A stretch of 64,000 nucleotides of DNA. Origin: Christensenellaceae bacterium (lineage in GTDB: Bacteria; Bacillota; Clostridia; Christensenellales; Christensenellaceae). Positions 1 through 64,000 of the stretch are shown here, piece after piece. The notes beneath the pieces were generated by a model, which was given only the letters and a program-made list of their open reading frames with translations, was not told the DNA's origin and did not search any database. The stretch is taken from positions 992,001 to 1,056,000 of the forward strand of contig AP025580.1 in the NCBI GenBank assembly GCA_022846035.1. The letters run 5' to 3'. Position 1 is the first letter of the stretch. Every line of letters begins with the position of its first letter. The position numbers and the translations under genes were made by a program.

Positions 1-23
1 TTTATCTGCGAGAGGTGTGTAGC

Positions 24-1445
24 GTGAGAAACTTAACGATGATGACAGATCTGTACCAGCTAACCATGATGTATGGCTATTTCAAAGCTGGTAAGCATAA
101 GGACAAGGCGGTTTACGACCTGTTTTTCCGCCGCCAGGGAGACGAAACCAATTATGCGGTGTGCGCGGGACTGGAGCAGGTTATCGAACTGGTCAACAAT
201 ATCCGCTTTGAAAAAGAGGATATTGCCTACCTGCATTCCCTGAATCTGTTCGGAGAAGATTTTCTGGAGTTCTTAAAAGATTTTCGCTTTACCGGCGAAA
301 TCTACGCGATACCGGAGGGAACGGTGGTGTTTCCGATGGAACCTTTGGTGCGTGTGTGCGCGCCTATTTGCGAGGCGCAGCTTATCGAGACGGCGCTTTT
401 GAATATCGTCAACCATCAGACCCTGATCGCTACGAAAGCGAGCAGGGTGGTCTATGCAGCGCAGGGAGACGCGGTACTGGAATTCGGATTGCGCAGGGCG
501 CAAGGACCGGACGCCGGTATTTACGGCGCGCGGGCGGCGCTTATCGGCGGCTGCAGCAGTACATCCAACGTCCTGACGGCACAGATGTTCGGAGCGACGG
601 CGGCGGGAACGCATGCGCATAGCTGGGTGATGAGTTTTCCGGACGAACTGTCGGCGTTTCGCGCCTATGCGGAAACGTTTCCGACTAATTGTATGTTGCT
701 GGTGGATACTTATGATACGCTGAAAAGCGGCGTGCCAAACGCGATACAGGTATTCAAAGAATTAAGCGCAAAAGGATATGAACCGGTTGGTATCCGACTG
801 GATTCCGGTGACCTCGCGTATCTTTCCAAACAGGCGCGCAGGATGCTGGACGATGCGGGCTTCAAACAAGCGCGTATCTTTGCCTCCGGCGACCTCGATG
901 AATATACGATCGCGGATTTAAAACAGCAGGGCGCAAAAATCGACGTGTGGGGCGTGGGAACCAAGATGATAACGGGCCACGATTGTCCGGCGCTGGGCGG
1001 CGTTTACAAGCTGAGCGCCAATGAAGCGGACGGTAAAATGGTGCCTAAGCTGAAAATCAGCGAGAACCTTTGGAAAATCACCAATCCCGGTATTAAAAAA
1101 ATAGCGCGTATCTATGGGAAAGAAGACGGCATGGCAATTGCCGACCTGATCATGCTGCAAGATGAGCATATCGACGAAAGCAAACCGCTGACGATTTTTG
1201 ATCCCCTGGAAACATGGAAAAAAATGACGCTCACGGATTTTACGATCAGGGAACTGCTGGTTCCGGTTTTTGAAGACGGTAAACAGGTGTATACATCCCC
1301 GACATTGAAAGAGATACAGGAGTATGCGCGCCATGATATGGCGACTTTCTGGGATGAGTTTAAGCGTATCAAGCGTCCGCACCTTTATAAGGTGGATTTA
1401 TCGGACGAGCTATATAATTTGAAGAAGAAACTATTGAACAAATAA
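24..1445 (+). CDS. pncB: Nicotinate phosphoribosyltransferase
   Basis: Enzyme of NAD salvage: nicotinate + PRPP + ATP to nicotinate mononucleotide, in the cytosol. The 473-residue product opens with the family-typical RNLTMMTDLYQLTMMYGYF, and carries the GTHAHSWVMSF segment with the histidine that is phosphorylated in this family (residues ~200-215) and the VGIRLDSGDLAYL phosphate-binding stretch (~255-270). I chose GTG at 24 because GAGAGG (10-15) lies 8 bases before it; an in-frame GTG at 15 has no such site. The length is normal. It is followed by a hairpin and a long AT-rich gap, so it is the last gene of its transcript; the upstream neighbour is outside the window. Confidence 0.93.
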   Translation: MRNLTMMTDLYQLTMMYGYFKAGKHKDKAVYDLFFRRQGDETNYAVCAGLEQVIELVNNIRFEKEDIAYLHSLNLFGEDFLEFLKDFRFTGEIYAIPEGTVVFPMEPLVRVCAPICEAQLIETALLNIVNHQTLIATKASRVVYAAQGDAVLEFGLRRAQGPDAGIYGARAALIGGCSSTSNVLTAQMFGATAAGTHAHSWVMSFPDELSAFRAYAETFPTNCMLLVDTYDTLKSGVPNAIQVFKELSAKGYEPVGIRLDSGDLAYLSKQARRMLDDAGFKQARIFASGDLDEYTIADLKQQGAKIDVWGVGTKMITGHDCPALGGVYKLSANEADGKMVPKLKISENLWKITNPGIKKIARIYGKEDGMAIADLIMLQDEHIDESKPLTIFDPLETWKKMTLTDFTIRELLVPVFEDGKQVYTSPTLKEIQEYARHDMATFWDEFKRIKRPHLYKVDLSDELYNLKKKLLNK

Positions 1446-1478
1446 TGAAGATCTGTAAAGTTGCGGATCGGTTTTTAT

Positions 1479-1513
1479 GCGGGAAAGGGACGCGAGTATG
1501 TGCCCTTTCCCGC
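1479..1513 (+). terminator. Hairpin after pncB
   Basis: An 11-bp perfect stem, GCGGGAAAGGG (1479-1489) with CCCTTTCCCGC (1503-1513), and a 13-base loop. The T tract behind it is poor (ATTGGTTATT), so it may be a weak intrinsic terminator or an mRNA 3'-end stabiliser. Confidence 0.5.
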
Positions 1514-1576
1514 ATTGGTTATTATCCCCTGAAAAACAAAAGCAACACTTTATAAGAAAGCGCCGCCTCTGTATTT

Positions 1577-1605
1577 ATTGGTCCCCACCAATATAACTAT
1601 ATAAT
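1577..1605 (+). promoter_or_regulatory. Possible distal gdhA promoter with operator-like palindrome
   Basis: A perfect inverted repeat ATTGGT-CCCC-ACCAAT (1577-1592) overlaps a weak -35 (TTGGTC, 1578-1583) that stands 16 bases before TATAAT (1600-1605). The arrangement would let a protein bound to the palindrome occlude a distal promoter. The rest of the 372-bp pncB-gdhA gap is AT-rich with no coding signal. Confidence 0.3.
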
Positions 1606-1741
1606 GCAGTTATTTTAACAAAAAAAGCGCGCAAATGCAATATCCCAATAAAAAAAGCAAAAACTTCCCGTGAAATGAAAGACAAATATTTATAAATTGC
1701 AAAAAAAGCAAGTTTTTGATCGGAAAATCATAAAAAACACC

Positions 1742-3152
<1,411 letters not shown>

Positions 3153-3174
3153 TCCGGACAATAAATCTGAAATG

Positions 3175-3211
3175 AAAAAAAGCGGAAAACGTTGTTTTTT
3201 CCGCTTTTTTC
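3175..3211 (+). terminator. Rho-independent terminator after gdhA
   Basis: AGCGGAAAA (3181-3189) pairs with TTTTCCGCT (3197-3205); A-run before and T-run after make it functional in both directions. Confidence 0.88.
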
Positions 3212-3229
3212 GTTTAATGAAAATGAGTC

Positions 3230-3258
3230 TTGTTTATATTTAACACTGGGAGTAGTAT
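3230..3258 (+). promoter_or_regulatory. Promoter of the sigma-factor operon
   Basis: TTGTTT (3230-3235), 17-bp spacer, TAGTAT (3253-3258). This looks like a vegetative-type promoter; a SigB-like GTTTAT/GGGAGT pair here has only a 10-bp spacer and is less convincing. Confidence 0.4.
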
Positions 3259-3300
3259 GTAAGTATCCCTGAAAGCAATCCTATTACGGAGGTACAGAAG

Positions 3301-3615
3301 TTGGATATTCAAGTAAAGTATGATGAGCGGGCAAAGGAAATCTTTGTAACGCTGGACGGCGATTTGGACCTTAACAGCGTCAACGATTTCAAGAGGTGCA
3401 TGGACGAAAACATCGAAGAGTTCAAGGCGGGTGTAACGATCGATTGTTCGCAGCTGCGGTATATCGATTCTACGGGACTTGGCGTATTGGTGAGTATTTT
3501 GAAAAAGGTGAAAGAGTATGGCGGAGCAATGAAAATATTGCAGCTAAAGCCTTATTTGTTCAAAATATTTGACGTAACGGGGCTGACGAACGTATTTGAG
3601 ATAGAGGTGGCTTAG
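3301..3615 (+). CDS. Anti-sigma factor antagonist (STAS, RsbV/SpoIIAA-like)
   Basis: A 104-residue single STAS domain. The motif IDSTGLGVLVSILKKV (~residues 57-72) holds the serine that is phosphorylated by the cognate anti-sigma kinase in RsbV/SpoIIAA proteins; the unphosphorylated form frees the sigma factor. The start is TTG, with GGAGG (3288-3292) 8 bases upstream. It is the first gene of a run antagonist - anti-sigma-like - sigma, the order of spoIIA and rsbVW-sigB operons, with a 2-base gap to the next gene. Which of the two, stress or sporulation type, cannot be told from sequence; I lean to the SigB/stress type. Confidence 0.88.
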   Translation: MDIQVKYDERAKEIFVTLDGDLDLNSVNDFKRCMDENIEEFKAGVTIDCSQLRYIDSTGLGVLVSILKKVKEYGGAMKILQLKPYLFKIFDVTGLTNVFEIEVA

Positions 3616-3617
3616 AG

Positions 3618-4004
3618 ATGGCGGAAATCATAGAGATGAGGTTCCCTGCAAAAAGGGAGTATATGAAAGCAATCAGGCTGGCAGTTTCCGGCATTGCGTG
3701 CAATATCGATTACGATGTGGATGAAATCGAAGATCTGAAAACATGCGTCGCCGAATCCTGTATTCTGTTTCTATGCGGGCAGACATGCGAAAGCATTGAG
3801 CTTAAGGTGGAATGCGCCGGCAGTATGCAAGTAAAGGTGCGGGGGATCGATATTAGTCCCGTATGCGAAGAATGTGAGGACTGTACGGGTTTCAACGAGG
3901 AGATCAGCAGGCTGATGATCCAGTCTCTCAGCGAAGATGCGGAATTTTTGGAGCAGGATGGGGTGCTTCGGGAGATTACGTTCAGGAAAACGCCGGCAGT
4001 ATGA
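3618..4004 (+). CDS. Degenerate, cysteine-rich anti-sigma-like protein
   Basis: A 128-residue protein in the position of RsbW/SpoIIAB. The N-terminal half resembles the GHKL fold of anti-sigma kinases (EIEDLKTCVAESC, residues ~36-48, aligns with the N-box helix). The ATP motifs are missing, however: the N-box asparagine is Leu50, the G1 D-x-G-x-G is replaced by RGIDISP, and there is no glycine-rich G2. There are nine cysteines (28, 43, 48, 53, 57, 66, 83, 86, 89), including C83-x2-C86-x2-C89. Kinase activity therefore seems unlikely. Inference: a sigma-binding pseudo-kinase, possibly with a metal or redox site. ATG follows the upstream stop by two bases. Confidence 0.75.
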   Translation: MAEIIEMRFPAKREYMKAIRLAVSGIACNIDYDVDEIEDLKTCVAESCILFLCGQTCESIELKVECAGSMQVKVRGIDISPVCEECEDCTGFNEEISRLMIQSLSEDAEFLEQDGVLREITFRKTPAV

Positions 4005-4035
4005 GAAAGTCGTAAGTAGAAACGAGGGCTGAGAA

Positions 4036-4776
4036 GTGACGGATTATGCGGCAATGGACAGCGACAAGCTGTTTGAATTGTATGTAAAAACACACGATGT
4101 AGAGATTAGAAATATATTGATCGAGCGGTATTTATATATCGCTGAGATCGCTGCAAAAAAGTTTGCAGGCAGAGGCGTTGATTATGAAGACCTTTACCAG
4201 GTGGCGAGCCTCGCGCTGGTGAAGGCAATTGAACGGTTCGAGCCGGAACGAGGCATCAAATTCTCCAGTTATGCCACGCCTTCTCTGATCGGCGAAATCA
4301 AGAATTATTTCAGGGATTCTTCCCGTGTGATGCGGCTCCCGAGAAGAGATACGGAACAGCTTAAGAAAATTAAATTATACGTACAGGAGTATATGGCGCA
4401 AAACGGAACAAAGCCGTCTCCGAAAAAGATCGCGGAGTATCTGGATATGACGGTGGAGCGTGTGCTTGAAGTGCTGGAAATGCAGCAGGCGGATAATGTG
4501 CTTTCTTTAGACGGCGCGCTCGCGGACAGTGAGAACTTTTCCCTTGGAAATGTACTCGGACATGAAGACGCCAGTTTTGAGCATATCGAAAACCATGATT
4601 TTATCAATTACTGTATGAGTCTTTTGAATGATACTGAAAAACAGATTATTGAACAGAGGTATCTGGGGAATAAGACGCAAAAACAGGTCGCGGATCTGCT
4701 CAATGTTTCACAGATGCAGGTTTCGCGTATGGAACGTAAAATACTGGGAAAGCTTGCGGCTGTATATAAGAAATAG
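4036..4776 (+). CDS. RNA polymerase sigma factor, SigB/SigF/SigG family
   Basis: A 246-residue sigma-70 family group 3 factor. Region 2 is clear (VDYEDLYQVASLALVKAIER followed by KFSSYATPSLIGEIKNYFRD, residues ~45-95), region 3 follows (SPKKIAEYLDM), and region 4.2 ends the protein as a helix-turn-helix (KTQKQVADLLNVSQMQVSR). The start is GTG at 4036, with GAGGG (4024-4028) 7 bases upstream. Its partners are the antagonist and anti-sigma-like genes just upstream and the RsbW-like gene just downstream, so activity is presumably set by partner switching. Overall it looks like general-stress SigB more than a specific sporulation sigma factor. Confidence 0.9.
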   Translation: MTDYAAMDSDKLFELYVKTHDVEIRNILIERYLYIAEIAAKKFAGRGVDYEDLYQVASLALVKAIERFEPERGIKFSSYATPSLIGEIKNYFRDSSRVMRLPRRDTEQLKKIKLYVQEYMAQNGTKPSPKKIAEYLDMTVERVLEVLEMQQADNVLSLDGALADSENFSLGNVLGHEDASFEHIENHDFINYCMSLLNDTEKQIIEQRYLGNKTQKQVADLLNVSQMQVSRMERKILGKLAAVYKK

Positions 4777-4778
4777 AC

Positions 4779-4805
4779 GTTTACAAAAAGTTAATGCATG
4801 GGTGT
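4779..4805 (+). promoter_or_regulatory. Candidate SigB-type promoter
   Basis: GTTTAC (4779-4784), 15-bp spacer, GGGTGT (4800-4805); one mismatch per hexamer to the SigB consensus GTTTAA/GGGTAT. It sits between the sigma gene and the next anti-sigma gene, so it would give feedback control of that gene. No convincing vegetative promoter was seen there. Confidence 0.3.
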
Positions 4806-4906
4806 GTTTTAGGGTACCGCCGATGGTTACATATATGGTAGCAACCTACTATATATAGGTGTAACGGACGGAACGGCGGCAGCATATGTTGCAGAGGACA
4901 GGAAGC

Positions 4907-5299
4907 GTGCAAATAAAAAAATTACTGAGTAGCTTTTCGGAGCTAAGCGATACAATCGAATCCATTATTCAGGGCGTGCAGCAGGAAACCAGCCTTGACG
5001 ACGAACAGGAATACCGTATCAGGCTTGTATTAAATGAGCTTGTGATGAACATTTTCAAATATTCGGACGCGGATAGGGTGAGCGTTAACGCGGATTATTG
5101 TGATACCTTGCTCAAAATCAAGCTGGAGGACAACGGGAGCGGCTTTGAAAGCAAAAAAATAATTGAACGCGATGTAAAAAATGACGATCTCCTGATGTGC
5201 GAAAGCGGCAGGGGTGTTTTTTTGGTGAAAATCATGGCGGACAGCCTTCAATACAGTGAACTGGGGAACGCAGTCGCGGTTACGCTGAAGCTTGGATAA
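4907..5299 (+). CDS. RsbW-like anti-sigma serine kinase (GHKL ATPase)
   Basis: A 130-residue single GHKL ATPase domain with intact motifs: N-box LVLNELVMNIFKYS, G1 LEDNGSGF, and a G2 glycine pair in ESGRGVFLVKIMAD. It fits an anti-sigma kinase that binds the sigma factor and phosphorylates the STAS antagonist. I chose GTG 4907 because GAGGA (4894-4898) is 8 bases upstream; ATG 4886 in the same frame lacks a good ribosome site and would add 7 residues. It lies 130 bases after the sigma gene, behind a possible SigB-type promoter. It may supply the kinase function that the degenerate upstream gene lacks. Confidence 0.82.
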   Translation: MQIKKLLSSFSELSDTIESIIQGVQQETSLDDEQEYRIRLVLNELVMNIFKYSDADRVSVNADYCDTLLKIKLEDNGSGFESKKIIERDVKNDDLLMCESGRGVFLVKIMADSLQYSELGNAVAVTLKLG

Positions 5300-5313
5300 T
5301 TATCGGCGGAAAC

Positions 5314-5343
5314 TTGTGCAAAATACGGTAATTGTGATATAAT
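5314..5343 (+). promoter_or_regulatory. Promoter of the hlyD-like/yggS/sepF cluster
   Basis: TTGTGC (5314-5319), 18-bp spacer with extended TGA, perfect TATAAT (5338-5343). Confidence 0.6.
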
Positions 5344-5411
5344 TGCAGGAAAGTATCAACAGGGTACGGAATTTATTTCAATACGAATTTACTGTTGAAG
5401 AAAGGTTTTTT

Positions 5412-6620
5412 ATGGCGGTTAAAAGAAGACCTCCTGCAAGGCGCAGCGCAATACGCATCAATCCGAAATTCTACGTGTTTTTAGGCATTGTTGCGGCGAT
5501 AGTGATTGCTATTGTTTTTTTTATTACAAATGTGAACACGGCCATCGTGGAGCAGGGCGAGATTATGTTTGAAAAGGCGCTGCCGGTAGTTGTGGTGCGC
5601 GACGAACAGGTTATTTCCGCCCCCAGCTACGGAAAGCCGAATTATCTTGTGCAGGAGGGCGAGCGCGTAGAGGCAGGCGCAAGCGTGGCGGAGATATATA
5701 AAGGCGGCTATAACGATAAGGTGATTACGGAGCTGCTGGAGATACAGGCAAAGATTGAGGAATATCAGGAAAACCTGATTGCTGACGATGAACAGCTAAA
5801 GTCATTAAACGACCAGATTACGCAAAAGTCGGCGGATATGCGCAGTATTGTAAACGGCGAGATAGAAGGCGACGTAGTGACGGCGGAAAACGAGCTGAAA
5901 GCTTTGATGGCCAGCAAGCAAACGTATCTGCGGGATACGGTAACGGCGGATGCGACGCTTACCGAGTTTTATAACAAGGAGAGCGAGCTTCAGGGCCGCG
6001 TGAACGAATGGAAAGAAGCTGTTACGGCGCCGGAGGCAGGCGTAGTCAGTTTTTATATTGACGGCGCGGAAACGCAAGTGAACGCCGATAATATTGCCGC
6101 GATTACTTCGGCGGATGTGAATGAAATATTAAACGGGGGAGCGGAAGAAAGCCAGAATACGGCGGCGGATGATTCCGCGGAGGCGCCGCTTTACCGTCTG
6201 GTCAATAATTATCAATGGTTTTTAGTGACGCAATCGGATACGGAAATTCCGGAGTTTGCACAGGGCAATACTTTTTCCATCGCTTTTGACGATTATTTGG
6301 ATAAGCCGTATACAGGAACGGTAGTGGGCACGGTGAAAGAGGAAACCGGTTATGTTTACGCGCTGGAGATTACGGATGACATCGGTCAGCTTTTAAACGC
6401 GCGCAGGACGGATGTCAAAGTCTTTTCCAAATTTGAAGGCATGAAAGTGCCGGAAAAGGCGATACAGGATAAAGAGGGCGTTACGGGCGTTACGGTAGTT
6501 GCTGGAAAGGACAAGACATTTGTGCCCGTCGACGTTAAGATTATCAAGGATGGCAGCGCGATTATCGCGCCGGTGGATGCAGACAGCATTTTAACGGTCA
6601 ACCAGCATGTCGAGGTTTAA
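5412..6620 (+). CDS. HlyD/RND-adaptor-like membrane protein
   Basis: A 402-residue protein with a short basic N-terminus, one membrane segment (~residues 20-42), then an extracytoplasmic region: a biotinyl-lipoyl-like beta domain, a coiled coil (~115-170, ELLEIQAKIEEYQENL), and a beta-barrel C-terminus. This is the layout of HlyD-type adaptor proteins. No transporter gene is adjacent; instead it is 2 bases from yggS and ahead of sepF and divIVA, so a role at the cell envelope or division site is conceivable (inference). ATG 5412 is preceded by AAAGG at 5401-5405; an upstream extension to 5343 would overlap the promoter -10. Confidence 0.75.
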   Translation: MAVKRRPPARRSAIRINPKFYVFLGIVAAIVIAIVFFITNVNTAIVEQGEIMFEKALPVVVVRDEQVISAPSYGKPNYLVQEGERVEAGASVAEIYKGGYNDKVITELLEIQAKIEEYQENLIADDEQLKSLNDQITQKSADMRSIVNGEIEGDVVTAENELKALMASKQTYLRDTVTADATLTEFYNKESELQGRVNEWKEAVTAPEAGVVSFYIDGAETQVNADNIAAITSADVNEILNGGAEESQNTAADDSAEAPLYRLVNNYQWFLVTQSDTEIPEFAQGNTFSIAFDDYLDKPYTGTVVGTVKEETGYVYALEITDDIGQLLNARRTDVKVFSKFEGMKVPEKAIQDKEGVTGVTVVAGKDKTFVPVDVKIIKDGSAIIAPVDADSILTVNQHVEV

Positions 6621-6622
6621 AA

Positions 6623-7309
6623 ATGGAATTAGCGCAGAATATTGAAAAAGTACAGGAAAACATCGAGGACTATGCGCGCAAGGCGGGCGTGCCGGCGGAT
6701 GGTATCAGGCTGGTCGCGGTATCCAAAACGGTAGACACGGACTTGGTGCAAAAGGCATACGGTTTAGGACTTCGAACTTTCGGTGAAAACCGTGTGCAGG
6801 AGTTCTTAAGGAAAAGGGAAGCGCTGCCCAAAGATATTAAATGGAATTTAATCGGACAGTTGCAAACAAACAAGGTTAAGTATATAATTGATAATGGAGT
6901 AGAGTTGGTACACTCCTTAGACAGGCTTTCGCTAGCGCAGGCACTGCAAAAAGAGTGCGATAAAAAAGGCGCATTCATCGACGCGTTGGTGCAGGTGAAT
7001 GTAGCGAAAGAAGAGACCAAATCCGGATTATATTTAGAAGAGGTCGACGACTTTTTTGAAAAAATCGCGGATTATGATAAAATCCGTGTTCGCGGATTTA
7101 TGACAATTGCCCCATACACGGACGATCGCGCTTACCTGCGAAACATTTTTGCGCAGACCAAGGCGCTTTATGACCGTTGGAAGCCCAGCTTTGAAAGTTT
7201 CGATTATCTTTCGATGGGCATGTCGGGCGACTATGGAGAGGCAATACTCGAGGGTGCCAACATGGTGCGTGTGGGAACCGCGATATTTGGTGAAAGAATT
7301 TATAAATAA
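6623..7309 (+). CDS. yggS: YggS family PLP homeostasis protein
   Basis: A 228-residue member of the PLPBP/YggS family, a single-domain alanine-racemase-like barrel that binds pyridoxal phosphate and keeps its supply in balance. The PLP lysine is in RLVAVSKTVD (~residues 29-38); FGENRVQEFLRKRE, IKWNLIGQLQTNKVKYI and the C-terminal LSMGMSGDYGEAI are family signatures. GAGG (6610-6613) lies at the end of the preceding gene, which ends 2 bases before ATG. The gene sits immediately before sepF, the conserved Gram-positive order (ylmE-ylmF-divIVA in Bacillus). Confidence 0.93.
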   Translation: MELAQNIEKVQENIEDYARKAGVPADGIRLVAVSKTVDTDLVQKAYGLGLRTFGENRVQEFLRKREALPKDIKWNLIGQLQTNKVKYIIDNGVELVHSLDRLSLAQALQKECDKKGAFIDALVQVNVAKEETKSGLYLEEVDDFFEKIADYDKIRVRGFMTIAPYTDDRAYLRNIFAQTKALYDRWKPSFESFDYLSMGMSGDYGEAILEGANMVRVGTAIFGERIYK

Positions 7310-7329
7310 ACGCTGGGAGGCTTTAATTC

Positions 7330-7821
7330 ATGGGAAAAATGGGCGACAAATTGCTATCCTTTATCGGGCTTGAACCTACGGATGAGGAAGTGGACGACCG
7401 TTATTATGATGAACAGGATGATTTGCAAGACGATATGATGGGATTTCCCGAAGATGATTTTGCACCGCCTGTAGAAGAAAAGAAAACCAAAAAAAGAGGA
7501 GAGACGGCAAAAGTGATTGGCATTCCGGATACAAGTAAAGTGAGGGTACTGATTTATAAACCGGTATCCTATGAAGATACGCAGAGCATTATCGATCATT
7601 TAAAGGAGAAAAAGCCGATCATCGTTAATCTTGACGAACTTGATACGGATGTCGCGCAGCGTATCCTCGACTTTGTGAGCGGCGCGGTATATGCCTTAAA
7701 CGGCAACATCAGGAAAGCGGCGCGGAATATTTTCGTCGTTGCGCCTTACAATGTGGATGTGTCTACAAATACGGCGGAAGCGGCTGATGAATTTGGCTTC
7801 AGTTATTTGGAACGGGAATAA
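7330..7821 (+). CDS. sepF: Cell division protein SepF
   Basis: A 163-residue SepF: an amphipathic N-terminal helix (MGKMGDKLLSFIGL) that anchors to the membrane, an acidic linker (residues ~17-50), and the SepF core (TSKVRVLIYKPVSYEDTQSI to the end), which polymerises into rings and tethers FtsZ. Typical motifs are KKPIIVNLDELD and RILDFVSGAVYAL. It is 20 bases after yggS with GGGAGG upstream (7315-7320), and followed closely by divIVA, so the three form a division cluster. Confidence 0.94.
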   Translation: MGKMGDKLLSFIGLEPTDEEVDDRYYDEQDDLQDDMMGFPEDDFAPPVEEKKTKKRGETAKVIGIPDTSKVRVLIYKPVSYEDTQSIIDHLKEKKPIIVNLDELDTDVAQRILDFVSGAVYALNGNIRKAARNIFVVAPYNVDVSTNTAEAADEFGFSYLERE

Positions 7822-7846
7822 TGATAAATAAGTGGGGGAATGCCTG

Positions 7847-8521
7847 ATGAATATAACGCCTAAGGATATTCTGGAAAAGGAATTTGCCAAGAAGTTCAAC
7901 GGATATGATCCGGAAGAGGTCGACGAGTTTTTAGACGAGGTCATTAAACAGTTCGAATCCTTAATGGAAGAGAATGAAAATATTATCGCGAAAAATGAGG
8001 AAATGAAATCCGAGATCGCACGTCTTAAGCAGAAAACCGACAAGCTTGATAATATTGAAGATAAACTGATGTCCACGGTGATCACGGCACAGCGCAATGC
8101 GACGCTGTATATTGAACGTGCGGAGATGCAGGCGCAAAAGATTATGGATATTGCGAACCAGAATGCAAAGACCGTAATCGAAAGCACGCAGCTACGGATG
8201 GAATCAGCTAAACAGGAGCTGAAAAAGTACGAAAACCAGATCGCGAATTACAAGAAGCGTTTCAGGATGTTTTTAGACGACCAAATGTCTTATGCGGAGT
8301 CGAAGCTTGACGACGAGACACTGGTTGGGCACCAGGCTGCGGAAATCAGTCAATCGATCAGCAATCTGACAAACCAGATGGCAGACCTTGATACGTCGTC
8401 TGTGCGCGAGTCCATCCACTTAAATGAGATATTGAAGCAGTCCAGGGAAGATACGGAGAATGATTTTCGCAAGAGCACTGCGGATTTGCAGGACATCGTG
8501 AATGAGATCATTGACGACTGA
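7847..8521 (+). CDS. divIVA: DivIVA family cell-pole/division protein
   Basis: A 224-residue DivIVA. The N-terminal membrane-curvature domain reads ITPKDILEKEFAKKFNGYDP then EEVDEFLDEVIKQFE; a long coiled coil follows (~residues 30-140) and a tail with a second helical stretch. DivIVA proteins gather at negatively curved membranes at septa and poles and recruit division or wall-synthesis partners. ATG 7847 has GGGGGAA (7834-7840) at 6-7 bases; a GTG at 7832 overlaps that site and is unlikely. A strong terminator follows, ending the transcript. Confidence 0.93.
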   Translation: MNITPKDILEKEFAKKFNGYDPEEVDEFLDEVIKQFESLMEENENIIAKNEEMKSEIARLKQKTDKLDNIEDKLMSTVITAQRNATLYIERAEMQAQKIMDIANQNAKTVIESTQLRMESAKQELKKYENQIANYKKRFRMFLDDQMSYAESKLDDETLVGHQAAEISQSISNLTNQMADLDTSSVRESIHLNEILKQSREDTENDFRKSTADLQDIVNEIIDD

Positions 8522-8537
8522 CCAAACGAAACAATTG

Positions 8538-8569
8538 ATACCGCCAGTTTTTCCGGCGGTATTTTTTTT
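8538..8569 (+). terminator. Rho-independent terminator after divIVA
   Basis: ATACCGCC (8538-8545) pairs with GGCGGTAT (8555-8562), 9-base loop, followed by eight T. Confidence 0.9.
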
Positions 8570-8582
8570 CGCGATCGAATAT

Positions 8583-8590
8583 GGTATAAT
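8583..8590 (+). promoter_or_regulatory. lspA promoter (extended -10)
   Basis: TGG-TATAAT, with the -10 at 8585-8590; the -35 region falls in the terminator T tract and is not recognisable. ATG of lspA is 31 bases downstream. Confidence 0.5.
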
Positions 8591-8621
8591 ACGATTTGAT
8601 TATGTGAACGGAGAAGCGTAA

Positions 8622-9107
8622 ATGATATATGTATTGTTGATTGCCGCAATTATAGCAGGGGACCAGATCGTAAAAATAATCGTTGCCTCTACCATGGCGG
8701 TCGGCCAGTCTTTCCCCTTTATTCCGGGCTTTGTAAACATTACCTATGTGCAAAATACGGGTGCGGCTTTCAGCCTGTTTTCAAGCGCGACGTGGATACT
8801 GGCGATTCTCTCGGGCGTGATGGCGGTCATCGTAATTTATATTTTGTTTAAATATAAAAAACGGCTGGATTCCAAATTGTTCAATCTGGCTATGGCGTTT
8901 ATCGCGGGCGGCGCGATCGGAAACCTGATCGACCGTGTGGCGCACGGATATGTGATCGACATGCTGGAGTTCGACTTTGTCAATTTTGCGATTTTTAATG
9001 TCGCGGATTCCTTTGTTTGTGTCGGCGCGGTGATGCTCGGGATTTTCGTGATATGGTTTTGGGATAAACACAAAAAAGCGGGGAAAGAGCATGGCGGAAA
9101 GTCATAA
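8622..9107 (+). CDS. lspA: Lipoprotein signal peptidase II
   Basis: A 161-residue integral membrane aspartic protease that cleaves prolipoprotein signal peptides ahead of the lipid-modified cysteine. Four membrane segments are visible; the catalytic aspartates lie in GGAIGNLIDRV (~residue 108) and FNVADSFV (~residue 127), and YVQNTGAAFSL is the conserved first motif. GGAG (8610-8613) precedes ATG. It overlaps rluD by 17 bases, so the two are co-translated. At least two predicted lipoproteins in this window (near 43.2 and 56.4 kb) are potential substrates. Confidence 0.95.
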   Translation: MIYVLLIAAIIAGDQIVKIIVASTMAVGQSFPFIPGFVNITYVQNTGAAFSLFSSATWILAILSGVMAVIVIYILFKYKKRLDSKLFNLAMAFIAGGAIGNLIDRVAHGYVIDMLEFDFVNFAIFNVADSFVCVGAVMLGIFVIWFWDKHKKAGKEHGGKS

Positions 9108-10002
9108 GATCACGGCAGGGGAATCGGGCGCACGGCTCGATTCTTTTCTTGCGCAGAAATTCCCGCAGTATACGCGTTCCTATTTAAAGCAACTGATCAG
9201 TGAGGGAAACGTCTCCTTAAATGGCCAGGCAGTCAAGGCAAGCGCAAAAGTGAAAGGCGGAGACGAGATAACGCTCCATATCCCTGAGCTCTGGGAGACG
9301 GCGATCCTGCCCGAGGATATTCCGCTTGACATTGTTTATCAAGACGCTGATATTGCGATCGTCAATAAGGCGCAGGGCATGGTTACGCATCCGGCTGTGG
9401 GCAATTATACGGGAACGCTTGTAAACGCGCTGCTTTATCACCTCAAGGATTTATCCGGCATCAACGGGGAGCTTCGGCCGGGCATCGTGCACCGGCTAGA
9501 TAAGGATACTTCGGGGCTGTTGGTAATCGCTAAAAATGACGATGCCCACAGGTCTTTAAGCGCGCAAATCGGAGCAAAGACGGCCAGGCGTGTTTATCTG
9601 GCGCTGGTATATGGCAACATCAAAACGGATGAGGGCATTATTATGACACGGTTGGGACGCGATCCCCGTAATAGGAAAAAGATGGCGGTCGTGCGCAGCG
9701 GCGGCAGGGAAGCGGAAACCCAGTACAAGGTGCTTGCGCGCTATGACGGTTATACGCTGGTGGAATGCACGCTTAAAACAGGCAGGACGCACCAAATCCG
9801 CGTACATTTAAAGCATTTGGGGTTTCCCGTGGTGGGCGATCCGGTTTATACCCGCAGAAAGGATAAATTTGGCCTGCAGGGACAACTGTTGCATGCCTAT
9901 AAGCTTGGTCTTCAGCATCCCCGTACAGGAAAGCAAATGGAATTTTCGGCTCCGCTTCCCGATTATTTCGAGCGGGTGCTCTCTTCGCTTAAAAAAATAT
10001 GA
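9091..10002 (+). CDS. rluD: RluD-type large-subunit pseudouridine synthase
   Basis: A 303-residue RluA-family enzyme that converts uridines of 23S rRNA to pseudouridine. An S4 RNA-binding domain comes first (ARLDSFLAQKFPQYTRSYLK, residues ~11-30), then the catalytic domain with GIVHRLDKDTSGLLVIAK carrying the catalytic aspartate (~residue 139), and KTGRTHQIRVHLKHLGFPVV near the end. It overlaps lspA (the lspA-rluD pair is common in Firmicutes) and lies just upstream of the pyr promoter, which begins 9 bases after its stop. The exact rRNA position modified cannot be read from sequence. Confidence 0.92.
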   Translation: MAESHKITAGESGARLDSFLAQKFPQYTRSYLKQLISEGNVSLNGQAVKASAKVKGGDEITLHIPELWETAILPEDIPLDIVYQDADIAIVNKAQGMVTHPAVGNYTGTLVNALLYHLKDLSGINGELRPGIVHRLDKDTSGLLVIAKNDDAHRSLSAQIGAKTARRVYLALVYGNIKTDEGIIMTRLGRDPRNRKKMAVVRSGGREAETQYKVLARYDGYTLVECTLKTGRTHQIRVHLKHLGFPVVGDPVYTRRKDKFGLQGQLLHAYKLGLQHPRTGKQMEFSAPLPDYFERVLSSLKKI

Positions 10003-10010
10003 AAAACAGA

Positions 10011-10039
10011 TTGAATCCGCTGCTGTGATTTGATATACT
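10011..10039 (+). promoter_or_regulatory. pyr operon promoter
   Basis: TTGAAT (10011-10016), 17-bp spacer, extended-TGA TATACT (10034-10039). It starts the roughly 125-base attenuator leader before pyrR. Confidence 0.75.
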
Positions 10040-10050
10040 GGATAAAGAGA

Positions 10051-10157
10051 AAAGGAAACCTTTAAACTGGTCCGTTGAGAGGCCGTAAGGTGTACATAAG
10101 AAAAGTTTTTTGTGTGCCTTGCTGCGTCTTGAATCGGGATGCGGCAGGGTATTTTTT
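10051..10157 (+). promoter_or_regulatory. PyrR-dependent transcription attenuator
   Basis: A PyrR-binding element is visible at 10061-10092: TTTAAACTGGTCCG then TTGAGAGGCCGTAAGG, matching the known loop consensus (UCC...GAGAGGCY). It is followed by a 14-bp terminator stem with G-U pairs, CCTTGCTGCGTCTT (10117-10130) with GGGATGCGGCAGGG (10136-10149), and T tract 10152-10157. Known model: UMP-bound PyrR stabilises the binding hairpin, allowing the terminator to form. No second copy was found before uraA or pyrC. Confidence 0.82.
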
Positions 10158-10172
10158 ATGGGAGCCTGATAG

Positions 10173-10727
10173 ATGGATGGTATAAAAAAGACGACGATCA
10201 TGGACGGCGAAACGATGCAGAGAACCTTAAAACGTATCGCGCACCAGATCATTGAAAATACAGACGGTGCAAGGGAACTTTACCTGATCGGTATCCAACG
10301 GCGCGGCGTTACCATCGCCAAACGTATCGCTGCGTATATCAAGGAATTTGAAGGGATGGATATTCCGCTGGGAACGCTGGACATCACATTTTACAGGGAC
10401 GACCTTTCCAAAGATTCTGAGCAGCCCGTCGTGGGAGCGACGCACATTGATTTCGATGTAACGGATAAAAAGATTATCCTGGTGGACGACGTGCTTTATA
10501 CGGGTAGGACGGCGCGCGCCGCGATGGACGCGATCATGGATATGGGCAGGCCTGATTGCATTAAATTCGCGGTTTTGGTCGACCGAGGGCACAGGGAGCT
10601 TCCGATCCGCGCCGACTTTGTAGGGAAAAACGTTCCCACTGCGACGCACGAAGTAATATCGGTCAAAGTGATGGATTTTGACGGCGAGGAAAGTGTCGAT
10701 ATTTGCGACCGTAAAAATGATGCGTAA
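10173..10727 (+). CDS. pyrR: PyrR bifunctional regulator/uracil phosphoribosyltransferase
   Basis: A 184-residue PyrR: an RNA-binding attenuation protein that senses UMP/UTP against PRPP and has secondary uracil phosphoribosyltransferase activity. The PRPP loop reads KIILVDDVLYTGRTARAAMD (~residues 99-118); YLIGIQRRGV and FAVLVDRGHRELPI are family motifs. GGAG (10161-10164) lies 8 bases before ATG. It is the first gene of the pyrimidine operon and follows its own target leader, giving autogenous control. Confidence 0.95.
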   Translation: MDGIKKTTIMDGETMQRTLKRIAHQIIENTDGARELYLIGIQRRGVTIAKRIAAYIKEFEGMDIPLGTLDITFYRDDLSKDSEQPVVGATHIDFDVTDKKIILVDDVLYTGRTARAAMDAIMDMGRPDCIKFAVLVDRGHRELPIRADFVGKNVPTATHEVISVKVMDFDGEESVDICDRKNDA

Positions 10728-10759
10728 AGCCTTATTCATATTTTTTGGATAAGGCTTTT
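10726..10759 (+). terminator. Weak hairpin between pyrR and uraA
   Basis: AAGCCTTAT (10727-10735) pairs with ATAAGGCTT (10749-10757), 13-base loop and only four T. It may give partial termination so that downstream genes are expressed less than pyrR; there is no PyrR-binding element beside it. Confidence 0.4.
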
Positions 10760-10796
10760 GCATAGATGGATTTATTATTAATTGGGAGGTATCATA

Positions 10797-12119
10797 ATGG
10801 ACAAAACAATTGGACAGCAACAGCAGGGATGGGGCAAAAAAGCGATCCTTGGCTTCCAGCATCTGTTCGCGATGTTTGGCGCGACAGTTCTGGTACCGCT
10901 TTTAACGGGTCTCAATCCGGCGGTCGCCATTTGCTGCGCGGGTATCGGTACGCTGATATTCCACCTGATCACCAAAGGGAAAGTTCCGGTGTTCCTCGGC
11001 TCGAGCTTCGCGTTTATCGGCGTGATTATCATCGTGGCGACGCAAATCAGCGGCGTTGATCCGTCGGTAGAGGGTTTCCTTGCTTCGCCGGCCTATCAGG
11101 CTGCCTTGCCCTATGTGGCTATCGGCATCATCGGCGCGGGCGCTCTGTACCTGATCCTTGCGCTGGTTGTCAAGCTGATTGGCGTAAAACGCGTGATGAA
11201 AGTATTTCCGCCTGTCGTGACCGGCCCGATGATCATGGTCATCGGATTGACGCTGGCTCCGACTGCGTTTAACAACATCGTCACCGCTCCGGCTGCGGAA
11301 GGGATTCCGGATCTTTTGTGGATGCGTTGGGTGATCGCGCTGATCGTCGTTGCGACAATGGTCGTTATCTCCATTTTTGCAAAAGGATTTTTCAAGCTGG
11401 TTCCCATCATCATCGCTATCGCTGTCGGGTATGTTTGCGCGGCGCTCATGGGGCAAGTGGATTTCTCAGGATTTCAGAACGGCGCTAACCTGGGATTTCA
11501 GGTGCCGCAGTTTAACGTTTTCTTTACGCATGAACTGGAGCCGGCAAAGGTCGTTACGGCGCTTGCAATCATCGCGCCGACTGCGATCGTTACCTTTATG
11601 GAGCATATCGGCGACATCACCACAAACGGCGCGGTCGTAGGCAAAAACTTTATCGAAGACCCAGGCCTGCACAGAACATTGATGGGCGACGGTATCGCGA
11701 CGATGGTGGCCGGATTCCTGGGCGGTCCCGCCAACACGACATACGGCGAAAACACGGGCGTTCTCGCGGTGACGAAAAACTATAATCCGGCGACGCTGCG
11801 TATTGCTGCGGTGTTTGCCATTATTATCAGCTTTTTCGGCGTGTTTACAGCGTTTTTGGGTTCGATTCCGGGCGCGGTCATGGGCGGCGTATCTATTATG
11901 TTGTTCGGCATGATCGCTACGATCGGCCTGCGGACGCTGGCAGAAGCAAAGCTCGATTTTTCACATAGCCGTAATCTGATCATCGTATCGCTGATGCTGG
12001 TCATCGGCCTGGGACTTTCGGGCGGTATCCAGTTCTCAGAGTCGTTTACCTTGTCCAATATCTTTTTAAGCGCTCTTGTCGGTATTATCTTAAACGCGGT
12101 ATTGCCGAAAAACATTTAG
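10797..12119 (+). CDS. uraA: Uracil:proton symporter (NCS2)
   Basis: A 440-residue NCS2 nucleobase transporter with about 12-14 membrane segments. It opens with the family-typical FQHLFAMFGATVLVPLLTGL (~residues 17-36) and has FLGSSFAFIG, the substrate-site region IGDITTNG (~266-273), and the signature GGPANTTYGENTGVLAVT (~301-318). Its position as second gene of the pyr operon supports uracil as substrate (the pyrP/uraA position). GGGAGG (10784-10789) is 7 bases before ATG 10797; the in-frame TTG at 10782 lies before this site and is rejected. Confidence 0.93.
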   Translation: MDKTIGQQQQGWGKKAILGFQHLFAMFGATVLVPLLTGLNPAVAICCAGIGTLIFHLITKGKVPVFLGSSFAFIGVIIIVATQISGVDPSVEGFLASPAYQAALPYVAIGIIGAGALYLILALVVKLIGVKRVMKVFPPVVTGPMIMVIGLTLAPTAFNNIVTAPAAEGIPDLLWMRWVIALIVVATMVVISIFAKGFFKLVPIIIAIAVGYVCAALMGQVDFSGFQNGANLGFQVPQFNVFFTHELEPAKVVTALAIIAPTAIVTFMEHIGDITTNGAVVGKNFIEDPGLHRTLMGDGIATMVAGFLGGPANTTYGENTGVLAVTKNYNPATLRIAAVFAIIISFFGVFTAFLGSIPGAVMGGVSIMLFGMIATIGLRTLAEAKLDFSHSRNLIIVSLMLVIGLGLSGGIQFSESFTLSNIFLSALVGIILNAVLPKNI

Positions 12120-12169
12120 TACAGAGCGGGGCGGTTTGTCCCGCCTGCCATCGCTGTTTAGGAGTAAAA

Positions 12170-13450
12170 ATGACCTTACTGATTCAGAACGTGACCATTT
12201 GCAATGCGGACGGTATCAAGCGGGATATTGATATACTGGTCGACGGAGGGACGGTCCGGAAAATAGGAAAACAATTACGCGCGAACGCCCGCAGGACGAT
12301 TGACGGAACAGGGCTTTACGCATTCCCGGGATTCCTCGATCTGCATAGCCATTTAAGGGATCCGGGATTTACATATAAGGAAGACATCGTTTCGGGAACA
12401 AGGTCGGCTGCGGCAGGCGGCTATACGCAAATATGCTGTATGCCGAATACAAAGCCGGTCGTAGACAGTGCCCAAACGGTTCATTATATTATCGATAAAG
12501 CAAGGGAAGCAGGCTTTTGCGACGTTCTGCCGGTGGCGAGCATCACAAAAGGAATGCAGGGAAAAACGCTGACAAATTTTGAGGAGCTTTTAAAGGCGGG
12601 CGCGGTTGCTTTTTCAGACGACGGCCTGCCGGTGGCGCAGGACGACGTTATCCTCATGGCGATGAAAACGGCAAAGGAGCTGGGCACGGTTTTGATGCTG
12701 CATGAAGAGGATCTTGAGCTGCGCGGCAAAGGAGTCGTGCATGACGGCGAGAACGCAAGGAAAGCCGGACTGGCCGGTATCCCATGCGCGGCGGAAGAAT
12801 GCATGACGGCGCGCGACATTATGTATGCGGAAAGGCTGGACGCCCCGATCCATATTTGCCATGTGTCCACGCGGGGAAGCGTAGAGCTTATACGCAGGGC
12901 GAAAAAACGCGGCGTACGTGTGACGTGCGAAAGCGGGCCGCATTATTTTTCGGCGACGGACGCGATGATCGCAGGGAAGAACCCGAATGCGAAAATGAAC
13001 CCGCCGCTGCGGGAAGAACGCGACCGGCAGGCTGTTTGCCTGGGACTGGCGGACGGTACGATCGATGCGATCGCGACAGACCACGCGCCGCACAGCGTCC
13101 AAGAAAAATCCAAGGGGATTGAAGACGCGCCGTTTGGGATCATCGGCTTTGAAACGGCCTTTGCGTTAACGGTGACAAACCTTGTGGACACAGGTATAAT
13201 AGATTGGAAAGACGTGGCGCGGCTTTTGTCATATACGCCCCATGCGTTGCTTGGGCGTACAGGCGGAGAAATAGCGGAGGGAGGCCCTGCCAGTATTGCG
13301 CTTTGCGATCCGCATAAGAAATATGTTTATACGGAAGCGGACGTCGTTTCCAAAGCAAGGAACAGCCCTTTCATTGGAATGGAGCTCAAAGGCCAGGTCG
13401 TAATGACGATCAGGGAAGGAAAAATTACCTATGATAGACAAGCTGATTGA
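12170..13450 (+). CDS. pyrC: Dihydroorotase, class I
   Basis: A 426-residue zinc amidohydrolase that closes carbamoyl-aspartate to dihydroorotate. Metal-site motifs are in order: DLHSHLRDPGFTYKED (H-x-H, ~residues 59-64), HICHVSTRGSVELI (~228-232), and IATDHAPHS with the catalytic aspartate (~304). The length and the HSHLRDPG form fit the long Bacillus type (class I). The gene overlaps pyrF by 20 bases, which suggests translational coupling. Class I enzymes often pair with aspartate transcarbamoylase, yet no pyrB is present in the window. Confidence 0.95.
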   Translation: MTLLIQNVTICNADGIKRDIDILVDGGTVRKIGKQLRANARRTIDGTGLYAFPGFLDLHSHLRDPGFTYKEDIVSGTRSAAAGGYTQICCMPNTKPVVDSAQTVHYIIDKAREAGFCDVLPVASITKGMQGKTLTNFEELLKAGAVAFSDDGLPVAQDDVILMAMKTAKELGTVLMLHEEDLELRGKGVVHDGENARKAGLAGIPCAAEECMTARDIMYAERLDAPIHICHVSTRGSVELIRRAKKRGVRVTCESGPHYFSATDAMIAGKNPNAKMNPPLREERDRQAVCLGLADGTIDAIATDHAPHSVQEKSKGIEDAPFGIIGFETAFALTVTNLVDTGIIDWKDVARLLSYTPHALLGRTGGEIAEGGPASIALCDPHKKYVYTEADVVSKARNSPFIGMELKGQVVMTIREGKITYDRQAD

Positions 13451-14357
13451 ACGGATTACAGAAAAGAAAAGCCCGATTTGCGTGGGGCTGGATACGAAAT
13501 TTGATTATCTGCCCGCCGAATTTTTATCGGACGCTTATGCGGCGGATCCTCTTACTTATGCGGCGGAAAACATCTTTCAGTTCAACCGGATACTGATTGA
13601 TGAAATTGCGGACATTGTACCTGCGGTCAAGGTGCAGGCGGCTTATTACGAAATGTATGGATGTGAGGGCGTAAAGGCATTTCGGGATACGATCGCTTAT
13701 GCAAAGGATGCGGGGCTGGTGGTGATCGCTGACGTAAAAAGGAACGATATTGGAGCGACGGCGACAGCTTACTCAGGCGCGTACCTGGGACGGGCGAAGA
13801 TAGGCGATCGGGAAGTACCGGTTTTTGACGCGGATTTCGCGACGGTCAACGGATATTTGGGCACGGACGGCATTGCGCCGTTCGCAGCTGATTGCGAGCA
13901 GTATAATAAGGGTATATTTGTATTGGTGAAGACATCGAACCAGAGCTCCGGCGAGCTGCAGGATAAAATGATCGACGGGAAGCCGGTATACGAATATATG
14001 GCGGATATGGTAGACGAATGGGGCAAAGACCTGGTCGGTAAATACGGTTATTCGGAGGTGGGCGCCGTAATTGGCGCGACGTATCCAGAACAGGCGCAAG
14101 CCATCCGCGAAAAGCATCCCAGTATTTTTGTTCTGATTCCAGGTTACGGGGCGCAGGGCGGACAGGCTTCGGGCCTGATTCCGAATTTTGATAAAAAAGG
14201 CCTTGGCGGGATCGTCAACAACTCAAGAGCGATTCTGACCGCTTACCGGAATGAAAAATACAAGGGGATGGATTTTGCAAAGGCGGCGCGGCAGGCGACG
14301 CTTGATATGCAGGAGGATATTCTGAATACGTTTGCGAAAAACGGAATCGGATACTAG
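13431..14357 (+). CDS. pyrF: Orotidine 5'-phosphate decarboxylase, type 2
   Basis: A 308-residue enzyme for the last step to UMP. The catalytic D-x-K-x-x-D motif is DVKRNDIGATATAY (~residues 99-112); the N-terminal PICVGLDTKFDYLP and the C-terminal LIPGYGAQGGQ are typical of the longer type 2 subfamily rather than the ~240-residue Bacillus form. It starts inside the end of pyrC (20-base overlap), with AGGGAAGGA upstream as ribosome site. In this operon it precedes carA rather than standing next to pyrE. Confidence 0.94.
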   Translation: MIDKLIERITEKKSPICVGLDTKFDYLPAEFLSDAYAADPLTYAAENIFQFNRILIDEIADIVPAVKVQAAYYEMYGCEGVKAFRDTIAYAKDAGLVVIADVKRNDIGATATAYSGAYLGRAKIGDREVPVFDADFATVNGYLGTDGIAPFAADCEQYNKGIFVLVKTSNQSSGELQDKMIDGKPVYEYMADMVDEWGKDLVGKYGYSEVGAVIGATYPEQAQAIREKHPSIFVLIPGYGAQGGQASGLIPNFDKKGLGGIVNNSRAILTAYRNEKYKGMDFAKAARQATLDMQEDILNTFAKNGIGY

Positions 14358-14388
14358 TACCAACAACAAAGCGGGGGAGCGAAAGTAT

Positions 14389-15462
14389 ATGGCTTATTTG
14401 ACACTGGAAGACGGAACGATTTTCAAAGGGGACTCCTTTGGGAAACAAGCGGATATTATGGGAGAGGTTGTGTTCAATACCGGAATGACCGGATACCAAG
14501 AGGTACTTACGGATCCGTCTTATTGCGGACAGATCGTGACGATGACTTACCCCCTGATCGGTAATTACGGGATCGACGAAACTGTTTCGGAGTCCTGCGG
14601 CCCGCAGGTGCGCGCGTTTGTGATGCGTGAAAAATGCAGCGAGCCGTCGAACTGGAACTGCAAAATGTCCTTAGAGGAATACCTGGTTCAAAATGAAATC
14701 ATCGGGCTTGCGGGTATCGACACACGCGAGCTGACGAGAAAGCTGCGCGATAAAGGAACGATGCATGGTATTATCACGCAGGTGCCGCCGTCGTCCATGC
14801 AAATTGAAGAAATGAAAAATTATACGGTCAAGCTGCCGGTAGAGCAGGTGACCTGTAAAGAGAAATACCATTATTCGGACGGCAGCCGCAATGTGGCGGT
14901 GCTGGACTTCGGATTGAAGCGCAACATACTGCGTAGCCTTGAAAAACGGGATTGCGCGCTCACGGTTTTTCCGGCGCTGACGGATCCGCGGGAAATATTG
15001 CAGGGCGATTTTGACGGCCTGATGTTGACCAACGGTCCGGGGAATCCGAAAGATAACGTCAGGATCATCGAGAATTTAACGCAATTGATAGGAAAGCTTC
15101 CTATTTTTGGAATCTGCCTAGGGCACCAGTTGGTCGCGCTCGCGATGGGGGCGGATACGGAGAAGCTGAAATACGGCCACAGGGGCTCTAACCATCCGGT
15201 CAAGGATATGCAGAGGAACAAGGTATATATTACCTCGCAAAACCACGGATACACGATTATGAGCCGTTCGCTGCCGGCGTGCGCCGTCGTGTCGCACAAA
15301 AACTGGAACGACCAGACGATCGAGGGCGTAAAATATATCGGTTATCCGATGTTTACGGTGCAGTTCCATCCGGAAGCGGCGCCGGGGCCGGAGGATACGG
15401 CATACTTATTTGACGATTTTATCGAGATCATCGACAGGGAGAAAGCAAAGCATGGTAAATAA
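14389..15462 (+). CDS. carA: Carbamoyl-phosphate synthase, small (glutaminase) subunit
   Basis: A 357-residue CarA. The N-terminal half begins AYLTLEDGTIFKGDSFG and the class I glutamine amidotransferase domain covers ~180-357, with the nucleophile cysteine in PIFGICLGHQLVALA (~residue 240) and the HPE of VQFHPEAAPGP (~326). It feeds ammonia to CarB, which makes carbamoyl phosphate. ATG 14389 has GGGGGAG (14373-14379) 9 bases before; the longer reading to 14332 would overlap pyrF. The large subunit carB is not next to it: pyrK follows, overlapping by 11 bases. carB must be elsewhere for this subunit to work. Confidence 0.94.
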   Translation: MAYLTLEDGTIFKGDSFGKQADIMGEVVFNTGMTGYQEVLTDPSYCGQIVTMTYPLIGNYGIDETVSESCGPQVRAFVMREKCSEPSNWNCKMSLEEYLVQNEIIGLAGIDTRELTRKLRDKGTMHGIITQVPPSSMQIEEMKNYTVKLPVEQVTCKEKYHYSDGSRNVAVLDFGLKRNILRSLEKRDCALTVFPALTDPREILQGDFDGLMLTNGPGNPKDNVRIIENLTQLIGKLPIFGICLGHQLVALAMGADTEKLKYGHRGSNHPVKDMQRNKVYITSQNHGYTIMSRSLPACAVVSHKNWNDQTIEGVKYIGYPMFTVQFHPEAAPGPEDTAYLFDDFIEIIDREKAKHGK

Positions 15463-16231
15463 GCATACGATAGAAAAGGTTCTGTCAAACGAGCTGATCG
15501 CGGAAAATACATACCTTTTGAAAGTAACCTGCACGGACGATTTTTTGCGCTATTTCCGGCCGGGACAATTCGCACATATCGAAATTCCGCACGCCAAGGA
15601 ACTTTTGCTCAGGCGCCCAATCAGCATCAATTACGTGGACGAAGCAAAAAAAGAAGTACATCTTGCCTACGCCGTAGTTGGTAAGGGAACGAGGCTGTTG
15701 TCCCTGGTAAAGAGCGGCGATACGCTTGATATTCTGATGCCGTTAGGCAACGGATTTCAGCTCGGCGACGATATGAAAAAGGTATGGCTTATCGGCGGCG
15801 GCATTGGCATCGCGCCCTTAAAGTCGCTGAAAGTGAAATATCCGGATAAGGAATATACGGCGTTTCTCGGCTACCGCAGTGCAAACTGCGTATATGAGGT
15901 GCAGGACTTTGAAGGCTTTGCGGGAACGTATGTCGCCACGGACGACGGGACGTTCGGGGAGCACGGTTTTTGTACCAATCTGCTGCAGGAACGCTTAAAG
16001 GAAGAAAAACCGGATGTGGTCTTATCGTGTGGTCCGATGCCTTTTTTCAAATCCCTTGCACGGGTGATGGAGGGAACGGATATTCCGGTATACGTTTCCA
16101 TGGAACAGCACATGGGCTGCGGTACGGGCGGATGCGCGGTATGCGTGTGCAAAATAAAGGGACAGCATAAAAAAGTATGCATCGAAGGGCCTGTGTTTAA
16201 CATGAGGGAGGTAGACGCGCTTTATGAGTGA
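15452..16231 (+). CDS. pyrK: Dihydroorotate dehydrogenase B, electron-transfer subunit
   Basis: A 259-residue ferredoxin-reductase-like protein with FAD, NAD and [2Fe-2S] sites that passes electrons from PyrD to NAD+. Seen: FAD-binding RRPISINYVDE (~residues 50-60), the NAD-site GGGIGIAPLKSL (~112-123), and near the C-terminus the cluster motif MGCGTGGCAVCVCKI followed by a fourth cysteine in KVCIEGPVF. ATG 15452 lies inside the end of carA; AGGGAG at 15436-15441 is the ribosome site. It overlaps pyrD by 8 bases, matching the obligate PyrK-PyrD heterotetramer. Confidence 0.94.
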   Translation: MVNKHTIEKVLSNELIAENTYLLKVTCTDDFLRYFRPGQFAHIEIPHAKELLLRRPISINYVDEAKKEVHLAYAVVGKGTRLLSLVKSGDTLDILMPLGNGFQLGDDMKKVWLIGGGIGIAPLKSLKVKYPDKEYTAFLGYRSANCVYEVQDFEGFAGTYVATDDGTFGEHGFCTNLLQERLKEEKPDVVLSCGPMPFFKSLARVMEGTDIPVYVSMEQHMGCGTGGCAVCVCKIKGQHKKVCIEGPVFNMREVDALYE

Positions 16232-17135
16232 TTTAAGAGTGAATATCGCGGGGGTAGAGCTCAAAAATCCTGTGATAACGGCATCCGGAACGTTTGGATA
16301 TGCGGAGGAATACAACTTGCATATGGACGTTTCAAAGCTTGGCGCCCTTACCCTAAAAGCGCTGACAAAGGCCCCGAGGCTGGGCAATCCGCCGGTTCGT
16401 ATCGCGGAAACGGCAAGCGGGGTATTGAATGCGGTAGGGTTGCAAAATCCGGGCGTAGAGGAATTTTTGCGCTCCATTTATCCGCGTATCAAAAATTATG
16501 ATACGGTAAAGATCGCGAATATCGCAGGCGCGTGCGCAGAGGATTATGCATATGTTGCGGAGCGGCTGAACGATACCAATATCGCGCTTTACGAAGTCAA
16601 CGTTTCATGCCCGAACGTAGCGCAGGGCGGTGTGAGTTTTGGTACGGACGTATGCGCGATAAACGATATTGTAGGGGCGGTCAAGCGCGTAGCGAAAAAG
16701 CCGTTGATCGTAAAGCTGACGCCTAATGTCACAAAGGTGGCGGATATGGCAAAGGCGGCCCGCGACGCGGGCGCAGACGCGATTTCCCTTATCAACTGTA
16801 TCACGGGTATGGCGATCGATGCACGGACGAGAAAACCGATTCTGGCCAACGTAACAGGAGGACTTTCCGGTCCGGCGGTGAAGCCTGTTGCGCTGCGTAT
16901 GGTGTGGGAAGTATACAAAGCGCAGCTGGGAATCCCGATTATCGGCCTCGGCGGTATTATGAGCGGAGAGGATGCTGCAGAGTTCATGATCGCGGGGGCG
17001 GACGCCGTTATGGTTGGGGCGGCTACATTGCGCAATCCTTCGGCGACCATGATTATTTTAGATGAGCTGGAACGTTATGCAAACGATATGAAAATTGAGA
17101 AAATCAGCGAGCTTACAGGCACGCTGAGTATATAA
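16224..17135 (+). CDS. pyrD: Dihydroorotate dehydrogenase B, catalytic subunit
   Basis: A 303-residue FMN enzyme of class 1B (NAD-linked, with PyrK). The active-site base is the cysteine in [18 protein letters not shown] (~residue 131), a class 1 trait; N-terminal [11 protein letters not shown] and C-terminal [20 protein letters not shown] (FMN phosphate site) are conserved. It oxidises dihydroorotate to orotate in the cytosol. It overlaps pyrK by 8 bases and is followed by pyrE after 17 bases. Confidence 0.95.
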
Positions 17136-17152
17136 AAAGGCGGTATGGTGAT

Positions 17153-17740
17153 ATGATGACACGTGAAGAAATTATTGCGGTTTTTAAAGAAAAGGAAGTA
17201 ATGCTCGAGGGGCATTTCCTGCTTACGTCGGGCAGGCATTCCGATAAATATATGCAGTGCGCGAAGCTGTTTCAGTATCCGGACGTATCGGAGATGATCT
17301 GCAGGCAGCTTGCGGAGCAGTTTGCGGATATGCAGATCGATTTGGTGGTGGGGCCGGCGATCGGCGGTATTATCATGGCCTATGAGATGGCGCGGCAGCT
17401 TGGTGTAAAGAATATTTTCGCGGAGCGGGAAAATGGCAAGATGACGCTGCGCAGGGGATTTCATGTGGAAGCGGGAACCAAGGTATTGGTGACGGAGGAT
17501 GTCGTAACCACCGGCGGTTCCGTAAAAGAGGTCATTGCGCTCCTGAAAGACATGGGCGCGCAGGTAGTGGGCGTGGGAAGCGTAGTCGACCGCAGCGCGG
17601 GCGGCGTGGATTTTGGCGTTCCGTTCCGCGCGGTACTTTCGATGGAAGTAAAGTCTTATGATGCGGACGAATGCCCGATCTGCAAAGCGGGGGAAAAGCC
17701 GCTTGTAAAGCCGGGCAGCAGGAAGCTTCCGGTAAAGTAA
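17153..17740 (+). CDS. pyrE: Orotate phosphoribosyltransferase
   Basis: A 195-residue enzyme joining orotate and PRPP to give OMP. The PRPP-binding loop is [20 protein letters not shown] (~residues 111-130); [20 protein letters not shown] near the N-terminus and [18 protein letters not shown] are characteristic. The C-terminal Cys-rich bit DECPICKAG is often seen in this subfamily. It is the last gene of the pyr operon and ends before a long GC-rich terminator. Confidence 0.95.
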
Positions 17741-17763
17741 GTCAGGATAGGTTATTGGTAAAG

Positions 17764-17792
17764 AAAAAGCGCGCGGGCCCGCGCGCTTTTTT
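17764..17792. terminator. Bidirectional terminator, pyrE and minus-strand gene
   Basis: A perfect palindrome: five A, then GCGCGCGGGCCCGCGCGC (17769-17786), then six T. It serves pyrE and, on the other strand, the convergent gene ending at 17798. Confidence 0.88.
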
Positions 17793-17797
17793 GGTGA

Positions 17798-18421
17798 TTA
17801 TTTGTTGAGCAAAAGGAAATGATCATCCGGTGTTTTGGGCGGCAAATCCTGCAAGGGAAGCTCGCCCGGCCGGCGCAAATACCGTTGAAGCCATTTATTA
17901 AACGGCCAGATCGCCCTGATGGATTCCGGCAGTTCCTTATAGAAAAATTGATTTTTATCATATAAGGTAAGACGCATGGAGCCTTTTCCACTGTCTTTAG
18001 GCCCCAGGTCAACGAAAAAACCACGTATTTCCCGCCCCAAAAGGTTGTCCGCGCAGATCATGCAATATTTGCGCGTGAGGACGGTAGGCGGTATCCTGCG
18101 GCGGATAATGGACTCGATATGAAAGTCGCATTCGTAATAGACGCGCGTCATGTCATCTGGATAGAAAGTATAGGCGATCAGCTTTTTGATCACATTGCGT
18201 TCGTACCACAGAAACATCGTATCGTTTAGCTGCACATATTCCCAACCACTGCATACAGGACTCATTTGCAGCTTGGTCCGGTTTTTATTGGACAGGGAAA
18301 ACCACCCGTTAGGGGAATGGCCGCGTTTGATGATATACCTATCTTCAATCAGCCGGTTTAAATTTTCATTCATGTCTGTGCCGGAGAGGGCAAAGACGTC
18401 ATATATTTCCTGAGGGCTCAA
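17798..18421 (-). CDS. Unknown protein coupled to rqcH
   Basis: A 207-residue soluble protein I do not recognise. Residues 1-50 (PQEIYDVFALSGTDMNENLN, then RLIEDRYIIKRG) look like a small winged-helix; the rest is mixed alpha/beta with many aromatic and basic residues, and no catalytic motif, signal peptide or membrane segment. It starts at TTG 18421, overlapping the rqcH stop by four bases (TTGA), with GGAGGA 7 bases upstream, so translation is coupled to rqcH. The coupling hints at a role in, or co-expression with, ribosome-associated quality control, but this is inference only. The protein could equally be unrelated. Confidence 0.75.
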   Translation of the reverse strand: MSPQEIYDVFALSGTDMNENLNRLIEDRYIIKRGHSPNGWFSLSNKNRTKLQMSPVCSGWEYVQLNDTMFLWYERNVIKKLIAYTFYPDDMTRVYYECDFHIESIIRRRIPPTVLTRKYCMICADNLLGREIRGFFVDLGPKDSGKGSMRLTLYDKNQFFYKELPESIRAIWPFNKWLQRYLRRPGELPLQDLPPKTPDDHFLLLNK

Positions 18422-20175
18422 TGTATTTCCTCCGGTGCCGGAACATGTCCTTTTCCGGCGTCAACATATACGGTAAAATAATCGTCGTAAATCACTTTGC
18501 CGGGACGCGCGCCCGGTGGCTTTTTCAAATTTTTGCGCTGCGTATAGTCTACGGGGGTCTTGCCTGATTGCTTGGCGCGTGAATGAGCGGCGGCAAGCTC
18601 TGCGGCCATCACAATGGTATCGTCGTCAATATCGTCAAGCTCCACGCCATTCGTAAGCAGAAGCACGTGAGAACCGGGAATTTTCTGCGCGTGGAACCAG
18701 ATGTCTGTTTTGGACGCCAGCCGCATTGTGAGAATGTCGTTCTGGCGGTCGTTTTTGCCGACGAGAATCGTATAACCGCTTGGAGAAACGTAGGAAAGAG
18801 GCCGCGAAATGCTTTCCTCTTCCTTTTTGCTTTTACCTGGTGCGCTCAGATAGCCTGTACGCACGAGCGTATGCCTAATATCCGCTATTTCGTCCGTGGA
18901 TTCTGCATTTTCCGTGAAATGGAGAACGCCTTCCAAAAATTCGCGTTCTTCAAACGCCTGTTCCAGTTTTTCCGTATTCATCGCGGCGGCAGTCTTGAAT
19001 TTTGCAATCTTTTTATAAAGCTTTTGCGCTGTCTCCTGCGGCGTACGGGAAACATCAAGCGGGATGGTAATGGTCTGCCCGCTTTCATAGTCTATGGTTT
19101 CAAATGATTTCATTCCCTTGCGCAGCCGATAAATATTGGCGGTGATATAATCTGCGCGCTGCTGCAACTTATGCGCCTTTTGCGCGTCCTGCAGGCTTGA
19201 CTCGTAAATATGGATCAGCTTTTGAAGCTTGGAATAAAGCTTGCCGACCGTCTTTAAGAGCGCGTCGCGCTGCTGGGTTAAGCGGAAAATATCAAGGCGC
19301 CGGCTATAGTAATAATCGAGCATCCCACTGACGGAATCAAAATACAGACGCGTTTCCTGCGGATATGTCTCAAAAGGTACGCATGAAAAAAATACAGGAA
19401 GTTTATCGGCATTGAGCTGTACGCAGGGCTTGGGGTGCGCGAGCGAATCCTGCAGAAAATCCTGCACCGCGTAGGCGATCCTCTCGATTTGTTTTGTGGA
19501 AAGGGCGGTGGTCTCCTGCTCCGTTACGCCCGCGCGGTATAAAATTTCCTGCGCGGTTTGCAGGGAAAGACCGTCAAAGGACGATACGATATGTGACGTG
19601 ATTTTAGTAGCTTTCTTTGTCGTCAGGATCTCGCGAAGCGTACTTTGGGAAAGGTCCAGCGGGTTATATTTAACCTGCGGCGGATTTTCGTAGCGCACAC
19701 CGGGCAGGACCTGCCGTTTGCTGCTGACGTCTACGGACACACGGCGGATACTGTCCAGGATTTTGCCGTCTTCGTCCGTGAGGATGATATTGGAATATTT
19801 GCCCATGATTTCGATGATGAGCTTAAGCGTTATGGGATGCAGCATTTCATCTTTGGAAGCAAGCGTAAAGGTGACAACACGGTCAAGACCGTTCTGCCGA
19901 ATATCCAGGATATGCGCACCGCTCAGATATTTGCGCAGAAACATACAAAATACGGGCGGCGTTTTGGGATTGGGCTTGTTTTGCGAGGTAAGGTAAAGCG
20001 AGCAATCGCCGGCATCGGCGCAAAGCACAAGCTTTAAGGTTCCCTGACCGGCAGAATAAAGCTGCAGCACAACCTCTTCCTTGCCGGGCATCAGTATTTT
20101 TTGTATTTTCGCGTCGCTGAGCTTTTCCTGCAGTTCCTTGACGCATAGTTTTAAAGTTAAACCGTCTAATGTCAT
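18418..20175 (-). CDS. rqcH: Rqc2/NEMF family protein RqcH (NFACT)
   Basis: A 585-residue NFACT protein (also annotated as fibronectin-binding protein A). In Bacillus RqcH binds stalled 50S subunits and recruits tRNA-Ala to add C-terminal alanine tails. Seen: NFACT-N beginning TLDGLTLKLCVKELQEKL, the conserved DR pair in GLDRVVTFTLAS (~residue 98), a helix-hairpin-helix and coiled-coil middle (~250-430), and an NFACT-R domain with DIWFHAQKIPGSHVLL (~505-520). ATG 20175 has AGGAGA 6 bases upstream; an upstream extension to 20298 has no ribosome site and would cross the rph promoter. Confidence 0.93.
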   Translation of the reverse strand: MTLDGLTLKLCVKELQEKLSDAKIQKILMPGKEEVVLQLYSAGQGTLKLVLCADAGDCSLYLTSQNKPNPKTPPVFCMFLRKYLSGAHILDIRQNGLDRVVTFTLASKDEMLHPITLKLIIEIMGKYSNIILTDEDGKILDSIRRVSVDVSSKRQVLPGVRYENPPQVKYNPLDLSQSTLREILTTKKATKITSHIVSSFDGLSLQTAQEILYRAGVTEQETTALSTKQIERIAYAVQDFLQDSLAHPKPCVQLNADKLPVFFSCVPFETYPQETRLYFDSVSGMLDYYYSRRLDIFRLTQQRDALLKTVGKLYSKLQKLIHIYESSLQDAQKAHKLQQRADYITANIYRLRKGMKSFETIDYESGQTITIPLDVSRTPQETAQKLYKKIAKFKTAAAMNTEKLEQAFEEREFLEGVLHFTENAESTDEIADIRHTLVRTGYLSAPGKSKKEEESISRPLSYVSPSGYTILVGKNDRQNDILTMRLASKTDIWFHAQKIPGSHVLLLTNGVELDDIDDDTIVMAAELAAAHSRAKQSGKTPVDYTQRKNLKKPPGARPGKVIYDDYFTVYVDAGKGHVPAPEEIH

Positions 20176-20193
20176 AATTTTCTCCTGCTTATC

Positions 20194-20237
20194 ATTATAC
20201 CACAACAATTGAATGCGCAGGGAATGTATGCTAAAAT
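20194..20237. promoter_or_regulatory. Divergent promoters for rph and rqcH
   Basis: Plus strand: TTGAAT (20209-20214), 17-bp spacer with TGC extension, TAAAAT (20232-20237), for rph. Minus strand: extended TGG-TATAAT, with the -10 complement at 20194-20199, for rqcH. The two overlap, so they probably compete. Confidence 0.6.
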
Positions 20238-20264
20238 GATTGCAGCAAATCAAAGGGGAAAAAC

Positions 20265-20990
20265 ATGAGAAGAGATGGCAGAAACGCGAGGCAGGCAAGA
20301 CCGCTCGAAATCAGGATCAATGTATTGAAGAACGCGCAGGGAAGCGTGTTGATCAGCACCGGCGATACGCAGGTATTGTGCAGCGCTATGATCGAGGAAG
20401 GCGTACCGCCGTTCCTTACCGGAACAGGACAGGGCTGGCTGACGGCGGAATACGCAATGCTTCCGGCTTCCACACCGACGCGCAAAAAACGTAACGGCGC
20501 GAAGCCGGATGGGCGCGGGGTGGAAATACAGCGCCTGATCGGACGTTCGCTCAGAAGCGTATGCCGTTTCGCGGATATGGGGGAATATACGATTTACGTG
20601 GACTGCGACGTATGTAATGCAGACGGCGGAACACGGACGGCGTCCATTAGCGGAGCGTTTGTAGCCGTTGCTTTATGCGTTCAACAGGCGATTGAGCAAG
20701 GCTTGCTGCAACGATCGCCGCTTACGGGGCACGTGGCAGCGATTTCCGCTGGTATCGTGGATAACGAACCGTTGCTCGATCTTTGTTATCAGGAAGACAG
20801 CAGCGCGCAGGCCGATATGAATATGGTGGCGACAGACGATGGAAACATCGGGGAGATACAGGTGTGCGGCGAAAAACGCACGATTACCGAACAGGAGTTC
20901 GAGCAATTGAGAACATTGTGCAAGCAGGGCATTGCGGACATCATCGCAAAGCAAAAAGAAATTTTGAAAGGTGAGGGAATTAAGATATGA
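20265..20990 (+). CDS. rph: Ribonuclease PH
   Basis: A 241-residue phosphorolytic 3'-5' exoribonuclease that trims tRNA 3' ends. The protein opens MRRDGRNARQARPLEIRINV, and has SVLISTGDTQVLCSAMIEEG (~residues 27-46), the basic stretch GRGVEIQRLIGRSLRSV (~83-99), and the phosphate site region DCDVCNADGGTRTASISGAF (~113-132). AAAGGGG precedes ATG. It overlaps rdgB by four bases (ATGA), a common rph-rdgB pairing in Firmicutes. Confidence 0.95.
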   Translation: MRRDGRNARQARPLEIRINVLKNAQGSVLISTGDTQVLCSAMIEEGVPPFLTGTGQGWLTAEYAMLPASTPTRKKRNGAKPDGRGVEIQRLIGRSLRSVCRFADMGEYTIYVDCDVCNADGGTRTASISGAFVAVALCVQQAIEQGLLQRSPLTGHVAAISAGIVDNEPLLDLCYQEDSSAQADMNMVATDDGNIGEIQVCGEKRTITEQEFEQLRTLCKQGIADIIAKQKEILKGEGIKI

Positions 20991-21571
20991 GTAAACTGAT
21001 TATTGCGACGAACAACCAAGGAAAGGTCAAAGAAATCAAGGCGATCTTAGGCGGATTTTATGATGAAATCCTGTCTTTGAAAGACGCGGGGATCGTCGCG
21101 GACGTGGTAGAGGACGGCAAGACTTTCCATGAAAATGCAGCAAAAAAGGCCATCGAAATCAGCAGGATGGTAAGCGGAGACGTGCTTGCGGATGATTCGG
21201 GGCTGTGCGTGGACGTTCTTGACGGCGCGCCGGGCATTTATTCCGCGCGTTTTTCGGGCGAGGACGCAAATGATGAGAAAAACAACCAAAAGCTTTTGGA
21301 ACTGGTCAGGGATCAGGCAAACCGCGCCGCCAGATTCGTATGCGCGCTGGTGCTGGCAAACGGTGGCAGGGAAAAGCTTTATGTGGAAGAGTATGCAGAA
21401 GGTAGGATCATCGACGAGCCGCGCGGGGAAAACGGATTCGGATACGATCCGCTTTTCTATGTAGAAGAATACGGACAGACTTTTGCGCAGATTCCGGCAG
21501 AGGTAAAAAACAAGATCAGTCATCGCGCCAAGGCGCTGGATAAGCTGAAAAAGGAAGTTGAAAAGCTGTGA
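20987..21571 (+). CDS. rdgB: XTP/dITP diphosphatase (RdgB/HAM1)
   Basis: A 194-residue house-cleaning nucleotide pyrophosphatase that hydrolyses XTP, ITP and dITP to monophosphates. Motifs: IIATNNQGKVKEIKAIL at the N-terminus, the catalytic LADDSGLCVDVLDGAPGIYS (~residues 66-85), and GENGFGYDPLFYVEEYGQTF (~145-164). It overlaps both rph and the following phosphodiesterase gene by four bases, so three genes are translated as one coupled unit. Confidence 0.95.
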   Translation: MSKLIIATNNQGKVKEIKAILGGFYDEILSLKDAGIVADVVEDGKTFHENAAKKAIEISRMVSGDVLADDSGLCVDVLDGAPGIYSARFSGEDANDEKNNQKLLELVRDQANRAARFVCALVLANGGREKLYVEEYAEGRIIDEPRGENGFGYDPLFYVEEYGQTFAQIPAEVKNKISHRAKALDKLKKEVEKL

Positions 21572-22050
21572 GGGAATATATCCATGCGCTTGTGTTAAGC
21601 GATACGCACGGAAATAGCGATGCTGTAAAAGCCGTTCTTGCGGCATGCCCGCAGGCGGAGTATATTTTTCATTTGGGCGATTATGTCAGAGACGCCAGAT
21701 ATATTGATGAAAATATGCGGGCGCGGGTTTTTTCCGTGAAAGGAAATTGCGACATGGGGGAAGCTGCAAACGAATTTGAGGAAGTCGTTTTGGCAGGGCA
21801 AAAAATCATCCTGACGCACGGACATCTTTTGAAAGTGAAGTATTCTTATGAGAGGGCGTTTTACTATGCGCAGGAGCACGAAGCAAAGGCGATTATTTTC
21901 GGACACACGCACAGGCAGTACTGCGAGTATATTGACGGTATATGGATGATAAATCCGGGAAGCGCGGGAGAATCCGGCAGCGGCGGAATTGAATATGCGA
22001 CGCTCCTCATTAGCGATGTGGGAGTCGTGCCCAAATTGAAGAAAATTTGA
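21568..22050 (+). CDS. YfcE/MJ0936-type metallophosphoesterase
   Basis: A 160-residue calcineurin-like phosphodiesterase. Metal-binding motifs are in order: LVLSDTHGN (~residues 8-16), HLGDYV, VKGNCDMGE (~54-62), LTHGHLL (~79-85) and IIFGHTHRQY (~108-117). The start GTG overlaps the rdgB stop (GTGA). Members of this family act on small phosphodiesters in vitro; the physiological substrate is unknown, but the rph-rdgB-yfcE order is widely conserved. Confidence 0.9.
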   Translation: MREYIHALVLSDTHGNSDAVKAVLAACPQAEYIFHLGDYVRDARYIDENMRARVFSVKGNCDMGEAANEFEEVVLAGQKIILTHGHLLKVKYSYERAFYYAQEHEAKAIIFGHTHRQYCEYIDGIWMINPGSAGESGSGGIEYATLLISDVGVVPKLKKI

Positions 22051-22152
22051 CTATAAATCGCCAAACGGATGCTTTTTTACATAACGGCATACCGCCCAGA
22101 GGATAAATGCGGGAACGCCCAGAAACACAAGAACAAACAGTAATACGATCAT
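22051..22152 (-). CDS. 33-residue single-span membrane peptide
   Basis: A short gene with good signals: ATG at 22152 with GGGAG 8 bases upstream (two further in-frame ATGs lie at 22158 and 22161 but crowd that site). The product MIVLLFVLVFLGVPAFILWA plus VCRYVKKHPFGDL is one hydrophobic helix followed by a basic tail, the usual look of a small membrane regulator or toxin-like peptide. A minus-strand TATAAT (22176-22181) stands 24 bases before the start. It begins directly after the phosphodiesterase stop, convergent with it. No family is recognised. Confidence 0.55.
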   Translation of the reverse strand: MIVLLFVLVFLGVPAFILWAVCRYVKKHPFGDL

Positions 22153-22241
22153 CTTCATCATCTCCCTACAGCTATATTATAGGGTGAAAAAAATAAAGAT
22201 GGTGTTATGGAATGGCGATACGGAATTAAAATACGATAAAG

Positions 22242-22274
22242 AAAAGGCGGAAAAGAATTTCTTTTCCGCCTTTT
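22242..22274 (-). terminator. Terminator of the GT2 gene
   Basis: A 14-bp perfect stem: AAAAGGCGGAAAAG (22242-22255) with CTTTTCCGCCTTTT (22261-22274), 5-base loop. It is symmetrical enough to work on both strands; it lies 13 bases past the glycosyltransferase stop. Confidence 0.85.
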
Positions 22275-22286
22275 GGATTCTTGCCG

Positions 22287-23561
22287 TTATCCCTGGGATT
22301 GTTCGAAGTCCTCAATCGATTTGGCAATATTATGGGGAATCGGATCCCAGCCAATCTTCTTGAAGAGCGCTACAATTGAGATCGGGATATATGTGAGGAT
22401 GAACAAAGGGAATGTAAAGGTGTATAGTATTTTTTTGATCGGCTTGGCATGGATTTCTTTCCACTCGGTGATCGTGGTAATCACGCCCATGACAAACAAA
22501 ACAAGGTAGAAATTTAACACCGATGAAACAATAGCGGTGGCCGTCGTTGTGATGATAAGCATATTGACCCAGGTACCATGGAAAGCGCTGAGCATAAATG
22601 TCAAATTCATGAAAATACTTGCAAGCGTTACGAAGATCGCGGGAGCGACCGTAATAAACATATCATAACAACTGAAACGGCGCTCGACAGCAAAACCTTT
22701 CACAAGCTTTTTGCCATATTTACCAAGCACCTGGTAAAATCCTTTGGACCAACGCAAACGCTGTGTCCAGGACTGTTTCCATGTGCAGGGCTGTTCATCG
22801 TACAGCTTAGCGTTTCCGCAGTAGCCGATGGTTTCGCCCTGAATAACGTTATCCACGGAAAATTCAATATCTTCTGTCAGCAGATGATGCTTCCAGCCGT
22901 GGTTGGCGCGAATGATGTCATTGTGGATCAAAAATCCCGTACCGGAAATAGCGCAACTCGTATTTAAAAGGGTACGTGGATAGTTAAGATATTTGGACTC
23001 GCGCAGGAACCACAGGGAATAGCCGGCGGAAATCCAACTGGATGCATAGTTCTTGGAATTACGGTAGCAGGTGAGGATACGATAGCCTTTATCAAAGAAT
23101 TTATTCATTTCCGCAACAAAGTTTTCATCCAGGAGATTGTCTGCGTCGAAAACAAAATATCCCTCATAGGTATATGCGCCGTAATCCTGGGCAATCTGGT
23201 TTAAGACATAGCTTAGCGCGTAGCCTTTGCCGACATGCTGCGTATTGAAACGCTCATAAACGATTGCACCGGCCTCGCGCGATACGCTGGCCGTATCATC
23301 GGTGCAATTATCCGCCACAACAAAAATATCAATCAGGTTTTGTGGATATTTTTGTTTTTTGATACTGTCTATCAAATTGCCGATAACGGCGCTTTCGTTG
23401 CGCGCCGCGATGACGACTGCATACCGGTGATTCTGTTTTGCGGTCATAGGCATTGGTTTTTTGTGGAAAAGCGCTACCGCAACATAAATAATCTGATAAG
23501 CATACAACGCCGTAAACGCAATAAACAGCGCCGTATTAAAAGTACTGATAAACGATAACAA
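22287..23561 (-). CDS. Processive GT2 glycosyltransferase (membrane)
   Basis: A 424-residue membrane glycosyltransferase of family 2. An N-terminal membrane span (~residues 8-30), then the GT-A catalytic domain with VVIAARNESAVI, FVVADNCTDDT, FDADN (~150), TEDIEFS (~233) and the processive-enzyme motif QRLRWSKGF (~271-279), then three to four membrane spans. This is the layout of poly-N-acetylglucosamine, hyaluronan and cellulose synthases. The sugar cannot be read from sequence. No export or cyclic-di-GMP partner gene is adjacent. The start is TTG, with AAAGGA about 7 bases upstream; the leader is about 95 bases and contains inverted repeats. Confidence 0.85.
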   Translation of the reverse strand: MLSFISTFNTALFIAFTALYAYQIIYVAVALFHKKPMPMTAKQNHRYAVVIAARNESAVIGNLIDSIKKQKYPQNLIDIFVVADNCTDDTASVSREAGAIVYERFNTQHVGKGYALSYVLNQIAQDYGAYTYEGYFVFDADNLLDENFVAEMNKFFDKGYRILTCYRNSKNYASSWISAGYSLWFLRESKYLNYPRTLLNTSCAISGTGFLIHNDIIRANHGWKHHLLTEDIEFSVDNVIQGETIGYCGNAKLYDEQPCTWKQSWTQRLRWSKGFYQVLGKYGKKLVKGFAVERRFSCYDMFITVAPAIFVTLASIFMNLTFMLSAFHGTWVNMLIITTTATAIVSSVLNFYLVLFVMGVITTITEWKEIHAKPIKKILYTFTFPLFILTYIPISIVALFKKIGWDPIPHNIAKSIEDFEQSQG

Positions 23562-23578
23562 TTTTCAATCCTTTCCCC

Positions 23579-23598
23579 GATGTATCAAAATATACATC
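23579..23598 (-). promoter_or_regulatory. Inverted repeat in GT2 leader
   Basis: GATGTAT (23579-23585) - CAAAAT - ATACATC (23592-23598), a perfect 7-bp inverted repeat 18 bases upstream of the TTG start, in the transcribed leader. It may be an RNA hairpin or an operator. Confidence 0.35.
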
Positions 23599-23662
23599 AA
23601 GCCGTAAACTTTATTTATATGCCTAAAAATGGCATTCATTAACCATACATAAACCGTAACTG

Positions 23663-23691
23663 ATTATAATCACATTAAATTGGTTTTACAA
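23663..23691 (-). promoter_or_regulatory. GT2 gene promoter
   Basis: On the minus strand: TTGTAA (complement at 23686-23691), 17-bp spacer, TATAAT (complement at 23663-23668). The rest of 23692-23818 is AT-rich with no coding signal. Confidence 0.6.
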
Positions 23692-23818
23692 GTTGTTTTA
23701 ATGATAATTCAATAAATATTAATATTTATGATACAATTGCAGGAAATACTGGATAAATTTACCATTGCATAAATTACAAAAACTTTCTTTTGCAGACGAC
23801 AGATACTAGCGAAATGTG

Positions 23819-23847
23819 TTGACTTTTAGCGATCCGTTTGCTATAAT
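23819..23847 (+). promoter_or_regulatory. tRNA cluster promoter
   Basis: TTGACT (23819-23824), 17-bp spacer, TATAAT (23842-23847), a near-consensus promoter. The short leader holds a 7-bp hairpin GCGTAAA/TTTACGC (23876-23882 with 23890-23896) just before the first tRNA. Confidence 0.85.
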
Positions 23848-23903
23848 TTTTAATTGTCAGCCGAGGCGTAAATTATTGTTTTACGCGGCATATATCCGGT
23901 AAT

Positions 23904-23980
23904 GCGCCTGTAGCTCAGTTGGATAGAGCAACGGCCTTCTAAGCCGTGTGCCAGGGGTTCGAATCCCTTCAGGCGCGCCA
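23904..23980 (+). tRNA. tRNA-Arg(TCT)
   Basis: A complete cloverleaf: acceptor GCGCCTG/CAGGCGC, D-arm, anticodon loop CTTCTAA (anticodon TCT, reads AGA), T-arm GGGGTTCGAATCCCT, and encoded CCA at 23978-23980. Confidence 0.97.
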
Positions 23981-24000
23981 TTGAACAAATAAGCTACGTG

Positions 24001-24077
24001 GTGGGTATAGCCCAGTTGGTTAGAGCGCCAGGTTGTGGCCCTGGAGGCCGTGGGTTCGAATCCCACTACTCACCCCA
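24001..24077 (+). tRNA. tRNA-His(GTG)
   Basis: Acceptor GTGGGTA/TACTCAC, anticodon loop TTGTGGC (GTG), T-arm GTGGGTTCGAATCCCAC, discriminator C and encoded CCA (24075-24077). The base before it (24000) is G, supplying the histidine-specific G-1. Confidence 0.97.
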
Positions 24078-24099
24078 CTTTGTTTACGGAGAATGCGGC

Positions 24100-24122
24100 C
24101 ATGCGCGCGGCGCGCGCGCATG
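24100..24122 (+). repeat. Perfect GC hairpin between tRNA-His and tRNA-Gln
   Basis: CATGCGCGCG (24100-24109), loop GCG, CGCGCGCATG (24113-24122): a 10-bp perfect stem in the tRNA spacer, without a T tract. It is probably an RNA processing or pausing structure rather than a terminator. Confidence 0.6.
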
Positions 24123-24137
24123 ACTCAGCATCCGCGA

Positions 24138-24212
24138 TGGGGTATCGCCAAGCGGTAAGGCACAGGATTTTGATTCCTGCATTCGCTGGTTCAAATCCAG
24201 CTACCCCAGCCA
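24138..24212 (+). tRNA. tRNA-Gln(TTG)
   Basis: Acceptor TGGGGTA/TACCCCA, anticodon stem CAGGA/TCCTG with loop TTTTGAT (TTG, reads CAA), T-arm GCTGGTTCAAATCCAGC, encoded CCA at 24210-24212. Confidence 0.97.
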
Positions 24213-24242
24213 TTGAATAGTTGACGGTATATTAAAAAATAC

Positions 24243-24271
24243 TGTACAAGATATATGGTTCGTGATATAAT
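24243..24271 (+). promoter_or_regulatory. Possible separate promoter for tRNA-Lys
   Basis: TGTACA (24243-24248), 17-bp spacer, extended-TGA TATAAT (24266-24271). The -10 lies inside a small inverted repeat CGTGA...TCACG (24261-24279). Confidence 0.45.
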
Positions 24272-24293
24272 AATTCACGTTCCTCACAAAAAT

Positions 24294-24369
24294 GACCCAC
24301 TAGCTCAGTTGGCAGAGCACTTGACTTTTAATCAAGGTGTCCGGAGTTCGAATCTCCGGTGGGTCACCA
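24294..24369 (+). tRNA. tRNA-Lys(TTT)
   Basis: Acceptor GACCCAC/GTGGGTC, anticodon stem CTTGA/TCAAG with loop CTTTTAA (TTT), T-arm CGGAGTTCGAATCTCCG, discriminator A and encoded CCA (24367-24369). Confidence 0.97.
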
Positions 24370-24471
24370 TCGTACTTGAAATGCGAACACTTTTAAGAGG
24401 TTCGCATTTTTTATTAGTGTTCGCGTTGGAGCGGCATTGGGTCACCATTATACTTGAAACTCGAACACTTT
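24361..24471 (+). repeat. Imperfect 33-bp direct repeat of the tRNA-Lys 3' end
   Basis: 24361-24393 (tRNA-Lys tail GGGTCACCA plus the left arm of the terminator) is repeated at 24439-24471 with four substitutions. The second copy has no tRNA body. It may be a relic of a lost second tRNA or of a recombination event at the tRNA end. Confidence 0.75.
24379..24412 (+). terminator. Terminator of the tRNA cluster
   Basis: AAATGCGAAC (24379-24388) pairs with GTTCGCATTT (24400-24409), 11-base loop, six T. Confidence 0.85.
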
Positions 24472-24743
24472 CACGGGCGTTTGGGTTTTTTATTTTTTGC
24501 CGGTATCGCGGCCGCAAGCGCAAGTTTTTGTTTTCGGGAAAGACGCTTAATGGCGCATTCGCGGCGCATGGCTTCTTCCCTGGTTACAAAGCTTTCATAA
24601 TAAAATAATGAAACGGGGCGGCGTGACCTGGTATATTTGGCGCCTCTGCCCGCGTTGTGAAGCTCGATTCGCTTATTCAGGTCGTTGGTCCAGCCGGTAT
24701 ACAGCGTTCCGTCGGCACAACGAAGAATATAGGTGTAATTCAT
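24471..24743 (-). CDS. GIY-YIG domain protein (UPF0213/YhbQ-like)
   Basis: A 90-residue single GIY-YIG nuclease-fold protein. The hallmark is [20 protein letters not shown]: the tyrosines appear as YTYIL and LYTGW, followed by the conserved arginine (NKRIELHN) and a glutamate in [16 protein letters not shown]. Small stand-alone members of this family have unknown function, often supposed to act on DNA. The tail is lysine-rich. ATG 24743 has no Shine-Dalgarno sequence; a minus-strand TACAAT ends 7 bases before it, so the mRNA may be leaderless. The 3' end abuts the duplicated tRNA tail. Confidence 0.85.
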
Positions 24744-24750
24744 AAAATTT

Positions 24751-24779
24751 ATTGTAACAAATCTGCAGGGAAAAGTCTA
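24751..24779 (-). promoter_or_regulatory. GIY-YIG gene promoter, possibly leaderless
   Basis: Minus strand: TAGACT (complement 24774-24779), 17-bp spacer, TACAAT (complement 24751-24756). The start codon is 7 bases past the -10, near the expected transcription start. Confidence 0.4.
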
Positions 24780-24787
24780 AGCGAACA

Positions 24788-24893
24788 AAAGAAAAGGCCC
24801 CCATGCCGGAGGCCGAGAGAAGAAATTTATGTAAACGCAAAAGCATTGTTTTTTGACTACCCCAGCCGTGGAACATATGACTGAGGTAGAATT
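24788..24893 (-). ncRNA. Candidate small RNA
   Basis: On the minus strand a TTGACT-17-TATTAT promoter (complements 24923-24928 and 24900-24905) would start an RNA near 24893. The RNA would hold a 9-bp hairpin (24881-24889 with 24857-24865, one G-U) and end at a G-C stem GGCCTCC/GGGGGCC (24808-24814 with 24796-24802) followed by TTTTCTTTT. There is no credible coding frame in the span. The 5' hairpin is also symmetrical on the plus strand, where TTGACT (24853-24858) 17 bases before TATGAC could be a promoter instead, so strand is uncertain. Confidence 0.3.
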
Positions 24894-25000
24894 TGTATGA
24901 TAATAATAACCGGCTTTCATGAAGTCAAAATGAAAAAAGTTTGAACAAATTGTTAAGACGGACGCCGCGTATCGTTTGATAAAGAATTCACGCGGGATAC

Positions 25001-25029
25001 TTGTGTTTCCTGATGTTTCCAGATAATAT
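25001..25029 (+). promoter_or_regulatory. Promoter of the alcohol dehydrogenase gene
   Basis: TTGTGT (25001-25006), 17-bp spacer, TAATAT (25024-25029), followed by about 95 bases of untranslated leader with no structure I recognise. Confidence 0.45.
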
Positions 25030-25131
25030 AATGAATAAATACTTAAAGCCTGTGTACATGCGCCGTTTAGGCATGGTCAAATCTGGTTATTGAGGTATAG
25101 ATTTAAAACCATAAGAGGGGGAGGGCAAAAA

Positions 25132-26304
25132 ATGGATAACGATGTATATTTCAATCCTACAAAGATTTTTTTTGGCAAGGGAATGGAAATGCTGGTGGGC
25201 GAGGAAATTGCTAAATACAGCCAAAAAGTGCTATTGCATTATGGAAGCGGCAGCGCGGAGCGTTCAGGGCTTTTGAGGCGGATACGAAAATCTCTCGGGG
25301 AAGCAAGCGTAACCGTTTACGAGTTGGGCGGCGTTCAGTCCAATCCTCGGCTGAGCCTGGTTTATGAGGGAATCAATATGTGCCGTAAAAATGGGATCGG
25401 CTTTATTCTTGCGGTAGGAGGCGGCAGCGTCATAGACTCTGCAAAGGCGATCGCGTGCGGCACGCCTAACAGCGACGACGTATGGGATTACTTCATGGGC
25501 AAAAAAAAGGCGCAGGCGATCCTGCCGCTGGCGACCGTACTTACCATTCCGGGGGCAGGCAGCGAGTCATCCAACGGTATGGTAATCACCAAAGAAGATA
25601 CAATGGAAAAAATGGCCTATGAGGACGAGCGTTCACGGCCTGTTTTTTCAGTGCTCAATCCAGAGCTGACATATACCGTACCGCCGTACCATACGGCGGC
25701 GGGGATCGTGGATGCTTTCGCGCATATCATGGAACGGTATTTTACCAACACCGAGGATGTGGATGTGACGGACAGGATGAGCGAGGGCGTGATGCGTTCA
25801 TTGCTGCGTTATGGCAGGACGGCGGTCACCGATCCGCAGAATTATAAAGCGCGCAGCGAAACGATGTGGGCGTGCAAAATGGCGCACGACGGAACGCTTG
25901 GGTTGGGACGCGAGGAGGACTGGGCTTCCCACATGATCGAGCACGAGTTGTCGGCAAAGTATGATATTTCTCATGGCGCGGGACTATCGGCGATTTTCCC
26001 CGCGTGGATGAAATATGTGTATCATCATAAACCGGAACGTTTTGTGCAGTTCGCGATGCGGGTATTCGACGTGGAGTATTCTTTTGCAGACCGTGACTGG
26101 ACGATCAAGGAAGGGATCAAGAGAATGATGACGTTTTTCAAAAGCCTGAATATGCCGACTTCGCTGCAGGACCTTGGCATCAACGATAAGGATGCGCTGG
26201 ACGAGATGTCTAAGCGGTGCGTCGCGCACTGCGGCGGAGTCGTGGGGCATTTTGTGGAGCTCAGCGAAGCGGATGTGAGGAACATTCTGGAGATCGCCTA
26301 CTAA
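25132..26304 (+). CDS. Iron-containing alcohol dehydrogenase (BdhA/YqhD-like)
   Basis: A 390-residue group III alcohol dehydrogenase. The coenzyme motif is FILAVGGGSVIDSAKAIA (~residues 89-106); metal ligands are expected in GIVDAFAHIMERYF (D and H, ~198-202), WASHMIEHELSAKYD (H) and ISHGAGLSAIFPAWM (H). It reduces aldehydes with NAD(P)H during fermentation; the closest-looking relatives are butanol dehydrogenase and YqhD types, and the substrate cannot be fixed. GGGGGAGGG (25117-25125) is 6 bases before ATG 25132. Monocistronic, ended by a strong terminator. Confidence 0.92.
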   Translation: MDNDVYFNPTKIFFGKGMEMLVGEEIAKYSQKVLLHYGSGSAERSGLLRRIRKSLGEASVTVYELGGVQSNPRLSLVYEGINMCRKNGIGFILAVGGGSVIDSAKAIACGTPNSDDVWDYFMGKKKAQAILPLATVLTIPGAGSESSNGMVITKEDTMEKMAYEDERSRPVFSVLNPELTYTVPPYHTAAGIVDAFAHIMERYFTNTEDVDVTDRMSEGVMRSLLRYGRTAVTDPQNYKARSETMWACKMAHDGTLGLGREEDWASHMIEHELSAKYDISHGAGLSAIFPAWMKYVYHHKPERFVQFAMRVFDVEYSFADRDWTIKEGIKRMMTFFKSLNMPTSLQDLGINDKDALDEMSKRCVAHCGGVVGHFVELSEADVRNILEIAY

Positions 26305-26316
26305 AATCAAGCAGCT

Positions 26317-26343
26317 AAGGCCGCCTTTCTGGCGGCCTTTTTT
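26317..26343 (+). terminator. Rho-independent terminator after the alcohol dehydrogenase
   Basis: AAGGCCGCC (26317-26325) pairs with GGCGGCCTT (26331-26339), loop TTTCT, then a T run. Confidence 0.93.
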
Positions 26344-26416
26344 GTTTCATGTGGGAATGGAATATGATAGAATAGAAATACGAAATACCATGCAAAGGAG
26401 ACTCGCGGGAAGCAAT

Positions 26417-27532
26417 ATGCGTTTTTTACATACATCGGACTGGCATTTGGGGTTTTCATTAAACAATATGCCGATGATCGCAGAGCAAAAGCATTTTGTC
26501 GCGCAGATCATCGAGATTGCCGAACAAGAGAAAGTGGACGCGGTGATCATATCAGGCGATATTTTCGACCATGCGGTTTCCAATCCGGATGCAATCGGCC
26601 TGTATAATGAGGCGATGACGACCCTGTGTCTGGAAAAGAAAATTCCGGTGGCAGTCTGCGCGGGCAACCACGACGGCGCCGCGCGCCTTTCTTCGTGTGC
26701 GGAACTTTTGAGCAAAGCCGGTCTTTATATAGCCGGAAGCATTAAAAACGGTATCCCGTCCATAAACATTGGAGATGCGGCATTTCATCTGCTGCCTTTT
26801 TTTTCCATCGAGGAAGTACGCTATTTATATCCGGAAGAAGAAATCAAAAGCTATGACGCGGCGATGAAAACGCTGCTCGCCCATATTCCGCGCGAAAGCG
26901 GCAGAAATATTCTGGCGGCGCATTGCTTTGTGAGTAATGCGAGGCTGGTGGAAAGCGACCGGTCGGCAATGGTTGGAGGGTCTAATATGGTCGGCGCCGA
27001 TACCTTTGATGGCTTCGATTATGTCGCGCTCGGACATCTGCACCGTGGACAGGATATTGGGGACAATATACGCTATAGCGGGTCGCCAATGAAGCTTTCG
27101 TTTTCGGAAGCGGGACATAAAAAGAGCGTAACGATTGTGGATACGCGGGATATGTCGCGCAAGGAAATGCCGTTGCATATGTTAAACGACCTGCGGACTT
27201 TAAAAGGAACATACCGTGAGATCCTTGACGGTGCGCGCAAGGATCCGCGCGCGTCCGATTATATCAAAATCGAGCTTGAGGATGAATACGCGCATATGGA
27301 GTTCCGTTATGCGCTGCAGGAATTTTATCCGCATCTTTTATCACTTACAGGAAAGGAATTCGAAAGTAAAAAAGAAAATACGCTTTCCGTAGAGCAGGCG
27401 GCCAGCCTCGATCCGCAGGAGATCATGATGCGTTTTTATGAGGAATATTCCGGCGGGGAGAAGCCAAGCGAGACACAAATCCGCTGGTTTTTGCGCGCGC
27501 TGGAAGAAAAGAAAGACGGTGATAAGCAATGA
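26417..27532 (+). CDS. sbcD: Exonuclease subunit SbcD
   Basis: A 371-residue Mre11-type nuclease subunit, which with SbcC opens hairpins and trims blocked DNA ends. Metallophosphoesterase motifs: MRFLHTSDWHLGFSL at the start, VIISGDIFDHA (~residues 45-55), VCAGNHDGAARL (~79-90), LAAHCFVSN and YVALGHLHRGQDI (~204-216). ATG 26417 fits the family start exactly (MRFLHTSDWHLG); the ribosome site GGGA is modest. It overlaps sbcC by four bases (ATGA). Confidence 0.94.
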   Translation: MRFLHTSDWHLGFSLNNMPMIAEQKHFVAQIIEIAEQEKVDAVIISGDIFDHAVSNPDAIGLYNEAMTTLCLEKKIPVAVCAGNHDGAARLSSCAELLSKAGLYIAGSIKNGIPSINIGDAAFHLLPFFSIEEVRYLYPEEEIKSYDAAMKTLLAHIPRESGRNILAAHCFVSNARLVESDRSAMVGGSNMVGADTFDGFDYVALGHLHRGQDIGDNIRYSGSPMKLSFSEAGHKKSVTIVDTRDMSRKEMPLHMLNDLRTLKGTYREILDGARKDPRASDYIKIELEDEYAHMEFRYALQEFYPHLLSLTGKEFESKKENTLSVEQAASLDPQEIMMRFYEEYSGGEKPSETQIRWFLRALEEKKDGDKQ

Positions 27533-29973
27533 CGCCGGAAATTCTGACTTTCGAAGCATTCGGGCCTTATGTAAAAAAGCAGGAAATTGATTTTTCCGTT
27601 TTTAAGAAAGCGGGTTTGTTTTTGATATACGGCAAAACGGGCGCGGGAAAAACGACTGTGCTGGACGCAATGACATACGCATTGTTCGGGGAGAGCAGCG
27701 GCGGTATGCGGGGCGACTTTTCCGCCATGCGCAGCGATTTTGCGCCGGAAGAACAAAATACGTCGGTAAGCTTTACCTTTAGCGTGCACGATAAGCGTTA
27801 CAAATTTACGCGCGGATTGCGCGTACGTACCAAACGCAATGGGGAAAAAGAACTGCAGGCATTGCAGAACGCTTTCTTTATGGATGAAAAGGGTGAATTC
27901 GTACCGTTTTTCGAGAACCCGGGTGTAAAAAATGTCCGGCAAAAGGCGGAAGAAATATTGGGGCTAACCTATGAACAGTTCAGACAGGTTATTTTACTTC
28001 CGCAGGGAAAATTCGAGGAACTGCTGGTAGCGGACTCCACGGCCAAGGAGGAGATATTGGTGACGCTCTTTAAGGCTGAAAAATGGCAGCAATGGACGGA
28101 TTGGCTGTGCGACAGGGCGGGAGACCTAAAACGCGATAAAGAGGGCAGTGAGCAGAAGATCCGCAGTATCCTGGAACAACACGGATGTAACGCTGCAGAG
28201 GATTTGAAAGCCTTATTATCGGCGACGGAGGAGCAGGAAAAGAAACTGGCAGAAAGCCGCAAGGCTTTTGACAGCGAGTTGGAAAAAGCGCGTGCGGGAT
28301 TGCAAAACGCGCAGGCGGTTCGGACGCTGTTTGACGAGCGGGAACGCGCCGTCGCCAGAAGTAAGGAGTTAAGCGGCCAAAGGGAAGCAATCCAGGAGCT
28401 GGAGCAAAGACTTATGCGGTGCGCGCAGGCAGAAGAAATCATGCCTTTGCGCACGCAGGCAGCGCGGATAAAAGTACAGCAGCAGGAATGGGAAACAAAA
28501 CAGGCGGAAACAGGGCAGGAAATCCGGAGGCTGGAAAAACATTTGCATGAATCCGTGCAGGCGCTTGATACGATTGCGCGGTCTATTGAGGAAGAACAGG
28601 AAACGCTCCTGCGCAAAACAAAGGAATTGAACGATACGCGCCGGATGAAAGAAGAAGAGCATGCGGCTGCTGTAAAGGCATATATGCAGGACGCCGCCTT
28701 TGCGCTTTCGGAGGGATTGGAGGAAGGGCAGCCGTGTCCTGTGTGCGGAAGCGCGCATCATCCGCAGATGGCGCAGTATGCCGGCCACAAGGTTACAATC
28801 GAACAGGTTAATGCGTTGGAGCGAGAGGAAAAGCGTATCGAAAAGCAGATCGCGGCATGCGAAAAGGAAAGATTGCTTCTGGGGCACATGCGGGAAGAAT
28901 GTGAAACGGGACTTGCCAAATATCGGACGGAGAACATCGAAAAGGCTGGCCGGACGGCGGTCGATAAAAGCAGTTTACAGGAATGGATCCGCAGAGCGGA
29001 CGGCGCTTTTCAGGCTATGCAGGCGGCAAAAACTGCATATGGATTTACCAAAAAGGAAGCCGAAAAACAAAGCGCAGCGTTTGCCGAAGCCATGGAGACA
29101 TTTAAAACAGCATGCCTTGAGAGGGGCTTTTATACAGACGAACAATTCAGAGCGGGCTATATGGACGAGGGGGAAAAAGAGGCGGCGCGCCTGAAAATAC
29201 AGGATTTCAGCGTGCAAACAAAAATAACGGAACAGACCCTTGAAACGCTTAGCGCAAAGCTAAAGGGAAGCGAGCCGCCGGATACAGGGAACCTGCAAAA
29301 AGAGGTCAAGGCAAAGGAAACCCAAAGGCAGGAGATCGAAACGCGCTGGGCGGGCGTCAAGGCAAAAAGCGATCTGTTGCGGGAATCGCTTGCCAGGATG
29401 GCGGATGAGCAAAAAAAGCTGGCAAAAAAAACAGAAGACTATTTAGAACTGGATATTTTTGCAAAACTTCTGCGCGGAGATAAGGGCGTCGGGCTGAAGC
29501 GTTATGTTTTGGGCGTGATGCTTTCGGCGATTACTCAGCAAGCGAATATCCTGCTGAAAAAGGTACATGACGGACGATACCAGCTTTATCGCAGTTCGGA
29601 GGGGCAGGGACGCGCCCGCAAGGTTGGACTCGATCTGGAAGTGTTCGATGCGTTTTCCGGAGAGAAGAGGAGCGTGAAAAGCCTTTCCGGCGGGGAAAAA
29701 TTCCTGGTGGCGCTGGCATTGTCGCTGGGGCTTTCGGCTGTTGTGCAGGCGCAGAGCGGCGGGATACGGATAGACGCGATGTTTGTGGATGAAGGTTTTG
29801 GGTCGCTGGATCCTTCGTCGATCGAGAATGCGCTGGATATTCTGGCGAGCATACGCGGCGGGCAGAGGCTGGTGGGGATCATTTCGCACGTGCAGCTTTT
29901 AAAAGAAAATATAGAGGCTTCCATCGAGGTGAGGAAAGAACGGGCAGGCAGCGAGATTGTTGTCAATATATAG
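27529..29973 (+). CDS. sbcC: Exonuclease subunit SbcC
   Basis: An 814-residue Rad50-type SMC ATPase. Walker A is IYGKTGAGKTTVLDAMTYAL (~residues 35-54), then two long coiled-coil arms (~170-395 and ~430-640) joined by a zinc hook CPVC (403-406), then the signature SLSGGEKFLVALAL (~718) and Walker B DAMFVDEGFGSLDPSS. The coiled coil is shorter than in the ~1050-residue E. coli protein. It forms the SbcCD nuclease with the preceding gene, to which it is translationally coupled. Confidence 0.94.
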   Translation: MTPEILTFEAFGPYVKKQEIDFSVFKKAGLFLIYGKTGAGKTTVLDAMTYALFGESSGGMRGDFSAMRSDFAPEEQNTSVSFTFSVHDKRYKFTRGLRVRTKRNGEKELQALQNAFFMDEKGEFVPFFENPGVKNVRQKAEEILGLTYEQFRQVILLPQGKFEELLVADSTAKEEILVTLFKAEKWQQWTDWLCDRAGDLKRDKEGSEQKIRSILEQHGCNAAEDLKALLSATEEQEKKLAESRKAFDSELEKARAGLQNAQAVRTLFDERERAVARSKELSGQREAIQELEQRLMRCAQAEEIMPLRTQAARIKVQQQEWETKQAETGQEIRRLEKHLHESVQALDTIARSIEEEQETLLRKTKELNDTRRMKEEEHAAAVKAYMQDAAFALSEGLEEGQPCPVCGSAHHPQMAQYAGHKVTIEQVNALEREEKRIEKQIAACEKERLLLGHMREECETGLAKYRTENIEKAGRTAVDKSSLQEWIRRADGAFQAMQAAKTAYGFTKKEAEKQSAAFAEAMETFKTACLERGFYTDEQFRAGYMDEGEKEAARLKIQDFSVQTKITEQTLETLSAKLKGSEPPDTGNLQKEVKAKETQRQEIETRWAGVKAKSDLLRESLARMADEQKKLAKKTEDYLELDIFAKLLRGDKGVGLKRYVLGVMLSAITQQANILLKKVHDGRYQLYRSSEGQGRARKVGLDLEVFDAFSGEKRSVKSLSGGEKFLVALALSLGLSAVVQAQSGGIRIDAMFVDEGFGSLDPSSIENALDILASIRGGQRLVGIISHVQLLKENIEASIEVRKERAGSEIVVNI

Positions 29974-29986
29974 CGCGAAATTGTTA

Positions 29987-30016
29987 TTGAAACACATGGG
30001 AGCATGGGAGTATAAT
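29987..30016 (+). promoter_or_regulatory. Promoter of the acidic DUF protein gene
   Basis: TTGAAA (29987-29992), 18-bp spacer, TATAAT (30011-30016). Confidence 0.6.
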
Positions 30017-30045
30017 ATCGTTAAAACGAATGGGGGAGAAGCAGA

Positions 30046-30477
30046 ATGGCATTTGATAAGATGGACTGGCATGCGAACAATTTTCCGGACAGTATCGCAT
30101 ATGAATGCGCGGGAACCCACATTGGAATGTACCTCGCATGGTTGATTGAAAACGACATGATCGAGGAAGAATGGTTTGAAGAATTTGACGCGGAGATGGA
30201 TAAGGTCAAAAACCGTGAAATGACGGGGCGGGACCTTTTGATAGAGTGCTTCGACGAGAGCCTGATCGAAGATATGATGACGGACGAAGCGTTGGAATTT
30301 ACCGCCGATTATTACGATTCCCAGTATATTGACGATTACGGGGATGTGCTGGGGGAAGACGACGCCGATTCCGAATTCGCTGTCTATCTGCACGATGATA
30401 CATGGGAGAATTACGACCGTGTGGAGCCTGTTATCAGCGCCAAGTTTGAAAAGTGGAAGAACAAACAGTTTGATTAA
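30046..30477 (+). CDS. Small acidic protein, DUF7832-like
   Basis: A 143-residue soluble, very acidic protein. The N-terminal pattern (DWHANNFPDS, then AGTHIGMYLAWLIEND) and the C-terminal DDTWENYDRVEPVISAKFEK recall an uncharacterised family that, from memory, is now called DUF7832; some members seem to occur near secreted-toxin immunity genes, but I cannot check that here. No catalytic motif or signal is visible. GGGGGAG precedes ATG, and it has its own promoter. It is convergent with the U32 peptidase gene, only 3 bases apart with no terminator between. Confidence 0.75.
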   Translation: MAFDKMDWHANNFPDSIAYECAGTHIGMYLAWLIENDMIEEEWFEEFDAEMDKVKNREMTGRDLLIECFDESLIEDMMTDEALEFTADYYDSQYIDDYGDVLGEDDADSEFAVYLHDDTWENYDRVEPVISAKFEKWKNKQFD

Positions 30478-30480
30478 AGT

Positions 30481-32178
30481 CTATCTTACGCCGCGCAGGA
30501 AGTGACCGCGCGTAAAGTCTCCGTCTGGCTTAGCGGGCGCGCCCTGCATGGCCTTGCGGTAGCAAAGCGTGACGCGTGCGCATTCAGAGGGAGGCTCGGT
30601 GGTGAATTGCAGGCGCAGGACGTCGGCGCTGACCTGCTCTAACTTGTCGGCCATAAAAAGGGGCAGGGAATTCAATATGGAGATACAGCAACCAAAGCCG
30701 GCTTTGACAAGGGGAAAGGATTTCCCCTTGCGGTCGGTAAGGCATACGGTGCCATCCGCATGGCATCTTTTTTTATCGCATTTTAAAGGGCAGTGTATCG
30801 TCGTCATCAGCGGCAGACGGCCGTAGACGATCGCTTCTATAGGCAGGATACCCGTAAGGTCGCGTATCTGCGCCAGATTTAGTTCTGCGCTTACGGTGGC
30901 GCGCTCATATCCCAGCTCGCGCAAAGCGCGCAGCGTCTCGCTGTTCATCACATTGAAAGACACATCGGCGATTTTGTGCTCCGCATTGGTGTTTGTAAGG
31001 GTGGCAAACATCTCGCCGTCGAAGCATTCAGGGATGGCGGATACTTCGGCGCGGTCGATCAATGGATGTACGCCGACACATTTCTTTTGCAGCGTATGCG
31101 CCTGCCGGACGATGTCAGGGGCCCATTCCGCTAAGACGGGAACATACAGAATATCGACATCTTTTAAAACGGACAAAGCCTGTTTTTTATTCATAACCTG
31201 TGCTGCAAGCTGCTTTGGTTTCCGCTTCTTGCCCTTTTTGAGAGGAATATACGCATCAAAGGAAAAGGAGCGTCCGGATGAAGCGGGCGGTGAGGCTTCT
31301 TGCGGCCGCGCGGCGGGCAAAGCGGGCATTTCAGGCATTTTGACGCTGAATGGCCGCGTGGTAAATCCCCGCCGGCTAAAGGCCTGCAAAAGCTCGTTTT
31401 TGTCCTTTTTGGTAACCTGCCCGCCATCTAAAGCCTTGCGGTAAATACGTGTGACGGTAGCGACATATTGCGCGGGCTTCATGCGCCCCTCAATTTTAAT
31501 GCTGGCGATACCGGCGTCTTTGATATTCTGAATATAATCAATCAGGCAAAGATCCTTGGGACTTAGCAAGCGTCCGGATTTTTTGCCTAAGCGGTAATCT
31601 AATCTGCATGGCTGAGCGCACAGTCCGCGGTTGGCGCTGCGGCCGCCGAAAATACTGCTCATCAGGCATTGGCCCGAATAACATACGCATAAGGCGCCGT
31701 GCACGAAAATTTCAAGTTCCGCGCCGGTCCGCTTCCGAATATTGTAAATTTCATCAAAGGAAAGCTCGCGGGAGAGAATCACACGTTCAAAGCCGAGGCC
31801 GGTAAGCGCGCGTACGCCCTGCGCGCTGTAAACGGTCATCTGTGTGCTCGCGTGGAGCGGCACGCCAGGACACAGACGCTTCAGCAGTGTAGCGCACCCC
31901 AGGTCCTGGACGATAAATGCGTCGATACCGGCGAGGGCGGCCTTTTGGGCCGTTTCGAGCCAGGAAGCAATTTCACGGTCGCGTACCAGCGTATTGAGGG
32001 CAAGGTACAGCTTAACATCCGACGCGTGCGCAAAGGACACCGCCTGCGCAATATCGCCGAAGTTTTCGGCAAGGTTACGCGCGCTGAAATTGTGTGCGCC
32101 GATATACACCGCATCCGCGCCGTTTTCAACGGCTGCTTTTAAACTTTCAAACCCGCCTGCGGGCGCTAATAATTCCAT
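30481..32178 (-). CDS. U32 family peptidase/RNA hydroxylation-type protein
   Basis: A 565-residue U32 protein. It begins MELLAPAGGFESLKAAVENG and has the Fe-S/active-site region CYSGQCLMSSIFGGRSANRG followed by LCAQPCRLDY (~residues 165-195) and SIKIEGRMK. A second, weaker barrel-like half (~330-565) has further cysteines (HCPLKCDKKRCH). E. coli relatives TrhP and RlhA hydroxylate tRNA or 23S rRNA using prephenate; older annotations call the family collagenase-like peptidase. ATG 32178 matches the family start but lacks a Shine-Dalgarno sequence; TATAAT ends 6 bases before it. Confidence 0.88.
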   Translation of the reverse strand: MELLAPAGGFESLKAAVENGADAVYIGAHNFSARNLAENFGDIAQAVSFAHASDVKLYLALNTLVRDREIASWLETAQKAALAGIDAFIVQDLGCATLLKRLCPGVPLHASTQMTVYSAQGVRALTGLGFERVILSRELSFDEIYNIRKRTGAELEIFVHGALCVCYSGQCLMSSIFGGRSANRGLCAQPCRLDYRLGKKSGRLLSPKDLCLIDYIQNIKDAGIASIKIEGRMKPAQYVATVTRIYRKALDGGQVTKKDKNELLQAFSRRGFTTRPFSVKMPEMPALPAARPQEASPPASSGRSFSFDAYIPLKKGKKRKPKQLAAQVMNKKQALSVLKDVDILYVPVLAEWAPDIVRQAHTLQKKCVGVHPLIDRAEVSAIPECFDGEMFATLTNTNAEHKIADVSFNVMNSETLRALRELGYERATVSAELNLAQIRDLTGILPIEAIVYGRLPLMTTIHCPLKCDKKRCHADGTVCLTDRKGKSFPLVKAGFGCCISILNSLPLFMADKLEQVSADVLRLQFTTEPPSECARVTLCYRKAMQGAPAKPDGDFTRGHFLRGVR

Positions 32179-32184
32179 AAGGAT

Positions 32185-32190
32185 ATTATA
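32185..32190 (-). promoter_or_regulatory. -10 box of the U32 gene, possibly leaderless
   Basis: A perfect minus-strand TATAAT (complement ATTATA at 32185-32190) with only six bases between it and the ATG. No good -35 is at 17 bp; a TTGACA is present but only 8 bp upstream. Confidence 0.4.
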
Positions 32191-32215
32191 CAACAGGTTG
32201 TCAACAGCGCGCGCC

Positions 32216-32244
32216 TTGATTTCGCGCGTATTTTGATATATAAT
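32216..32244 (+). promoter_or_regulatory. typA promoter
   Basis: TTGATT (32216-32221), 17-bp spacer, TATAAT (32239-32244). Confidence 0.75.
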
Positions 32245-32280
32245 AAATTGTTTTTTGAAAGTAAAGGAGAATAGATAAAG

Positions 32281-34095
32281 TTGGTAAGAGAAGATTTAAG
32301 AAATATTGCGATTATCGCACACGTAGACCACGGCAAGACGACGCTTGTGGACGAAATGCTTAAGCAGGGCGGAAGCTTCCGCGATAATCAGGTGGTGGCG
32401 GACAGAGTCATGGATTCCGGCGACCTCGAACGGGAACGCGGAATCACGATCCTCGCCAAAAATACCGCTACCTATTATAATAATGTCAAAATCAACATTG
32501 TGGATACGCCGGGACATGCGGACTTCGGCGGCGAAGTGGAACGCGTCCTGAAGATGGTAAACGGCGTTGTACTGTTGGTGGATTCTTTCGAAGGGCCTAT
32601 GCCGCAGACGCGTTTTGTTTTGCAGAAAGCGTTGGAGCTCAATCACCGCGTAATCATTGTCGTAAACAAAATGGACAGGCCGGACGCGCGCCTCAACGAC
32701 GTAGGGGACGAGGTGCTGGAATTATTGCTGGAGCTGGACGCGACGGATGAGCAGCTTGACAGCCCCATCGTTTATTGCTCGGGCAGGGAGGGCACGGCGA
32801 CGATGGACCCCAACCAGCCGGGAACGGATTTAAAGCCGCTTTTTGATACGATTTTAAGTTATATACCGGCGCCGCAGGGCGACGAGAACGCGCCCTTGCA
32901 AATGCTGGTTTCCTCCATTGATTACAATGAATATGTCGGTAGGATCGCGGTCGGGCGGATCGAGCGTGGGGAGATCAGGCAGGGTCAGGAGGTTTCCCTG
33001 TGCGATTACCACGCGGAGGATTTGTGCGCGAACGGTAAGGTAACGGCGATCTATCAATATGACGGACTCAAACGGGTGCCGGTCCAAAGCGCAAAGGCAG
33101 GGGATATTGTTGCGTTTTCGGGCCTTGAAAACGTGAACATTGGAAATACGGTGTGCGCGCAATACGAATTCGAACCGATCCCCTTTGTAAAAATTTCCGA
33201 GCCGACAGTGGAAATGACGTTTTCCGTCAATGACAGCCCCTTTGCAGGACGCGACGGGAAGTTTGTCACCTCGCGGCATTTGCGCGACAGGCTGATGAGC
33301 GAACTGAGAAAGGATGTATCGCTTGCCGTGCACGAGACGGACAGCGCGGAATCTTTCCGTGTGCTGGGGCGCGGGGAAATGCATCTTTCAATCCTGATCG
33401 AAACCATGCGTCGGGAGGGTTATGAATTCCAGGTGGGCGCGCCCAAGGTGCTTTACAAAACCATCGACGGCCATATGTGCGAGCCGATTGAACGCCTGCT
33501 GGTGGATGTTCCCGCCGAAAGCGTGGGCAGCGTGATCGAAAAACTGGGATCCCGAAAATCGGAGATGGTACACATGACGCCGCAAGGCGAGCGTATGCGG
33601 ATTGAGTTTAAGATTCCGGCGCGCGGTTTATTTGGGTATCGCGGCGAATTCTTGACGGATACGCGCGGCGAGGGTATCCTCAACACTGTTTTCGACGGTT
33701 ACGAGCCGTATAAAGGCGATATTGAGAAACGCACTTTGGGTTCGCTGATCGCTTTTGAGACAGGGGAATCCATTACTTACGGCCTGTATAACGCGCAGGA
33801 ACGCGGCACGCTGTTTATTGGCGCGGGCGTACCGGTTTACATGGGCATGGTGGTCGGGTATTCGCCTAAAAACGAGGACTTGGTGGTCAACGTTTGCAAG
33901 AAAAAGCACGCATCCAACGTTCGGGCGTCCGGCAGCGACGACGCGCTTCGGCTTATCCCGCCGAAGAATATGAGCCTCGAAGAAATGCTGGAATTTTTAG
34001 GGGATGACGAGCTGCTCGAAGTAACGCCGAACAATTTGAGAATCAGAAAGAGGGTATTAGACCATCAGCAGCGTATGAAGTCTAACAAAAAGTAA
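32281..34095 (+). CDS. typA: Ribosome-associated GTPase TypA/BipA
   Basis: A 604-residue translational GTPase that binds the ribosome at the EF-G site and supports 50S assembly under stress or cold. G1 is [16 protein letters not shown] (~residues 11-26), then switch motif [12 protein letters not shown]3 [14 protein letters not shown] (~75-88), G4 [10 protein letters not shown] (~125-134); EF-G-like domains III and V and the C-terminal BipA domain follow. The start is TTG at 32281 with AAAGGAG about 11 bases upstream. A methyltransferase gene follows after a single base. Confidence 0.95.
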
Positions 34096-34096
34096 A

Positions 34097-34726
34097 ATGG
34101 GAATCACAAAAAAGGTACTGGAAAATTGTAAACGGCCACAGGGAATGGTCGGCAGACAGACGATCAAGCGAATGAACAAAAGTCATGCGGAATTGACGGC
34201 GTGGGGGTTTTCCCAGATCAGTATCGGGCAAGGCGATACCGTTTTGGACGTTGGCTGCGGCGGGGGAAAAGCGCTGAAGCTGCTTTCTTCAAAAGCGCCG
34301 CGCGGCCGCCTTTACGGCATCGATTATTCCGAGACATCCGTTTCCTGCGCCGTCAGGGAAAATAAGGGAGATGTAAAGGCCGGAAAAATGAAGATCGTGC
34401 ATGGCAGCGTTTCCGATATGCCGTTTGAAAACGATTTTTTCGATGTGGTTACGTCGGTGGAGAGCTATTATTTTTGGCCGGATTTGCAGCATGACCTTAG
34501 GGAAGTGCTGCGGGTATTAAAGCCGGACGGCGTTTTTTTGATTGTGGCCGAGATGTACGACCACGAGGAGCAAAGCGAAAAGGACAAGCAGATCGTGGAA
34601 ATACTGAAAATGCATAACAATACGCCGGAAGAGTTTTATGATATGCTGGGCAAGGCTGGCTACCGGAATGTGGATGTCCGGGAGAATAAAGAGCGCGGAT
34701 GGATTTGCACCCTGGGTATTAAATAA
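34097..34726 (+). CDS. Class I SAM-dependent methyltransferase
   Basis: A 209-residue methyltransferase with a clear SAM site: TVLDVGCGGGKALKLLS (motif I, ~residues 48-64), GRLYGIDYSE (~71-80), and GSVSDMPFENDFFDVVTSVE (~104-123). It resembles UbiE/Methyltransf_11 types acting on small molecules; the substrate is unknown. It starts one base after typA, with no ribosome site of its own, so translation probably depends on coupling. About 195 bases without a gene follow; they hold the next promoter. Confidence 0.82.
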   Translation: MGITKKVLENCKRPQGMVGRQTIKRMNKSHAELTAWGFSQISIGQGDTVLDVGCGGGKALKLLSSKAPRGRLYGIDYSETSVSCAVRENKGDVKAGKMKIVHGSVSDMPFENDFFDVVTSVESYYFWPDLQHDLREVLRVLKPDGVFLIVAEMYDHEEQSEKDKQIVEILKMHNNTPEEFYDMLGKAGYRNVDVRENKERGWICTLGIK

Positions 34727-34838
34727 AGGACAAAAACGGTATAAGCGCCATGTTTCAGGATGTCCGCTGCTTTCGCATCACCGGCAGAACAGCATGAAAC
34801 CAAGAAATAAAATTTATCTAAAAAAACAGGAAAGCGGT

Positions 34839-34866
34839 TTGAAAAAACAGGATTAGGTGATATACT
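34839..34866 (+). promoter_or_regulatory. Promoter of the decarboxylase beta-subunit operon
   Basis: TTGAAA (34839-34844), 16-bp spacer, TATACT (34861-34866). Confidence 0.6.
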
Positions 34867-34920
34867 GATAACGGTATTTTTTACTTCATATTTACTACAG
34901 TAGGTTTAAAGGAGCATTCA

Positions 34921-36057
34921 ATGGAATTTCTTGTAAACGGTATTATGGCGCTTACATGGCAGCAGGTGGTGATGTTCATTGTAGGCGGCGTGTTGATTTT
35001 TTTGGCGATTTCCAAAAAGCTGGAACCGGCGCTCCTGTTGCCGATCGGTTTCGGTGCGATCCTTGTCAACATTCCGCTTTCCGGCGCGATCGACCAGGTG
35101 ATGTCCGGCATTGGCAATGTGAACGGGATCGTCGATTGGTTGTTCAGCGTGGGAATCGAGGCGTCGGAGGCGATGCCGCTGTTGCTCTTTATCGGAATCG
35201 GGGCAATGATCGACTTCGGCCCCCTGCTCAAAAATCCAAAGCTGTTATTTTTCGGCGCGGCTGCGCAGTTTGGTATTTTTGCGACCATCACTGCGGCGGC
35301 TGCGCTTGGTTTTTCTTTGCCGGACGCGGCCTCGATCGGCATTATCGGCGCGGCGGACGGCCCAACCTCTATTTTGGTGTCGCAGGTACTGGACAGCGGG
35401 TTTGTAGGACCGATCGCGGTGGCGGCTTATTCCTATATGGCGTTGGTACCGATCATACAACCGATGGCTATCAAGCTGGTGACGACAAAAAAGGAGCGCG
35501 CGATCAAGATGGAATACCACGGCGAGGATATTCCAAGGATTGCGAAGATCCTTTTCCCCATCGTGGTTACAATGGTCGCTGGGCTGGTAGCGCCTGCTTC
35601 GATCGCGCTGGTCGGATTCCTGATGTTCGGCAATCTCCTGCGGGAATGCGGCGTGCTCGACTCGCTTTCGGATACGGCGTCCAAGGTGCTGGTTAATTTA
35701 ATTACATTATTATTGGGAATTACCATCGCGTCTACCATGAAAGCAGAAAATTTTGTGAACGTACAGACGCTGATGATCATGGGACTTGGACTGGTGGCGT
35801 TCTTCTTCGATACCATTGCCGGCGTCATGTTTGCGAAGCTGATCAATGTCTTCAGTAGAAATAAGCTGAACCCGATGATCGGCGCCGCCGGAATTTCGGC
35901 GTTTCCGATGTCCGCGCGCGTCGTGCAGAAGATGGGGCTTGAGGCAAACAATCAAAATCATTTGCTGATGTTTGCCGTTGGCGCAAACGTTTCGGGACAG
36001 ATCGCCTCTGTTGTGGCAGGCGGCGTCATACTTGGACTGGTCCCGATGATGCTGTAG
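34921..36057 (+). CDS. Na+-transporting carboxylic acid decarboxylase, beta subunit
   Basis: A 378-residue polytopic membrane protein of the OadB/MmdB/GcdB family, which couples decarboxylation of a carboxybiotin-bound group to export of Na+. Family traits: EPALLLPIGFGAILVNIP (~residues 37-54), IGAMIDFGPLLKNPKLL, and the essential GAADGPTSILVS (~144-155). From sequence alone it could belong to oxaloacetate, methylmalonyl-CoA or glutaconyl-CoA decarboxylase. The carboxyltransferase (alpha) and biotin-carrier subunits are not beside it; only a 45-residue OadG-like gene follows. AAAGGAG is the ribosome site. Confidence 0.9.
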   Translation: MEFLVNGIMALTWQQVVMFIVGGVLIFLAISKKLEPALLLPIGFGAILVNIPLSGAIDQVMSGIGNVNGIVDWLFSVGIEASEAMPLLLFIGIGAMIDFGPLLKNPKLLFFGAAAQFGIFATITAAAALGFSLPDAASIGIIGAADGPTSILVSQVLDSGFVGPIAVAAYSYMALVPIIQPMAIKLVTTKKERAIKMEYHGEDIPRIAKILFPIVVTMVAGLVAPASIALVGFLMFGNLLRECGVLDSLSDTASKVLVNLITLLLGITIASTMKAENFVNVQTLMIMGLGLVAFFFDTIAGVMFAKLINVFSRNKLNPMIGAAGISAFPMSARVVQKMGLEANNQNHLLMFAVGANVSGQIASVVAGGVILGLVPMML

Positions 36058-36075
36058 GAAAGGAAGGCTGTTGTT

Positions 36076-36213
36076 ATGAATGAAGTATTGATGGGCTCGC
36101 TTGCCCTGATGTGGAAAGGCATGCTTTCCATTTTTGTCGTGATCGCTGCGATTTGTATCATCGTGATGATTATGAACAAAGTTACGAGAAAGAAGAAACA
36201 GAAAGAAGAATAG
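36076..36213 (+). CDS. Small OadG/GcdD-like membrane subunit (45 aa)
   Basis: A 45-residue protein, NEVLMGSLALMWKGMLSIFV and onward: a single membrane span (~residues 14-34) and a basic-acidic charged tail (TRKKKQKEE). AAGGAAGG lies 8 bases before ATG, 18 bases after the beta-subunit gene. Sodium-pump decarboxylases have a small one-span gamma/delta subunit that stabilises the alpha-beta complex, and this gene has the right size and place. Too short for family certainty. Confidence 0.65.
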   Translation: MNEVLMGSLALMWKGMLSIFVVIAAICIIVMIMNKVTRKKKQKEE

Positions 36214-36215
36214 CC

Positions 36216-36872
36216 GTGGATTATAAAAAATTTTTCGGCGATCGGTTTATCGATGTATACGGAAGCGGGGTCCTGCCGGACGAGCTGCGGATATACGAAA
36301 ACCTGGGGAACGCGATCTCCTTTGCGGTCCGTTTGTCAGACGAGGTGATTGACGAAATCGCGGACGGGCCGACAAAAACATATTTCCATCATTATGAGAC
36401 ATGCAACGCTTATCTGGACCAGACTGCTTTTTTACTGGCGCAGGCGATCATGCGGGAGGGCTTTCGGGCGGCTGCGATACCGGCCTCGCAGGCTGTAAGC
36501 GGGGATGGATACAAGGGGGCGCTTTCGCACAAAGCGGTAGCGCGCATATGCGGCCTCGGCGGAATTGGCGACAACGACCTGTTTTTGACTGATGAATATG
36601 GATGCAGGGTACGGCTGGGTACCGTTCTTACGGATATGCCGGTGGAAAAAAGTGAAGCGGCGGAAAATCCGTGCATACATTGCGGCGCATGTATCGCGGC
36701 GTGTCCGTGCGGCGCGTTGAGCGGGAAACCGTGGCGTGAAGATATAGCGGTTGATGAAATATTGGATATACGCAAATGCCATATGCATATGAAAGAGACG
36801 TACCAGAATATCGGAAATAAAGCGGTGTGCGGCATTTGTATGTCCGTATGTCCGGTAGGAAAAAGGGGATAA
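36216..36872 (+). CDS. Short QueG-like double 4Fe-4S protein
   Basis: A 218-residue iron-sulfur protein. The C-terminal third holds one cluster motif CIHCGACIAACPCGAL (~residues 152-167) and a second set around KCHMHMKE and CGICMSVCPVGK (~205-216), as in epoxyqueuosine reductase-type proteins. It is far shorter than QueG (~380 residues) and its N-terminal half only loosely resembles the QueG fold, so queuosine function is unlikely. GTG 36216 follows the small subunit gene by two bases; upstream in-frame codons would overlap that gene. The product may be an electron-transfer or corrinoid-reactivation protein; function unknown. Confidence 0.75.
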   Translation: MDYKKFFGDRFIDVYGSGVLPDELRIYENLGNAISFAVRLSDEVIDEIADGPTKTYFHHYETCNAYLDQTAFLLAQAIMREGFRAAAIPASQAVSGDGYKGALSHKAVARICGLGGIGDNDLFLTDEYGCRVRLGTVLTDMPVEKSEAAENPCIHCGACIAACPCGALSGKPWREDIAVDEILDIRKCHMHMKETYQNIGNKAVCGICMSVCPVGKRG

Positions 36873-36946
36873 ATGGTTTAAGCGCCTATAGATAGGGTAT
36901 TAATAGGATCGTTCATAAAAATTATTAATAATTTATTACAAAACTA

Positions 36947-36975
36947 TTTACAAACTCAAAACAAGGTTGTATAAT
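36947..36975 (+). promoter_or_regulatory. Promoter of the NlpC/P60 gene
   Basis: TTTACA (36947-36952), 17-bp spacer, TATAAT (36970-36975). Confidence 0.7.
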
Positions 36976-37032
36976 GAACCAAAGCTATAAATTTAAGCAT
37001 CACTCATGGCGAGTCAAACAGAGGAGCGTAAT

Positions 37033-38514
37033 ATGAGAAATATTATATCTAATGTTAAAGATGGTCTTTCAAAGACGGTGGGTACCGTGAAAGGCAAGCT
37101 GTCAGGAATGGCCAGCAATATCTCTAGCATGAGAAAGGTCCAAAAGAAAAGGGTATTAAAGATGCAGAGCGCATCCACAAGGCGCGCTTCCACGCAGCCG
37201 GCATATGTGTCGCATACGCGCGGAGCGCAGTACACAGGACGCGTAACGCGCAGATATGCCGCGAAGAAAGTAAACGCGAAACGCTTTACGGCAGTTATCG
37301 CAATCGCGCTTGTAGCGGTCATGGTACCTGTAATGGTTCTGGCGGCGAACGGCGATACCGGCAAAGAACCGGAACCGGTTCAGGCACCCGCGGTAGCGGC
37401 GGCTACGCCGGAAGCGATGCCGTCCGAAAATCTGCAGGTAACGAACGCGACGCAGCAGACGACGCAGGTATCTGAAGAAAGCAGCACTCTTACGGCTGAA
37501 TCGGTGGAGACTCCGGAAGCAACGGTTGAACCGGAACCGACACCGGAACCGACACCCCAGTATGTGACGCTTACGGCAGGCATGAACGATCCTTCTGTTC
37601 CGGCCTTGCAGCAGAGGCTGATGGATTTGCACTATATGTCTCAGGACCAGCCGACGGATTATTTTGGTCCGGCAACGCTGACGGCGGTTCAGGCTTTCCA
37701 GCGTAAACATGGCCTTGACGTAGACGGTGCGGCGGGTCCGGCAACACAGGCGGCGATTTTCTCGGCTGACGCAAAAGAATATACGGCGGCATTGGGCGCG
37801 GACGGCGACGATGTTTCCCGCATTCAGGAAAGATTATTGGAGCTTGGTTATAATGTGAGTGTAACTGGTCATTTCGGTGAAATGACAGATAAGGCAGTCA
37901 GGGAATTCCAGCGTATGTGCGGCCTCACGGACGACGGCAGCGTTGGCAGCATGACCAAAGATATTTTGTTCTCGGATAATGCGGAGCCTTCGACAGCTAA
38001 GGTTGAGGCTGACAAGAAAGCGGCCGAGGAAGCGAAGAAGAAAGAAGAAAGCAGTTCCTCTTCTAATAAGGGCAGCAGTTCTTCCGGCAACAAGGGTAAC
38101 GGTTCCTCCGGCGGTAGCAGCAGTGGTTCTTCCGGCGGCAGCGCGCCTGCGGCAAATCCGGGCGATGTTGAAGCGTTTATCGATGCGGCAATGGCGCAGG
38201 TCGGCAAGCCGTATGTACTTGGCGGAAAAGGTCCGGATTCGTTCGACTGCTCCGGTTTTGTATACTACGCGCTTAAGCAGAGCGGCAATGGCATTGGATA
38301 CATGACGTCCGGCGGTTGGGCAAGTTCAGGCTATACTTCAGTAGGTTGGGACGACCTCCAGCGTGGTGATATTGTATGTGTATCTGGCCATGTTGGTATC
38401 TATCTTGGCGGGGGACAGATTGTGGATGCTTCCTCTGGTTCGGGACAGATTGTTGTACGCAGTATGGGTTCTTGGTTTAAGAGCAGATTTATCTGCGGCA
38501 AGAGAGTTTTGTAA
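37033..38514 (+). CDS. Peptidoglycan endopeptidase, NlpC/P60 with two PG-binding domains
   Basis: A 493-residue cell-wall hydrolase. Order: basic cytoplasmic N-terminus (1-84), one membrane span (~85-105), Pro/Glu-rich linker with PEPTPEPTPQ, two peptidoglycan-binding type 1 repeats (~185-245, ending DGAAGPATQAAIF; ~255-315, ending DDGSVGSMTKDIL), a Lys/Ser/Gly-rich linker, and NlpC/P60 (~380-493) with catalytic cysteine in DSFDCSGFVYYAL and histidine in VSGHVGIYLGGGQIV. It should cut peptide stems of peptidoglycan outside the membrane. GAGGAG (37021-37026) is 6 bases before ATG 37033. The 84-residue inner tail is unusual for a secreted hydrolase. Confidence 0.9.
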   Translation: MRNIISNVKDGLSKTVGTVKGKLSGMASNISSMRKVQKKRVLKMQSASTRRASTQPAYVSHTRGAQYTGRVTRRYAAKKVNAKRFTAVIAIALVAVMVPVMVLAANGDTGKEPEPVQAPAVAAATPEAMPSENLQVTNATQQTTQVSEESSTLTAESVETPEATVEPEPTPEPTPQYVTLTAGMNDPSVPALQQRLMDLHYMSQDQPTDYFGPATLTAVQAFQRKHGLDVDGAAGPATQAAIFSADAKEYTAALGADGDDVSRIQERLLELGYNVSVTGHFGEMTDKAVREFQRMCGLTDDGSVGSMTKDILFSDNAEPSTAKVEADKKAAEEAKKKEESSSSSNKGSSSSGNKGNGSSGGSSSGSSGGSAPAANPGDVEAFIDAAMAQVGKPYVLGGKGPDSFDCSGFVYYALKQSGNGIGYMTSGGWASSGYTSVGWDDLQRGDIVCVSGHVGIYLGGGQIVDASSGSGQIVVRSMGSWFKSRFICGKRVL

Positions 38515-38530
38515 AAATCCTAAAGTCATA

Positions 38531-38564
38531 AGAACGGATGCAACGCAGCATCCGTTCTTTTTTT
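38531..38564 (+). terminator. Terminator after the NlpC/P60 gene
   Basis: AGAACGGATGC (38531-38541) pairs with GCATCCGTTCT (38548-38558), 6-base loop, then T run. Confidence 0.92.
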
Positions 38565-38570
38565 CTGTTC

Positions 38571-38599
38571 TTGTATAGTTCATACTTATTTGATATAAT
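38571..38599 (+). promoter_or_regulatory. Promoter of the activase fusion gene
   Basis: TTGTAT (38571-38576), 17-bp spacer with TGA extension, TATAAT (38594-38599). Confidence 0.78.
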
Positions 38600-38622
38600 A
38601 TCTTTTCAGCAGGAGGTTTTGT

Positions 38623-41600
38623 ATGGCGAAATATGCATTAGGGTTGGACATCGGCTCTACTACAATAAAGATTGTACTGGTAGATGATGAAAATACCATT
38701 TTATTCAATAGATACAGAAGACATTTTTCAGACGTACGTGGCGAGCTTTTAAATCTTTTTAAAGAAATTGCACAGGAATGCGGCGAATTTGAGGTCACCT
38801 CGGCTATCACAGGCTCTGGTGGCCTTACTGTTGCCAACCTGCTCGGATTGCCTTTTATACAAGAGGTAGTAGCCGGAGCGCGCGCGACGCAAAAGTATAT
38901 CCCGCAGGCGGATGTCGTGTTGGAACTCGGGGGAGAGGACGCCAAGATCACTTATATGAAGCCATCGCTTGAGCAGCGCATGAACGGAACGTGCGCAGGC
39001 GGGACGGGCGCGTTTATTGACCAAATGGCGACGCTTTTAAATACGGACCCCACAGGCCTGAACGAGCTGGCGAAGTCTTATCATACCCTCTATCCGATTG
39101 CGGCGCGCTGCGGCGTTTTCGCAAAAACAGATGTGCAGCCGCTCATCAATGAGGGGGCGGCGAAAGAAGATATTGCAGCCTCTATTTTTCAGTCTGTTGT
39201 CAATCAGACAATATCCGGACTGGCGTGCGGACGGCCGATTCGTGGTAACGTCGCCTTTTTGGGCGGTCCTTTGCATTACTTAACGGAGCTTCGCCAGAGA
39301 TTTATCGAAACGCTGAAGCTGGAAGGAGACGCGATTATCCATCCGGAAAATTCGCATCTGTTCGTCGCGCTGGGCGCGGCGTTGATGGCGGAGGGAAAAT
39401 CTTTCAAGGTCAAGGACCTGCCGCATATGCTGGAAAGCGCAGGCGACGGCGAGCATGAAACGAGACGGTTGCGACCATTGTTTGAATCGGCTGCGGAATA
39501 TGAGGAGTTTTCCAAGCGCCACGCGCAGAAGAATGTCGAGCGCGCGGGGTTCGATACGGCAGACGGCGCATGCTATCTAGGGCTTGATGCGGGAAGTACG
39601 ACGATAAAGGCGGTCGTGATCGACGATCAATACCGGCTTCTTTATTCGCATTACCATTCGAACGAGGGGAATCCGCTGGATTCCGCCGTCGAGATCGTCA
39701 AGGATATTTATGGCAAGCTGCCCGAAAAAGCTTACATAGCCGGAGCATGTGTAACCGGATATGGCGAAGCGATCATCAAGGAAGCATTAAAGCTTGATTT
39801 GGGCGAGATCGAGACTATGGCGCATTATAAAGCGGCTGAGTTTTTCAATAAGGACGTCGACCTGATTATCGATATTGGCGGGCAGGATATGAAATGCCTG
39901 CGCATCAAAAACAATGTCGTAGACGGTATTATGCTCAATGAAGCATGTTCATCCGGCTGCGGGAGTTTTTTGCAGACCTTTGCTTATTCGCTGGGAATAC
40001 CGATTCAGGAGTTTGCGCAGGAAGCGCTCAGATCGCGCAATCCGGTCGATCTGGGAACGCGCTGCACGGTTTTTATGAACAGCCGTGTGAAGCAGGCGCA
40101 AAAAGAAGGAGCGACGGTGGGCGATATTTCCGCGGGCCTTTCTTATTCTGTTGTAAAAAACGCGCTCTATAAAGTTATCAAGGTTAAGGATCCGGCGGAT
40201 TTGGGAAAAAATATCGTTGTGCAGGGCGGGACTTTTAAAAACGACGCTATCCTGCGTACCTTTGAACTTGAGCTTGGAAGAGACGTTGTACGGCCGGATA
40301 TTGCGGAACTGATGGGGGCGTTCGGCGCGGCTCTTTTGGCCAAAAAAGAGATGCAGGGCAAGAGATCCTCAATGATCAGCCAGGATGAGCTTGCGCGCTT
40401 TACCTACAAGGGCAGTTTTGCACGCTGCGGCAAGTGCGAAAACCGTTGTATGCTGACGATCACGACTTTTGAGGACGGCAGGAAATTCGTTTCCGGCAAC
40501 CGCTGCGAAAAAGGGAGCGGCGTAATCAAGAAAAATGATATGCCCAACCTGTATGATTATAAGTTAAAACGCGTATTTGATTATGAATCGCTGCCGGAGG
40601 AAAAGGCGCCGAACGGAACGGTTGGTATTCCGCGCGCCCTGAACATTTTTGAGAATTACCCATTCTGGCATACGATGTTTACCAAGCTGGGATTCCGCGT
40701 CATATTGTCCGATCCGTCCAGTCATGCGATCTTTGAAAAAGGAATGGAGACGATTTCTTCAGACACGGTATGCTATCCGGCCAAACTGATCCACGGGCAT
40801 ATTGAAAATCTCGCGGAAAAAGGTGTGAAAAAGATTTTCTATCCCTGTATTCCTTTTGAGCGAAAGGAATTTGACGATTCCAATAACCATTATAATTGTC
40901 CGGTAGTGACTTCCTATCCGGAGGTCATCAAGAGCAATATGGACGTACTCAGTAAAAACGATATTGAGTTTATTAATTTCTTTGTGGCGTTGGATGAACA
41001 GGAGTTTATGCCCACGAAGATCATGAAAGAATTCGGAAAATACGGGATCACGGAGCAGCAGGCGCAGGAGGCTTCTGACGCTGCCTACGCGGAGCTTGAC
41101 CGCTTTAAGCAGGATATGCGCGAGCAAGGTGAGAAAACGCTCCAATGGCTTGCTGAGACGGGAAATACGGGTATTGTACTGGCGGGGCGTCCTTACCATG
41201 TAGATGCGGAAATCAATCATGGGATCCCGTCGCTGATTACCAGCTATGGGCTCGCGGTCCTGACAGAGGACAGCGTGGCACATCTGGGGCACCTGGAGAG
41301 GCCGATCAGGGTGATGGACCAGTGGGCTTTCCATACGCGCCTTTATGAAGCGGCTGCGGCCGTGGGACGCTATGATTGCCTGCAGTTGGTGCAACTCAAC
41401 TCGTTTGGCTGCGGCCTCGACGCGATCACCACGGACCAGGTACAGGAAATTATTGCGGCGGCAGGAAAAATATATACAGTACTGAAAATCGATGAGATTA
41501 GCAACCTAGGGGCAGCGAAAATCCGCCTGCGTTCCCTGATTGCCGCCTTAAAAGAGCAGAAAGAAGAAGCCTCGCTTCGTCCGAAACAGAAAAAAGAGCA

Positions 41601-42864
41601 AAAGAACGCGGTTTGGCACCGCCGCATTTTTACCAAGGAAATGCGTGAAAAGGGAACGATTGTCTGTCCTCAGATGGCGCCGCTCCAGTTCCAGTTCTTA
41701 AAGCAGGCGTTTGATCCCACGGGATATAATTTCAAGGTGCTGACAGAGGTGACCAAAGAAGATATTGATGTGGGGCTGAAATATGTCAACAACGACGCGT
41801 GCTATCCGACGATCATTGTCGTAGGACAGCTTGTGAACGCGTTTATTACCGGAAAGCTCGATCCGGACAATACTGTCATTATGCTTACGCAGACAGGTGG
41901 CGGATGCCGCGCGTCCAATTATCTGGCTTTCTTGCGCAAGGCTCTTAAAGAGGCGGGCTTCCCACAGGTTGTAGTGGTATCTATCAACTTTTCCGGTCTG
42001 GAAAAAAATCCGGGGTTCCGTTTTACGCCGGGATTGGCTATGCGTTTGCTCCTTGCCATTCCGCTGGGAGATCTGCTGCAAAAGCTGTTGCTCGCCACCC
42101 GACCCTACGAAAGAAATAAGGGCGAGACAAATGCGCTGTTTGATAAATGGGTCGCCAAAATACAGGATATTGTGCAGCATACGCGTTATTTTGGATACCG
42201 CAAGGCGGCCAAGCGGATGGTCAGGGATTTTGAGGCGATAAAGCGGACCGGCGAGGTTAAACCAAAGGTCGGTATCGTAGGCGAAATTCTTGTAAAATAT
42301 CATCCGGACGCCAACAATCATGCCATCGAGGTGATTGAGCGGGAGGGCGGCGAAGCGGTAATGCCCGCGCTGATGGAATTTTTCACTTACAGTCTTTATA
42401 GCTGCAAGTTTAAACATGAGGAAATGGGAAAATCCAAAGGGGTATATAAGGCTTCCATGTTTGGTATCTGGCTGGTTAATTGGTTCCGTAATCCGATTCA
42501 GCGTGCTCTTCGAAAGAGTAAATATTATACGCCTTATCCGGATATTAAGCACCTTGCCGAGCAGTCGGAGAATATGATCTCATGTGGTAACTGTACGGGA
42601 GAAGGCTGGTTTTTGACGGCGGAAATGCTCCACCTGATCGAAGAGGGAGCTCCCAATATTATTTGTGTGCAGCCCTTTGCCTGCCTGCCTAACCATGTTG
42701 TGGGCAAGGGTATGATCCGTGGGATCCGGAACAAATATCCGCAGGCAAATATCGTGGCGGTTGATTATGATCCGGGCGCATCGGAAGTCAATCAGCTAAA
42801 CCGTATTAAACTGATGATTTACAGTGCGTTTGAGAATTTAAAGCTGCAGAAAGAACAAAAATAA
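38623..42864 (+). CDS. Giant 2-hydroxyacyl-CoA dehydratase activase-like fusion
   Basis: A 1413-residue protein. Two BadF/HgdC-type ATPase domains come first: YALGLDIGSTTIKIVLVDD (~residues 3-21) with CAGGTGAFIDQ (~124), and YLGLDAGSTTIKAVVIDD (~317-334) with CSSGCGSFLQTFAYS (~441). A CGKCENRC cysteine motif follows (~602), then a DUF2229-type domain (~660-870, VCYPAKLIHGHIENL) and a C-terminal half resembling HgdB-type dehydratase subunits, with cysteines in ISCGNCTGEGW and VQPFACLPNHVVGKG. Classic activators are ~260-residue homodimers carrying one 4Fe-4S cluster. The fused form is widespread in Clostridia, but its substrate is unknown to me. Own strong promoter; AGGAGG precedes ATG. Confidence 0.85.
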   Translation: MAKYALGLDIGSTTIKIVLVDDENTILFNRYRRHFSDVRGELLNLFKEIAQECGEFEVTSAITGSGGLTVANLLGLPFIQEVVAGARATQKYIPQADVVLELGGEDAKITYMKPSLEQRMNGTCAGGTGAFIDQMATLLNTDPTGLNELAKSYHTLYPIAARCGVFAKTDVQPLINEGAAKEDIAASIFQSVVNQTISGLACGRPIRGNVAFLGGPLHYLTELRQRFIETLKLEGDAIIHPENSHLFVALGAALMAEGKSFKVKDLPHMLESAGDGEHETRRLRPLFESAAEYEEFSKRHAQKNVERAGFDTADGACYLGLDAGSTTIKAVVIDDQYRLLYSHYHSNEGNPLDSAVEIVKDIYGKLPEKAYIAGACVTGYGEAIIKEALKLDLGEIETMAHYKAAEFFNKDVDLIIDIGGQDMKCLRIKNNVVDGIMLNEACSSGCGSFLQTFAYSLGIPIQEFAQEALRSRNPVDLGTRCTVFMNSRVKQAQKEGATVGDISAGLSYSVVKNALYKVIKVKDPADLGKNIVVQGGTFKNDAILRTFELELGRDVVRPDIAELMGAFGAALLAKKEMQGKRSSMISQDELARFTYKGSFARCGKCENRCMLTITTFEDGRKFVSGNRCEKGSGVIKKNDMPNLYDYKLKRVFDYESLPEEKAPNGTVGIPRALNIFENYPFWHTMFTKLGFRVILSDPSSHAIFEKGMETISSDTVCYPAKLIHGHIENLAEKGVKKIFYPCIPFERKEFDDSNNHYNCPVVTSYPEVIKSNMDVLSKNDIEFINFFVALDEQEFMPTKIMKEFGKYGITEQQAQEASDAAYAELDRFKQDMREQGEKTLQWLAETGNTGIVLAGRPYHVDAEINHGIPSLITSYGLAVLTEDSVAHLGHLERPIRVMDQWAFHTRLYEAAAAVGRYDCLQLVQLNSFGCGLDAITTDQVQEIIAAAGKIYTVLKIDEISNLGAAKIRLRSLIAALKEQKEEASLRPKQKKEQKNAVWHRRIFTKEMREKGTIVCPQMAPLQFQFLKQAFDPTGYNFKVLTEVTKEDIDVGLKYVNNDACYPTIIVVGQLVNAFITGKLDPDNTVIMLTQTGGGCRASNYLAFLRKALKEAGFPQVVVVSINFSGLEKNPGFRFTPGLAMRLLLAIPLGDLLQKLLLATRPYERNKGETNALFDKWVAKIQDIVQHTRYFGYRKAAKRMVRDFEAIKRTGEVKPKVGIVGEILVKYHPDANNHAIEVIEREGGEAVMPALMEFFTYSLYSCKFKHEEMGKSKGVYKASMFGIWLVNWFRNPIQRALRKSKYYTPYPDIKHLAEQSENMISCGNCTGEGWFLTAEMLHLIEEGAPNIICVQPFACLPNHVVGKGMIRGIRNKYPQANIVAVDYDPGASEVNQLNRIKLMIYSAFENLKLQKEQK

Positions 42865-42880
42865 AGGCTTTGCCATAAGA

Positions 42881-42911
42881 AAGGGCGTATCCCGAACGGA
42901 TGCGTCCTTTT
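42881..42911 (+). terminator. Terminator after the activase fusion gene
   Basis: AAGGGCGTATCC (42881-42892) pairs with GGATGCGTCCTT (42898-42909) including two G-U pairs, 5-base loop; short T run. Confidence 0.65.
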
Positions 42912-42977
42912 GTTATGCAAACTGAGAAAAGCACTCCGAAAGTGAACAGAAAATATCCGTTTGCAGCCGTATATGCG

Positions 42978-43006
42978 TTGACGGTGTTCACATCCGGTGA
43001 TATAAT
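42978..43006 (+). promoter_or_regulatory. Promoter of the importer operon
   Basis: TTGACG (42978-42983), 17-bp spacer with TGA extension, TATAAT (43001-43006); nearly consensus. Confidence 0.85.
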
Positions 43007-43012
43007 AACTTG

Positions 43013-43157
43013 ACGGAAACAAGAGAACAGAAATTATACCTTTTCGTTCAAAGGGGAATGTATAGAAAACCACCCTTGCGGGTGGTTATCATTTGAAAAT
43101 TTACGATATTTGCTCGGAATAAAGAGGTATACGTTATAGGTGAGTGGGGAGGTAGTT
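43013..43157 (+). promoter_or_regulatory. Structured ~145-base leader of the importer operon
   Basis: Between promoter and first ATG lie a hairpin TATACCTTT...AAAGG-GGAAT-GTATA (43036-43064) and an 8-bp perfect hairpin AACCACCC-TTGC-GGGTGGTT (43068-43087). No T run follows. It may be a cis-regulatory RNA or merely a stabilising structure; I recognise no known riboswitch class. Confidence 0.35.
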
Positions 43158-44132
43158 ATGAAGCGTTTGTTGATGGCCTTATTGGCCATAGTATTGTGTG
43201 TTTCTCTTACCTCTTGTTCGGGAAAAGGGGAAAACACGGTCGTCATCTATTCCAGCGCAGAACAATACCGCAATGAGTTTATCCTTTCGCGTCTTAAGGA
43301 ACAATTTCCTCAATATGATATTATTCTCGGATATATGCCTACCGGAAACCAGGCGGCGAGGCTGCTTGTAGAAGGGGAAAAGTCGGAATGCGATATAACG
43401 TATGACCTGGAATATGGATACGTCGATAAGTTAAAGGACGTTCTCGCCGATCTTTCCGAATATGATACCGCCAAATTTGAAGAGGATATGCTGGATCCGG
43501 CCGGCAGGGTATTGCCGGAATGCCGGAACGGCGGATGTATCGTCATTAATATGGATGAATTAAAGCAACGGGGATTAAGTGAACCCACCTGCTATGAAGA
43601 TTTATTAAAACCGGAATACAAGGGGCTTATTTCTATGCCTAGCCCGAAGTCCTCTGGAACAGGCTATATGTTTTTGAAATGCCTTGTAAATGCATGGGGG
43701 GAAGAACAGGCCTTTGATTATTTTGACAAGCTTTCCGAAAATATCTTGCAATATACGTCGTCAGGTTCCGGTCCTGTCAACGCCCTGGTGCAGGGAGAAG
43801 CGGTCATTGGCCTTGCAATGACACCACAGGCGGTAAAAGAGATCAACAACGGCGCGCCTTTGAAGATTTTGTATTTTGAAGAAGGATCGCCCTATTCGCG
43901 CTATGGCATAGGTATGATCAAGGGAAAAGAAAACAGGCAATGTGTGAGGGACGTATTTGACTACCTTAATTCAACGCTGGTGGCGGAGGATAAGAAGCAG
44001 TTCTTTCCGGAAAAAATCTATAAAGACATCGATTTTGAGATGAAAAATTTTCCTCAGAATATCAAATATGCCGATATGAGTAACGATACCAAGGCCGAAA
44101 AGGAACATCTGTTGGAAAAGTGGGTGCATTAG
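43158..44132 (+). CDS. Substrate-binding lipoprotein (Fe3+/AEP/polyamine type)
   Basis: A 324-residue extracellular solute-binding protein. The signal peptide ends in the lipobox LTSC (cysteine ~residue 22), so it is lipid-anchored. The mature part (ENTVVIYSSAEQYRNEFI, SPKSSGTGYMFLKCLVNAW, GSGPVNALVQGEAVIGLAM) fits the family 1/AfuA-PhnS class that binds ferric iron, 2-aminoethylphosphonate or thiamine-like ligands. GGGGAGG is 5 bases before ATG 43158; a GTG at 43140 is rejected. First gene of an importer operon; the co-transcribed cytidylyltransferase favours an amino-phosphonate or phospho-alcohol ligand (inference). Confidence 0.88.
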   Translation: MKRLLMALLAIVLCVSLTSCSGKGENTVVIYSSAEQYRNEFILSRLKEQFPQYDIILGYMPTGNQAARLLVEGEKSECDITYDLEYGYVDKLKDVLADLSEYDTAKFEEDMLDPAGRVLPECRNGGCIVINMDELKQRGLSEPTCYEDLLKPEYKGLISMPSPKSSGTGYMFLKCLVNAWGEEQAFDYFDKLSENILQYTSSGSGPVNALVQGEAVIGLAMTPQAVKEINNGAPLKILYFEEGSPYSRYGIGMIKGKENRQCVRDVFDYLNSTLVAEDKKQFFPEKIYKDIDFEMKNFPQNIKYADMSNDTKAEKEHLLEKWVH

Positions 44133-44897
44133 ATGAATGAGAAACTTGTAGTAGAAAATATTTCAAAGGATTTTGGATCGAACGAGGTGCTGCATAATCT
44201 TTGCTTTGCCGTATACGGAGGCGAGTTCCTATCCGTGCTGGGGCCGTCAGGTTGCGGAAAGACGACGCTTTTGCGTATGCTCATCGGATTAGAACAGCCA
44301 ACGAGCGGCAAAATATATAAGGACGGGATCGATATTACAAACAGCATGCCGTCGGCGAGGGGAATGGGCATCGTATTTCAGAATTATGCCCTGTTTGAGA
44401 ATATGACCGTCCTCGGAAATGTGGAATACGCGCTCAGGAAAAATCCGGCGTTTAAGGAACAGGCGAGAGAGACAGCCGAGCGGCTGATCGAGCAGGTAGG
44501 GCTTGCGGAGTATAAAAACAAACGGCCCAGTAAGCTTTCCGGCGGCCAGCAGCAGCGCGTTGCCATCGCGCGCACGCTCGCGCTGAATCCGGACATCATA
44601 CTCTTTGACGAACCGATGTCTGCGCTGGACGTGGATACCAGACTGACGCTGCGCCAGGAACTAAAGAATATACAAAAAAAATTTGGTTCAACAATGATTT
44701 ATATCACGCATGACCAGGAAGAGGCCTTTGCCATGTCAGACCGGATCATGGTTCTGAGCGAAGGAAAGATCCAACAGATCGACACACCGAGAAATATAAT
44801 CGACCATCCGGCAAATGAATATATCCAACGTTTTGTGATACACAATATCCAATTAAAGATCGATTCTCTGATTCAGTTTGCGAGGGCCAAGGTATGA
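44133..44897 (+). CDS. ABC importer ATPase (PotA/FbpC type)
   Basis: A 254-residue ATP-binding subunit. Walker A LGPSGCGKTTLLRMLIGLEQ (~residues 35-54), Q-loop IVFQNYALFENMTV, signature KLSGGQQQRVAIARTL (~135-150), Walker B IILFDEPMSALD, and the switch histidine in MIYITHDQEEAFAM. It starts within two bases of the lipoprotein stop and overlaps the permease gene by four bases. The C-terminus lacks the long regulatory TOBE domain of full MalK-like proteins. Confidence 0.94.
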   Translation: MNEKLVVENISKDFGSNEVLHNLCFAVYGGEFLSVLGPSGCGKTTLLRMLIGLEQPTSGKIYKDGIDITNSMPSARGMGIVFQNYALFENMTVLGNVEYALRKNPAFKEQARETAERLIEQVGLAEYKNKRPSKLSGGQQQRVAIARTLALNPDIILFDEPMSALDVDTRLTLRQELKNIQKKFGSTMIYITHDQEEAFAMSDRIMVLSEGKIQQIDTPRNIIDHPANEYIQRFVIHNIQLKIDSLIQFARAKV

Positions 44898-46486
44898 GCG
44901 GCCTTAAGCGAAAGGGATTGTCGGGGGTCAAGCTGCTTCTGGCTGCGTTTTTTATCGTTGCCGTTTTGCTGCCGCTGATCTGTATGCTTACGACAATGGC
45001 GGGCGAGGATGTAGGCGGCCTGATTACGTCCGAAGGCTTTATGACGGCTCTTGGACATTCCGCATGGGTATCTTTTGTTTCCACGCTGATTTCGGTAGGG
45101 CTGGCGGTAGTGCTTGCATGGTTTATTCAGCGTTCGGCTATACGCTGTAAAGGACTGTTTACCATCCTGTTCACGCTGCCGATGCTTATCCCATCGATTT
45201 CGCACGGTATGGGGCTTGTGGTACTGTTCGGTTCCAATGGCGTACTGACAAACCTGCTCCACATCAATGGCAATATTTACGGCTTCTGGGGAATTGTGAT
45301 CGGCTCGGTGATGTATTCGTTTCCGGTGGCCTTTTTGATGGTCTCCGACATGATGCGTTACGAGGACAGCACGCCCTATGAGGCGGCGTCCGTGCTGGGG
45401 CTTTCGAAAGCGAATCAATTCAGCGCCATTACGTTTCCTTATATGCGTAAGCCGATGATTTCGGTCATATTTGCCGTATTTACGCTGGTGATTACGGATT
45501 ATGGCGTACCGCTCACGGTGGGGGGGCAGTTTACGACCCTGCCGGTGATGATGTATCAGGACGTGGTTGGGCTTCTGAATTTCGGCAAAGGAAGCGTAAT
45601 CGGTCTGGTGTTGCTCATTCCGGCGTTTATCGCCTTTTTGATCGACTTGCTTGATAAAAATAAGGCCAGCCTTTCCTTTGTGATCAAACCATTTCGAATA
45701 CTCAAAAATAAAGTGCGGGATGGGATCGCTTATCTTTCGTGCAGCGTGGTAAGCCTATGTATCCTGCTGCCGATCGCCGCTTTTGCTGTTTTGACCTTTG
45801 TCAAAAAGTATCCGATCGATATGTCGCTCACGCTGGATAATATTACCAAGACAATGGACATAGGCGCGGGACGGTATTTGGCAAATTCACTGATTATTGC
45901 AGTGTGCGTCTCTGTAATCGGTGTGGTGATTGCTTATATTACCGCATACATGACGGCGCGCGTGCAATCCAAATCATCTAAAATGCTTCATTTGGTTTCC
46001 ATCATAACGCTTGCGATCCCGGGGCTTGTTTTGGGCCTTTCCTATATGATATTTTTCAACGGGTCGTTTATTTATGGTACGCTTGCGATTTTGATCCTTG
46101 TTAATATTATGCATTTCTTCGCATCGCCATACCTGATGATGTACAATACTTTCGGTAAACTGAACCAAAATCTGGAAGCGGTAGGGGCGACGCTGGGTAT
46201 CAGCAGGAGACGAATTATCCTTGACGTCCTGATCCCGCAGTCGAAAGCGACGATTGCGGAGATGTTCGCATATTTCTTTGTGAATTCGATGATGACAATT
46301 TCCGCGGTGTCTTTTCTTTCTACATTCACCACGCAGCCGTTGTCGCTGATGATCACGCTTTTTGAGGCGCAGATGATGCTGGAAAGTACAGCGTTTGTTT
46401 CGCTGCTCATTCTGGGCGTAAATCTGGCGCTTAAGGGGGGGATCAATTTGTATAAAAGAAATTTAAGGAAAAAGGAACTGGCATGA
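44894..46486 (+). CDS. ABC importer permease, two fused halves
   Basis: A 530-residue permease with about 12 membrane segments made of two homologous halves. Each half has an EAA-loop for the ATPase: YEAASVLGLSKANQFSAITF (~residues 163-182) and LEAVGATLGISRRRIILDVL (~428-447). This two-in-one form is that of SfuB/FbpB iron and PhnU/V-like 2-aminoethylphosphonate permeases. It overlaps the ATPase gene and the cytidylyltransferase gene by four bases each (ATGA), so the importer and the enzyme are translated as one coupled unit. Confidence 0.93.
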   Translation: MSGLKRKGLSGVKLLLAAFFIVAVLLPLICMLTTMAGEDVGGLITSEGFMTALGHSAWVSFVSTLISVGLAVVLAWFIQRSAIRCKGLFTILFTLPMLIPSISHGMGLVVLFGSNGVLTNLLHINGNIYGFWGIVIGSVMYSFPVAFLMVSDMMRYEDSTPYEAASVLGLSKANQFSAITFPYMRKPMISVIFAVFTLVITDYGVPLTVGGQFTTLPVMMYQDVVGLLNFGKGSVIGLVLLIPAFIAFLIDLLDKNKASLSFVIKPFRILKNKVRDGIAYLSCSVVSLCILLPIAAFAVLTFVKKYPIDMSLTLDNITKTMDIGAGRYLANSLIIAVCVSVIGVVIAYITAYMTARVQSKSSKMLHLVSIITLAIPGLVLGLSYMIFFNGSFIYGTLAILILVNIMHFFASPYLMMYNTFGKLNQNLEAVGATLGISRRRIILDVLIPQSKATIAEMFAYFFVNSMMTISAVSFLSTFTTQPLSLMITLFEAQMMLESTAFVSLLILGVNLALKGGINLYKRNLRKKELA

Positions 46487-47376
46487 ACTTAACGAGAAAC
46501 CAATTTGATCTTTTGACCTGTATGGAAAAAAAGGGAACGCGCACGCAGCGCGAACTGGCGAAACAAACGAATAAGGCGCTGGGGACCGTCAATAAGGGAA
46601 TAGCCGAGCTTTCACAGATGGGTTATGTACAAGATGGCGCGATTACACAAAAGGGGATAAATGCACTCGAACCTTATCGGGTGAAACGCGCGATTTTTAT
46701 TGCGGCAGGCTTTGGTACGCGACTTGTACCAATCACCCTGAATACCCCCAAGCCACTTGTGCGGGTCAACGGAACGCGTATCATCGATACGCTGCTTGAT
46801 GCGGTAATCGCCGTGGGAATTGAAGAAATTTATATTGTACGGGGGTATTTGGCCGAGCAGTTCGACCAACTGTTATACAAATATCCAATGATAAAATTTA
46901 TCGAAAATCCGGTTTATAATGAGGCGAACAATATTTCATCGGTCATGTACGCAAGGGAGTTTCTGGAAAATGCTTATGTACTGGAAGCGGATTTGCTGCT
47001 GTACCACCCGCACGTTATCGCAAAATACCAATATGCTTCCAATTACCTGGGCGTACCGACAGAGAAAACGGACGATTGGTGCTTTTACAGCACAAACCAT
47101 AAATATATTACGAAAATGAGCGTCGGCGGCACTAATTGCTACCACATGTTTGGTATATCCTATTGGACAAGCGGAGATGGCAGGCGGCTTGCGGAATGCG
47201 TTAAGGATGTATACGAGAGTCCTGGCGGCAAAGAACGGTACTGGGACCAGGTTCCTCTGGAATATCATCTGAAAGACTTCAGTGTGGAAATACGGGAATG
47301 CTCCTTTGAGGATATAACAGAAATCGATACTTACAAAGAACTAAAAAAGATCGACCCGACCTATGGGGAAGCTTAA
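46483..47376 (+). CDS. Winged-helix/LicC-type nucleotidyltransferase fusion
   Basis: A 297-residue two-domain protein. Residues 1-65 are a MarR-like winged helix (GTRTQRELAKQTNKALGTVN). Residues 66-290 are a GT-A sugar/alcohol-phosphate nucleotidyltransferase: FIAAGFGTRLVPITLNTPKP (nucleotide loop, with the conserved lysine), VYNEANNISSVMYAREFLEN as in LicC (CTP:phosphocholine cytidylyltransferase), metal aspartate in VLEADLLLY (~167), and a final EIDTYKELKKID. PntC, a relative, makes CMP-2-aminoethylphosphonate. It overlaps the permease gene. Inference: it activates the imported compound for glycan or lipid decoration, and the winged helix senses it or regulates the operon. No LicA kinase is adjacent. 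Confidence 0.82.
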   Translation: MNLTRNQFDLLTCMEKKGTRTQRELAKQTNKALGTVNKGIAELSQMGYVQDGAITQKGINALEPYRVKRAIFIAAGFGTRLVPITLNTPKPLVRVNGTRIIDTLLDAVIAVGIEEIYIVRGYLAEQFDQLLYKYPMIKFIENPVYNEANNISSVMYAREFLENAYVLEADLLLYHPHVIAKYQYASNYLGVPTEKTDDWCFYSTNHKYITKMSVGGTNCYHMFGISYWTSGDGRRLAECVKDVYESPGGKERYWDQVPLEYHLKDFSVEIRECSFEDITEIDTYKELKKIDPTYGEA

Positions 47377-47391
47377 AGAAGCGTTACATTG

Positions 47392-48246
47392 TCAGTAGCC
47401 GTTAAGAAAGCCAGCAGGCTTTCTTTTTTTTGCAATCGCATCGTCATAGCCAACCTGATATTGGGCGGATAGCTTTTGAGGATCCTTTTCCATACGGCCG
47501 GCGATGATGGGCTGGGTGGGACGGATGATGATGGCGCTGCCATCCTTTTCCTGCTGCTCGGCTATACGGAGGCTCTCGTTATAATATTGATAGCGGTTTG
47601 CTATCGTACGCGCAAACGCGCGGTGTGCTGGGTAACGCAAATACGCATACCAGCTCATCTTGCTTTTTTGGTGTGTAAAACCCTCGTTGCGCGTGAGGAC
47701 GATCACGTTTTTGCGGTTCCCTTTCCTCAGGGAATATTCGATTGGGATGGAATCGCTGGCACCGCCGTCCATCAGCTTGTGTCCGTCGGCTTTGACAATG
47801 GTGGAAGCCATGGGGATCGCCGCAGAGGCGCACAGGTATTTCATATCGGTATCGCAATTGAGGTCGTTTAGCTGATGGTAAAAGGCTTTGCCGTCATCAA
47901 CATTCGTCGCGACAATGGTAAGCTTTTTAGGAGAGTTTTTATAGGCTTCGTAATCAAAGGGAATGATGTTGCGCGTTACTTCGTAGAATACATATTTCAT
48001 CCCAAAAAAAGAACCGGTGGTAAGAAAATTCCAAAAGCTCAAATATTTGCGGTTGATACATGTGTTGTAAATGGTCAGGTTGCGGCCGCGCTGTCCGGAA
48101 ATATAGGAAATCGCATTCGCGGCACCGGCGGAAACGCCGATAATGTCTTCCATGTGTACGCCCATATCGAGGAAAGCGTCCAGCACGCCCGCCGTATACG
48201 AACCGCGCATGCCGCCGCCTTCTAATATTAAACCGGCTTTTGTCAT
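47392..48246 (-). CDS. Patatin-like phospholipase (RssA/YjjU type)
   Basis: A 284-residue serine lipid hydrolase. Oxyanion-hole motif LILEGGGMRGSYTAGVLDAF (~residues 6-25), nucleophile elbow GVSAGAANAI (Ser ~40), and the dyad aspartate in LMDGGASDSIPIEY (~160). No signal peptide, so it acts on inner-leaflet or cytosolic lipids. GAGGTG stands about 9 bases before ATG 48246. It is convergent with the importer operon and its end doubles as that operon's terminator. Confidence 0.92.
   Translation of the reverse strand: MTKAGLILEGGGMRGSYTAGVLDAFLDMGVHMEDIIGVSAGAANAISYISGQRGRNLTIYNTCINRKYLSFWNFLTTGSFFGMKYVFYEVTRNIIPFDYEAYKNSPKKLTIVATNVDDGKAFYHQLNDLNCDTDMKYLCASAAIPMASTIVKADGHKLMDGGASDSIPIEYSLRKGNRKNVIVLTRNEGFTHQKSKMSWYAYLRYPAHRAFARTIANRYQYYNESLRIAEQQEKDGSAIIIRPTQPIIAGRMEKDPQKLSAQYQVGYDDAIAKKRKPAGFLNGY
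47404..47431 (+). terminator. Importer operon terminator inside the patatin 3' end
   Basis: AAGAAAGCC (47404-47412) pairs with GGCTTTCTT (47417-47425), loop AGCA, then a T run. It lies in the last codons of the convergent patatin gene. Confidence 0.8.
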
Positions 48247-48267
48247 TCCATATCACCTCAATTTCTT

Positions 48268-48296
48268 ATTATAACTTTTTTATCAAATAAAATCAA
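48268..48296 (-). promoter_or_regulatory. Patatin gene promoter
   Basis: Minus strand: TTGATT (complement 48291-48296), 17-bp spacer, TATAAT (complement 48268-48273). On the plus strand TGG-TAGAAT (-10 at 48305-48310) may serve the next gene. Confidence 0.7.
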
Positions 48297-48330
48297 AACT
48301 ATGGTAGAATAGAGCAGGGGAGAAAATAAA

Positions 48331-49137
48331 ATGGGAATTTTGATCGGCATAATAATAGCCATAGCCGTACTGGGCGTTTTGTATTGCTTTATGACCGGCG
48401 CGCGGGAAGCAAAAGACGGGGAATGGATGAAAGCCTGGTCTTTTGCGCACCGAGGGCTGCACAACGAACGGATGCCGGAAAATTCGATGGACGCTTTTCA
48501 AAGCGCGATCGAACACGGGTATGCGATTGAGTTGGACGTGCACCTTTCAAAGGACGGACATGTGGTGGTGTTTCACGATAATGCGCTTGCACGCGTAACG
48601 GGGGAACAGGGAATGGTCGAGGACTATACGCTGCATGAGCTAAGGCAGATGAAGCTGGCGGGAACGCAGTCTGTGATTCCCACGCTTGCGGAGGTGCTTG
48701 CACTGGTGGGCGGCAGAGTGCCGATTCTGATCGAGACTAAAAATACCGGCGGCGCAGGACAGCTTGAGGTGGATCTATATGAAATCATGCGGCATTATCA
48801 GGGCAAGTATGCGGTACAGTCCTTTTCGCCGTTTTCCATGGGGTGGTTCCGGAAAAATGCGCCTGAGGTCCTGCGGGGACAGCTTTCCGCAACCTTTACG
48901 TATGGCGCGGATGAAATACCGAAATGGAAACGGTTCATGTTAAAGCACCTTTGCACCAATTTTGTCTGCAGGCCACAGTTCATAAGCTATGAAATCGAGG
49001 GGCGGCGGCTGCCGGTTGTGCGGCGGATGCGCCGCAAAGGATTGCCGGTCTTGGTTTGGACCGTGAGGTCGGAGCAGTGCAAGCGGCTTGTACTCGCGGA
49101 TGCGGACGCGGTCATCTTTGAAAATTTTGAAGCGTAA
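48331..49137 (+). CDS. Glycerophosphodiester phosphodiesterase family protein
   Basis: A 268-residue GDPD-fold protein with an N-terminal membrane span (~residues 2-22). Catalytic motifs: WSFAHRGLHNERMPENS (His, ~40), YAIELDVHLSKDGHVVVFHD (Glu/Asp metal ligands and second His, ~64-83), and LIETKNTGG (Glu, ~137). It should release glycerol-3-phosphate or related groups from lipid or teichoic-acid turnover products, facing whichever side the anchor sets. GGGGAG precedes ATG. It is divergent from the patatin gene, another lipid hydrolase. Confidence 0.9.
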   Translation: MGILIGIIIAIAVLGVLYCFMTGAREAKDGEWMKAWSFAHRGLHNERMPENSMDAFQSAIEHGYAIELDVHLSKDGHVVVFHDNALARVTGEQGMVEDYTLHELRQMKLAGTQSVIPTLAEVLALVGGRVPILIETKNTGGAGQLEVDLYEIMRHYQGKYAVQSFSPFSMGWFRKNAPEVLRGQLSATFTYGADEIPKWKRFMLKHLCTNFVCRPQFISYEIEGRRLPVVRRMRRKGLPVLVWTVRSEQCKRLVLADADAVIFENFEA

Positions 49138-49159
49138 GCGTGATGGAGGGGAGAAGACA

Positions 49160-49396
49160 ATGCAAAACCAGACAAGTAAGGTGATTCCGGTTCTATTGAT
49201 TCTATGGGGGGCGCTCTCGTTTTTCATTCTGATTCCGCAAATCTGGTGGCTGGGTCTCATATTCGCGGCGCTGGCCGTCATCTGGGGCGGAACAACCTTA
49301 CGCAAATATAATTTGTATTCCGTGATTGGAATGTTGCTGGGGATTGCGGCATGCCTGATCTATGTTTTTACAGTCAACATGTCAGGCGTTTTGTAA
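49160..49396 (+). CDS. Small membrane protein (78 aa)
   Basis: A 78-residue hydrophobic protein with three short membrane segments (VIPVLLILWGALSFFILI; WLGLIFAALAVIWGG; IGMLLGIAACLIYVFTV). It starts at ATG 49160 with GGAGGGGAG (49144-49152) 7 bases upstream, 22 bases after the GDPD gene, so it is probably co-transcribed. No family recognised. Confidence 0.65.
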   Translation: MQNQTSKVIPVLLILWGALSFFILIPQIWWLGLIFAALAVIWGGTTLRKYNLYSVIGMLLGIAACLIYVFTVNMSGVL

Positions 49397-49409
49397 AGAT
49401 ACTAACGCC

Positions 49410-49440
49410 AAAGACGTTGCCGAACATGCAGCGTCTTTTT
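49410..49440 (+). terminator. Probable terminator after the small membrane protein
   Basis: AAAGACG (49410-49416) pairs with CGTCTTT (49432-49438), with an inner GC/GC, then T run. The rest of the 176-bp gap holds only a weak TGGCAA-17-TAAAAT promoter candidate (49510-49538). Confidence 0.55.
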
Positions 49441-49572
49441 CATATCGTTTTCAATATAAGCGGATTTTGCGCTGATTTGACTCAGCCTTGCAGAATTATG
49501 AAAAAAAGGTGGCAAATATGTTGCTTTTCAGATAAAATATTAAATAATCAGAAATAACAGGAGGGCGGATTC

Positions 49573-51285
49573 TTGTTAAAGCTTTATAAGGGCCTCGGAA
49601 AATATGCGGGCCAACTTCTTTTGCTCGTGCTTTTATTACTTGGCCAGGTGTTTTCGTTGCTGATGCTTCCCAATATGATGTCTATGATTATTGACCAGGG
49701 CGTTATTGTGGGAGACATGGGCTACATTACGACGGCAGGGCTGATCATGCTTTGTATTTCACTGGGCGGCTCCGCCTGTGCGATTGGCGTGGGATATTTT
49801 GCCTCAAAGATCGGCGTCGGGTTTTGTACGGATGTCCGCAAGAGGCTTTTTCATAAGGTCGGAGAGTTTACGCTGGCGGAATTTGACAAGGTGGGAACGG
49901 CGTCGCTCACAACGAGGACGACGAATGATATTATGCAGATACAGGATTTCACGATTATGCTGTTCCGCGTTATTATTTTAGCCCCTATTATGTGTATTGG
50001 CGGCGTGGCGATGTCTATGCAGAAAAACGCGCAGCTCGCGTGGGTCATTATTGCCTGCATGCCTTTGATTGTGGTATTTTTGGTGCTGATCATGCGCAGG
50101 GCGTTTCCGGTGTTCAAATCCGTGCAGACAAAGCTTGACAAACTGAATCTGGTGATGCGCGAAAACGTTACGGGCGTACGCGTAATACGTGCGTTTACGG
50201 CAGAAGAAAGGGAAGAAAAACGCTTTGAAGAAGCGAATGAGGTCATGACGCAGACGTCGATCAAATCACAGACGTTGCTTTCCACGCTGATGCCGATCCT
50301 GATGCTTATTGTGAACCTGGGGACGATTGCCGTCGTATGGTTCGGCGGCCAGCAGATCGCGCAGGGGTCTCTTGCGGTTGGCGACCTGATGGCGTTCATT
50401 CAGTATCTTGTCCTCATTATGTATGCTCTCGTGATGATGTCTATGATTTTTGCCATGATGCCGCGCGCCAGCGTATGCGCAGACCGTATCAACGAGGTCA
50501 TGGAGATCAAGCCGGACATTGTAAACAGTAAAAATCCCCAAACTCCACAGGAAAAAACGGGGATTGTTGAATTCAGGGACGTTACCTTTAAATACGGAGA
50601 TGCGGAAAATCCGGCCATCGCGAATATATCGTTTACGGCTAAGCCAGGGGAGACGACAGCGATTATCGGCGCTACGGGCAGCGGCAAATCATCCGTGATC
50701 AGTCTGATCCCGCGCTTATACGACGTCACGGACGGCGCGGTGCTGGTGGACGGCGTCGACGTACGCAACTACGATGTGCACCAGCTTCGGAAGCGCATCG
50801 GTTACGTTCCGCAGAAAGCGGTGCTTTTTTCGGGCACGATCAAAGAAAATATCGCTTATGAAGATGAAAATATGCCGATGGAGCAAATGGAAAAGGCGGC
50901 GCAAATTGCGCAGGCGGATACTTTTATCGAACAGAAAAAACGAAAATATGACGACCCGATCGCCCAGGGGGGCTCCAATGTTTCCGGCGGGCAGAAGCAA
51001 AGGCTCGCCATCGCGCGTGCGCTGGCGACAGACGCCAGTATTTATATATTCGACGACAGTTTCTCCGCGCTTGACTTTAAAACGGATGCGGCGCTACGGA
51101 AAGCAATCAGGGAAAATACGCATGGCGCAACCGTTATTATCGTAGCGCAGAGAATCAATACCATTATCGATGCGGATAATATCCTGGTACTTGATAAAGG
51201 CAGGATCATCGGCCAGGGCCGTCACGATGAACTCGTGAAAACGTGTGATGTTTATGCTGAGATCGCGCGGACGCAGATGTCTTAA
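49573..51285 (+). CDS. Heterodimeric ABC exporter half, subunit 1
   Basis: A 570-residue fused membrane-ATPase protein. Six membrane spans (1-300), then the ATPase: Walker A IIGATGSGKSSVISLIPRLY (~residues 364-383), signature NVSGGQKQRLAIARAL (~470-485), Walker B IYIFDDSFSALD. The residue after Walker B aspartates is Asp-Ser rather than the catalytic Glu, which marks the degenerate partner of heterodimeric exporters such as BmrC/LmrC or TM287. The start is TTG with GGAGGG 7 bases upstream. It pairs with the next gene, 14 bases downstream. Confidence 0.92.
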   Translation: MLKLYKGLGKYAGQLLLLVLLLLGQVFSLLMLPNMMSMIIDQGVIVGDMGYITTAGLIMLCISLGGSACAIGVGYFASKIGVGFCTDVRKRLFHKVGEFTLAEFDKVGTASLTTRTTNDIMQIQDFTIMLFRVIILAPIMCIGGVAMSMQKNAQLAWVIIACMPLIVVFLVLIMRRAFPVFKSVQTKLDKLNLVMRENVTGVRVIRAFTAEEREEKRFEEANEVMTQTSIKSQTLLSTLMPILMLIVNLGTIAVVWFGGQQIAQGSLAVGDLMAFIQYLVLIMYALVMMSMIFAMMPRASVCADRINEVMEIKPDIVNSKNPQTPQEKTGIVEFRDVTFKYGDAENPAIANISFTAKPGETTAIIGATGSGKSSVISLIPRLYDVTDGAVLVDGVDVRNYDVHQLRKRIGYVPQKAVLFSGTIKENIAYEDENMPMEQMEKAAQIAQADTFIEQKKRKYDDPIAQGGSNVSGGQKQRLAIARALATDASIYIFDDSFSALDFKTDAALRKAIRENTHGATVIIVAQRINTIIDADNILVLDKGRIIGQGRHDELVKTCDVYAEIARTQMS

Positions 51286-51299
51286 GGGGGGAGCTGAAA

Positions 51300-53111
51300 A
51301 TGAAAGCGATGAACAACGGACAATCTGTTACAAACGACAAGGCGAAGAATTTTGGAGGTACGGTAAGGCGCCTGCTCGGCTTCTTCGCTCCATATAAAAA
51401 GCAACTGATTGCCATTTTGATACTGGCGTTTCTGGGAACGGCGTTCCTGATTATCGGTCCTAAAATATTGGGAGAAGCGACCAACACGATTTTTGCAGGC
51501 GTGGCGAGCGCATCGGAGGGTAACGAGACGGCGGCCGGTATTGATTTTGTGCGCCTGTCTACTATTTTGGCGATTCTGGTGGTGGTTTACGGGCTGTCGG
51601 CGCTCTTTACGTATATGCAGCAGCGCGTAACGGCAAAAGTGGCGCAGCGCACGGTGTATGACCTGCGCGAAGCGGTCGACCGCAAGATTCAACGTCTCCC
51701 GCTCAACTATTTTGATACGCATACGCACGGGGATATTCTTTCGAGGACGACGACGGATATTGAACGGATCAGCGCGACGATCCAGCAGTCCATGACGCAG
51801 CTTATAACAGCGGTTTTCACGATAATCGGCATTATTGTGATGATGTTCTCCATCAGTTGGCAGATGACGCTGATTGCTCTTTTGGTATTGCCGGCGGCGC
51901 TGTTTTTATCGACACTGGTCGTCCGGAAATCACAGAAATATTATATCGGACAGCAAAACAAGCTGGGAAATGTCAACAGCTATGTGGAGGAGATGTATTC
52001 GGGGCACAACATCGTTAAGCTGTACAACACGGAACAGCGTACGGAAGATGTGTTTGACAGGATGAACGACGAGCTTTACGAGGATGCGCGGCGTTCGCAG
52101 TTTGCGTCCAGTATCCTGATGCCGATCACCAACCTCGTGGGAAATGTCGGCTATGTCGGTATCTGCGTTTTGGGTGGAATCATGACCTCTAACGGGACGC
52201 TCACCGTCGGCGCGATACAGGCTTTTATCCAGTATATGCAGCAGTTTACGCAGCCGATCGTTCAGACCTCCAATATTGTCAACCTGCTGCAATCCACTGT
52301 TGCGGCGGCGGAACGCGTATTTGAGCTGTTGGACGAGGAAGAACAAGAGCCGGAGAACAAGGAACTGAAGAAGCTTGAGAATATCAGAGGGGAAATCACA
52401 TTCGACCATGTGCGCTTTGGTTATACGCCGGACCGGATCCTGATTTCAGATATGAACGTGCACGTGGCGCCCGGGCAAAAGGTCGCGATTGTCGGACCAA
52501 CGGGTGCAGGAAAAACAACGCTGGTAAACCTGCTGATGCGTTTTTATGAGCTCAACGGCGGGAGCATCAGGGTGGACGGCATCGATATACGGGATATTTC
52601 ACGTAAAAATCTCCGCCAGCAATTCGGCATGGTATTGCAGGAGACGTGGCTGTATTCCGGAACAATCCGCGACAACATCCGTTACGGCCGGCCGGAAGCA
52701 ACGGACGAAGAGGTATATGATGCGTGCCGGATGGCGAATGTGGATTCGTTTATCAGGACGCTGCCGGGCGGTTATGATATGGTGATCAATGAAGAGGGGA
52801 GCAATATTTCACAAGGGCAGAAGCAGTTGCTGACAATCGCGCGTGCCTTTTGTGCGCGGCCGCAGGTACTGATTCTGGACGAAGCGACCAGCTCGGTCGA
52901 TACCCGCACGGAAAAGCTGATTCAGGATGCGATGGATAAGCTGACACGGGGAAGGACAAGCTTTATGATCGCCCATCGCCTCTCAACGATCAAGGATGCG
53001 GATATTATTCTGGTAATGAAAGACGGGGATATTATCGAGCAGGGAAATCACGACGAGCTGATGGCGCAAAACGGATTCTATACGGGACTTTATAACAGTC
53101 AGTTCGCTTAA
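51300..53111 (+). CDS. Heterodimeric ABC exporter half, subunit 2
   Basis: A 603-residue fused exporter half. An extended N-terminus and six membrane spans precede the ATPase: Walker A IVGPTGAGKTTLVNLLMRFY (~residues 396-415), signature NISQGQKQLLTIARAF (~501-516) and Walker B VLILDEATSSVD with the catalytic glutamate intact, so this is the active ATPase of the pair. Lipid, peptide or drug export is possible; the substrate cannot be told. GGGGGAG precedes ATG. No MarR-type regulator is adjacent, although such pairs often have one. Confidence 0.93.
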   Translation: MKAMNNGQSVTNDKAKNFGGTVRRLLGFFAPYKKQLIAILILAFLGTAFLIIGPKILGEATNTIFAGVASASEGNETAAGIDFVRLSTILAILVVVYGLSALFTYMQQRVTAKVAQRTVYDLREAVDRKIQRLPLNYFDTHTHGDILSRTTTDIERISATIQQSMTQLITAVFTIIGIIVMMFSISWQMTLIALLVLPAALFLSTLVVRKSQKYYIGQQNKLGNVNSYVEEMYSGHNIVKLYNTEQRTEDVFDRMNDELYEDARRSQFASSILMPITNLVGNVGYVGICVLGGIMTSNGTLTVGAIQAFIQYMQQFTQPIVQTSNIVNLLQSTVAAAERVFELLDEEEQEPENKELKKLENIRGEITFDHVRFGYTPDRILISDMNVHVAPGQKVAIVGPTGAGKTTLVNLLMRFYELNGGSIRVDGIDIRDISRKNLRQQFGMVLQETWLYSGTIRDNIRYGRPEATDEEVYDACRMANVDSFIRTLPGGYDMVINEEGSNISQGQKQLLTIARAFCARPQVLILDEATSSVDTRTEKLIQDAMDKLTRGRTSFMIAHRLSTIKDADIILVMKDGDIIEQGNHDELMAQNGFYTGLYNSQFA

Positions 53112-53152
53112 AGCGGCTTTGTCCGTGCGTGAGGAAAAACCACGGCAAAAAA

Positions 53153-53235
53153 ATCCAGACGGTCAATGGTTTAAGGGGAGAGATTCTTTCGTGTCTTTCG
53201 CGAAAAAATACTATCCGTCCATTGACTATCTGGAT
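53153..53235. repeat. Imperfect terminal inverted repeats, 83-bp element
   Basis: ATCCAGACGGTCAATGG (53153-53169) and CCATTGACTATCTGGAT (53219-53235) match as inverted repeats at 15 of 17 positions, with 49 bases between. There is no T tract. It sits between the ABC exporter pair and the cat remnant and may be a MITE-like sequence or an element end. Confidence 0.5.
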
Positions 53236-53277
53236 AGGTGGATCGGAATTTAACGAGATGTTCATGGAAAAATATGA

Positions 53278-53739
53278 ATTGGTAGACATACAAAGATTAG
53301 AAATTTCAAATATGATATTTTAAATGATAAACTGATTAAGTGGCATGAGATCGTACCTACGTTCTCGTCAATGAATAAAAATAGCAAATTATTCTTTACC
53401 CTTTATGCAGAAATGCAAGAAAATTGCGATGACTATGATATGCAATATAAAGAAATAGTGGAAAAGTATGCAAATTCTACAACAATTGTTCCACAGGGAG
53501 AATTGCCTGCTAATGTATTCAATGTTTCTTGTATACCATGGTTGCATTTTGAACATTTTTCTTCTAATTCAAAATCAATGGAAAATAAAATTGTAAAAAT
53601 GATTACTTTAGGGAAATATGAACAAGTAAATGACCGTTATATATTACCTATTACTATACAAGTATCACACGCAATCGTAGATGGTTATCATGTTGCGTTG
53701 TTTTTTGAAAAATTGCAGGAAGAATTGAATGCAGGATAA
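53278..53739 (+). pseudogene. Chloramphenicol acetyltransferase remnant (cat, 5'-truncated)
   Basis: An open frame from 53278 gives the C-terminal ~150 residues of a type A chloramphenicol acetyltransferase: NFKYDILNDKLIKWHEIVPT, then FNVSCIPWLHFEHFS, and the active-site histidine motif SHAIVDGYHVALFFEKLQ. Full proteins are ~215 residues, so about 60-70 N-terminal residues are missing and a TGA precedes the frame. The first ATG is 53371 and has no ribosome site. The stretch is strikingly AT-rich against its neighbours, which suggests horizontal origin followed by decay. An intact trimer could not form; I regard it as non-functional. Confidence 0.8.
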
Positions 53740-53878
53740 TATCAACTTCCAGTTCGGCGGGGAATCGGAAAGGACAATTATGCGCTCCGGATAACAATGC
53801 GCTGCGGCATGACTGCGGTCGTTGGATACGTTGATGTATAAACGAATCGCAGAACAGAAATAAAAGATCGACACATAG

Positions 53879-53912
53879 AAAAAAGACGCATAAATGTGTA
53901 TGCGCCTTTTTT
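53879..53912 (-). terminator. Terminator of the formate-THF ligase gene
   Basis: AAAAAAGACGCATA (53879-53892) pairs with TATGCGCCTTTTTT (53899-53912) with one A-C mismatch; symmetrical A and T runs, so it probably works on both strands. Bases 53740-53878 hold nothing recognisable. Confidence 0.75.
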
Positions 53913-53926
53913 GATTGCTTGTTTTC

Positions 53927-55597
53927 TTAAAACAGGCCGATCGTTTCACCGTTTTCATCGACGTCGATACTCATTGCCGCCGGCTTTTTCGGCAGGCCGG
54001 GCATGCGCATGATATTGCCGCATATCGCTACGACAAAGCCCGCGCCTGAGTTGAGGCGAACGTCGCGCACTTCGAGACGGAAGCATTCGGGCGCTCCCAG
54101 CCGGGAAGCATCGTCAGAAAATGAATACTGCGTTTTAGCAATGCAAACCGGAAGGTTACTATAACCGTGATCTTCCAGCATATGGATTTTTTCAGCCGCT
54201 CTGCGGTTAAAGTCCACATCTTCCGCGCCGTAAATTTTAGTCGCGATGCCACGGATTTTCTGTTTGATGGACTGCGCGTAGTCATAAGGATGACTGGGGG
54301 AGGAATGCACGGGAATCGCGTTTTCAACCTTTTGGGCAAGATCAAGCGCGCCCTCGCCTCCTTTTGCCCAAACATCGCAGACAGAAGCGGGAATGCCGAG
54401 CTGTTGGGCATGCGACAGCAGCGCGTTTATCTCCGCTTCGCTGTCCGAGTCAAAATGATTGACCGCGATAACGACGGGAAGGCCGTATACGTCTGCCAAA
54501 TTTCTGACATGGCGGTCCAGGTTGGGAAGCCCTTTTACCAAGGCATCGACATTCTCCTCGTTTAAGTTTTCCCTTTTGACGCCGCCGTGGTATTTCATGG
54601 CGCGCGCCGTGACTACGAGCACGACGGCGTCCGGCCAGATGTCAGCGTTGCGGCATTTAATATCCAGAAATTTTTCAGCGCCGAGGTCAGCGCCGAAACC
54701 AGCCTCGGTTACGGCGTAATCGGAAAAGGCAAGAGCCATTTTGGTAGCCAGGATGCTGTTACAGCCATGGGCGATGTTGGCGAAAGGGCCGCCATGCATC
54801 AAAATCGGCGTGTGCTCTAAGGTTTGGACAAGGTTTGGTTTGATGGCCTCTTTCAAAATAACCGTCATGGCGCCGCCGGCCTGTAAATCTTTGGCAAAGA
54901 CGGCTTCTCCGTCCATATTGTAGCCAATGGTAATGCGGTCGAGCCGCTTTTTTAAGTCCTGCAGGCTGGTGGCCATACAGAGGATAGCCATGATTTCAGA
55001 AGCGGCGGCAATATTAAAGCCGTCTTCGCGCGGCACGCCGTCAGTACGGTGCCCAAGTCCGCAGACAATGTTGCGTAAAGCGCGGTCGTTCATATCCATG
55101 CAGCGTTTGAACGTAATATTATTTACATCCAGGCGTAATTCGTTGCCATGATAGATATGGTTGTCGATCATCGCGCACAGCAAATTGTTAGCTGTTGTTA
55201 CGGCATAAATGTCGCCGGTAAAGTGCAGGTTAATATCCTCCATGGGAATTGCCTGGGCATATCCGCCGCCGGTGGCGCCGCCTTTGATACCGAATACGGG
55301 GCCTAAGGAGGGCTCGCGCAGCGCGAGGCACGCCTTTTTGCCCAGGCGGGAAAAGCCGTCCGCAAGTCCGACGGAAACCGTGGTTTTTCCTTCACCGGCA
55401 GGGGTCGGGCTGACTGCAGTCACAAGGATCAGTTTACCGTCCGAGCCGCTTTGCTTTTTTTCCAGCATCTCCAGGGATACCTTGGCGATACTCTTTCCAT
55501 AAGGAATCAGATATTCATCTTCAATGCCGAGTTTATCGGCAATAACGCCGATAGGCTCCGCTTTTACCGAGTTTGCTATTCTGAGGTCGTTATTCAT
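53927..55597 (-). CDS. fhs: Formate-tetrahydrofolate ligase
   Basis: A 556-residue enzyme making 10-formyl-THF from formate, THF and ATP, for purine synthesis, serine/glycine metabolism and, in acetogens, the Wood-Ljungdahl methyl branch. Motifs: TPAGEGKTTVSVGLADGFSR (P-loop, ~residues 65-84), REPSLGPVFGIKGGATGGGY (~97-116), and HGGPFANIAHGCNSILAT. ATG 55597 is the family-typical start with GGGAG 8 bases upstream; a longer reading to 55867 lacks support. The organism may use it without acetogenesis, since no other Wood-Ljungdahl gene is seen. Confidence 0.96.
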   Translation of the reverse strand: MNNDLRIANSVKAEPIGVIADKLGIEDEYLIPYGKSIAKVSLEMLEKKQSGSDGKLILVTAVSPTPAGEGKTTVSVGLADGFSRLGKKACLALREPSLGPVFGIKGGATGGGYAQAIPMEDINLHFTGDIYAVTTANNLLCAMIDNHIYHGNELRLDVNNITFKRCMDMNDRALRNIVCGLGHRTDGVPREDGFNIAAASEIMAILCMATSLQDLKKRLDRITIGYNMDGEAVFAKDLQAGGAMTVILKEAIKPNLVQTLEHTPILMHGGPFANIAHGCNSILATKMALAFSDYAVTEAGFGADLGAEKFLDIKCRNADIWPDAVVLVVTARAMKYHGGVKRENLNEENVDALVKGLPNLDRHVRNLADVYGLPVVIAVNHFDSDSEAEINALLSHAQQLGIPASVCDVWAKGGEGALDLAQKVENAIPVHSSPSHPYDYAQSIKQKIRGIATKIYGAEDVDFNRRAAEKIHMLEDHGYSNLPVCIAKTQYSFSDDASRLGAPECFRLEVRDVRLNSGAGFVVAICGNIMRMPGLPKKPAAMSIDVDENGETIGLF

Positions 55598-55642
55598 GAT
55601 GTTTACTCCCGAAAATGTAATAAGTTTTACATAACAACCTCT

Positions 55643-55692
55643 ATTGTGATATATATATTTCGTTTTGTCAACCAAAGGGAGTGTGCTATAAT
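55643..55692. promoter_or_regulatory. Divergent promoters with overlapping -35 elements
   Basis: Plus strand: TTGTCA (55665-55670), 16-bp spacer with TGC extension, TATAAT (55687-55692). Minus strand: TTGACA (complement 55666-55671), 17-bp spacer, CACAAT (complement 55643-55648). The two -35 boxes share five bases, so fhs and the plus-strand gene probably compete for polymerase. Confidence 0.55.
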
Positions 55693-55698
55693 GACTGT

Positions 55699-56301
55699 AT
55701 GAAAAAGGAATTGGATTTTTTAAGAATTGACGGAAAATATTACGGCGGCGACCAGAACTGGCACACGCATAAGATGATGAAGCTGGGCGGCTGTTCTGCG
55801 GTGTGCGCATGCGAAGCCTGTATTTATCTTGCGAAGAAATTCCCCAAATACCGGAGACTATATCCATACGATCCGCAAAATGTGACGAAAGCGGATTTCC
55901 TGCGTTTTTTTGAAACGATGTTTCAATATATTTATCCGGGGATCGGGGGACTTACAAGCATCGATAAGTTTGAAAAAATGTTCCTGAAATATGTTGCGGC
56001 TACGGGGGTTTCCATTCAACTGCACAAGCTCGCCGGCAGTGCCTCCCTTGCAGATGCAAGCAGTTTTGTCAAGGACTCCATCGACGCGGGCATGCCGGTG
56101 ATGTATCTCATGCTCAAACATGCGGATCCAACGTTTGACGAATACGAATGGCACTGGTTTAATCTCACAGGCTATGAGGATAGGGGGGATACCCTGACGG
56201 TCAGTTTTGCGACATGGGGCTGCAGGCATGAATTTGATTTTATGCGTGCGTGGGATACGCGGAAATGCTGGAAAGGCGGCATGCTATCCTTTCGGGCCTG
56301 A
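55699..56301 (+). CDS. Putative papain-fold (C39-like) cysteine peptidase
   Basis: A 200-residue protein, no signal peptide. A cysteine in LGGCSAVCACEACIYLAKKF (~residues 30-50) begins a helix as in papain-fold/C39 proteins, and a histidine in EYEWHWFNLTGYED (~155) followed by FATWG supports a Cys-His active site. Cysteine and aromatic content are high. Family assignment is tentative; its function is unknown. ATG 55699 has no Shine-Dalgarno sequence, and TATAAT ends six bases before it, so the mRNA is likely leaderless. Divergent from fhs. Confidence 0.7.
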   Translation: MKKELDFLRIDGKYYGGDQNWHTHKMMKLGGCSAVCACEACIYLAKKFPKYRRLYPYDPQNVTKADFLRFFETMFQYIYPGIGGLTSIDKFEKMFLKYVAATGVSIQLHKLAGSASLADASSFVKDSIDAGMPVMYLMLKHADPTFDEYEWHWFNLTGYEDRGDTLTVSFATWGCRHEFDFMRAWDTRKCWKGGMLSFRA

Positions 56302-56352
56302 CAGCGCGGGAAAGAAAATCTTCGGATCGGGATGGTTTGGCGAGGAAAAAAC

Positions 56353-56381
56353 TTTACATCTCGCGGCGTTTTTACTATACT
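56353..56381 (+). promoter_or_regulatory. Promoter of the lipoprotein gene
   Basis: TTTACA (56353-56358), 17-bp spacer, TATACT (56376-56381). Confidence 0.65.
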
Positions 56382-56421
56382 ATTAGGAGGCGTTTTTGCG
56401 AAAGGGGCAAACAGAACTGGT

Positions 56422-56904
56422 ATGAAGAAAAAGCTTGTTTTATTATTGGTGATCATTATAACCGCTGTTACGATTTTTGCTGGGTGCGGCGGCGCGCAGG
56501 AAATTAAGCGTCCGAAGCCGGAAGAGGGTAAAATAACCGTTGAGGTTACCGGATCGTGCGAAGCGGTATTAAACGGGGATACATTGACGGTGTCGGGACA
56601 GACCAACCTGATGGATGGTACAAACGGCATTATTTCTGTCCTGAATGCCAACGGCATTACGCTGGAGCAGCAGAAAATAACCAAAAACGGCGATAACCTG
56701 ACATGGGATTTTAAGGTGACGGAGGAGTGGCCGGAAGTCGTTTATGGTTTTATCACTTTTGATACGCAAAAATCGGACGGACAGCCCTCGGAGGTCAAAG
56801 AGGCGTATGGAAGCAAATTCCAAAATCTTACGGGCAAGGATACGATCTGGGATCAAAAAGGGGTTATTGTCATCTTTAAAAGCGATGAAGTAACAGTGAA
56901 ATAA
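56422..56904 (+). CDS. Predicted lipoprotein, beta-sandwich type
   Basis: A 160-residue secreted lipoprotein: basic start and hydrophobic helix (KKKLVLLLVIIITAVTIF) ending at lipobox FAGC (Cys ~20), then a soluble domain with alternating strands (KITVEVTGSCEAVLNGD, LTVSGQTNLMDGTNGII) like an immunoglobulin-type or Gmad2-type sandwich. No enzymatic motif. ATG 56422 gives the right signal peptide; the nearest G-rich ribosome site (AAAGGGG, 56401-56407) is rather far away at about 14 bases. Processing would need LspA, encoded near 8.6 kb. Confidence 0.75.
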   Translation: MKKKLVLLLVIIITAVTIFAGCGGAQEIKRPKPEEGKITVEVTGSCEAVLNGDTLTVSGQTNLMDGTNGIISVLNANGITLEQQKITKNGDNLTWDFKVTEEWPEVVYGFITFDTQKSDGQPSEVKEAYGSKFQNLTGKDTIWDQKGVIVIFKSDEVTVK

Positions 56905-56915
56905 AGGGAAGCGTC

Positions 56916-56945
56916 GGCTCTGTGCAAGCAGCATGGAGCCTTTCT
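56916..56945 (+). terminator. Possible weak terminator after the lipoprotein gene
   Basis: GGCTCTGTGC (56916-56925) pairs with GCATGGAGCC (56931-56940) including two G-U pairs; only TTTCT follows. Confidence 0.4.
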
Positions 56946-56966
56946 GCGTAGAAAGCTGGTGTTTAT

Positions 56967-57518
56967 ATGGATCAAATCAAAGAAATTGCGCAAAGACTGC
57001 GCGCGCTTAGGGAAATTGAAGAAATAGACGCGTGCGAAATGGCGGAGCTTACCGGAAAATCCGAAGCGGAATATTTGGAATACGAAGCAGGCGACAAGGA
57101 TTTTTCGTTTAGTTTTTTATATACAGTAGCCAACCGCCTGGGTGTGGATATTACGGAACTTTTGACGGGTGACAATGCAAAGCTAAAGACCTTTTCGCTG
57201 GTAAGGAAAGGCGAAGGGCTTAAAATGGAACGCAGGAAAGCCTATAAGTATCAGCACTTAGCATATATTTTTAAAAACCGGAGTATGGAGCCGTTTTTGG
57301 TCACGGTGGAACCGAAAGATACGGACGCGGTAAAAAAGAACGCGCATGAAGGGCAGGAAATGAATTATGTGGTAGAGGGCAGCATGACGCTTTTTATCCA
57401 CGACTCTGCCATACTGCTTAAAGAAGGCGATACCGTTTATTTTGACGCGTCCACGCCGCATGCCATGCGCGCGGAGAACGGAAAACCCTGCAAATTTTTG
57501 GCAATTATCTCCAAGTGA
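56967..57518 (+). CDS. XRE-cupin transcriptional regulator
   Basis: A 183-residue regulator. N-terminal XRE helix-turn-helix (~residues 5-62; IAQRLRALREIEEIDACEMA, then NRLGVDITELLTG) and a C-terminal cupin barrel (~100-183; NAHEGQEMNYVVEGSMTLFI, EGDTVYFDASTPHAMRA). Cupin regulators of this type sense small ligands. It is 12 bases upstream of an acyl-CoA synthetase gene, a frequent pairing, so it probably regulates that operon in response to the acid substrate or its CoA ester (inference). Confidence 0.9.
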   Translation: MDQIKEIAQRLRALREIEEIDACEMAELTGKSEAEYLEYEAGDKDFSFSFLYTVANRLGVDITELLTGDNAKLKTFSLVRKGEGLKMERRKAYKYQHLAYIFKNRSMEPFLVTVEPKDTDAVKKNAHEGQEMNYVVEGSMTLFIHDSAILLKEGDTVYFDASTPHAMRAENGKPCKFLAIISK

Positions 57519-57530
57519 GGACAGAAAGAT

Positions 57531-59189
57531 ATGAGAATATTTGAAAAATATAGTACAACAGGATTTTCGAGTTATGAGGAGTTTGCCGAAAAATTTGAGA
57601 CGATAGTACCTGAAAATTTTAATTTCGGATTTGACGTCGTAGATGTCCTTGCTAGAGAGCAACCGAACAAGCGGGCGCTTTTATGGACCAACGATAATGA
57701 TGAGGAACGCTTGTTTACCTTTTCTGATATTAGCAGACTTTCGAACCAGGCGGCAAACTTCTTCAAAGCAGAGGGCATCAAAAAAGGCGATAAGGTCATG
57801 CTGATTCTAAAACGCCATTACGAGTTTTGGATTACCATCATTGCTCTGCACAAGCTGGGGGCGATCGCGATTCCGGCGACACACCTGCTGACGAAGAAAG
57901 ATATTATCTACAGGAACAACGCGGCGGACGTGAAGATGATCGTCAGCACAAAGGACGGGGAGTTAAAAGAGCACGTCGAAGACGCCGCAGCCTCGTCGCC
58001 CACGCTTGAAAAAAAGATCATTGTGGGCGAAAAACGGGCAGGATGGCTGGAATTTTGGACGGAGATGGGAAAATACGACGATGTATTTGAACGCCCGCAA
58101 GGAAAAGAAGCGACGACGAACGACGATATTATGTTGCTGTATTTCACATCCGGAACGACGGGTATGCCCAAAATGGTCGCGCACAATTTTGTATACCCGT
58201 TGGGACATATCGTAACTGCGGTCTATTGGCACAATGCGGATCCGGACGGCCTGCACCTGACAGTCGCGGATACCGGATGGGCCAAAAGCGCATGGGGAAA
58301 GCTCTATGGACAATGGCTTGCGGAGACGTGCATCTTCGTCTATGATATGGATAAATTCATTCCCGATTTGTTGCTGAAGAAAATCGAGAAGTATCAGGTG
58401 ACGACGTTTTGTGCGCCGCCGACCATCTATCGCTACTTTATCAAAGAGGATCTTACAAAATATGACCTGTCGTCCTTAAAATATGTGACAATCGCCGGAG
58501 AGCCTCTGAATCCGGAGGTGTATTATCAATTTCTGGATACTACTGGACTTAAGCTGATGGAAATTTACGGGCAGACGGAGCTGACGGTCACGATAGGGAA
58601 TTTCCTTTGGATGGAGCCGCGTCCAGGATCGATGGGTAAGCCGAATGCGATGTACGACCTTGACATCGTCAACGAAAAGGGCGAGGTTTGTTCGCCGGGC
58701 GAAACGGGTGAGATCGTTATCCGTACAGACAAGAAAGTCCCGACTGGCATGTTCCTTGGATATTATAAGGACGAAGAGCTCACCAATAAGGTATGGAATA
58801 ATGGGCTTTACCATACCGGAGACGTTGCATGGAAAGATGAAGACGGATATTTCTGGTATGTGGGTAGGGCGGACGATGTCATTAAATCGTCAGGATACCG
58901 CATCGGACCGTTCGAAGTGGAAAGTGCGCTTATGGAGCATCCGGCGGTACTGGAAACGGCGATTACCGGTGTGCCGCATCCGGAGCGCGGACAGATTGTC
59001 AAGGCGACAATCGTGCTCGCGGAGGGCTATGAACCCAGCGACGTGCTCAAAAAAGAGTTGCAGGACCATGTAAAAAAATCCACCGCGCCGTATAAGTATC
59101 CACGCGAGATCGAGTTTGTGACGGAACTGCCTAAAACGATCAGCGGAAAGATCAGGCGAGTGGAATTGCGCGAAAAGGATAGTAAATAA
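57531..59189 (+). CDS. AMP-binding acyl-CoA synthetase (medium-chain/ACSM-like)
   Basis: A 552-residue adenylate-forming ligase: acid + ATP + CoA to acyl-CoA. Core motifs: [18 protein letters not shown] (~residues 202-219), [13 protein letters not shown] (~343-355), [20 protein letters not shown] (~424-443), [20 protein letters not shown] (~444-463) and the catalytic lysine in [14 protein letters not shown] near the end. It resembles medium-chain or branched-chain acyl-CoA synthetases more than acetyl-CoA synthetase. It lies 12 bases after an XRE-cupin regulator gene. Confidence 0.9.
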
Positions 59190-59249
59190 GTTTTTCGGAA
59201 GTATCGAAAACATATCATATGCTTTTATAAAGAAAGGAAGGTATCTTCA

Positions 59250-60122
59250 ATGGAAGAAACAGTAAAAAACAAAAAGAACATAGGTATTATCATTGTATCC
59301 ATATTGACGATTTTGATTGTAGCAGGTTTTCTGGTTTCCTTTTTCGGGTTCATGTCAACGTATGCGGAGGTGGCGGGCGCGGCCCTGACCTTTAATATTT
59401 ACATGAGCAATCTGTATATTATCGGCGGATTTGCGCTCATTGCGATGGCGCTGTTCATTCTCTTTATTTTTGTGGCAAAAGAAAAGCGGGAAGTACTCTC
59501 CAAAGTGTTTATCTGGGGCGTATTGCTTTTAGCCGCTATGTATTCGACCACCTTTTTCTCAAGCTGGTCGCAGGCAGCGTCAAATGTCAGTTTTTATGCG
59601 TCCTACATCCCGTGGGTGGCGCTTACGGTCGCCACTGTGGCCATGATTGCCTGCTGGGACAGCAACGACAAGAAAAGACTCAATATGATCCAATGGATTT
59701 GCCTGGCAGCATCCGTCGTGATGTCCGTGTTCTACTTTGTTGGAATGCTTACCGCGCTGATGTCCACCGAGGCGCTGGCGATCTACAATCTGGTAGTGAC
59801 GCTGACTATCAATGCGGCGGTGAACATGTTTTTACTCCTGCTGGCGTTGATTACACGCTCCAAGAGAACCTTTGACAAGGTGATTTTTGCCATGAGCGAT
59901 GAGGAAGCGGCGATAGTCGAGCGTATTGAAGCGCGCGTGGATGAAATTGCAGACGAGGTTGAAGAAATGGCAGCCGAGGGCGAGGCTTTTGTGGAGGCCA
60001 AGGCTGCTGCTGAAATTATGGAAGAAGAAACTCAAAAAGCCCAGGAGCAGGCGGCGGAAGAAGAGATCGCTATTGAAACGGAAGTTGTAATGGAAGAAGA
60101 GGCGGACGGCGAAGAGAAGTAA
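59250..60122 (+). CDS. Membrane protein with long acidic tail
   Basis: A 290-residue protein not recognised. Five to six membrane spans cover residues ~10-205 (IGIIIVSILTILIVAGFLVS first), followed by a hydrophilic, strongly acidic, alanine- and glutamate-rich tail (~215-290, e.g. AAAEIMEEETQKAQEQAAEE) that looks helical or coiled. AAGGAAGG precedes ATG. It has its own transcript unit, ending at a strong terminator. The tail may be a cytoplasmic interaction domain. Confidence 0.72.
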   Translation: MEETVKNKKNIGIIIVSILTILIVAGFLVSFFGFMSTYAEVAGAALTFNIYMSNLYIIGGFALIAMALFILFIFVAKEKREVLSKVFIWGVLLLAAMYSTTFFSSWSQAASNVSFYASYIPWVALTVATVAMIACWDSNDKKRLNMIQWICLAASVVMSVFYFVGMLTALMSTEALAIYNLVVTLTINAAVNMFLLLLALITRSKRTFDKVIFAMSDEEAAIVERIEARVDEIADEVEEMAAEGEAFVEAKAAAEIMEEETQKAQEQAAEEEIAIETEVVMEEEADGEEK

Positions 60123-60142
60123 AGAATACTGAAAAACCAAGG

Positions 60143-60172
60143 ACACCTGCATCTTAGGATGCGGGTGTTTTT
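60143..60172 (+). terminator. Terminator after the acidic-tail membrane protein
   Basis: ACACCTGCATC (60143-60153) pairs with GATGCGGGTGT (60158-60168) with one G-U pair, 4-base loop, then T run. Confidence 0.85.
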
Positions 60173-60174
60173 GC

Positions 60175-60204
60175 TTGTGATAAAGCGGCAGGTTGTGCTA
60201 TAAT
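60175..60204 (+). promoter_or_regulatory. Promoter of the yjbQ operon
   Basis: TTGTGA (60175-60180), 18-bp spacer with TGC extension, TATAAT (60199-60204). Confidence 0.65.
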
Positions 60205-60241
60205 ATAATATCTATTGATATAAAAAGGGAAGTTGTTTGTT

Positions 60242-60658
60242 ATGAAAAGTTACCGTGAAATTTTGGAGCTGACGATTCCGAAAAGAAGGCAGTTTATAAA
60301 CATTACGCCGCAGGTGCAGCAGGCGCTTATGAAGAGCGGGATACAGGAGGGGCTATGCCTTGTGAACGCGATGCACATTACGGCGAGCGTATTTATCAAT
60401 GATGACGAAAGCGGGCTGCACGCGGATTTTGAAAAATGGCTGGAAAGGCTTGCGCCGGAAAAACCTTACAATCAATATGCGCATAACGGTTATGAGGATA
60501 ATGCGGACGCCCATTTGAAGCGCAGTATTATGGGGCGCGAGGTTGTGGTGGCCGTGACGGACGGCAGGCTGGATTTCGGGCCGTGGGAGCAAATCTTTTA
60601 CGGGGAATTCGACGGTAAAAGAAGCAAAAAGATTATGATCAAGATTATTGGGGAATAA
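60242..60658 (+). CDS. YjbQ family protein (UPF0047)
   Basis: A 138-residue single-domain protein of the UPF0047/YjbQ family. Conserved motifs: [20 protein letters not shown] (~residues 42-61), [17 protein letters not shown] (~90-106) and [18 protein letters not shown] (~110-127). Some members have weak thiamine-phosphate synthase activity, but the true role is unsettled. Chosen start ATG 60242 has AAGGGAAG 8-9 bases upstream. It begins an operon with the acyltransferase, galU and SAH genes. Confidence 0.88.
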
Positions 60659-60665
60659 CGTAAAG

Positions 60666-61445
60666 ATGACTGAAGAAAGCCGCAAGGCGGAAGTGAATGC
60701 CGTGGACGAGGAAGAACCAAAGCACAGGAAAGGTACAGCCGAGCGGATGTGGGCTCCCATTAAGCTGCATTTGGACGAGGATTACCAGTATGTGACAAAA
60801 AACTGGGGACTGCGCTTCCTGTATTATTTTGCGATGTTTGTAGGTATGCCGTTCGGGTATCTTTTTTTCAAGATACGCTGGGGATTCCATGTCATTGGGA
60901 AAGAAAACGCGAAGCTTGTGAAGAAAACGGCGGCCATTACCGTGGCGAACCATGTGCATAATATGGACTCGCCGATGCTGACCTATGTATTCTATCCGAG
61001 CGCGCCCTATTTTGTGGCGTTAAAGCACAATTTTGAAGCGTTTATTATCGGGGGACTGGTGCGCGTGCTGCGAGGGGTGCCTCTGCCCTCCGACCTTAAG
61101 AATTTTGAACGGTTTTCCGCGCAGATGAATGATACCCTGCAAAATACGACGCGCAAAGTGCACATTTACCCAGAAGGGGAGTTATCGCCCTACTGCAAGG
61201 AACTGAGGAAGTTTAAAAACGGCGCTTTTCATTTTGCGGTCAAAAACGACGTGCCGGTTGTACCGCTGACGTTTGTGTTTCCAAAGAAAAATAAAATTCA
61301 CCTGATTGTCGGAAAACCTATATACTTAAAGGATGTGCCTGGCACGGCAGGCCTTAAGGAGCCCAAGCAGACCGTTCTGATGTGCCGCTATGTGAAAGAG
61401 CAGATGCAAAAAATGATAGACGATTATTATGGAGGACTGGAATGA
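60666..61445 (+). CDS. PlsC-type 1-acylglycerol-3-phosphate acyltransferase
   Basis: A 259-residue lysophosphatidate acyltransferase-family membrane protein. The catalytic H-x4-D motif is [10 protein letters not shown] (~residues 91-100), and [20 protein letters not shown] (~158-177) is the conserved acceptor-site motif. One membrane segment (~44-65) precedes it. ATG 60666 follows yjbQ by 7 bases; a TTG at 60648 would overlap that gene. It overlaps galU by four bases. A role in phospholipid or glycolipid acylation is likely. Confidence 0.88.
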
Positions 61446-62314
61446 AAATTAGAAAAGCAGTGATACCGGCAGCGGGATTGGGAACGCGCTTTTTGCCTGC
61501 GACAAAGGCACAGCCCAAAGAGATGCTCCCCATCGTCGACAAACCGACGATACAGTATATCGTTGAAGAAGCGGTAGCGAGCGGGATCGAAAGTATTGTC
61601 ATCATTACAGGCAGGAGTAAGCGCGCGATCGAGGATCACTTTGATAAGTCTATCGAGTTGGAGCTCGAATTGAACAAAAAAGGAAAATGCGATCTTCTGC
61701 AATTAGTGGATGATATTGCGAATCTTGTCAAAGTCATGTATGTGCGCCAAAAGGAACCTCTGGGGCTTGGTCATGCGATCGGAACGGCGCGTGATTTTAT
61801 CGGAAACGAACCGTTCGGCGTGATTTTGGGCGACGATATTGTGAAAAGCGGACAGCCTGCTTTAAAGCAACTGATCGACGCTTATGAGGAATGCGGTTCT
61901 ACTGTAATCGGCGTACAGAAGGTGGAAAAAAAGGATACCGACAAGTACGGAATTATTGCCACAAAGGATATGCAGGGAAGACTGCACAAGGTCGACCGGC
62001 TGGTGGAAAAACCGTCCAGCGACGAAGCGCCCTCTGATTTGGGTATCATGGGAAGATATGTCATTACGCCGGAGATTTTTAATGCGATCGACAGAACTCA
62101 GCCCGGAAAGGGCGGGGAGATACAATTAACGGATGCGCTGCAAAATCTTCTTGAGAAAGAATCCATTTATGCGTATGAGTTCGAGGGAAAACGTTATGAC
62201 GTCGGCGACCGTTTGGGATTCCTGAAAGCAACCTGTGAGTTCGCACTGGATCGGGACGATCTCAGGGAGGACTTCCAGGCATATTTGAAAGAAATTACGG
62301 GGGGAATGAAATGA
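61442..62314 (+). CDS. galU: UTP-glucose-1-phosphate uridylyltransferase
   Basis: A 290-residue GalU making UDP-glucose for glycolipids, teichoic acids and capsules. Nucleotide loop: [20 protein letters not shown] (~residues 5-24), then [20 protein letters not shown], the metal site [10 protein letters not shown] (~127-136), and [15 protein letters not shown] (~224-238). GGAGG (61431-61435) lies 6 bases before ATG 61442; the start overlaps the acyltransferase stop (ATGA) and its end overlaps ahcY (ATGA). Together with the PlsC-like gene it points to glycolipid synthesis. Confidence 0.95.
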
Positions 62315-63549
62315 GCGATATTGCAAATATCAAACTGGCGCCCGCCGGTCAGCAGAAAATCGAGTGGGTGAAGCGTTATATGCCCGTTTTAAAAAGCTTT
62401 GAAGAGGAAATGGCGCCGCAAAAACCGTTCGCTGGTTACAGGATGTGCGTGTGCTGCCATCTGGAGGCTAAGACAGCTTATCTGATCCAGGTATTAAAGG
62501 CGTGCGGCGCACAGGTTGCCGCGTGCGCTTCCAATCCGCTTTCAACGCAGGACGACGTGGTGGCGGCGCTCGTAGCGGACGGCGCGGACGTATATGCGAT
62601 TCATGGGGAAACGCCCGAGGTATATGATGAACATATCAAAAGCGCGCTTCGGACGCAGCCGAATTTGATCGTGGACGACGGCGGGGATGTCATCACCATG
62701 CTGCACGAGGAATTCCCGCAATTGATTGACAACGTAATCGGAGCGAGCGAGGAAACGACCACCGGAGTGTTGCGCTTAAAAGCGATGGAAAAGGCAGGCG
62801 CGCTTAAGATACCGGTTATTCCCGTAAATGATGCGCAGTGCAAATATATGTTTGATAACCGTTATGGCACAGGGCAATCCGTTTGGGACGGTATCATGCG
62901 TACCACCAATCTGATCGTCGCGGGCAAGCACGTAGTCGTGGCAGGATATGGCTGGTGCGGCAAGGGCGTTGCCAAACGTGCGGCCGCCCTCGGGGCAAGG
63001 GTCATCGTTACGGAAATCGACCACATCAAGGCCACGGAAGCGCTGATGGATGGCTTTGACGTGATGACAATGGACGACGCTGCTTCGCTAGGCGATATTT
63101 TCGTTACGGTTACGGGCTGTGACGACGTGATCGTGAAGCGTCATTTTGACAAAATGAAAGATGGCGTTATTTTATCGAATGCCGGACATTTCGATTGTGA
63201 GGTCAATGTGGCGCAACTGCATGAGATCAGCGAAAAAGTGGTTGAAATGCGCAACAACGTAGAAGGATATGTGCAAAAGGATGGACGTATCCTGAATGTG
63301 ATTGCAGGCGGACGGCTGGTGAACCTGGCATCCGGCGATGGACATCCGGCAGAAATTATGGACATGAGTTTTGCGCTTCAGTTTTTGGCGCAAAAGTACA
63401 TCAAAGAGAACCATGAGTCCATGAAGCCCGGTCTTATGAACCTGCCCAAGGACATTGATTACAGCGTAGCGGTACGTAAGTTAAAGGCGATGGGCGGCGC
63501 TGTGGATGTGCTTACCCCGGAGCAGCGCAAATATCTGTATGGTGAATAA
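62311..63549 (+). CDS. ahcY: Adenosylhomocysteinase family protein (short, archaeal/Thermotoga type)
   Basis: A 412-residue NAD-containing hydrolase that splits S-adenosylhomocysteine to adenosine and homocysteine, or the related S-inosylhomocysteine. Seen: [20 protein letters not shown] (~residues 48-67), [17 protein letters not shown] (~149-165), [20 protein letters not shown], and the NAD site [20 protein letters not shown] (~210-229). It lacks the insert of long eukaryotic/proteobacterial forms. It overlaps galU by four bases and is 3 bases before an MTA/SAH deaminase gene, which raises the chance that S-inosylhomocysteine is the physiological substrate. Confidence 0.92.
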
Positions 63550-63552
63550 GAA

Positions 63553-64000
63553 ATGAAGATAAGAATAGAAAAAGCTGATATTATTACAAATAATGAAAGC
63601 AAGGACATCCTCAAAGATGGAGTTTTGCACATTGACGGAGAAACAATCGTTTATGTCGGAAACGCGGACAGTGAACCGGAGTTTTCCGCAGACAGGGAAA
63701 TCAATGCGCAGGGCAATCTGATTATGCCGGGTTTCTTCAATACGCATACGCATGTTCCGATGAATATGTTTCGTTCTTATGCGGACGATCTCGATCTGAT
63801 GACGTGGCTGAACACACGGATTTTTCCCGCAGAGGACCGCCTGAATGACGAGATCGCCTATTGGGCGAGTATGGCGGCTATGTGCGAGATGGCGGCGGCC
63901 GGTATAGTTGGCTTCAACGAGATGTATTTTTTTATGGATTCTGTGGCCAAAGCGGCGCAGGAGAGCGGCCTTAGGGCAGTGCTTTCTAGGGCGGTAGTAA
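63553..64000 (+). CDS. mtaD: 5'-methylthioadenosine/SAH deaminase, 3' end outside the window
   Basis: An open frame of 149 codons running off the window edge. The protein is an amidohydrolase of the MtaD/SsnA/TrzA class: INAQGNLIMPGFFNTHTHVP with the metal-binding H-T-H (~residues 67-69), then MNMFRSYADDLDLMTWLNTR, typical of MTA/SAH deaminases. It would convert SAH to S-inosylhomocysteine, or MTA to methylthioinosine. ATG 63553 lies 3 bases after the ahcY stop; the ribosome site (GGTGAATAAG) is weak, so coupling is probable. Confidence 0.88.
   Translation, partial: MKIRIEKADIITNNESKDILKDGVLHIDGETIVYVGNADSEPEFSADREINAQGNLIMPGFFNTHTHVPMNMFRSYADDLDLMTWLNTRIFPAEDRLNDEIAYWASMAAMCEMAAAGIVGFNEMYFFMDSVAKAAQESGLRAVLSRAVV

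Follow-up and report, generated by a model that had tools for sequence, protein, structure and literature searches.

A four-gene operon of a Christensenellaceae bacterium as a likely module for scavenging and activation of 2-aminoethylphosphonate

2-Aminoethylphosphonate (AEP) on bacterial surfaces is usually attributed to the cell's own synthesis via PEP mutase, and uptake of AEP to its use as a nutrient. The closest described systems are the putative AEP importers AepXVW/PhnS2-PhnT2-PhnU2, the cytidylyltransferases PntC and LicC, and, for regulation, enzyme-repressors of the BirA type. A case bearing on the origin of surface AEP is Clostridioides difficile, the flagellin of which carries AEP even though PEP mutase had not been found in this species in a previous survey; the authors of PMC8861647 leave AEP uptake undecided. 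Here we analyze an operon that would couple AEP import to activation, located in a window of 64,000 nucleotides (the whole stretch of DNA studied) from a gut bacterium of the Christensenellaceae (GCA_022846035.1, contig AP025580.1, positions 992,001 to 1,056,000). Our main reading, to which we assign a probability of roughly 0.7, is that the operon constitutes an AEP scavenging and activation module, with the winged-helix enzyme acting as its own regulator.

The operon spans 42978-47376 and comprises the four genes named in the original prediction (lipoprotein, ATPase, fused permease and winged-helix/LicC-type enzyme), all of which were confirmed:

43158 to 44132, forward strand: substrate-binding lipoprotein, nearest to AepX/PhnS2 (Pfam, NCBIfam, profile and fold comparison)
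44133 to 44897, forward strand: ABC ATPase of 254 aa, nearest to PhnT2/AepV (TIGR03265, 311 bits, cut-off 458)
44894 to 46486, forward strand: fused double permease, nearest to PhnU2/AepW (TIGR03262, 387 bits, cut-off 593)
46483 to 47376, forward strand: two-domain fusion protein with a winged helix in residues 1 to about 65 and a PntC/LicC-type cytidylyltransferase in 67-297 (Pfam, profile, fold, tree)
47404 to 47425, forward strand: terminator-like hairpin with a T run (sequence inspection)

The best choice for the lipoprotein start is the ATG at 43158, preceded by GGAGG; the lipobox, as read by eye, is LTSC. The stop codon of this gene (44130-44132) directly precedes the ATPase ATG at 44133 with zero overlap, and the claimed four-base overlaps among the last three genes are seen at 44894-44897 and 46483-46486. 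Pfam assigns the lipoprotein to SBP_bac_6 (E = 8e-20), the ATPase to ABC_tran (E = 3e-35), the permease to BPD_transp_1 in two stretches, and the enzyme to HTH_24 (31.1 bits, cut-off 21.9) and NTP_transferase (7e-11). A patatin gene and a GDPD gene lie downstream of the operon.

For all three importer proteins the best NCBIfam matches are the putative AEP importer models AepXVW/PhnS2T2U2, with scores below the equivalog cut-offs (TIGR03261 177/393, TIGR03265 311/458 and TIGR03262 387/593 bits) and with the ATPase match limited to positions 2-241 of 353. Two plasmid regions with named homologues of the importer show the same succession of binding protein, ATPase and fused double permease; in these two, which were checked, the homologues adjoin phnW-phnA-phnY and phnWX genes. 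By both profile and structural model, the first matches of the lipoprotein are the organophosphate binders AfuA, VcA0625 and P5PA. Iron and polyamine binders follow behind (6e-11 and weaker versus 1e-30 and stronger by profile, and likewise by fold), and 4r6y, a putative AEP binder of solved structure, comes after the iron binders by profile and 24th by fold. Five of the seven AfuA phosphate contacts are identical in the lipoprotein, and S37 is replaced by Thr, as in P5PA. The AfuA sugar contacts Y103, H205, D206 and E229 are not kept: at the four alignable sugar-holding positions the lipoprotein has N, P, Q and S, and two AepX homologues have Y, F, P and E/D. The pocket is thus unlike that of AfuA and also unlike those of the AepX homologues, so that the other end of the ligand may be held differently. 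The core of the original prediction, in which a head group that is a phosphonate or already phosphorylated would be taken up and then activated with CTP, is well supported.

The enzyme domain has the LicC/PntC fold, matching LicC (1jyk) first and PntC (6pd1/6pd2) second both by profile and by fold; LicC 1jyk is the closest solved structure, and the sequence is nearer to LicC than to Tde-PntC. D107 and the metal ligand E216 are present in the window enzyme and kept in 77/77 aligned relatives. The residue suggested to discriminate between AEP and choline (LicC D105, Tde-PntC E104) is Glu in the window enzyme and in 74 of the 77; L051, L113, L116 and L121 lie outside this alignment, and in a separate one L051, L116 and L121 also have Glu. 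Glu occupies this position in 8/8 PEP-mutase-linked homologues versus 0/5 choline-kinase (LicA)-linked ones, counts from which L044_180, carrying an SHMT-like domain (Pfam), and L040_2, by its sequence a fusion of an NTP-transferase with an aminotransferase of another kind, were left out. At the second selectivity position (LicC D192, Tde-PntC E196) the window enzyme has the LicC-like Asp, and Glu is found in L108, L110 and L123. W136, Y190 and W191, which we take to be the aromatic box of LicC, are kept, as is D192. The aromatic-box residues also occur in Ari-PntC, an AEP-preferring enzyme (Rice et al.). In the phylogenetic tree, the window enzyme falls inside a clade of winged-helix cytidylyltransferases (support 99/99), with LicA-linked enzymes outside it. 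Also outside are L042 and L043, PEP-mutase-linked enzymes devoid of the winged helix, which are placed beside LicC at weak support (88/47).

The genomic surroundings of the best 80 of at least 515 enzyme relatives were surveyed. Lipoprotein or permease homologues are present in 59 of these 80 loci, which belong to Bacillota and Spirochaetota judging by their titles, indicating that the association of importer and enzyme is not due to chance. PEP mutase is encoded in the same locus in 6/80 (L092, L094, L108, L110, L115 and L123): L094, L108 and L115, the three tested, score above the NCBIfam cut-off and the other three resemble them. L116, which has an AEP-aminotransferase-like gene in a locus without PEP mutase, was not counted. 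L092 and L094 combine importer, AEP biosynthesis and enzyme. A choline kinase is found in one of the 80 loci, as a separate gene. Among the 48 importer genomes, PEP mutase exceeds its cut-off in 13 and choline kinase in one, with seven more below the cut-off. An either/or relationship between importer and PEP mutase was considered and rejected: PEP mutase was found in two of the 18 genomes with neither in the locus, and the expectation failed in the other 16, the importer having been sought in the locus only (L068, which is among the 18, comes from the same genome as the importer locus L125).

In the genome of the Christensenellaceae bacterium, a choline kinase search with PF01633 produced no match, although the same model does detect the kinase in relatives' fusions; this agrees with the original prediction, which had noted the lack of LicA in the operon. 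PEP mutase likewise had no match in this genome, nor did PF04464, and a search for a sulfatase-like transferase, run without a positive control, was empty. The operon itself contains no transferase gene. The search for a LicD-type transferase that had been proposed yielded one LicD, the sole transferase candidate found, which by virtue of its presence in the genome is a candidate for the acceptor-side enzyme. A genome in which LicD is matched once, and neither choline kinase nor PEP mutase is, fits scavenging.

The same set of genes might be read differently, with phosphocholine, phosphoethanolamine or a glycerophospho-ester as the ligand and the enzyme as LicC or an ethanolamine-phosphate cytidylyltransferase; the kinase would then be missing because the ligand is already phosphorylated. 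The proximity of 1jyk, the conserved W136, Y190, W191 and D192, the LicD in the genome, the patatin and GDPD genes 3' of the operon and a lipoprotein pocket unlike AepX all agree with such a ligand, which we nevertheless regard as unlikely given that the enzyme shares Glu at LicC position 105 with PEP-mutase-linked enzymes instead of having Asp, that LicA-linked enzymes fall outside the clade, that PEP mutase occurs in six loci, and that the nearest importer models are those for AEP. Phosphocholine as first choice was rejected on the lack of a PF01633 match in this genome, a kinase over the cut-off in 1/48 importer genomes, the tree and the residue at position 105; the comparison favours AEP. 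The broader list of ligands proposed originally stands insofar as it named a phosphonate or phosphorylated head group, but not in its full breadth: linkage of relatives to PEP mutase, Glu at the selectivity position and a clade without LicA-linked enzymes narrow it towards AEP.

Less probable still is that imported AEP, or another imported phosphonate, is broken down as a source of phosphorus or nitrogen and that the enzyme domain is mainly a sensor. A ligand-binding enzyme that carries a winged helix can serve in this way, and the two named importer homologues do reside in phnWAY-type and phnWX operons, but this operon has no phnWX or phnWAY gene, and the genome search, which covered PhnW, gave 42.8 bits at best against a cut-off of 400.8. 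Moreover, D107 and E216 are invariant, and a nutrient operon would leave the pairing of enzyme and PEP mutase unexplained. Import of Fe3+, a polyamine or a sugar phosphate next to an NDP-sugar pyrophosphorylase sharing the operon by chance is very improbable and was rejected on profile, fold and AfuA contact residues: iron, polyamine and hexose-phosphate binders do share the lipoprotein fold, and RmlA and GalU the NTP_transferase fold, but organophosphate binders rank first, the AfuA sugar contacts are lost, LicC and PntC match the enzyme ahead of sugar enzymes, and the importer-enzyme pairing is held across two phyla.

AEP scavenging with autoregulation by the enzyme directs attention to the control region, in which the following features were recognized:

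42943 to 42948, no strand assigned: putative operator half-site TGAACA, upstream of the promoter (TGAACA enrichment in relatives' upstreams)
42978 to 43006, forward strand: sigma-70-like promoter, TTGACG (42978-42983), 17 bp, TATAAT (43001-43006) (11/12 matches)
42985 to 42990, no strand assigned: putative operator half-site TGTTCA, just 3' of the -35 hexamer (recurrent motif; genome count of TTGACNNYGTTCA)
43024 to 43029, no strand assigned: putative operator half-site AGAACA (motif comparison)
43045 to 43050, no strand assigned: further putative half-site CGTTCA (motif comparison)
43068 to 43087, forward strand: leader hairpin AACCACCC-TTGC-GGGTGGTT, a possible but weak attenuator (z -2.5, whole leader)

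The promoter-like site starts exactly at 42978, the first base of the region originally described. Upstreams of relatives came from 68 of the 80 loci (window excluded), namely those in which a first gene could be assigned and was preceded by more than 220 bases. TTGAY followed by GTTC within 4 bases, a motif chosen after viewing the very upstreams on which it was counted, occurs in 33/68 of them versus 6/306 control genes, and the window has it. By class, it is found in 19/34 lipoprotein-first operons, 8/12 enzyme-first operons with an importer and 6/22 with the enzyme alone. TGAACA on either strand is present in 52/68 operon upstreams versus 50/306 control upstreams. The GTTC-to-GAAC distance is 29-31 in 32/40 of the relatives' pairs within 80 bases (30 in most), compared with 39 in the window. 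TTGACNNYGTTCA occurs three times in the genome, the other two sites being inside coding frames, so that the search yielded no second target. Absence of the promoter motif was noted ahead of nearby YidC-like (0/20), glycerophosphotransferase-like (0/26), sulfatase-like (0/16), LicD (0/2) and META (0/7) genes; the inverted repeat precedes 1/26 glycerophosphotransferase-like and 5/16 sulfatase-like genes. In loci such as L060 and L066, the sulfatase-like genes are divergent from the operon and may be controlled from the same region as it is. A hairpin similar to that of the leader is present in L035 and absent from L036, and Rfam gave one match on the leader, at 18 bits (gathering score 40, E = 0.0098) and half over the upstream gene. 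The recurrent promoter motif in the window supports autoregulation by the fused winged helix, which probably switches the operon on and off. With an operator-like motif at the promoter, where DNA binding had been placed, such control appears well supported at the sequence level.

Taken together, the four-gene set most likely brings AEP into the cell and converts it to an activated form that can be attached to the surface. The lipoprotein would capture extracellular AEP, or an aminophosphonate close to it, which would then enter through the ATPase-driven fused permease. The cytidylyltransferase domain would join it to CTP, yielding CMP-AEP, from which a transferase encoded elsewhere, with LicD as candidate, would place AEP on a glycan or lipid of the envelope surface. 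By binding a TGTTCA/TGAACA operator that overlaps the promoter, the winged helix would let the ligand state of the enzyme (AEP, CTP or CMP-AEP) set expression of importer and enzyme jointly, as BirA does for biotin. We infer the ligand, catalysis, DNA binding, signal and acceptor in this model.

PEP mutase exceeds its cut-off in 2/32 Bacillota versus 11/16 Spirochaetota importer genomes (assigned by title, mostly drafts), suggesting that import could replace synthesis in many of them. Slightly better than even, in our estimate, are the odds that AEP scavenging for envelope decoration, with an enzyme doubling as repressor, is widespread and probably horizontally spread in gut Clostridia and Spirochaetes, many without PEP mutase. 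If so, AEP would be taken from neighbours (other bacteria, ciliates) or the diet, in a phosphonate counterpart of choline scavenging, providing one answer to the source of surface AEP in gut bacteria without PEP mutase. AEP was first discovered in ciliates (PMC8861647) and is among the sheep rumen metabolites listed in PMC11839056, consistent with its availability in guts. Through this operon, AEP uptake becomes testable in harmless gut anaerobes, and its enzyme would be a one-protein switch acting on a defined putative operator.

Compared with AepXVW/PhnS2T2U2, the operon has the same gene order and the same best NCBIfam matches, but differs in scores under the equivalog cut-offs, the partial ATPase match, four positions of the binding pocket, and a cytidylyltransferase in place of phnWX/WAY. 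PntC (Ari-PntC, Tde-PntC) shares with the window enzyme the fold, Glu at the LicC-105 position and, in some relatives, clusters with PEP mutase, whereas the window enzyme is fused to a winged helix, has Asp at the second position and comes from a genome with no PEP mutase match. The lic operon of choline scavenging and surface phosphocholine follows the same logic of head-group import, CTP activation and LicD-type transfer, yet here the importer is of the ABC type, the genome has no kinase match, and the enzyme belongs to another clade with another residue at position 105. Finally, as in BirA-type enzyme-repressors, a predicted DNA-binding domain is fused to an enzyme, here unrelated to BirA, with an operator-like repeat at its own promoter.

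The simplest account of the operon is that the putative importer would bring 2-aminoethylphosphonate (AEP) into the cell, the winged-helix cytidylyltransferase (hereafter the enzyme) would make CMP-AEP by its predicted chemistry, AEP would be transferred to a putative surface acceptor, and the winged helix, by predicted DNA binding, would autoregulate the operon. The open-access literature was searched for an AEP importer with LicC/PntC, for a winged-helix LicC and for AEP scavenging, and no report of the combination was among the matches listed. AEP is found on C. difficile flagellin and no PEP mutase is known there, which is posed as an open question in the consulted portion of PMC8861647. 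Re-reading the genes in the window bore out the original prediction of a lipoprotein, an ATPase, a fused permease and the enzyme at 42978-47376, the last three overlapping by four bases each. The genome is 2.77 Mb long and 99.76% complete. The operon and its flanks, an activase-like gene upstream and a patatin downstream, are kept in two of the five same-genus genomes (G004 and G005); the other three have only weak matches.

Residues 67-297 of the enzyme are LicC/PntC-like (profile E-values of 3e-40 to LicC 1jyk and 3e-16 to PntC 6pd1), and a fold search with its model (pLDDT 94) gave the same ranking, LicC 1jyk ahead of PntC 6pd1. CMP-AEP synthesis by PntCs was demonstrated by Rice et al. (2019; PMC6697681, as excerpted), who suggest a role in selectivity for Glu104/Glu196 of Tde-PntC versus Asp105/Asp192 of LicC. 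The window's enzyme has Glu at the first position and Asp at the second. Of 77 aligned homologues, the window's included, 74 carry Glu at the first position and three carry Asp. Glu stands there in 8/8 enzymes whose locus includes PEP mutase (NCBIfam confirms the mutase in L042, L043, L094, L108 and L115; similarity to those confirms it in L092, L110 and L123) and in both fusions of PntC with AEP aminotransferase (L115 and 6pd1). The five enzymes linked to the choline kinase LicA, as identified by Pfam (L039, L041 twice, L045 and L121), have Val, Pro, Ser, Ser and Asp there, and none has Glu. With an aromatic box and an Asp192 that are LicC-like, the enzyme leaves phosphocholine as the chief rival ligand.

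Scanning species genomes yielded at least 515 relatives of the enzyme, the closest named one from Christensenella hongkongensis (L046, 78%). We analysed the best 80 of these (63-78% identical), which belong, judged by record title, to Bacillota and Spirochaetota. Importer genes are present in 59 of these 80 loci. Six loci (L092, L094, L108, L110, L115 and L123) combine the enzyme with PEP mutase, phosphonopyruvate decarboxylase and AEP aminotransferase, all three exceeding NCBIfam cut-offs in L094 and L108. AEP biosynthesis, importer and enzyme share a single locus in L092 and L094; the importer-like genes of L115 are more distant (26-39%). LicA occurs near the enzyme in one of the best 80 loci (L121), in a LicC-LicA gene distinct from the enzyme's own. 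A maximum-likelihood tree of 49 cytidylyltransferase domains, several of whose branches are long and unsure, has a winged-helix clade of 37 members (support 99/99) that mixes importer-linked and PEP-mutase-linked enzymes and contains no LicA-linked one. The enzymes of L042 and L043, which are PEP-mutase-linked and have no winged helix, group weakly with LicC 1jyk, outside this clade.

Several unusual architectures were seen among the relatives. LicC-LicA fusions are encoded at L039:12403-14175, L041:7890-9671 (where a winged helix exceeds the Pfam cut-off) and L121:12633-14432; a second LicC-like gene lies near the fusion in L039 and L041, and a BCCT transporter follows in L041. L044:180-2597 joins a cytidylyltransferase-like domain to a serine-hydroxymethyltransferase-like one, next to a LicD-like gene. 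In Beduini massiliensis (L087:8399-10891) permease and winged-helix cytidylyltransferase occupy one 830-codon frame, which may combine transport and activation in one protein; an internal start is possible.

Among 48 importer genomes, mostly drafts and hence with soft absences, PEP mutase exceeded the cut-off in 13 (11/16 Spirochaetota, 2/32 others, grouped by record title) and choline kinase in one, with seven more under the cut-off. The window's genome has no match to PF13714 (PEP mutase), PF01633 (choline kinase) or PF04464 (glycerophosphotransferase-like), and none to PhnW over the cut-off. It encodes one LicD, followed by a gene that reads as GT8-like. Of five LicDs compared with it, the closest are three near winged-helix enzymes (L055 and L057, 35-38%), followed by those of L044 (32%) and PEP-mutase-linked L042 (29%); this closeness is suggestive only.

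A glycerophosphotransferase-like protein, a candidate CMP-AEP transferase, is encoded within about 10 kb of the enzyme at L060:1530-3635 and in 26 more of the best 80 loci (both of those scanned have PF04464). In 21 loci its N-terminal part is YidC-like, as borne out by PF02096 in one. The second recurrent neighbour, a membrane sulfatase-like protein, occurs in 16/80 (L060:4470-6362, over the Pfam cut-off; L047:3042-4766, under it; and 14 more), and an operator-like inverted repeat precedes five of the 16 genes. Small META-domain proteins are encoded close to the operon in 7/80 loci (e.g. L061:10360-11136 and L092:10922-11422); the two scanned are from Spirochaetota.

Upstream of the operon's first gene the window contains the following features:
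42978-42990: motif TTGACGG-TGTTCA
42943, 43024, 43045: further half-sites
43068-43087: GC-rich leader hairpin between promoter and first gene

The pattern TTGAY-(0-4)-GTTC precedes 33/68 operons versus 6/306 other genes of the same loci (Fisher P 2e-22, ignoring kinship of loci, for a pattern picked after viewing the same 68 upstreams); shuffled upstreams gave a mean of 0.78 and a maximum of 3. GTTC and GAAC arms straddle the promoter, the distance from GTTC to the following GAAC being 30 bases in 23 pairs, 31 in seven, 29 in two and eight other values in one pair each; over the window's promoter it is 39. The motif also precedes the AEP-biosynthesis cluster of L094 (decarboxylase, aminotransferase, PEP mutase) and the enzyme gene in AEP-biosynthesis loci L108, L110 and L123. 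The putative recognition helix is conserved together with the motif (G34 in 42/43, N37 in 40/43), and no regulator other than the winged-helix protein is known to be common to these loci; we infer that this protein binds the motif. The leader hairpin, whose counterpart in L035 is altered yet still paired, is possibly an attenuator.

For the three importer proteins the best models were TIGR03261/03265/03262, 'putative 2-aminoethylphosphonate', at 177, 311 and 387 bits; these scores are well below the cut-offs, so the proteins were not assigned to those families. The lipoprotein matched 361 plasmid records; among the 25 listed (28.6-32.0% identity), seven are annotated as putative AEP binders, one as an iron binder and the others without ligand. 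In two plasmid regions inspected its homologue adjoins phnW-phnA-phnY and phnWX, respectively. The confident model of the lipoprotein (pLDDT 92) matched best by fold P5PA, AfuA and VcA0625, which bind pyridoxal phosphate and hexose phosphates, with iron binders next; the solved putative AEP binder 4r6y came 24th, and by profile it also ranked under iron binders. The pocket is of the pattern predicted for a ligand that bears a phosphate or phosphonate and is not a sugar phosphate, and does not by itself suffice to name AEP. None of four alignable AfuA sugar contacts (from the portions consulted of PMC4546632 and PMC8427247) is kept, and at these positions the lipoprotein also disagrees with two homologues of AepX, from the AepXVW transporter described, in the parts consulted of PMC8316502 and PMC10574752, as serving AEP breakdown. 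Of the seven residues surrounding phosphate in AfuA (PMC8427247, in the same portion), five are identical, T60 is replaced by Glu, and S37 by Thr, the residue that P5PA also carries at that position.
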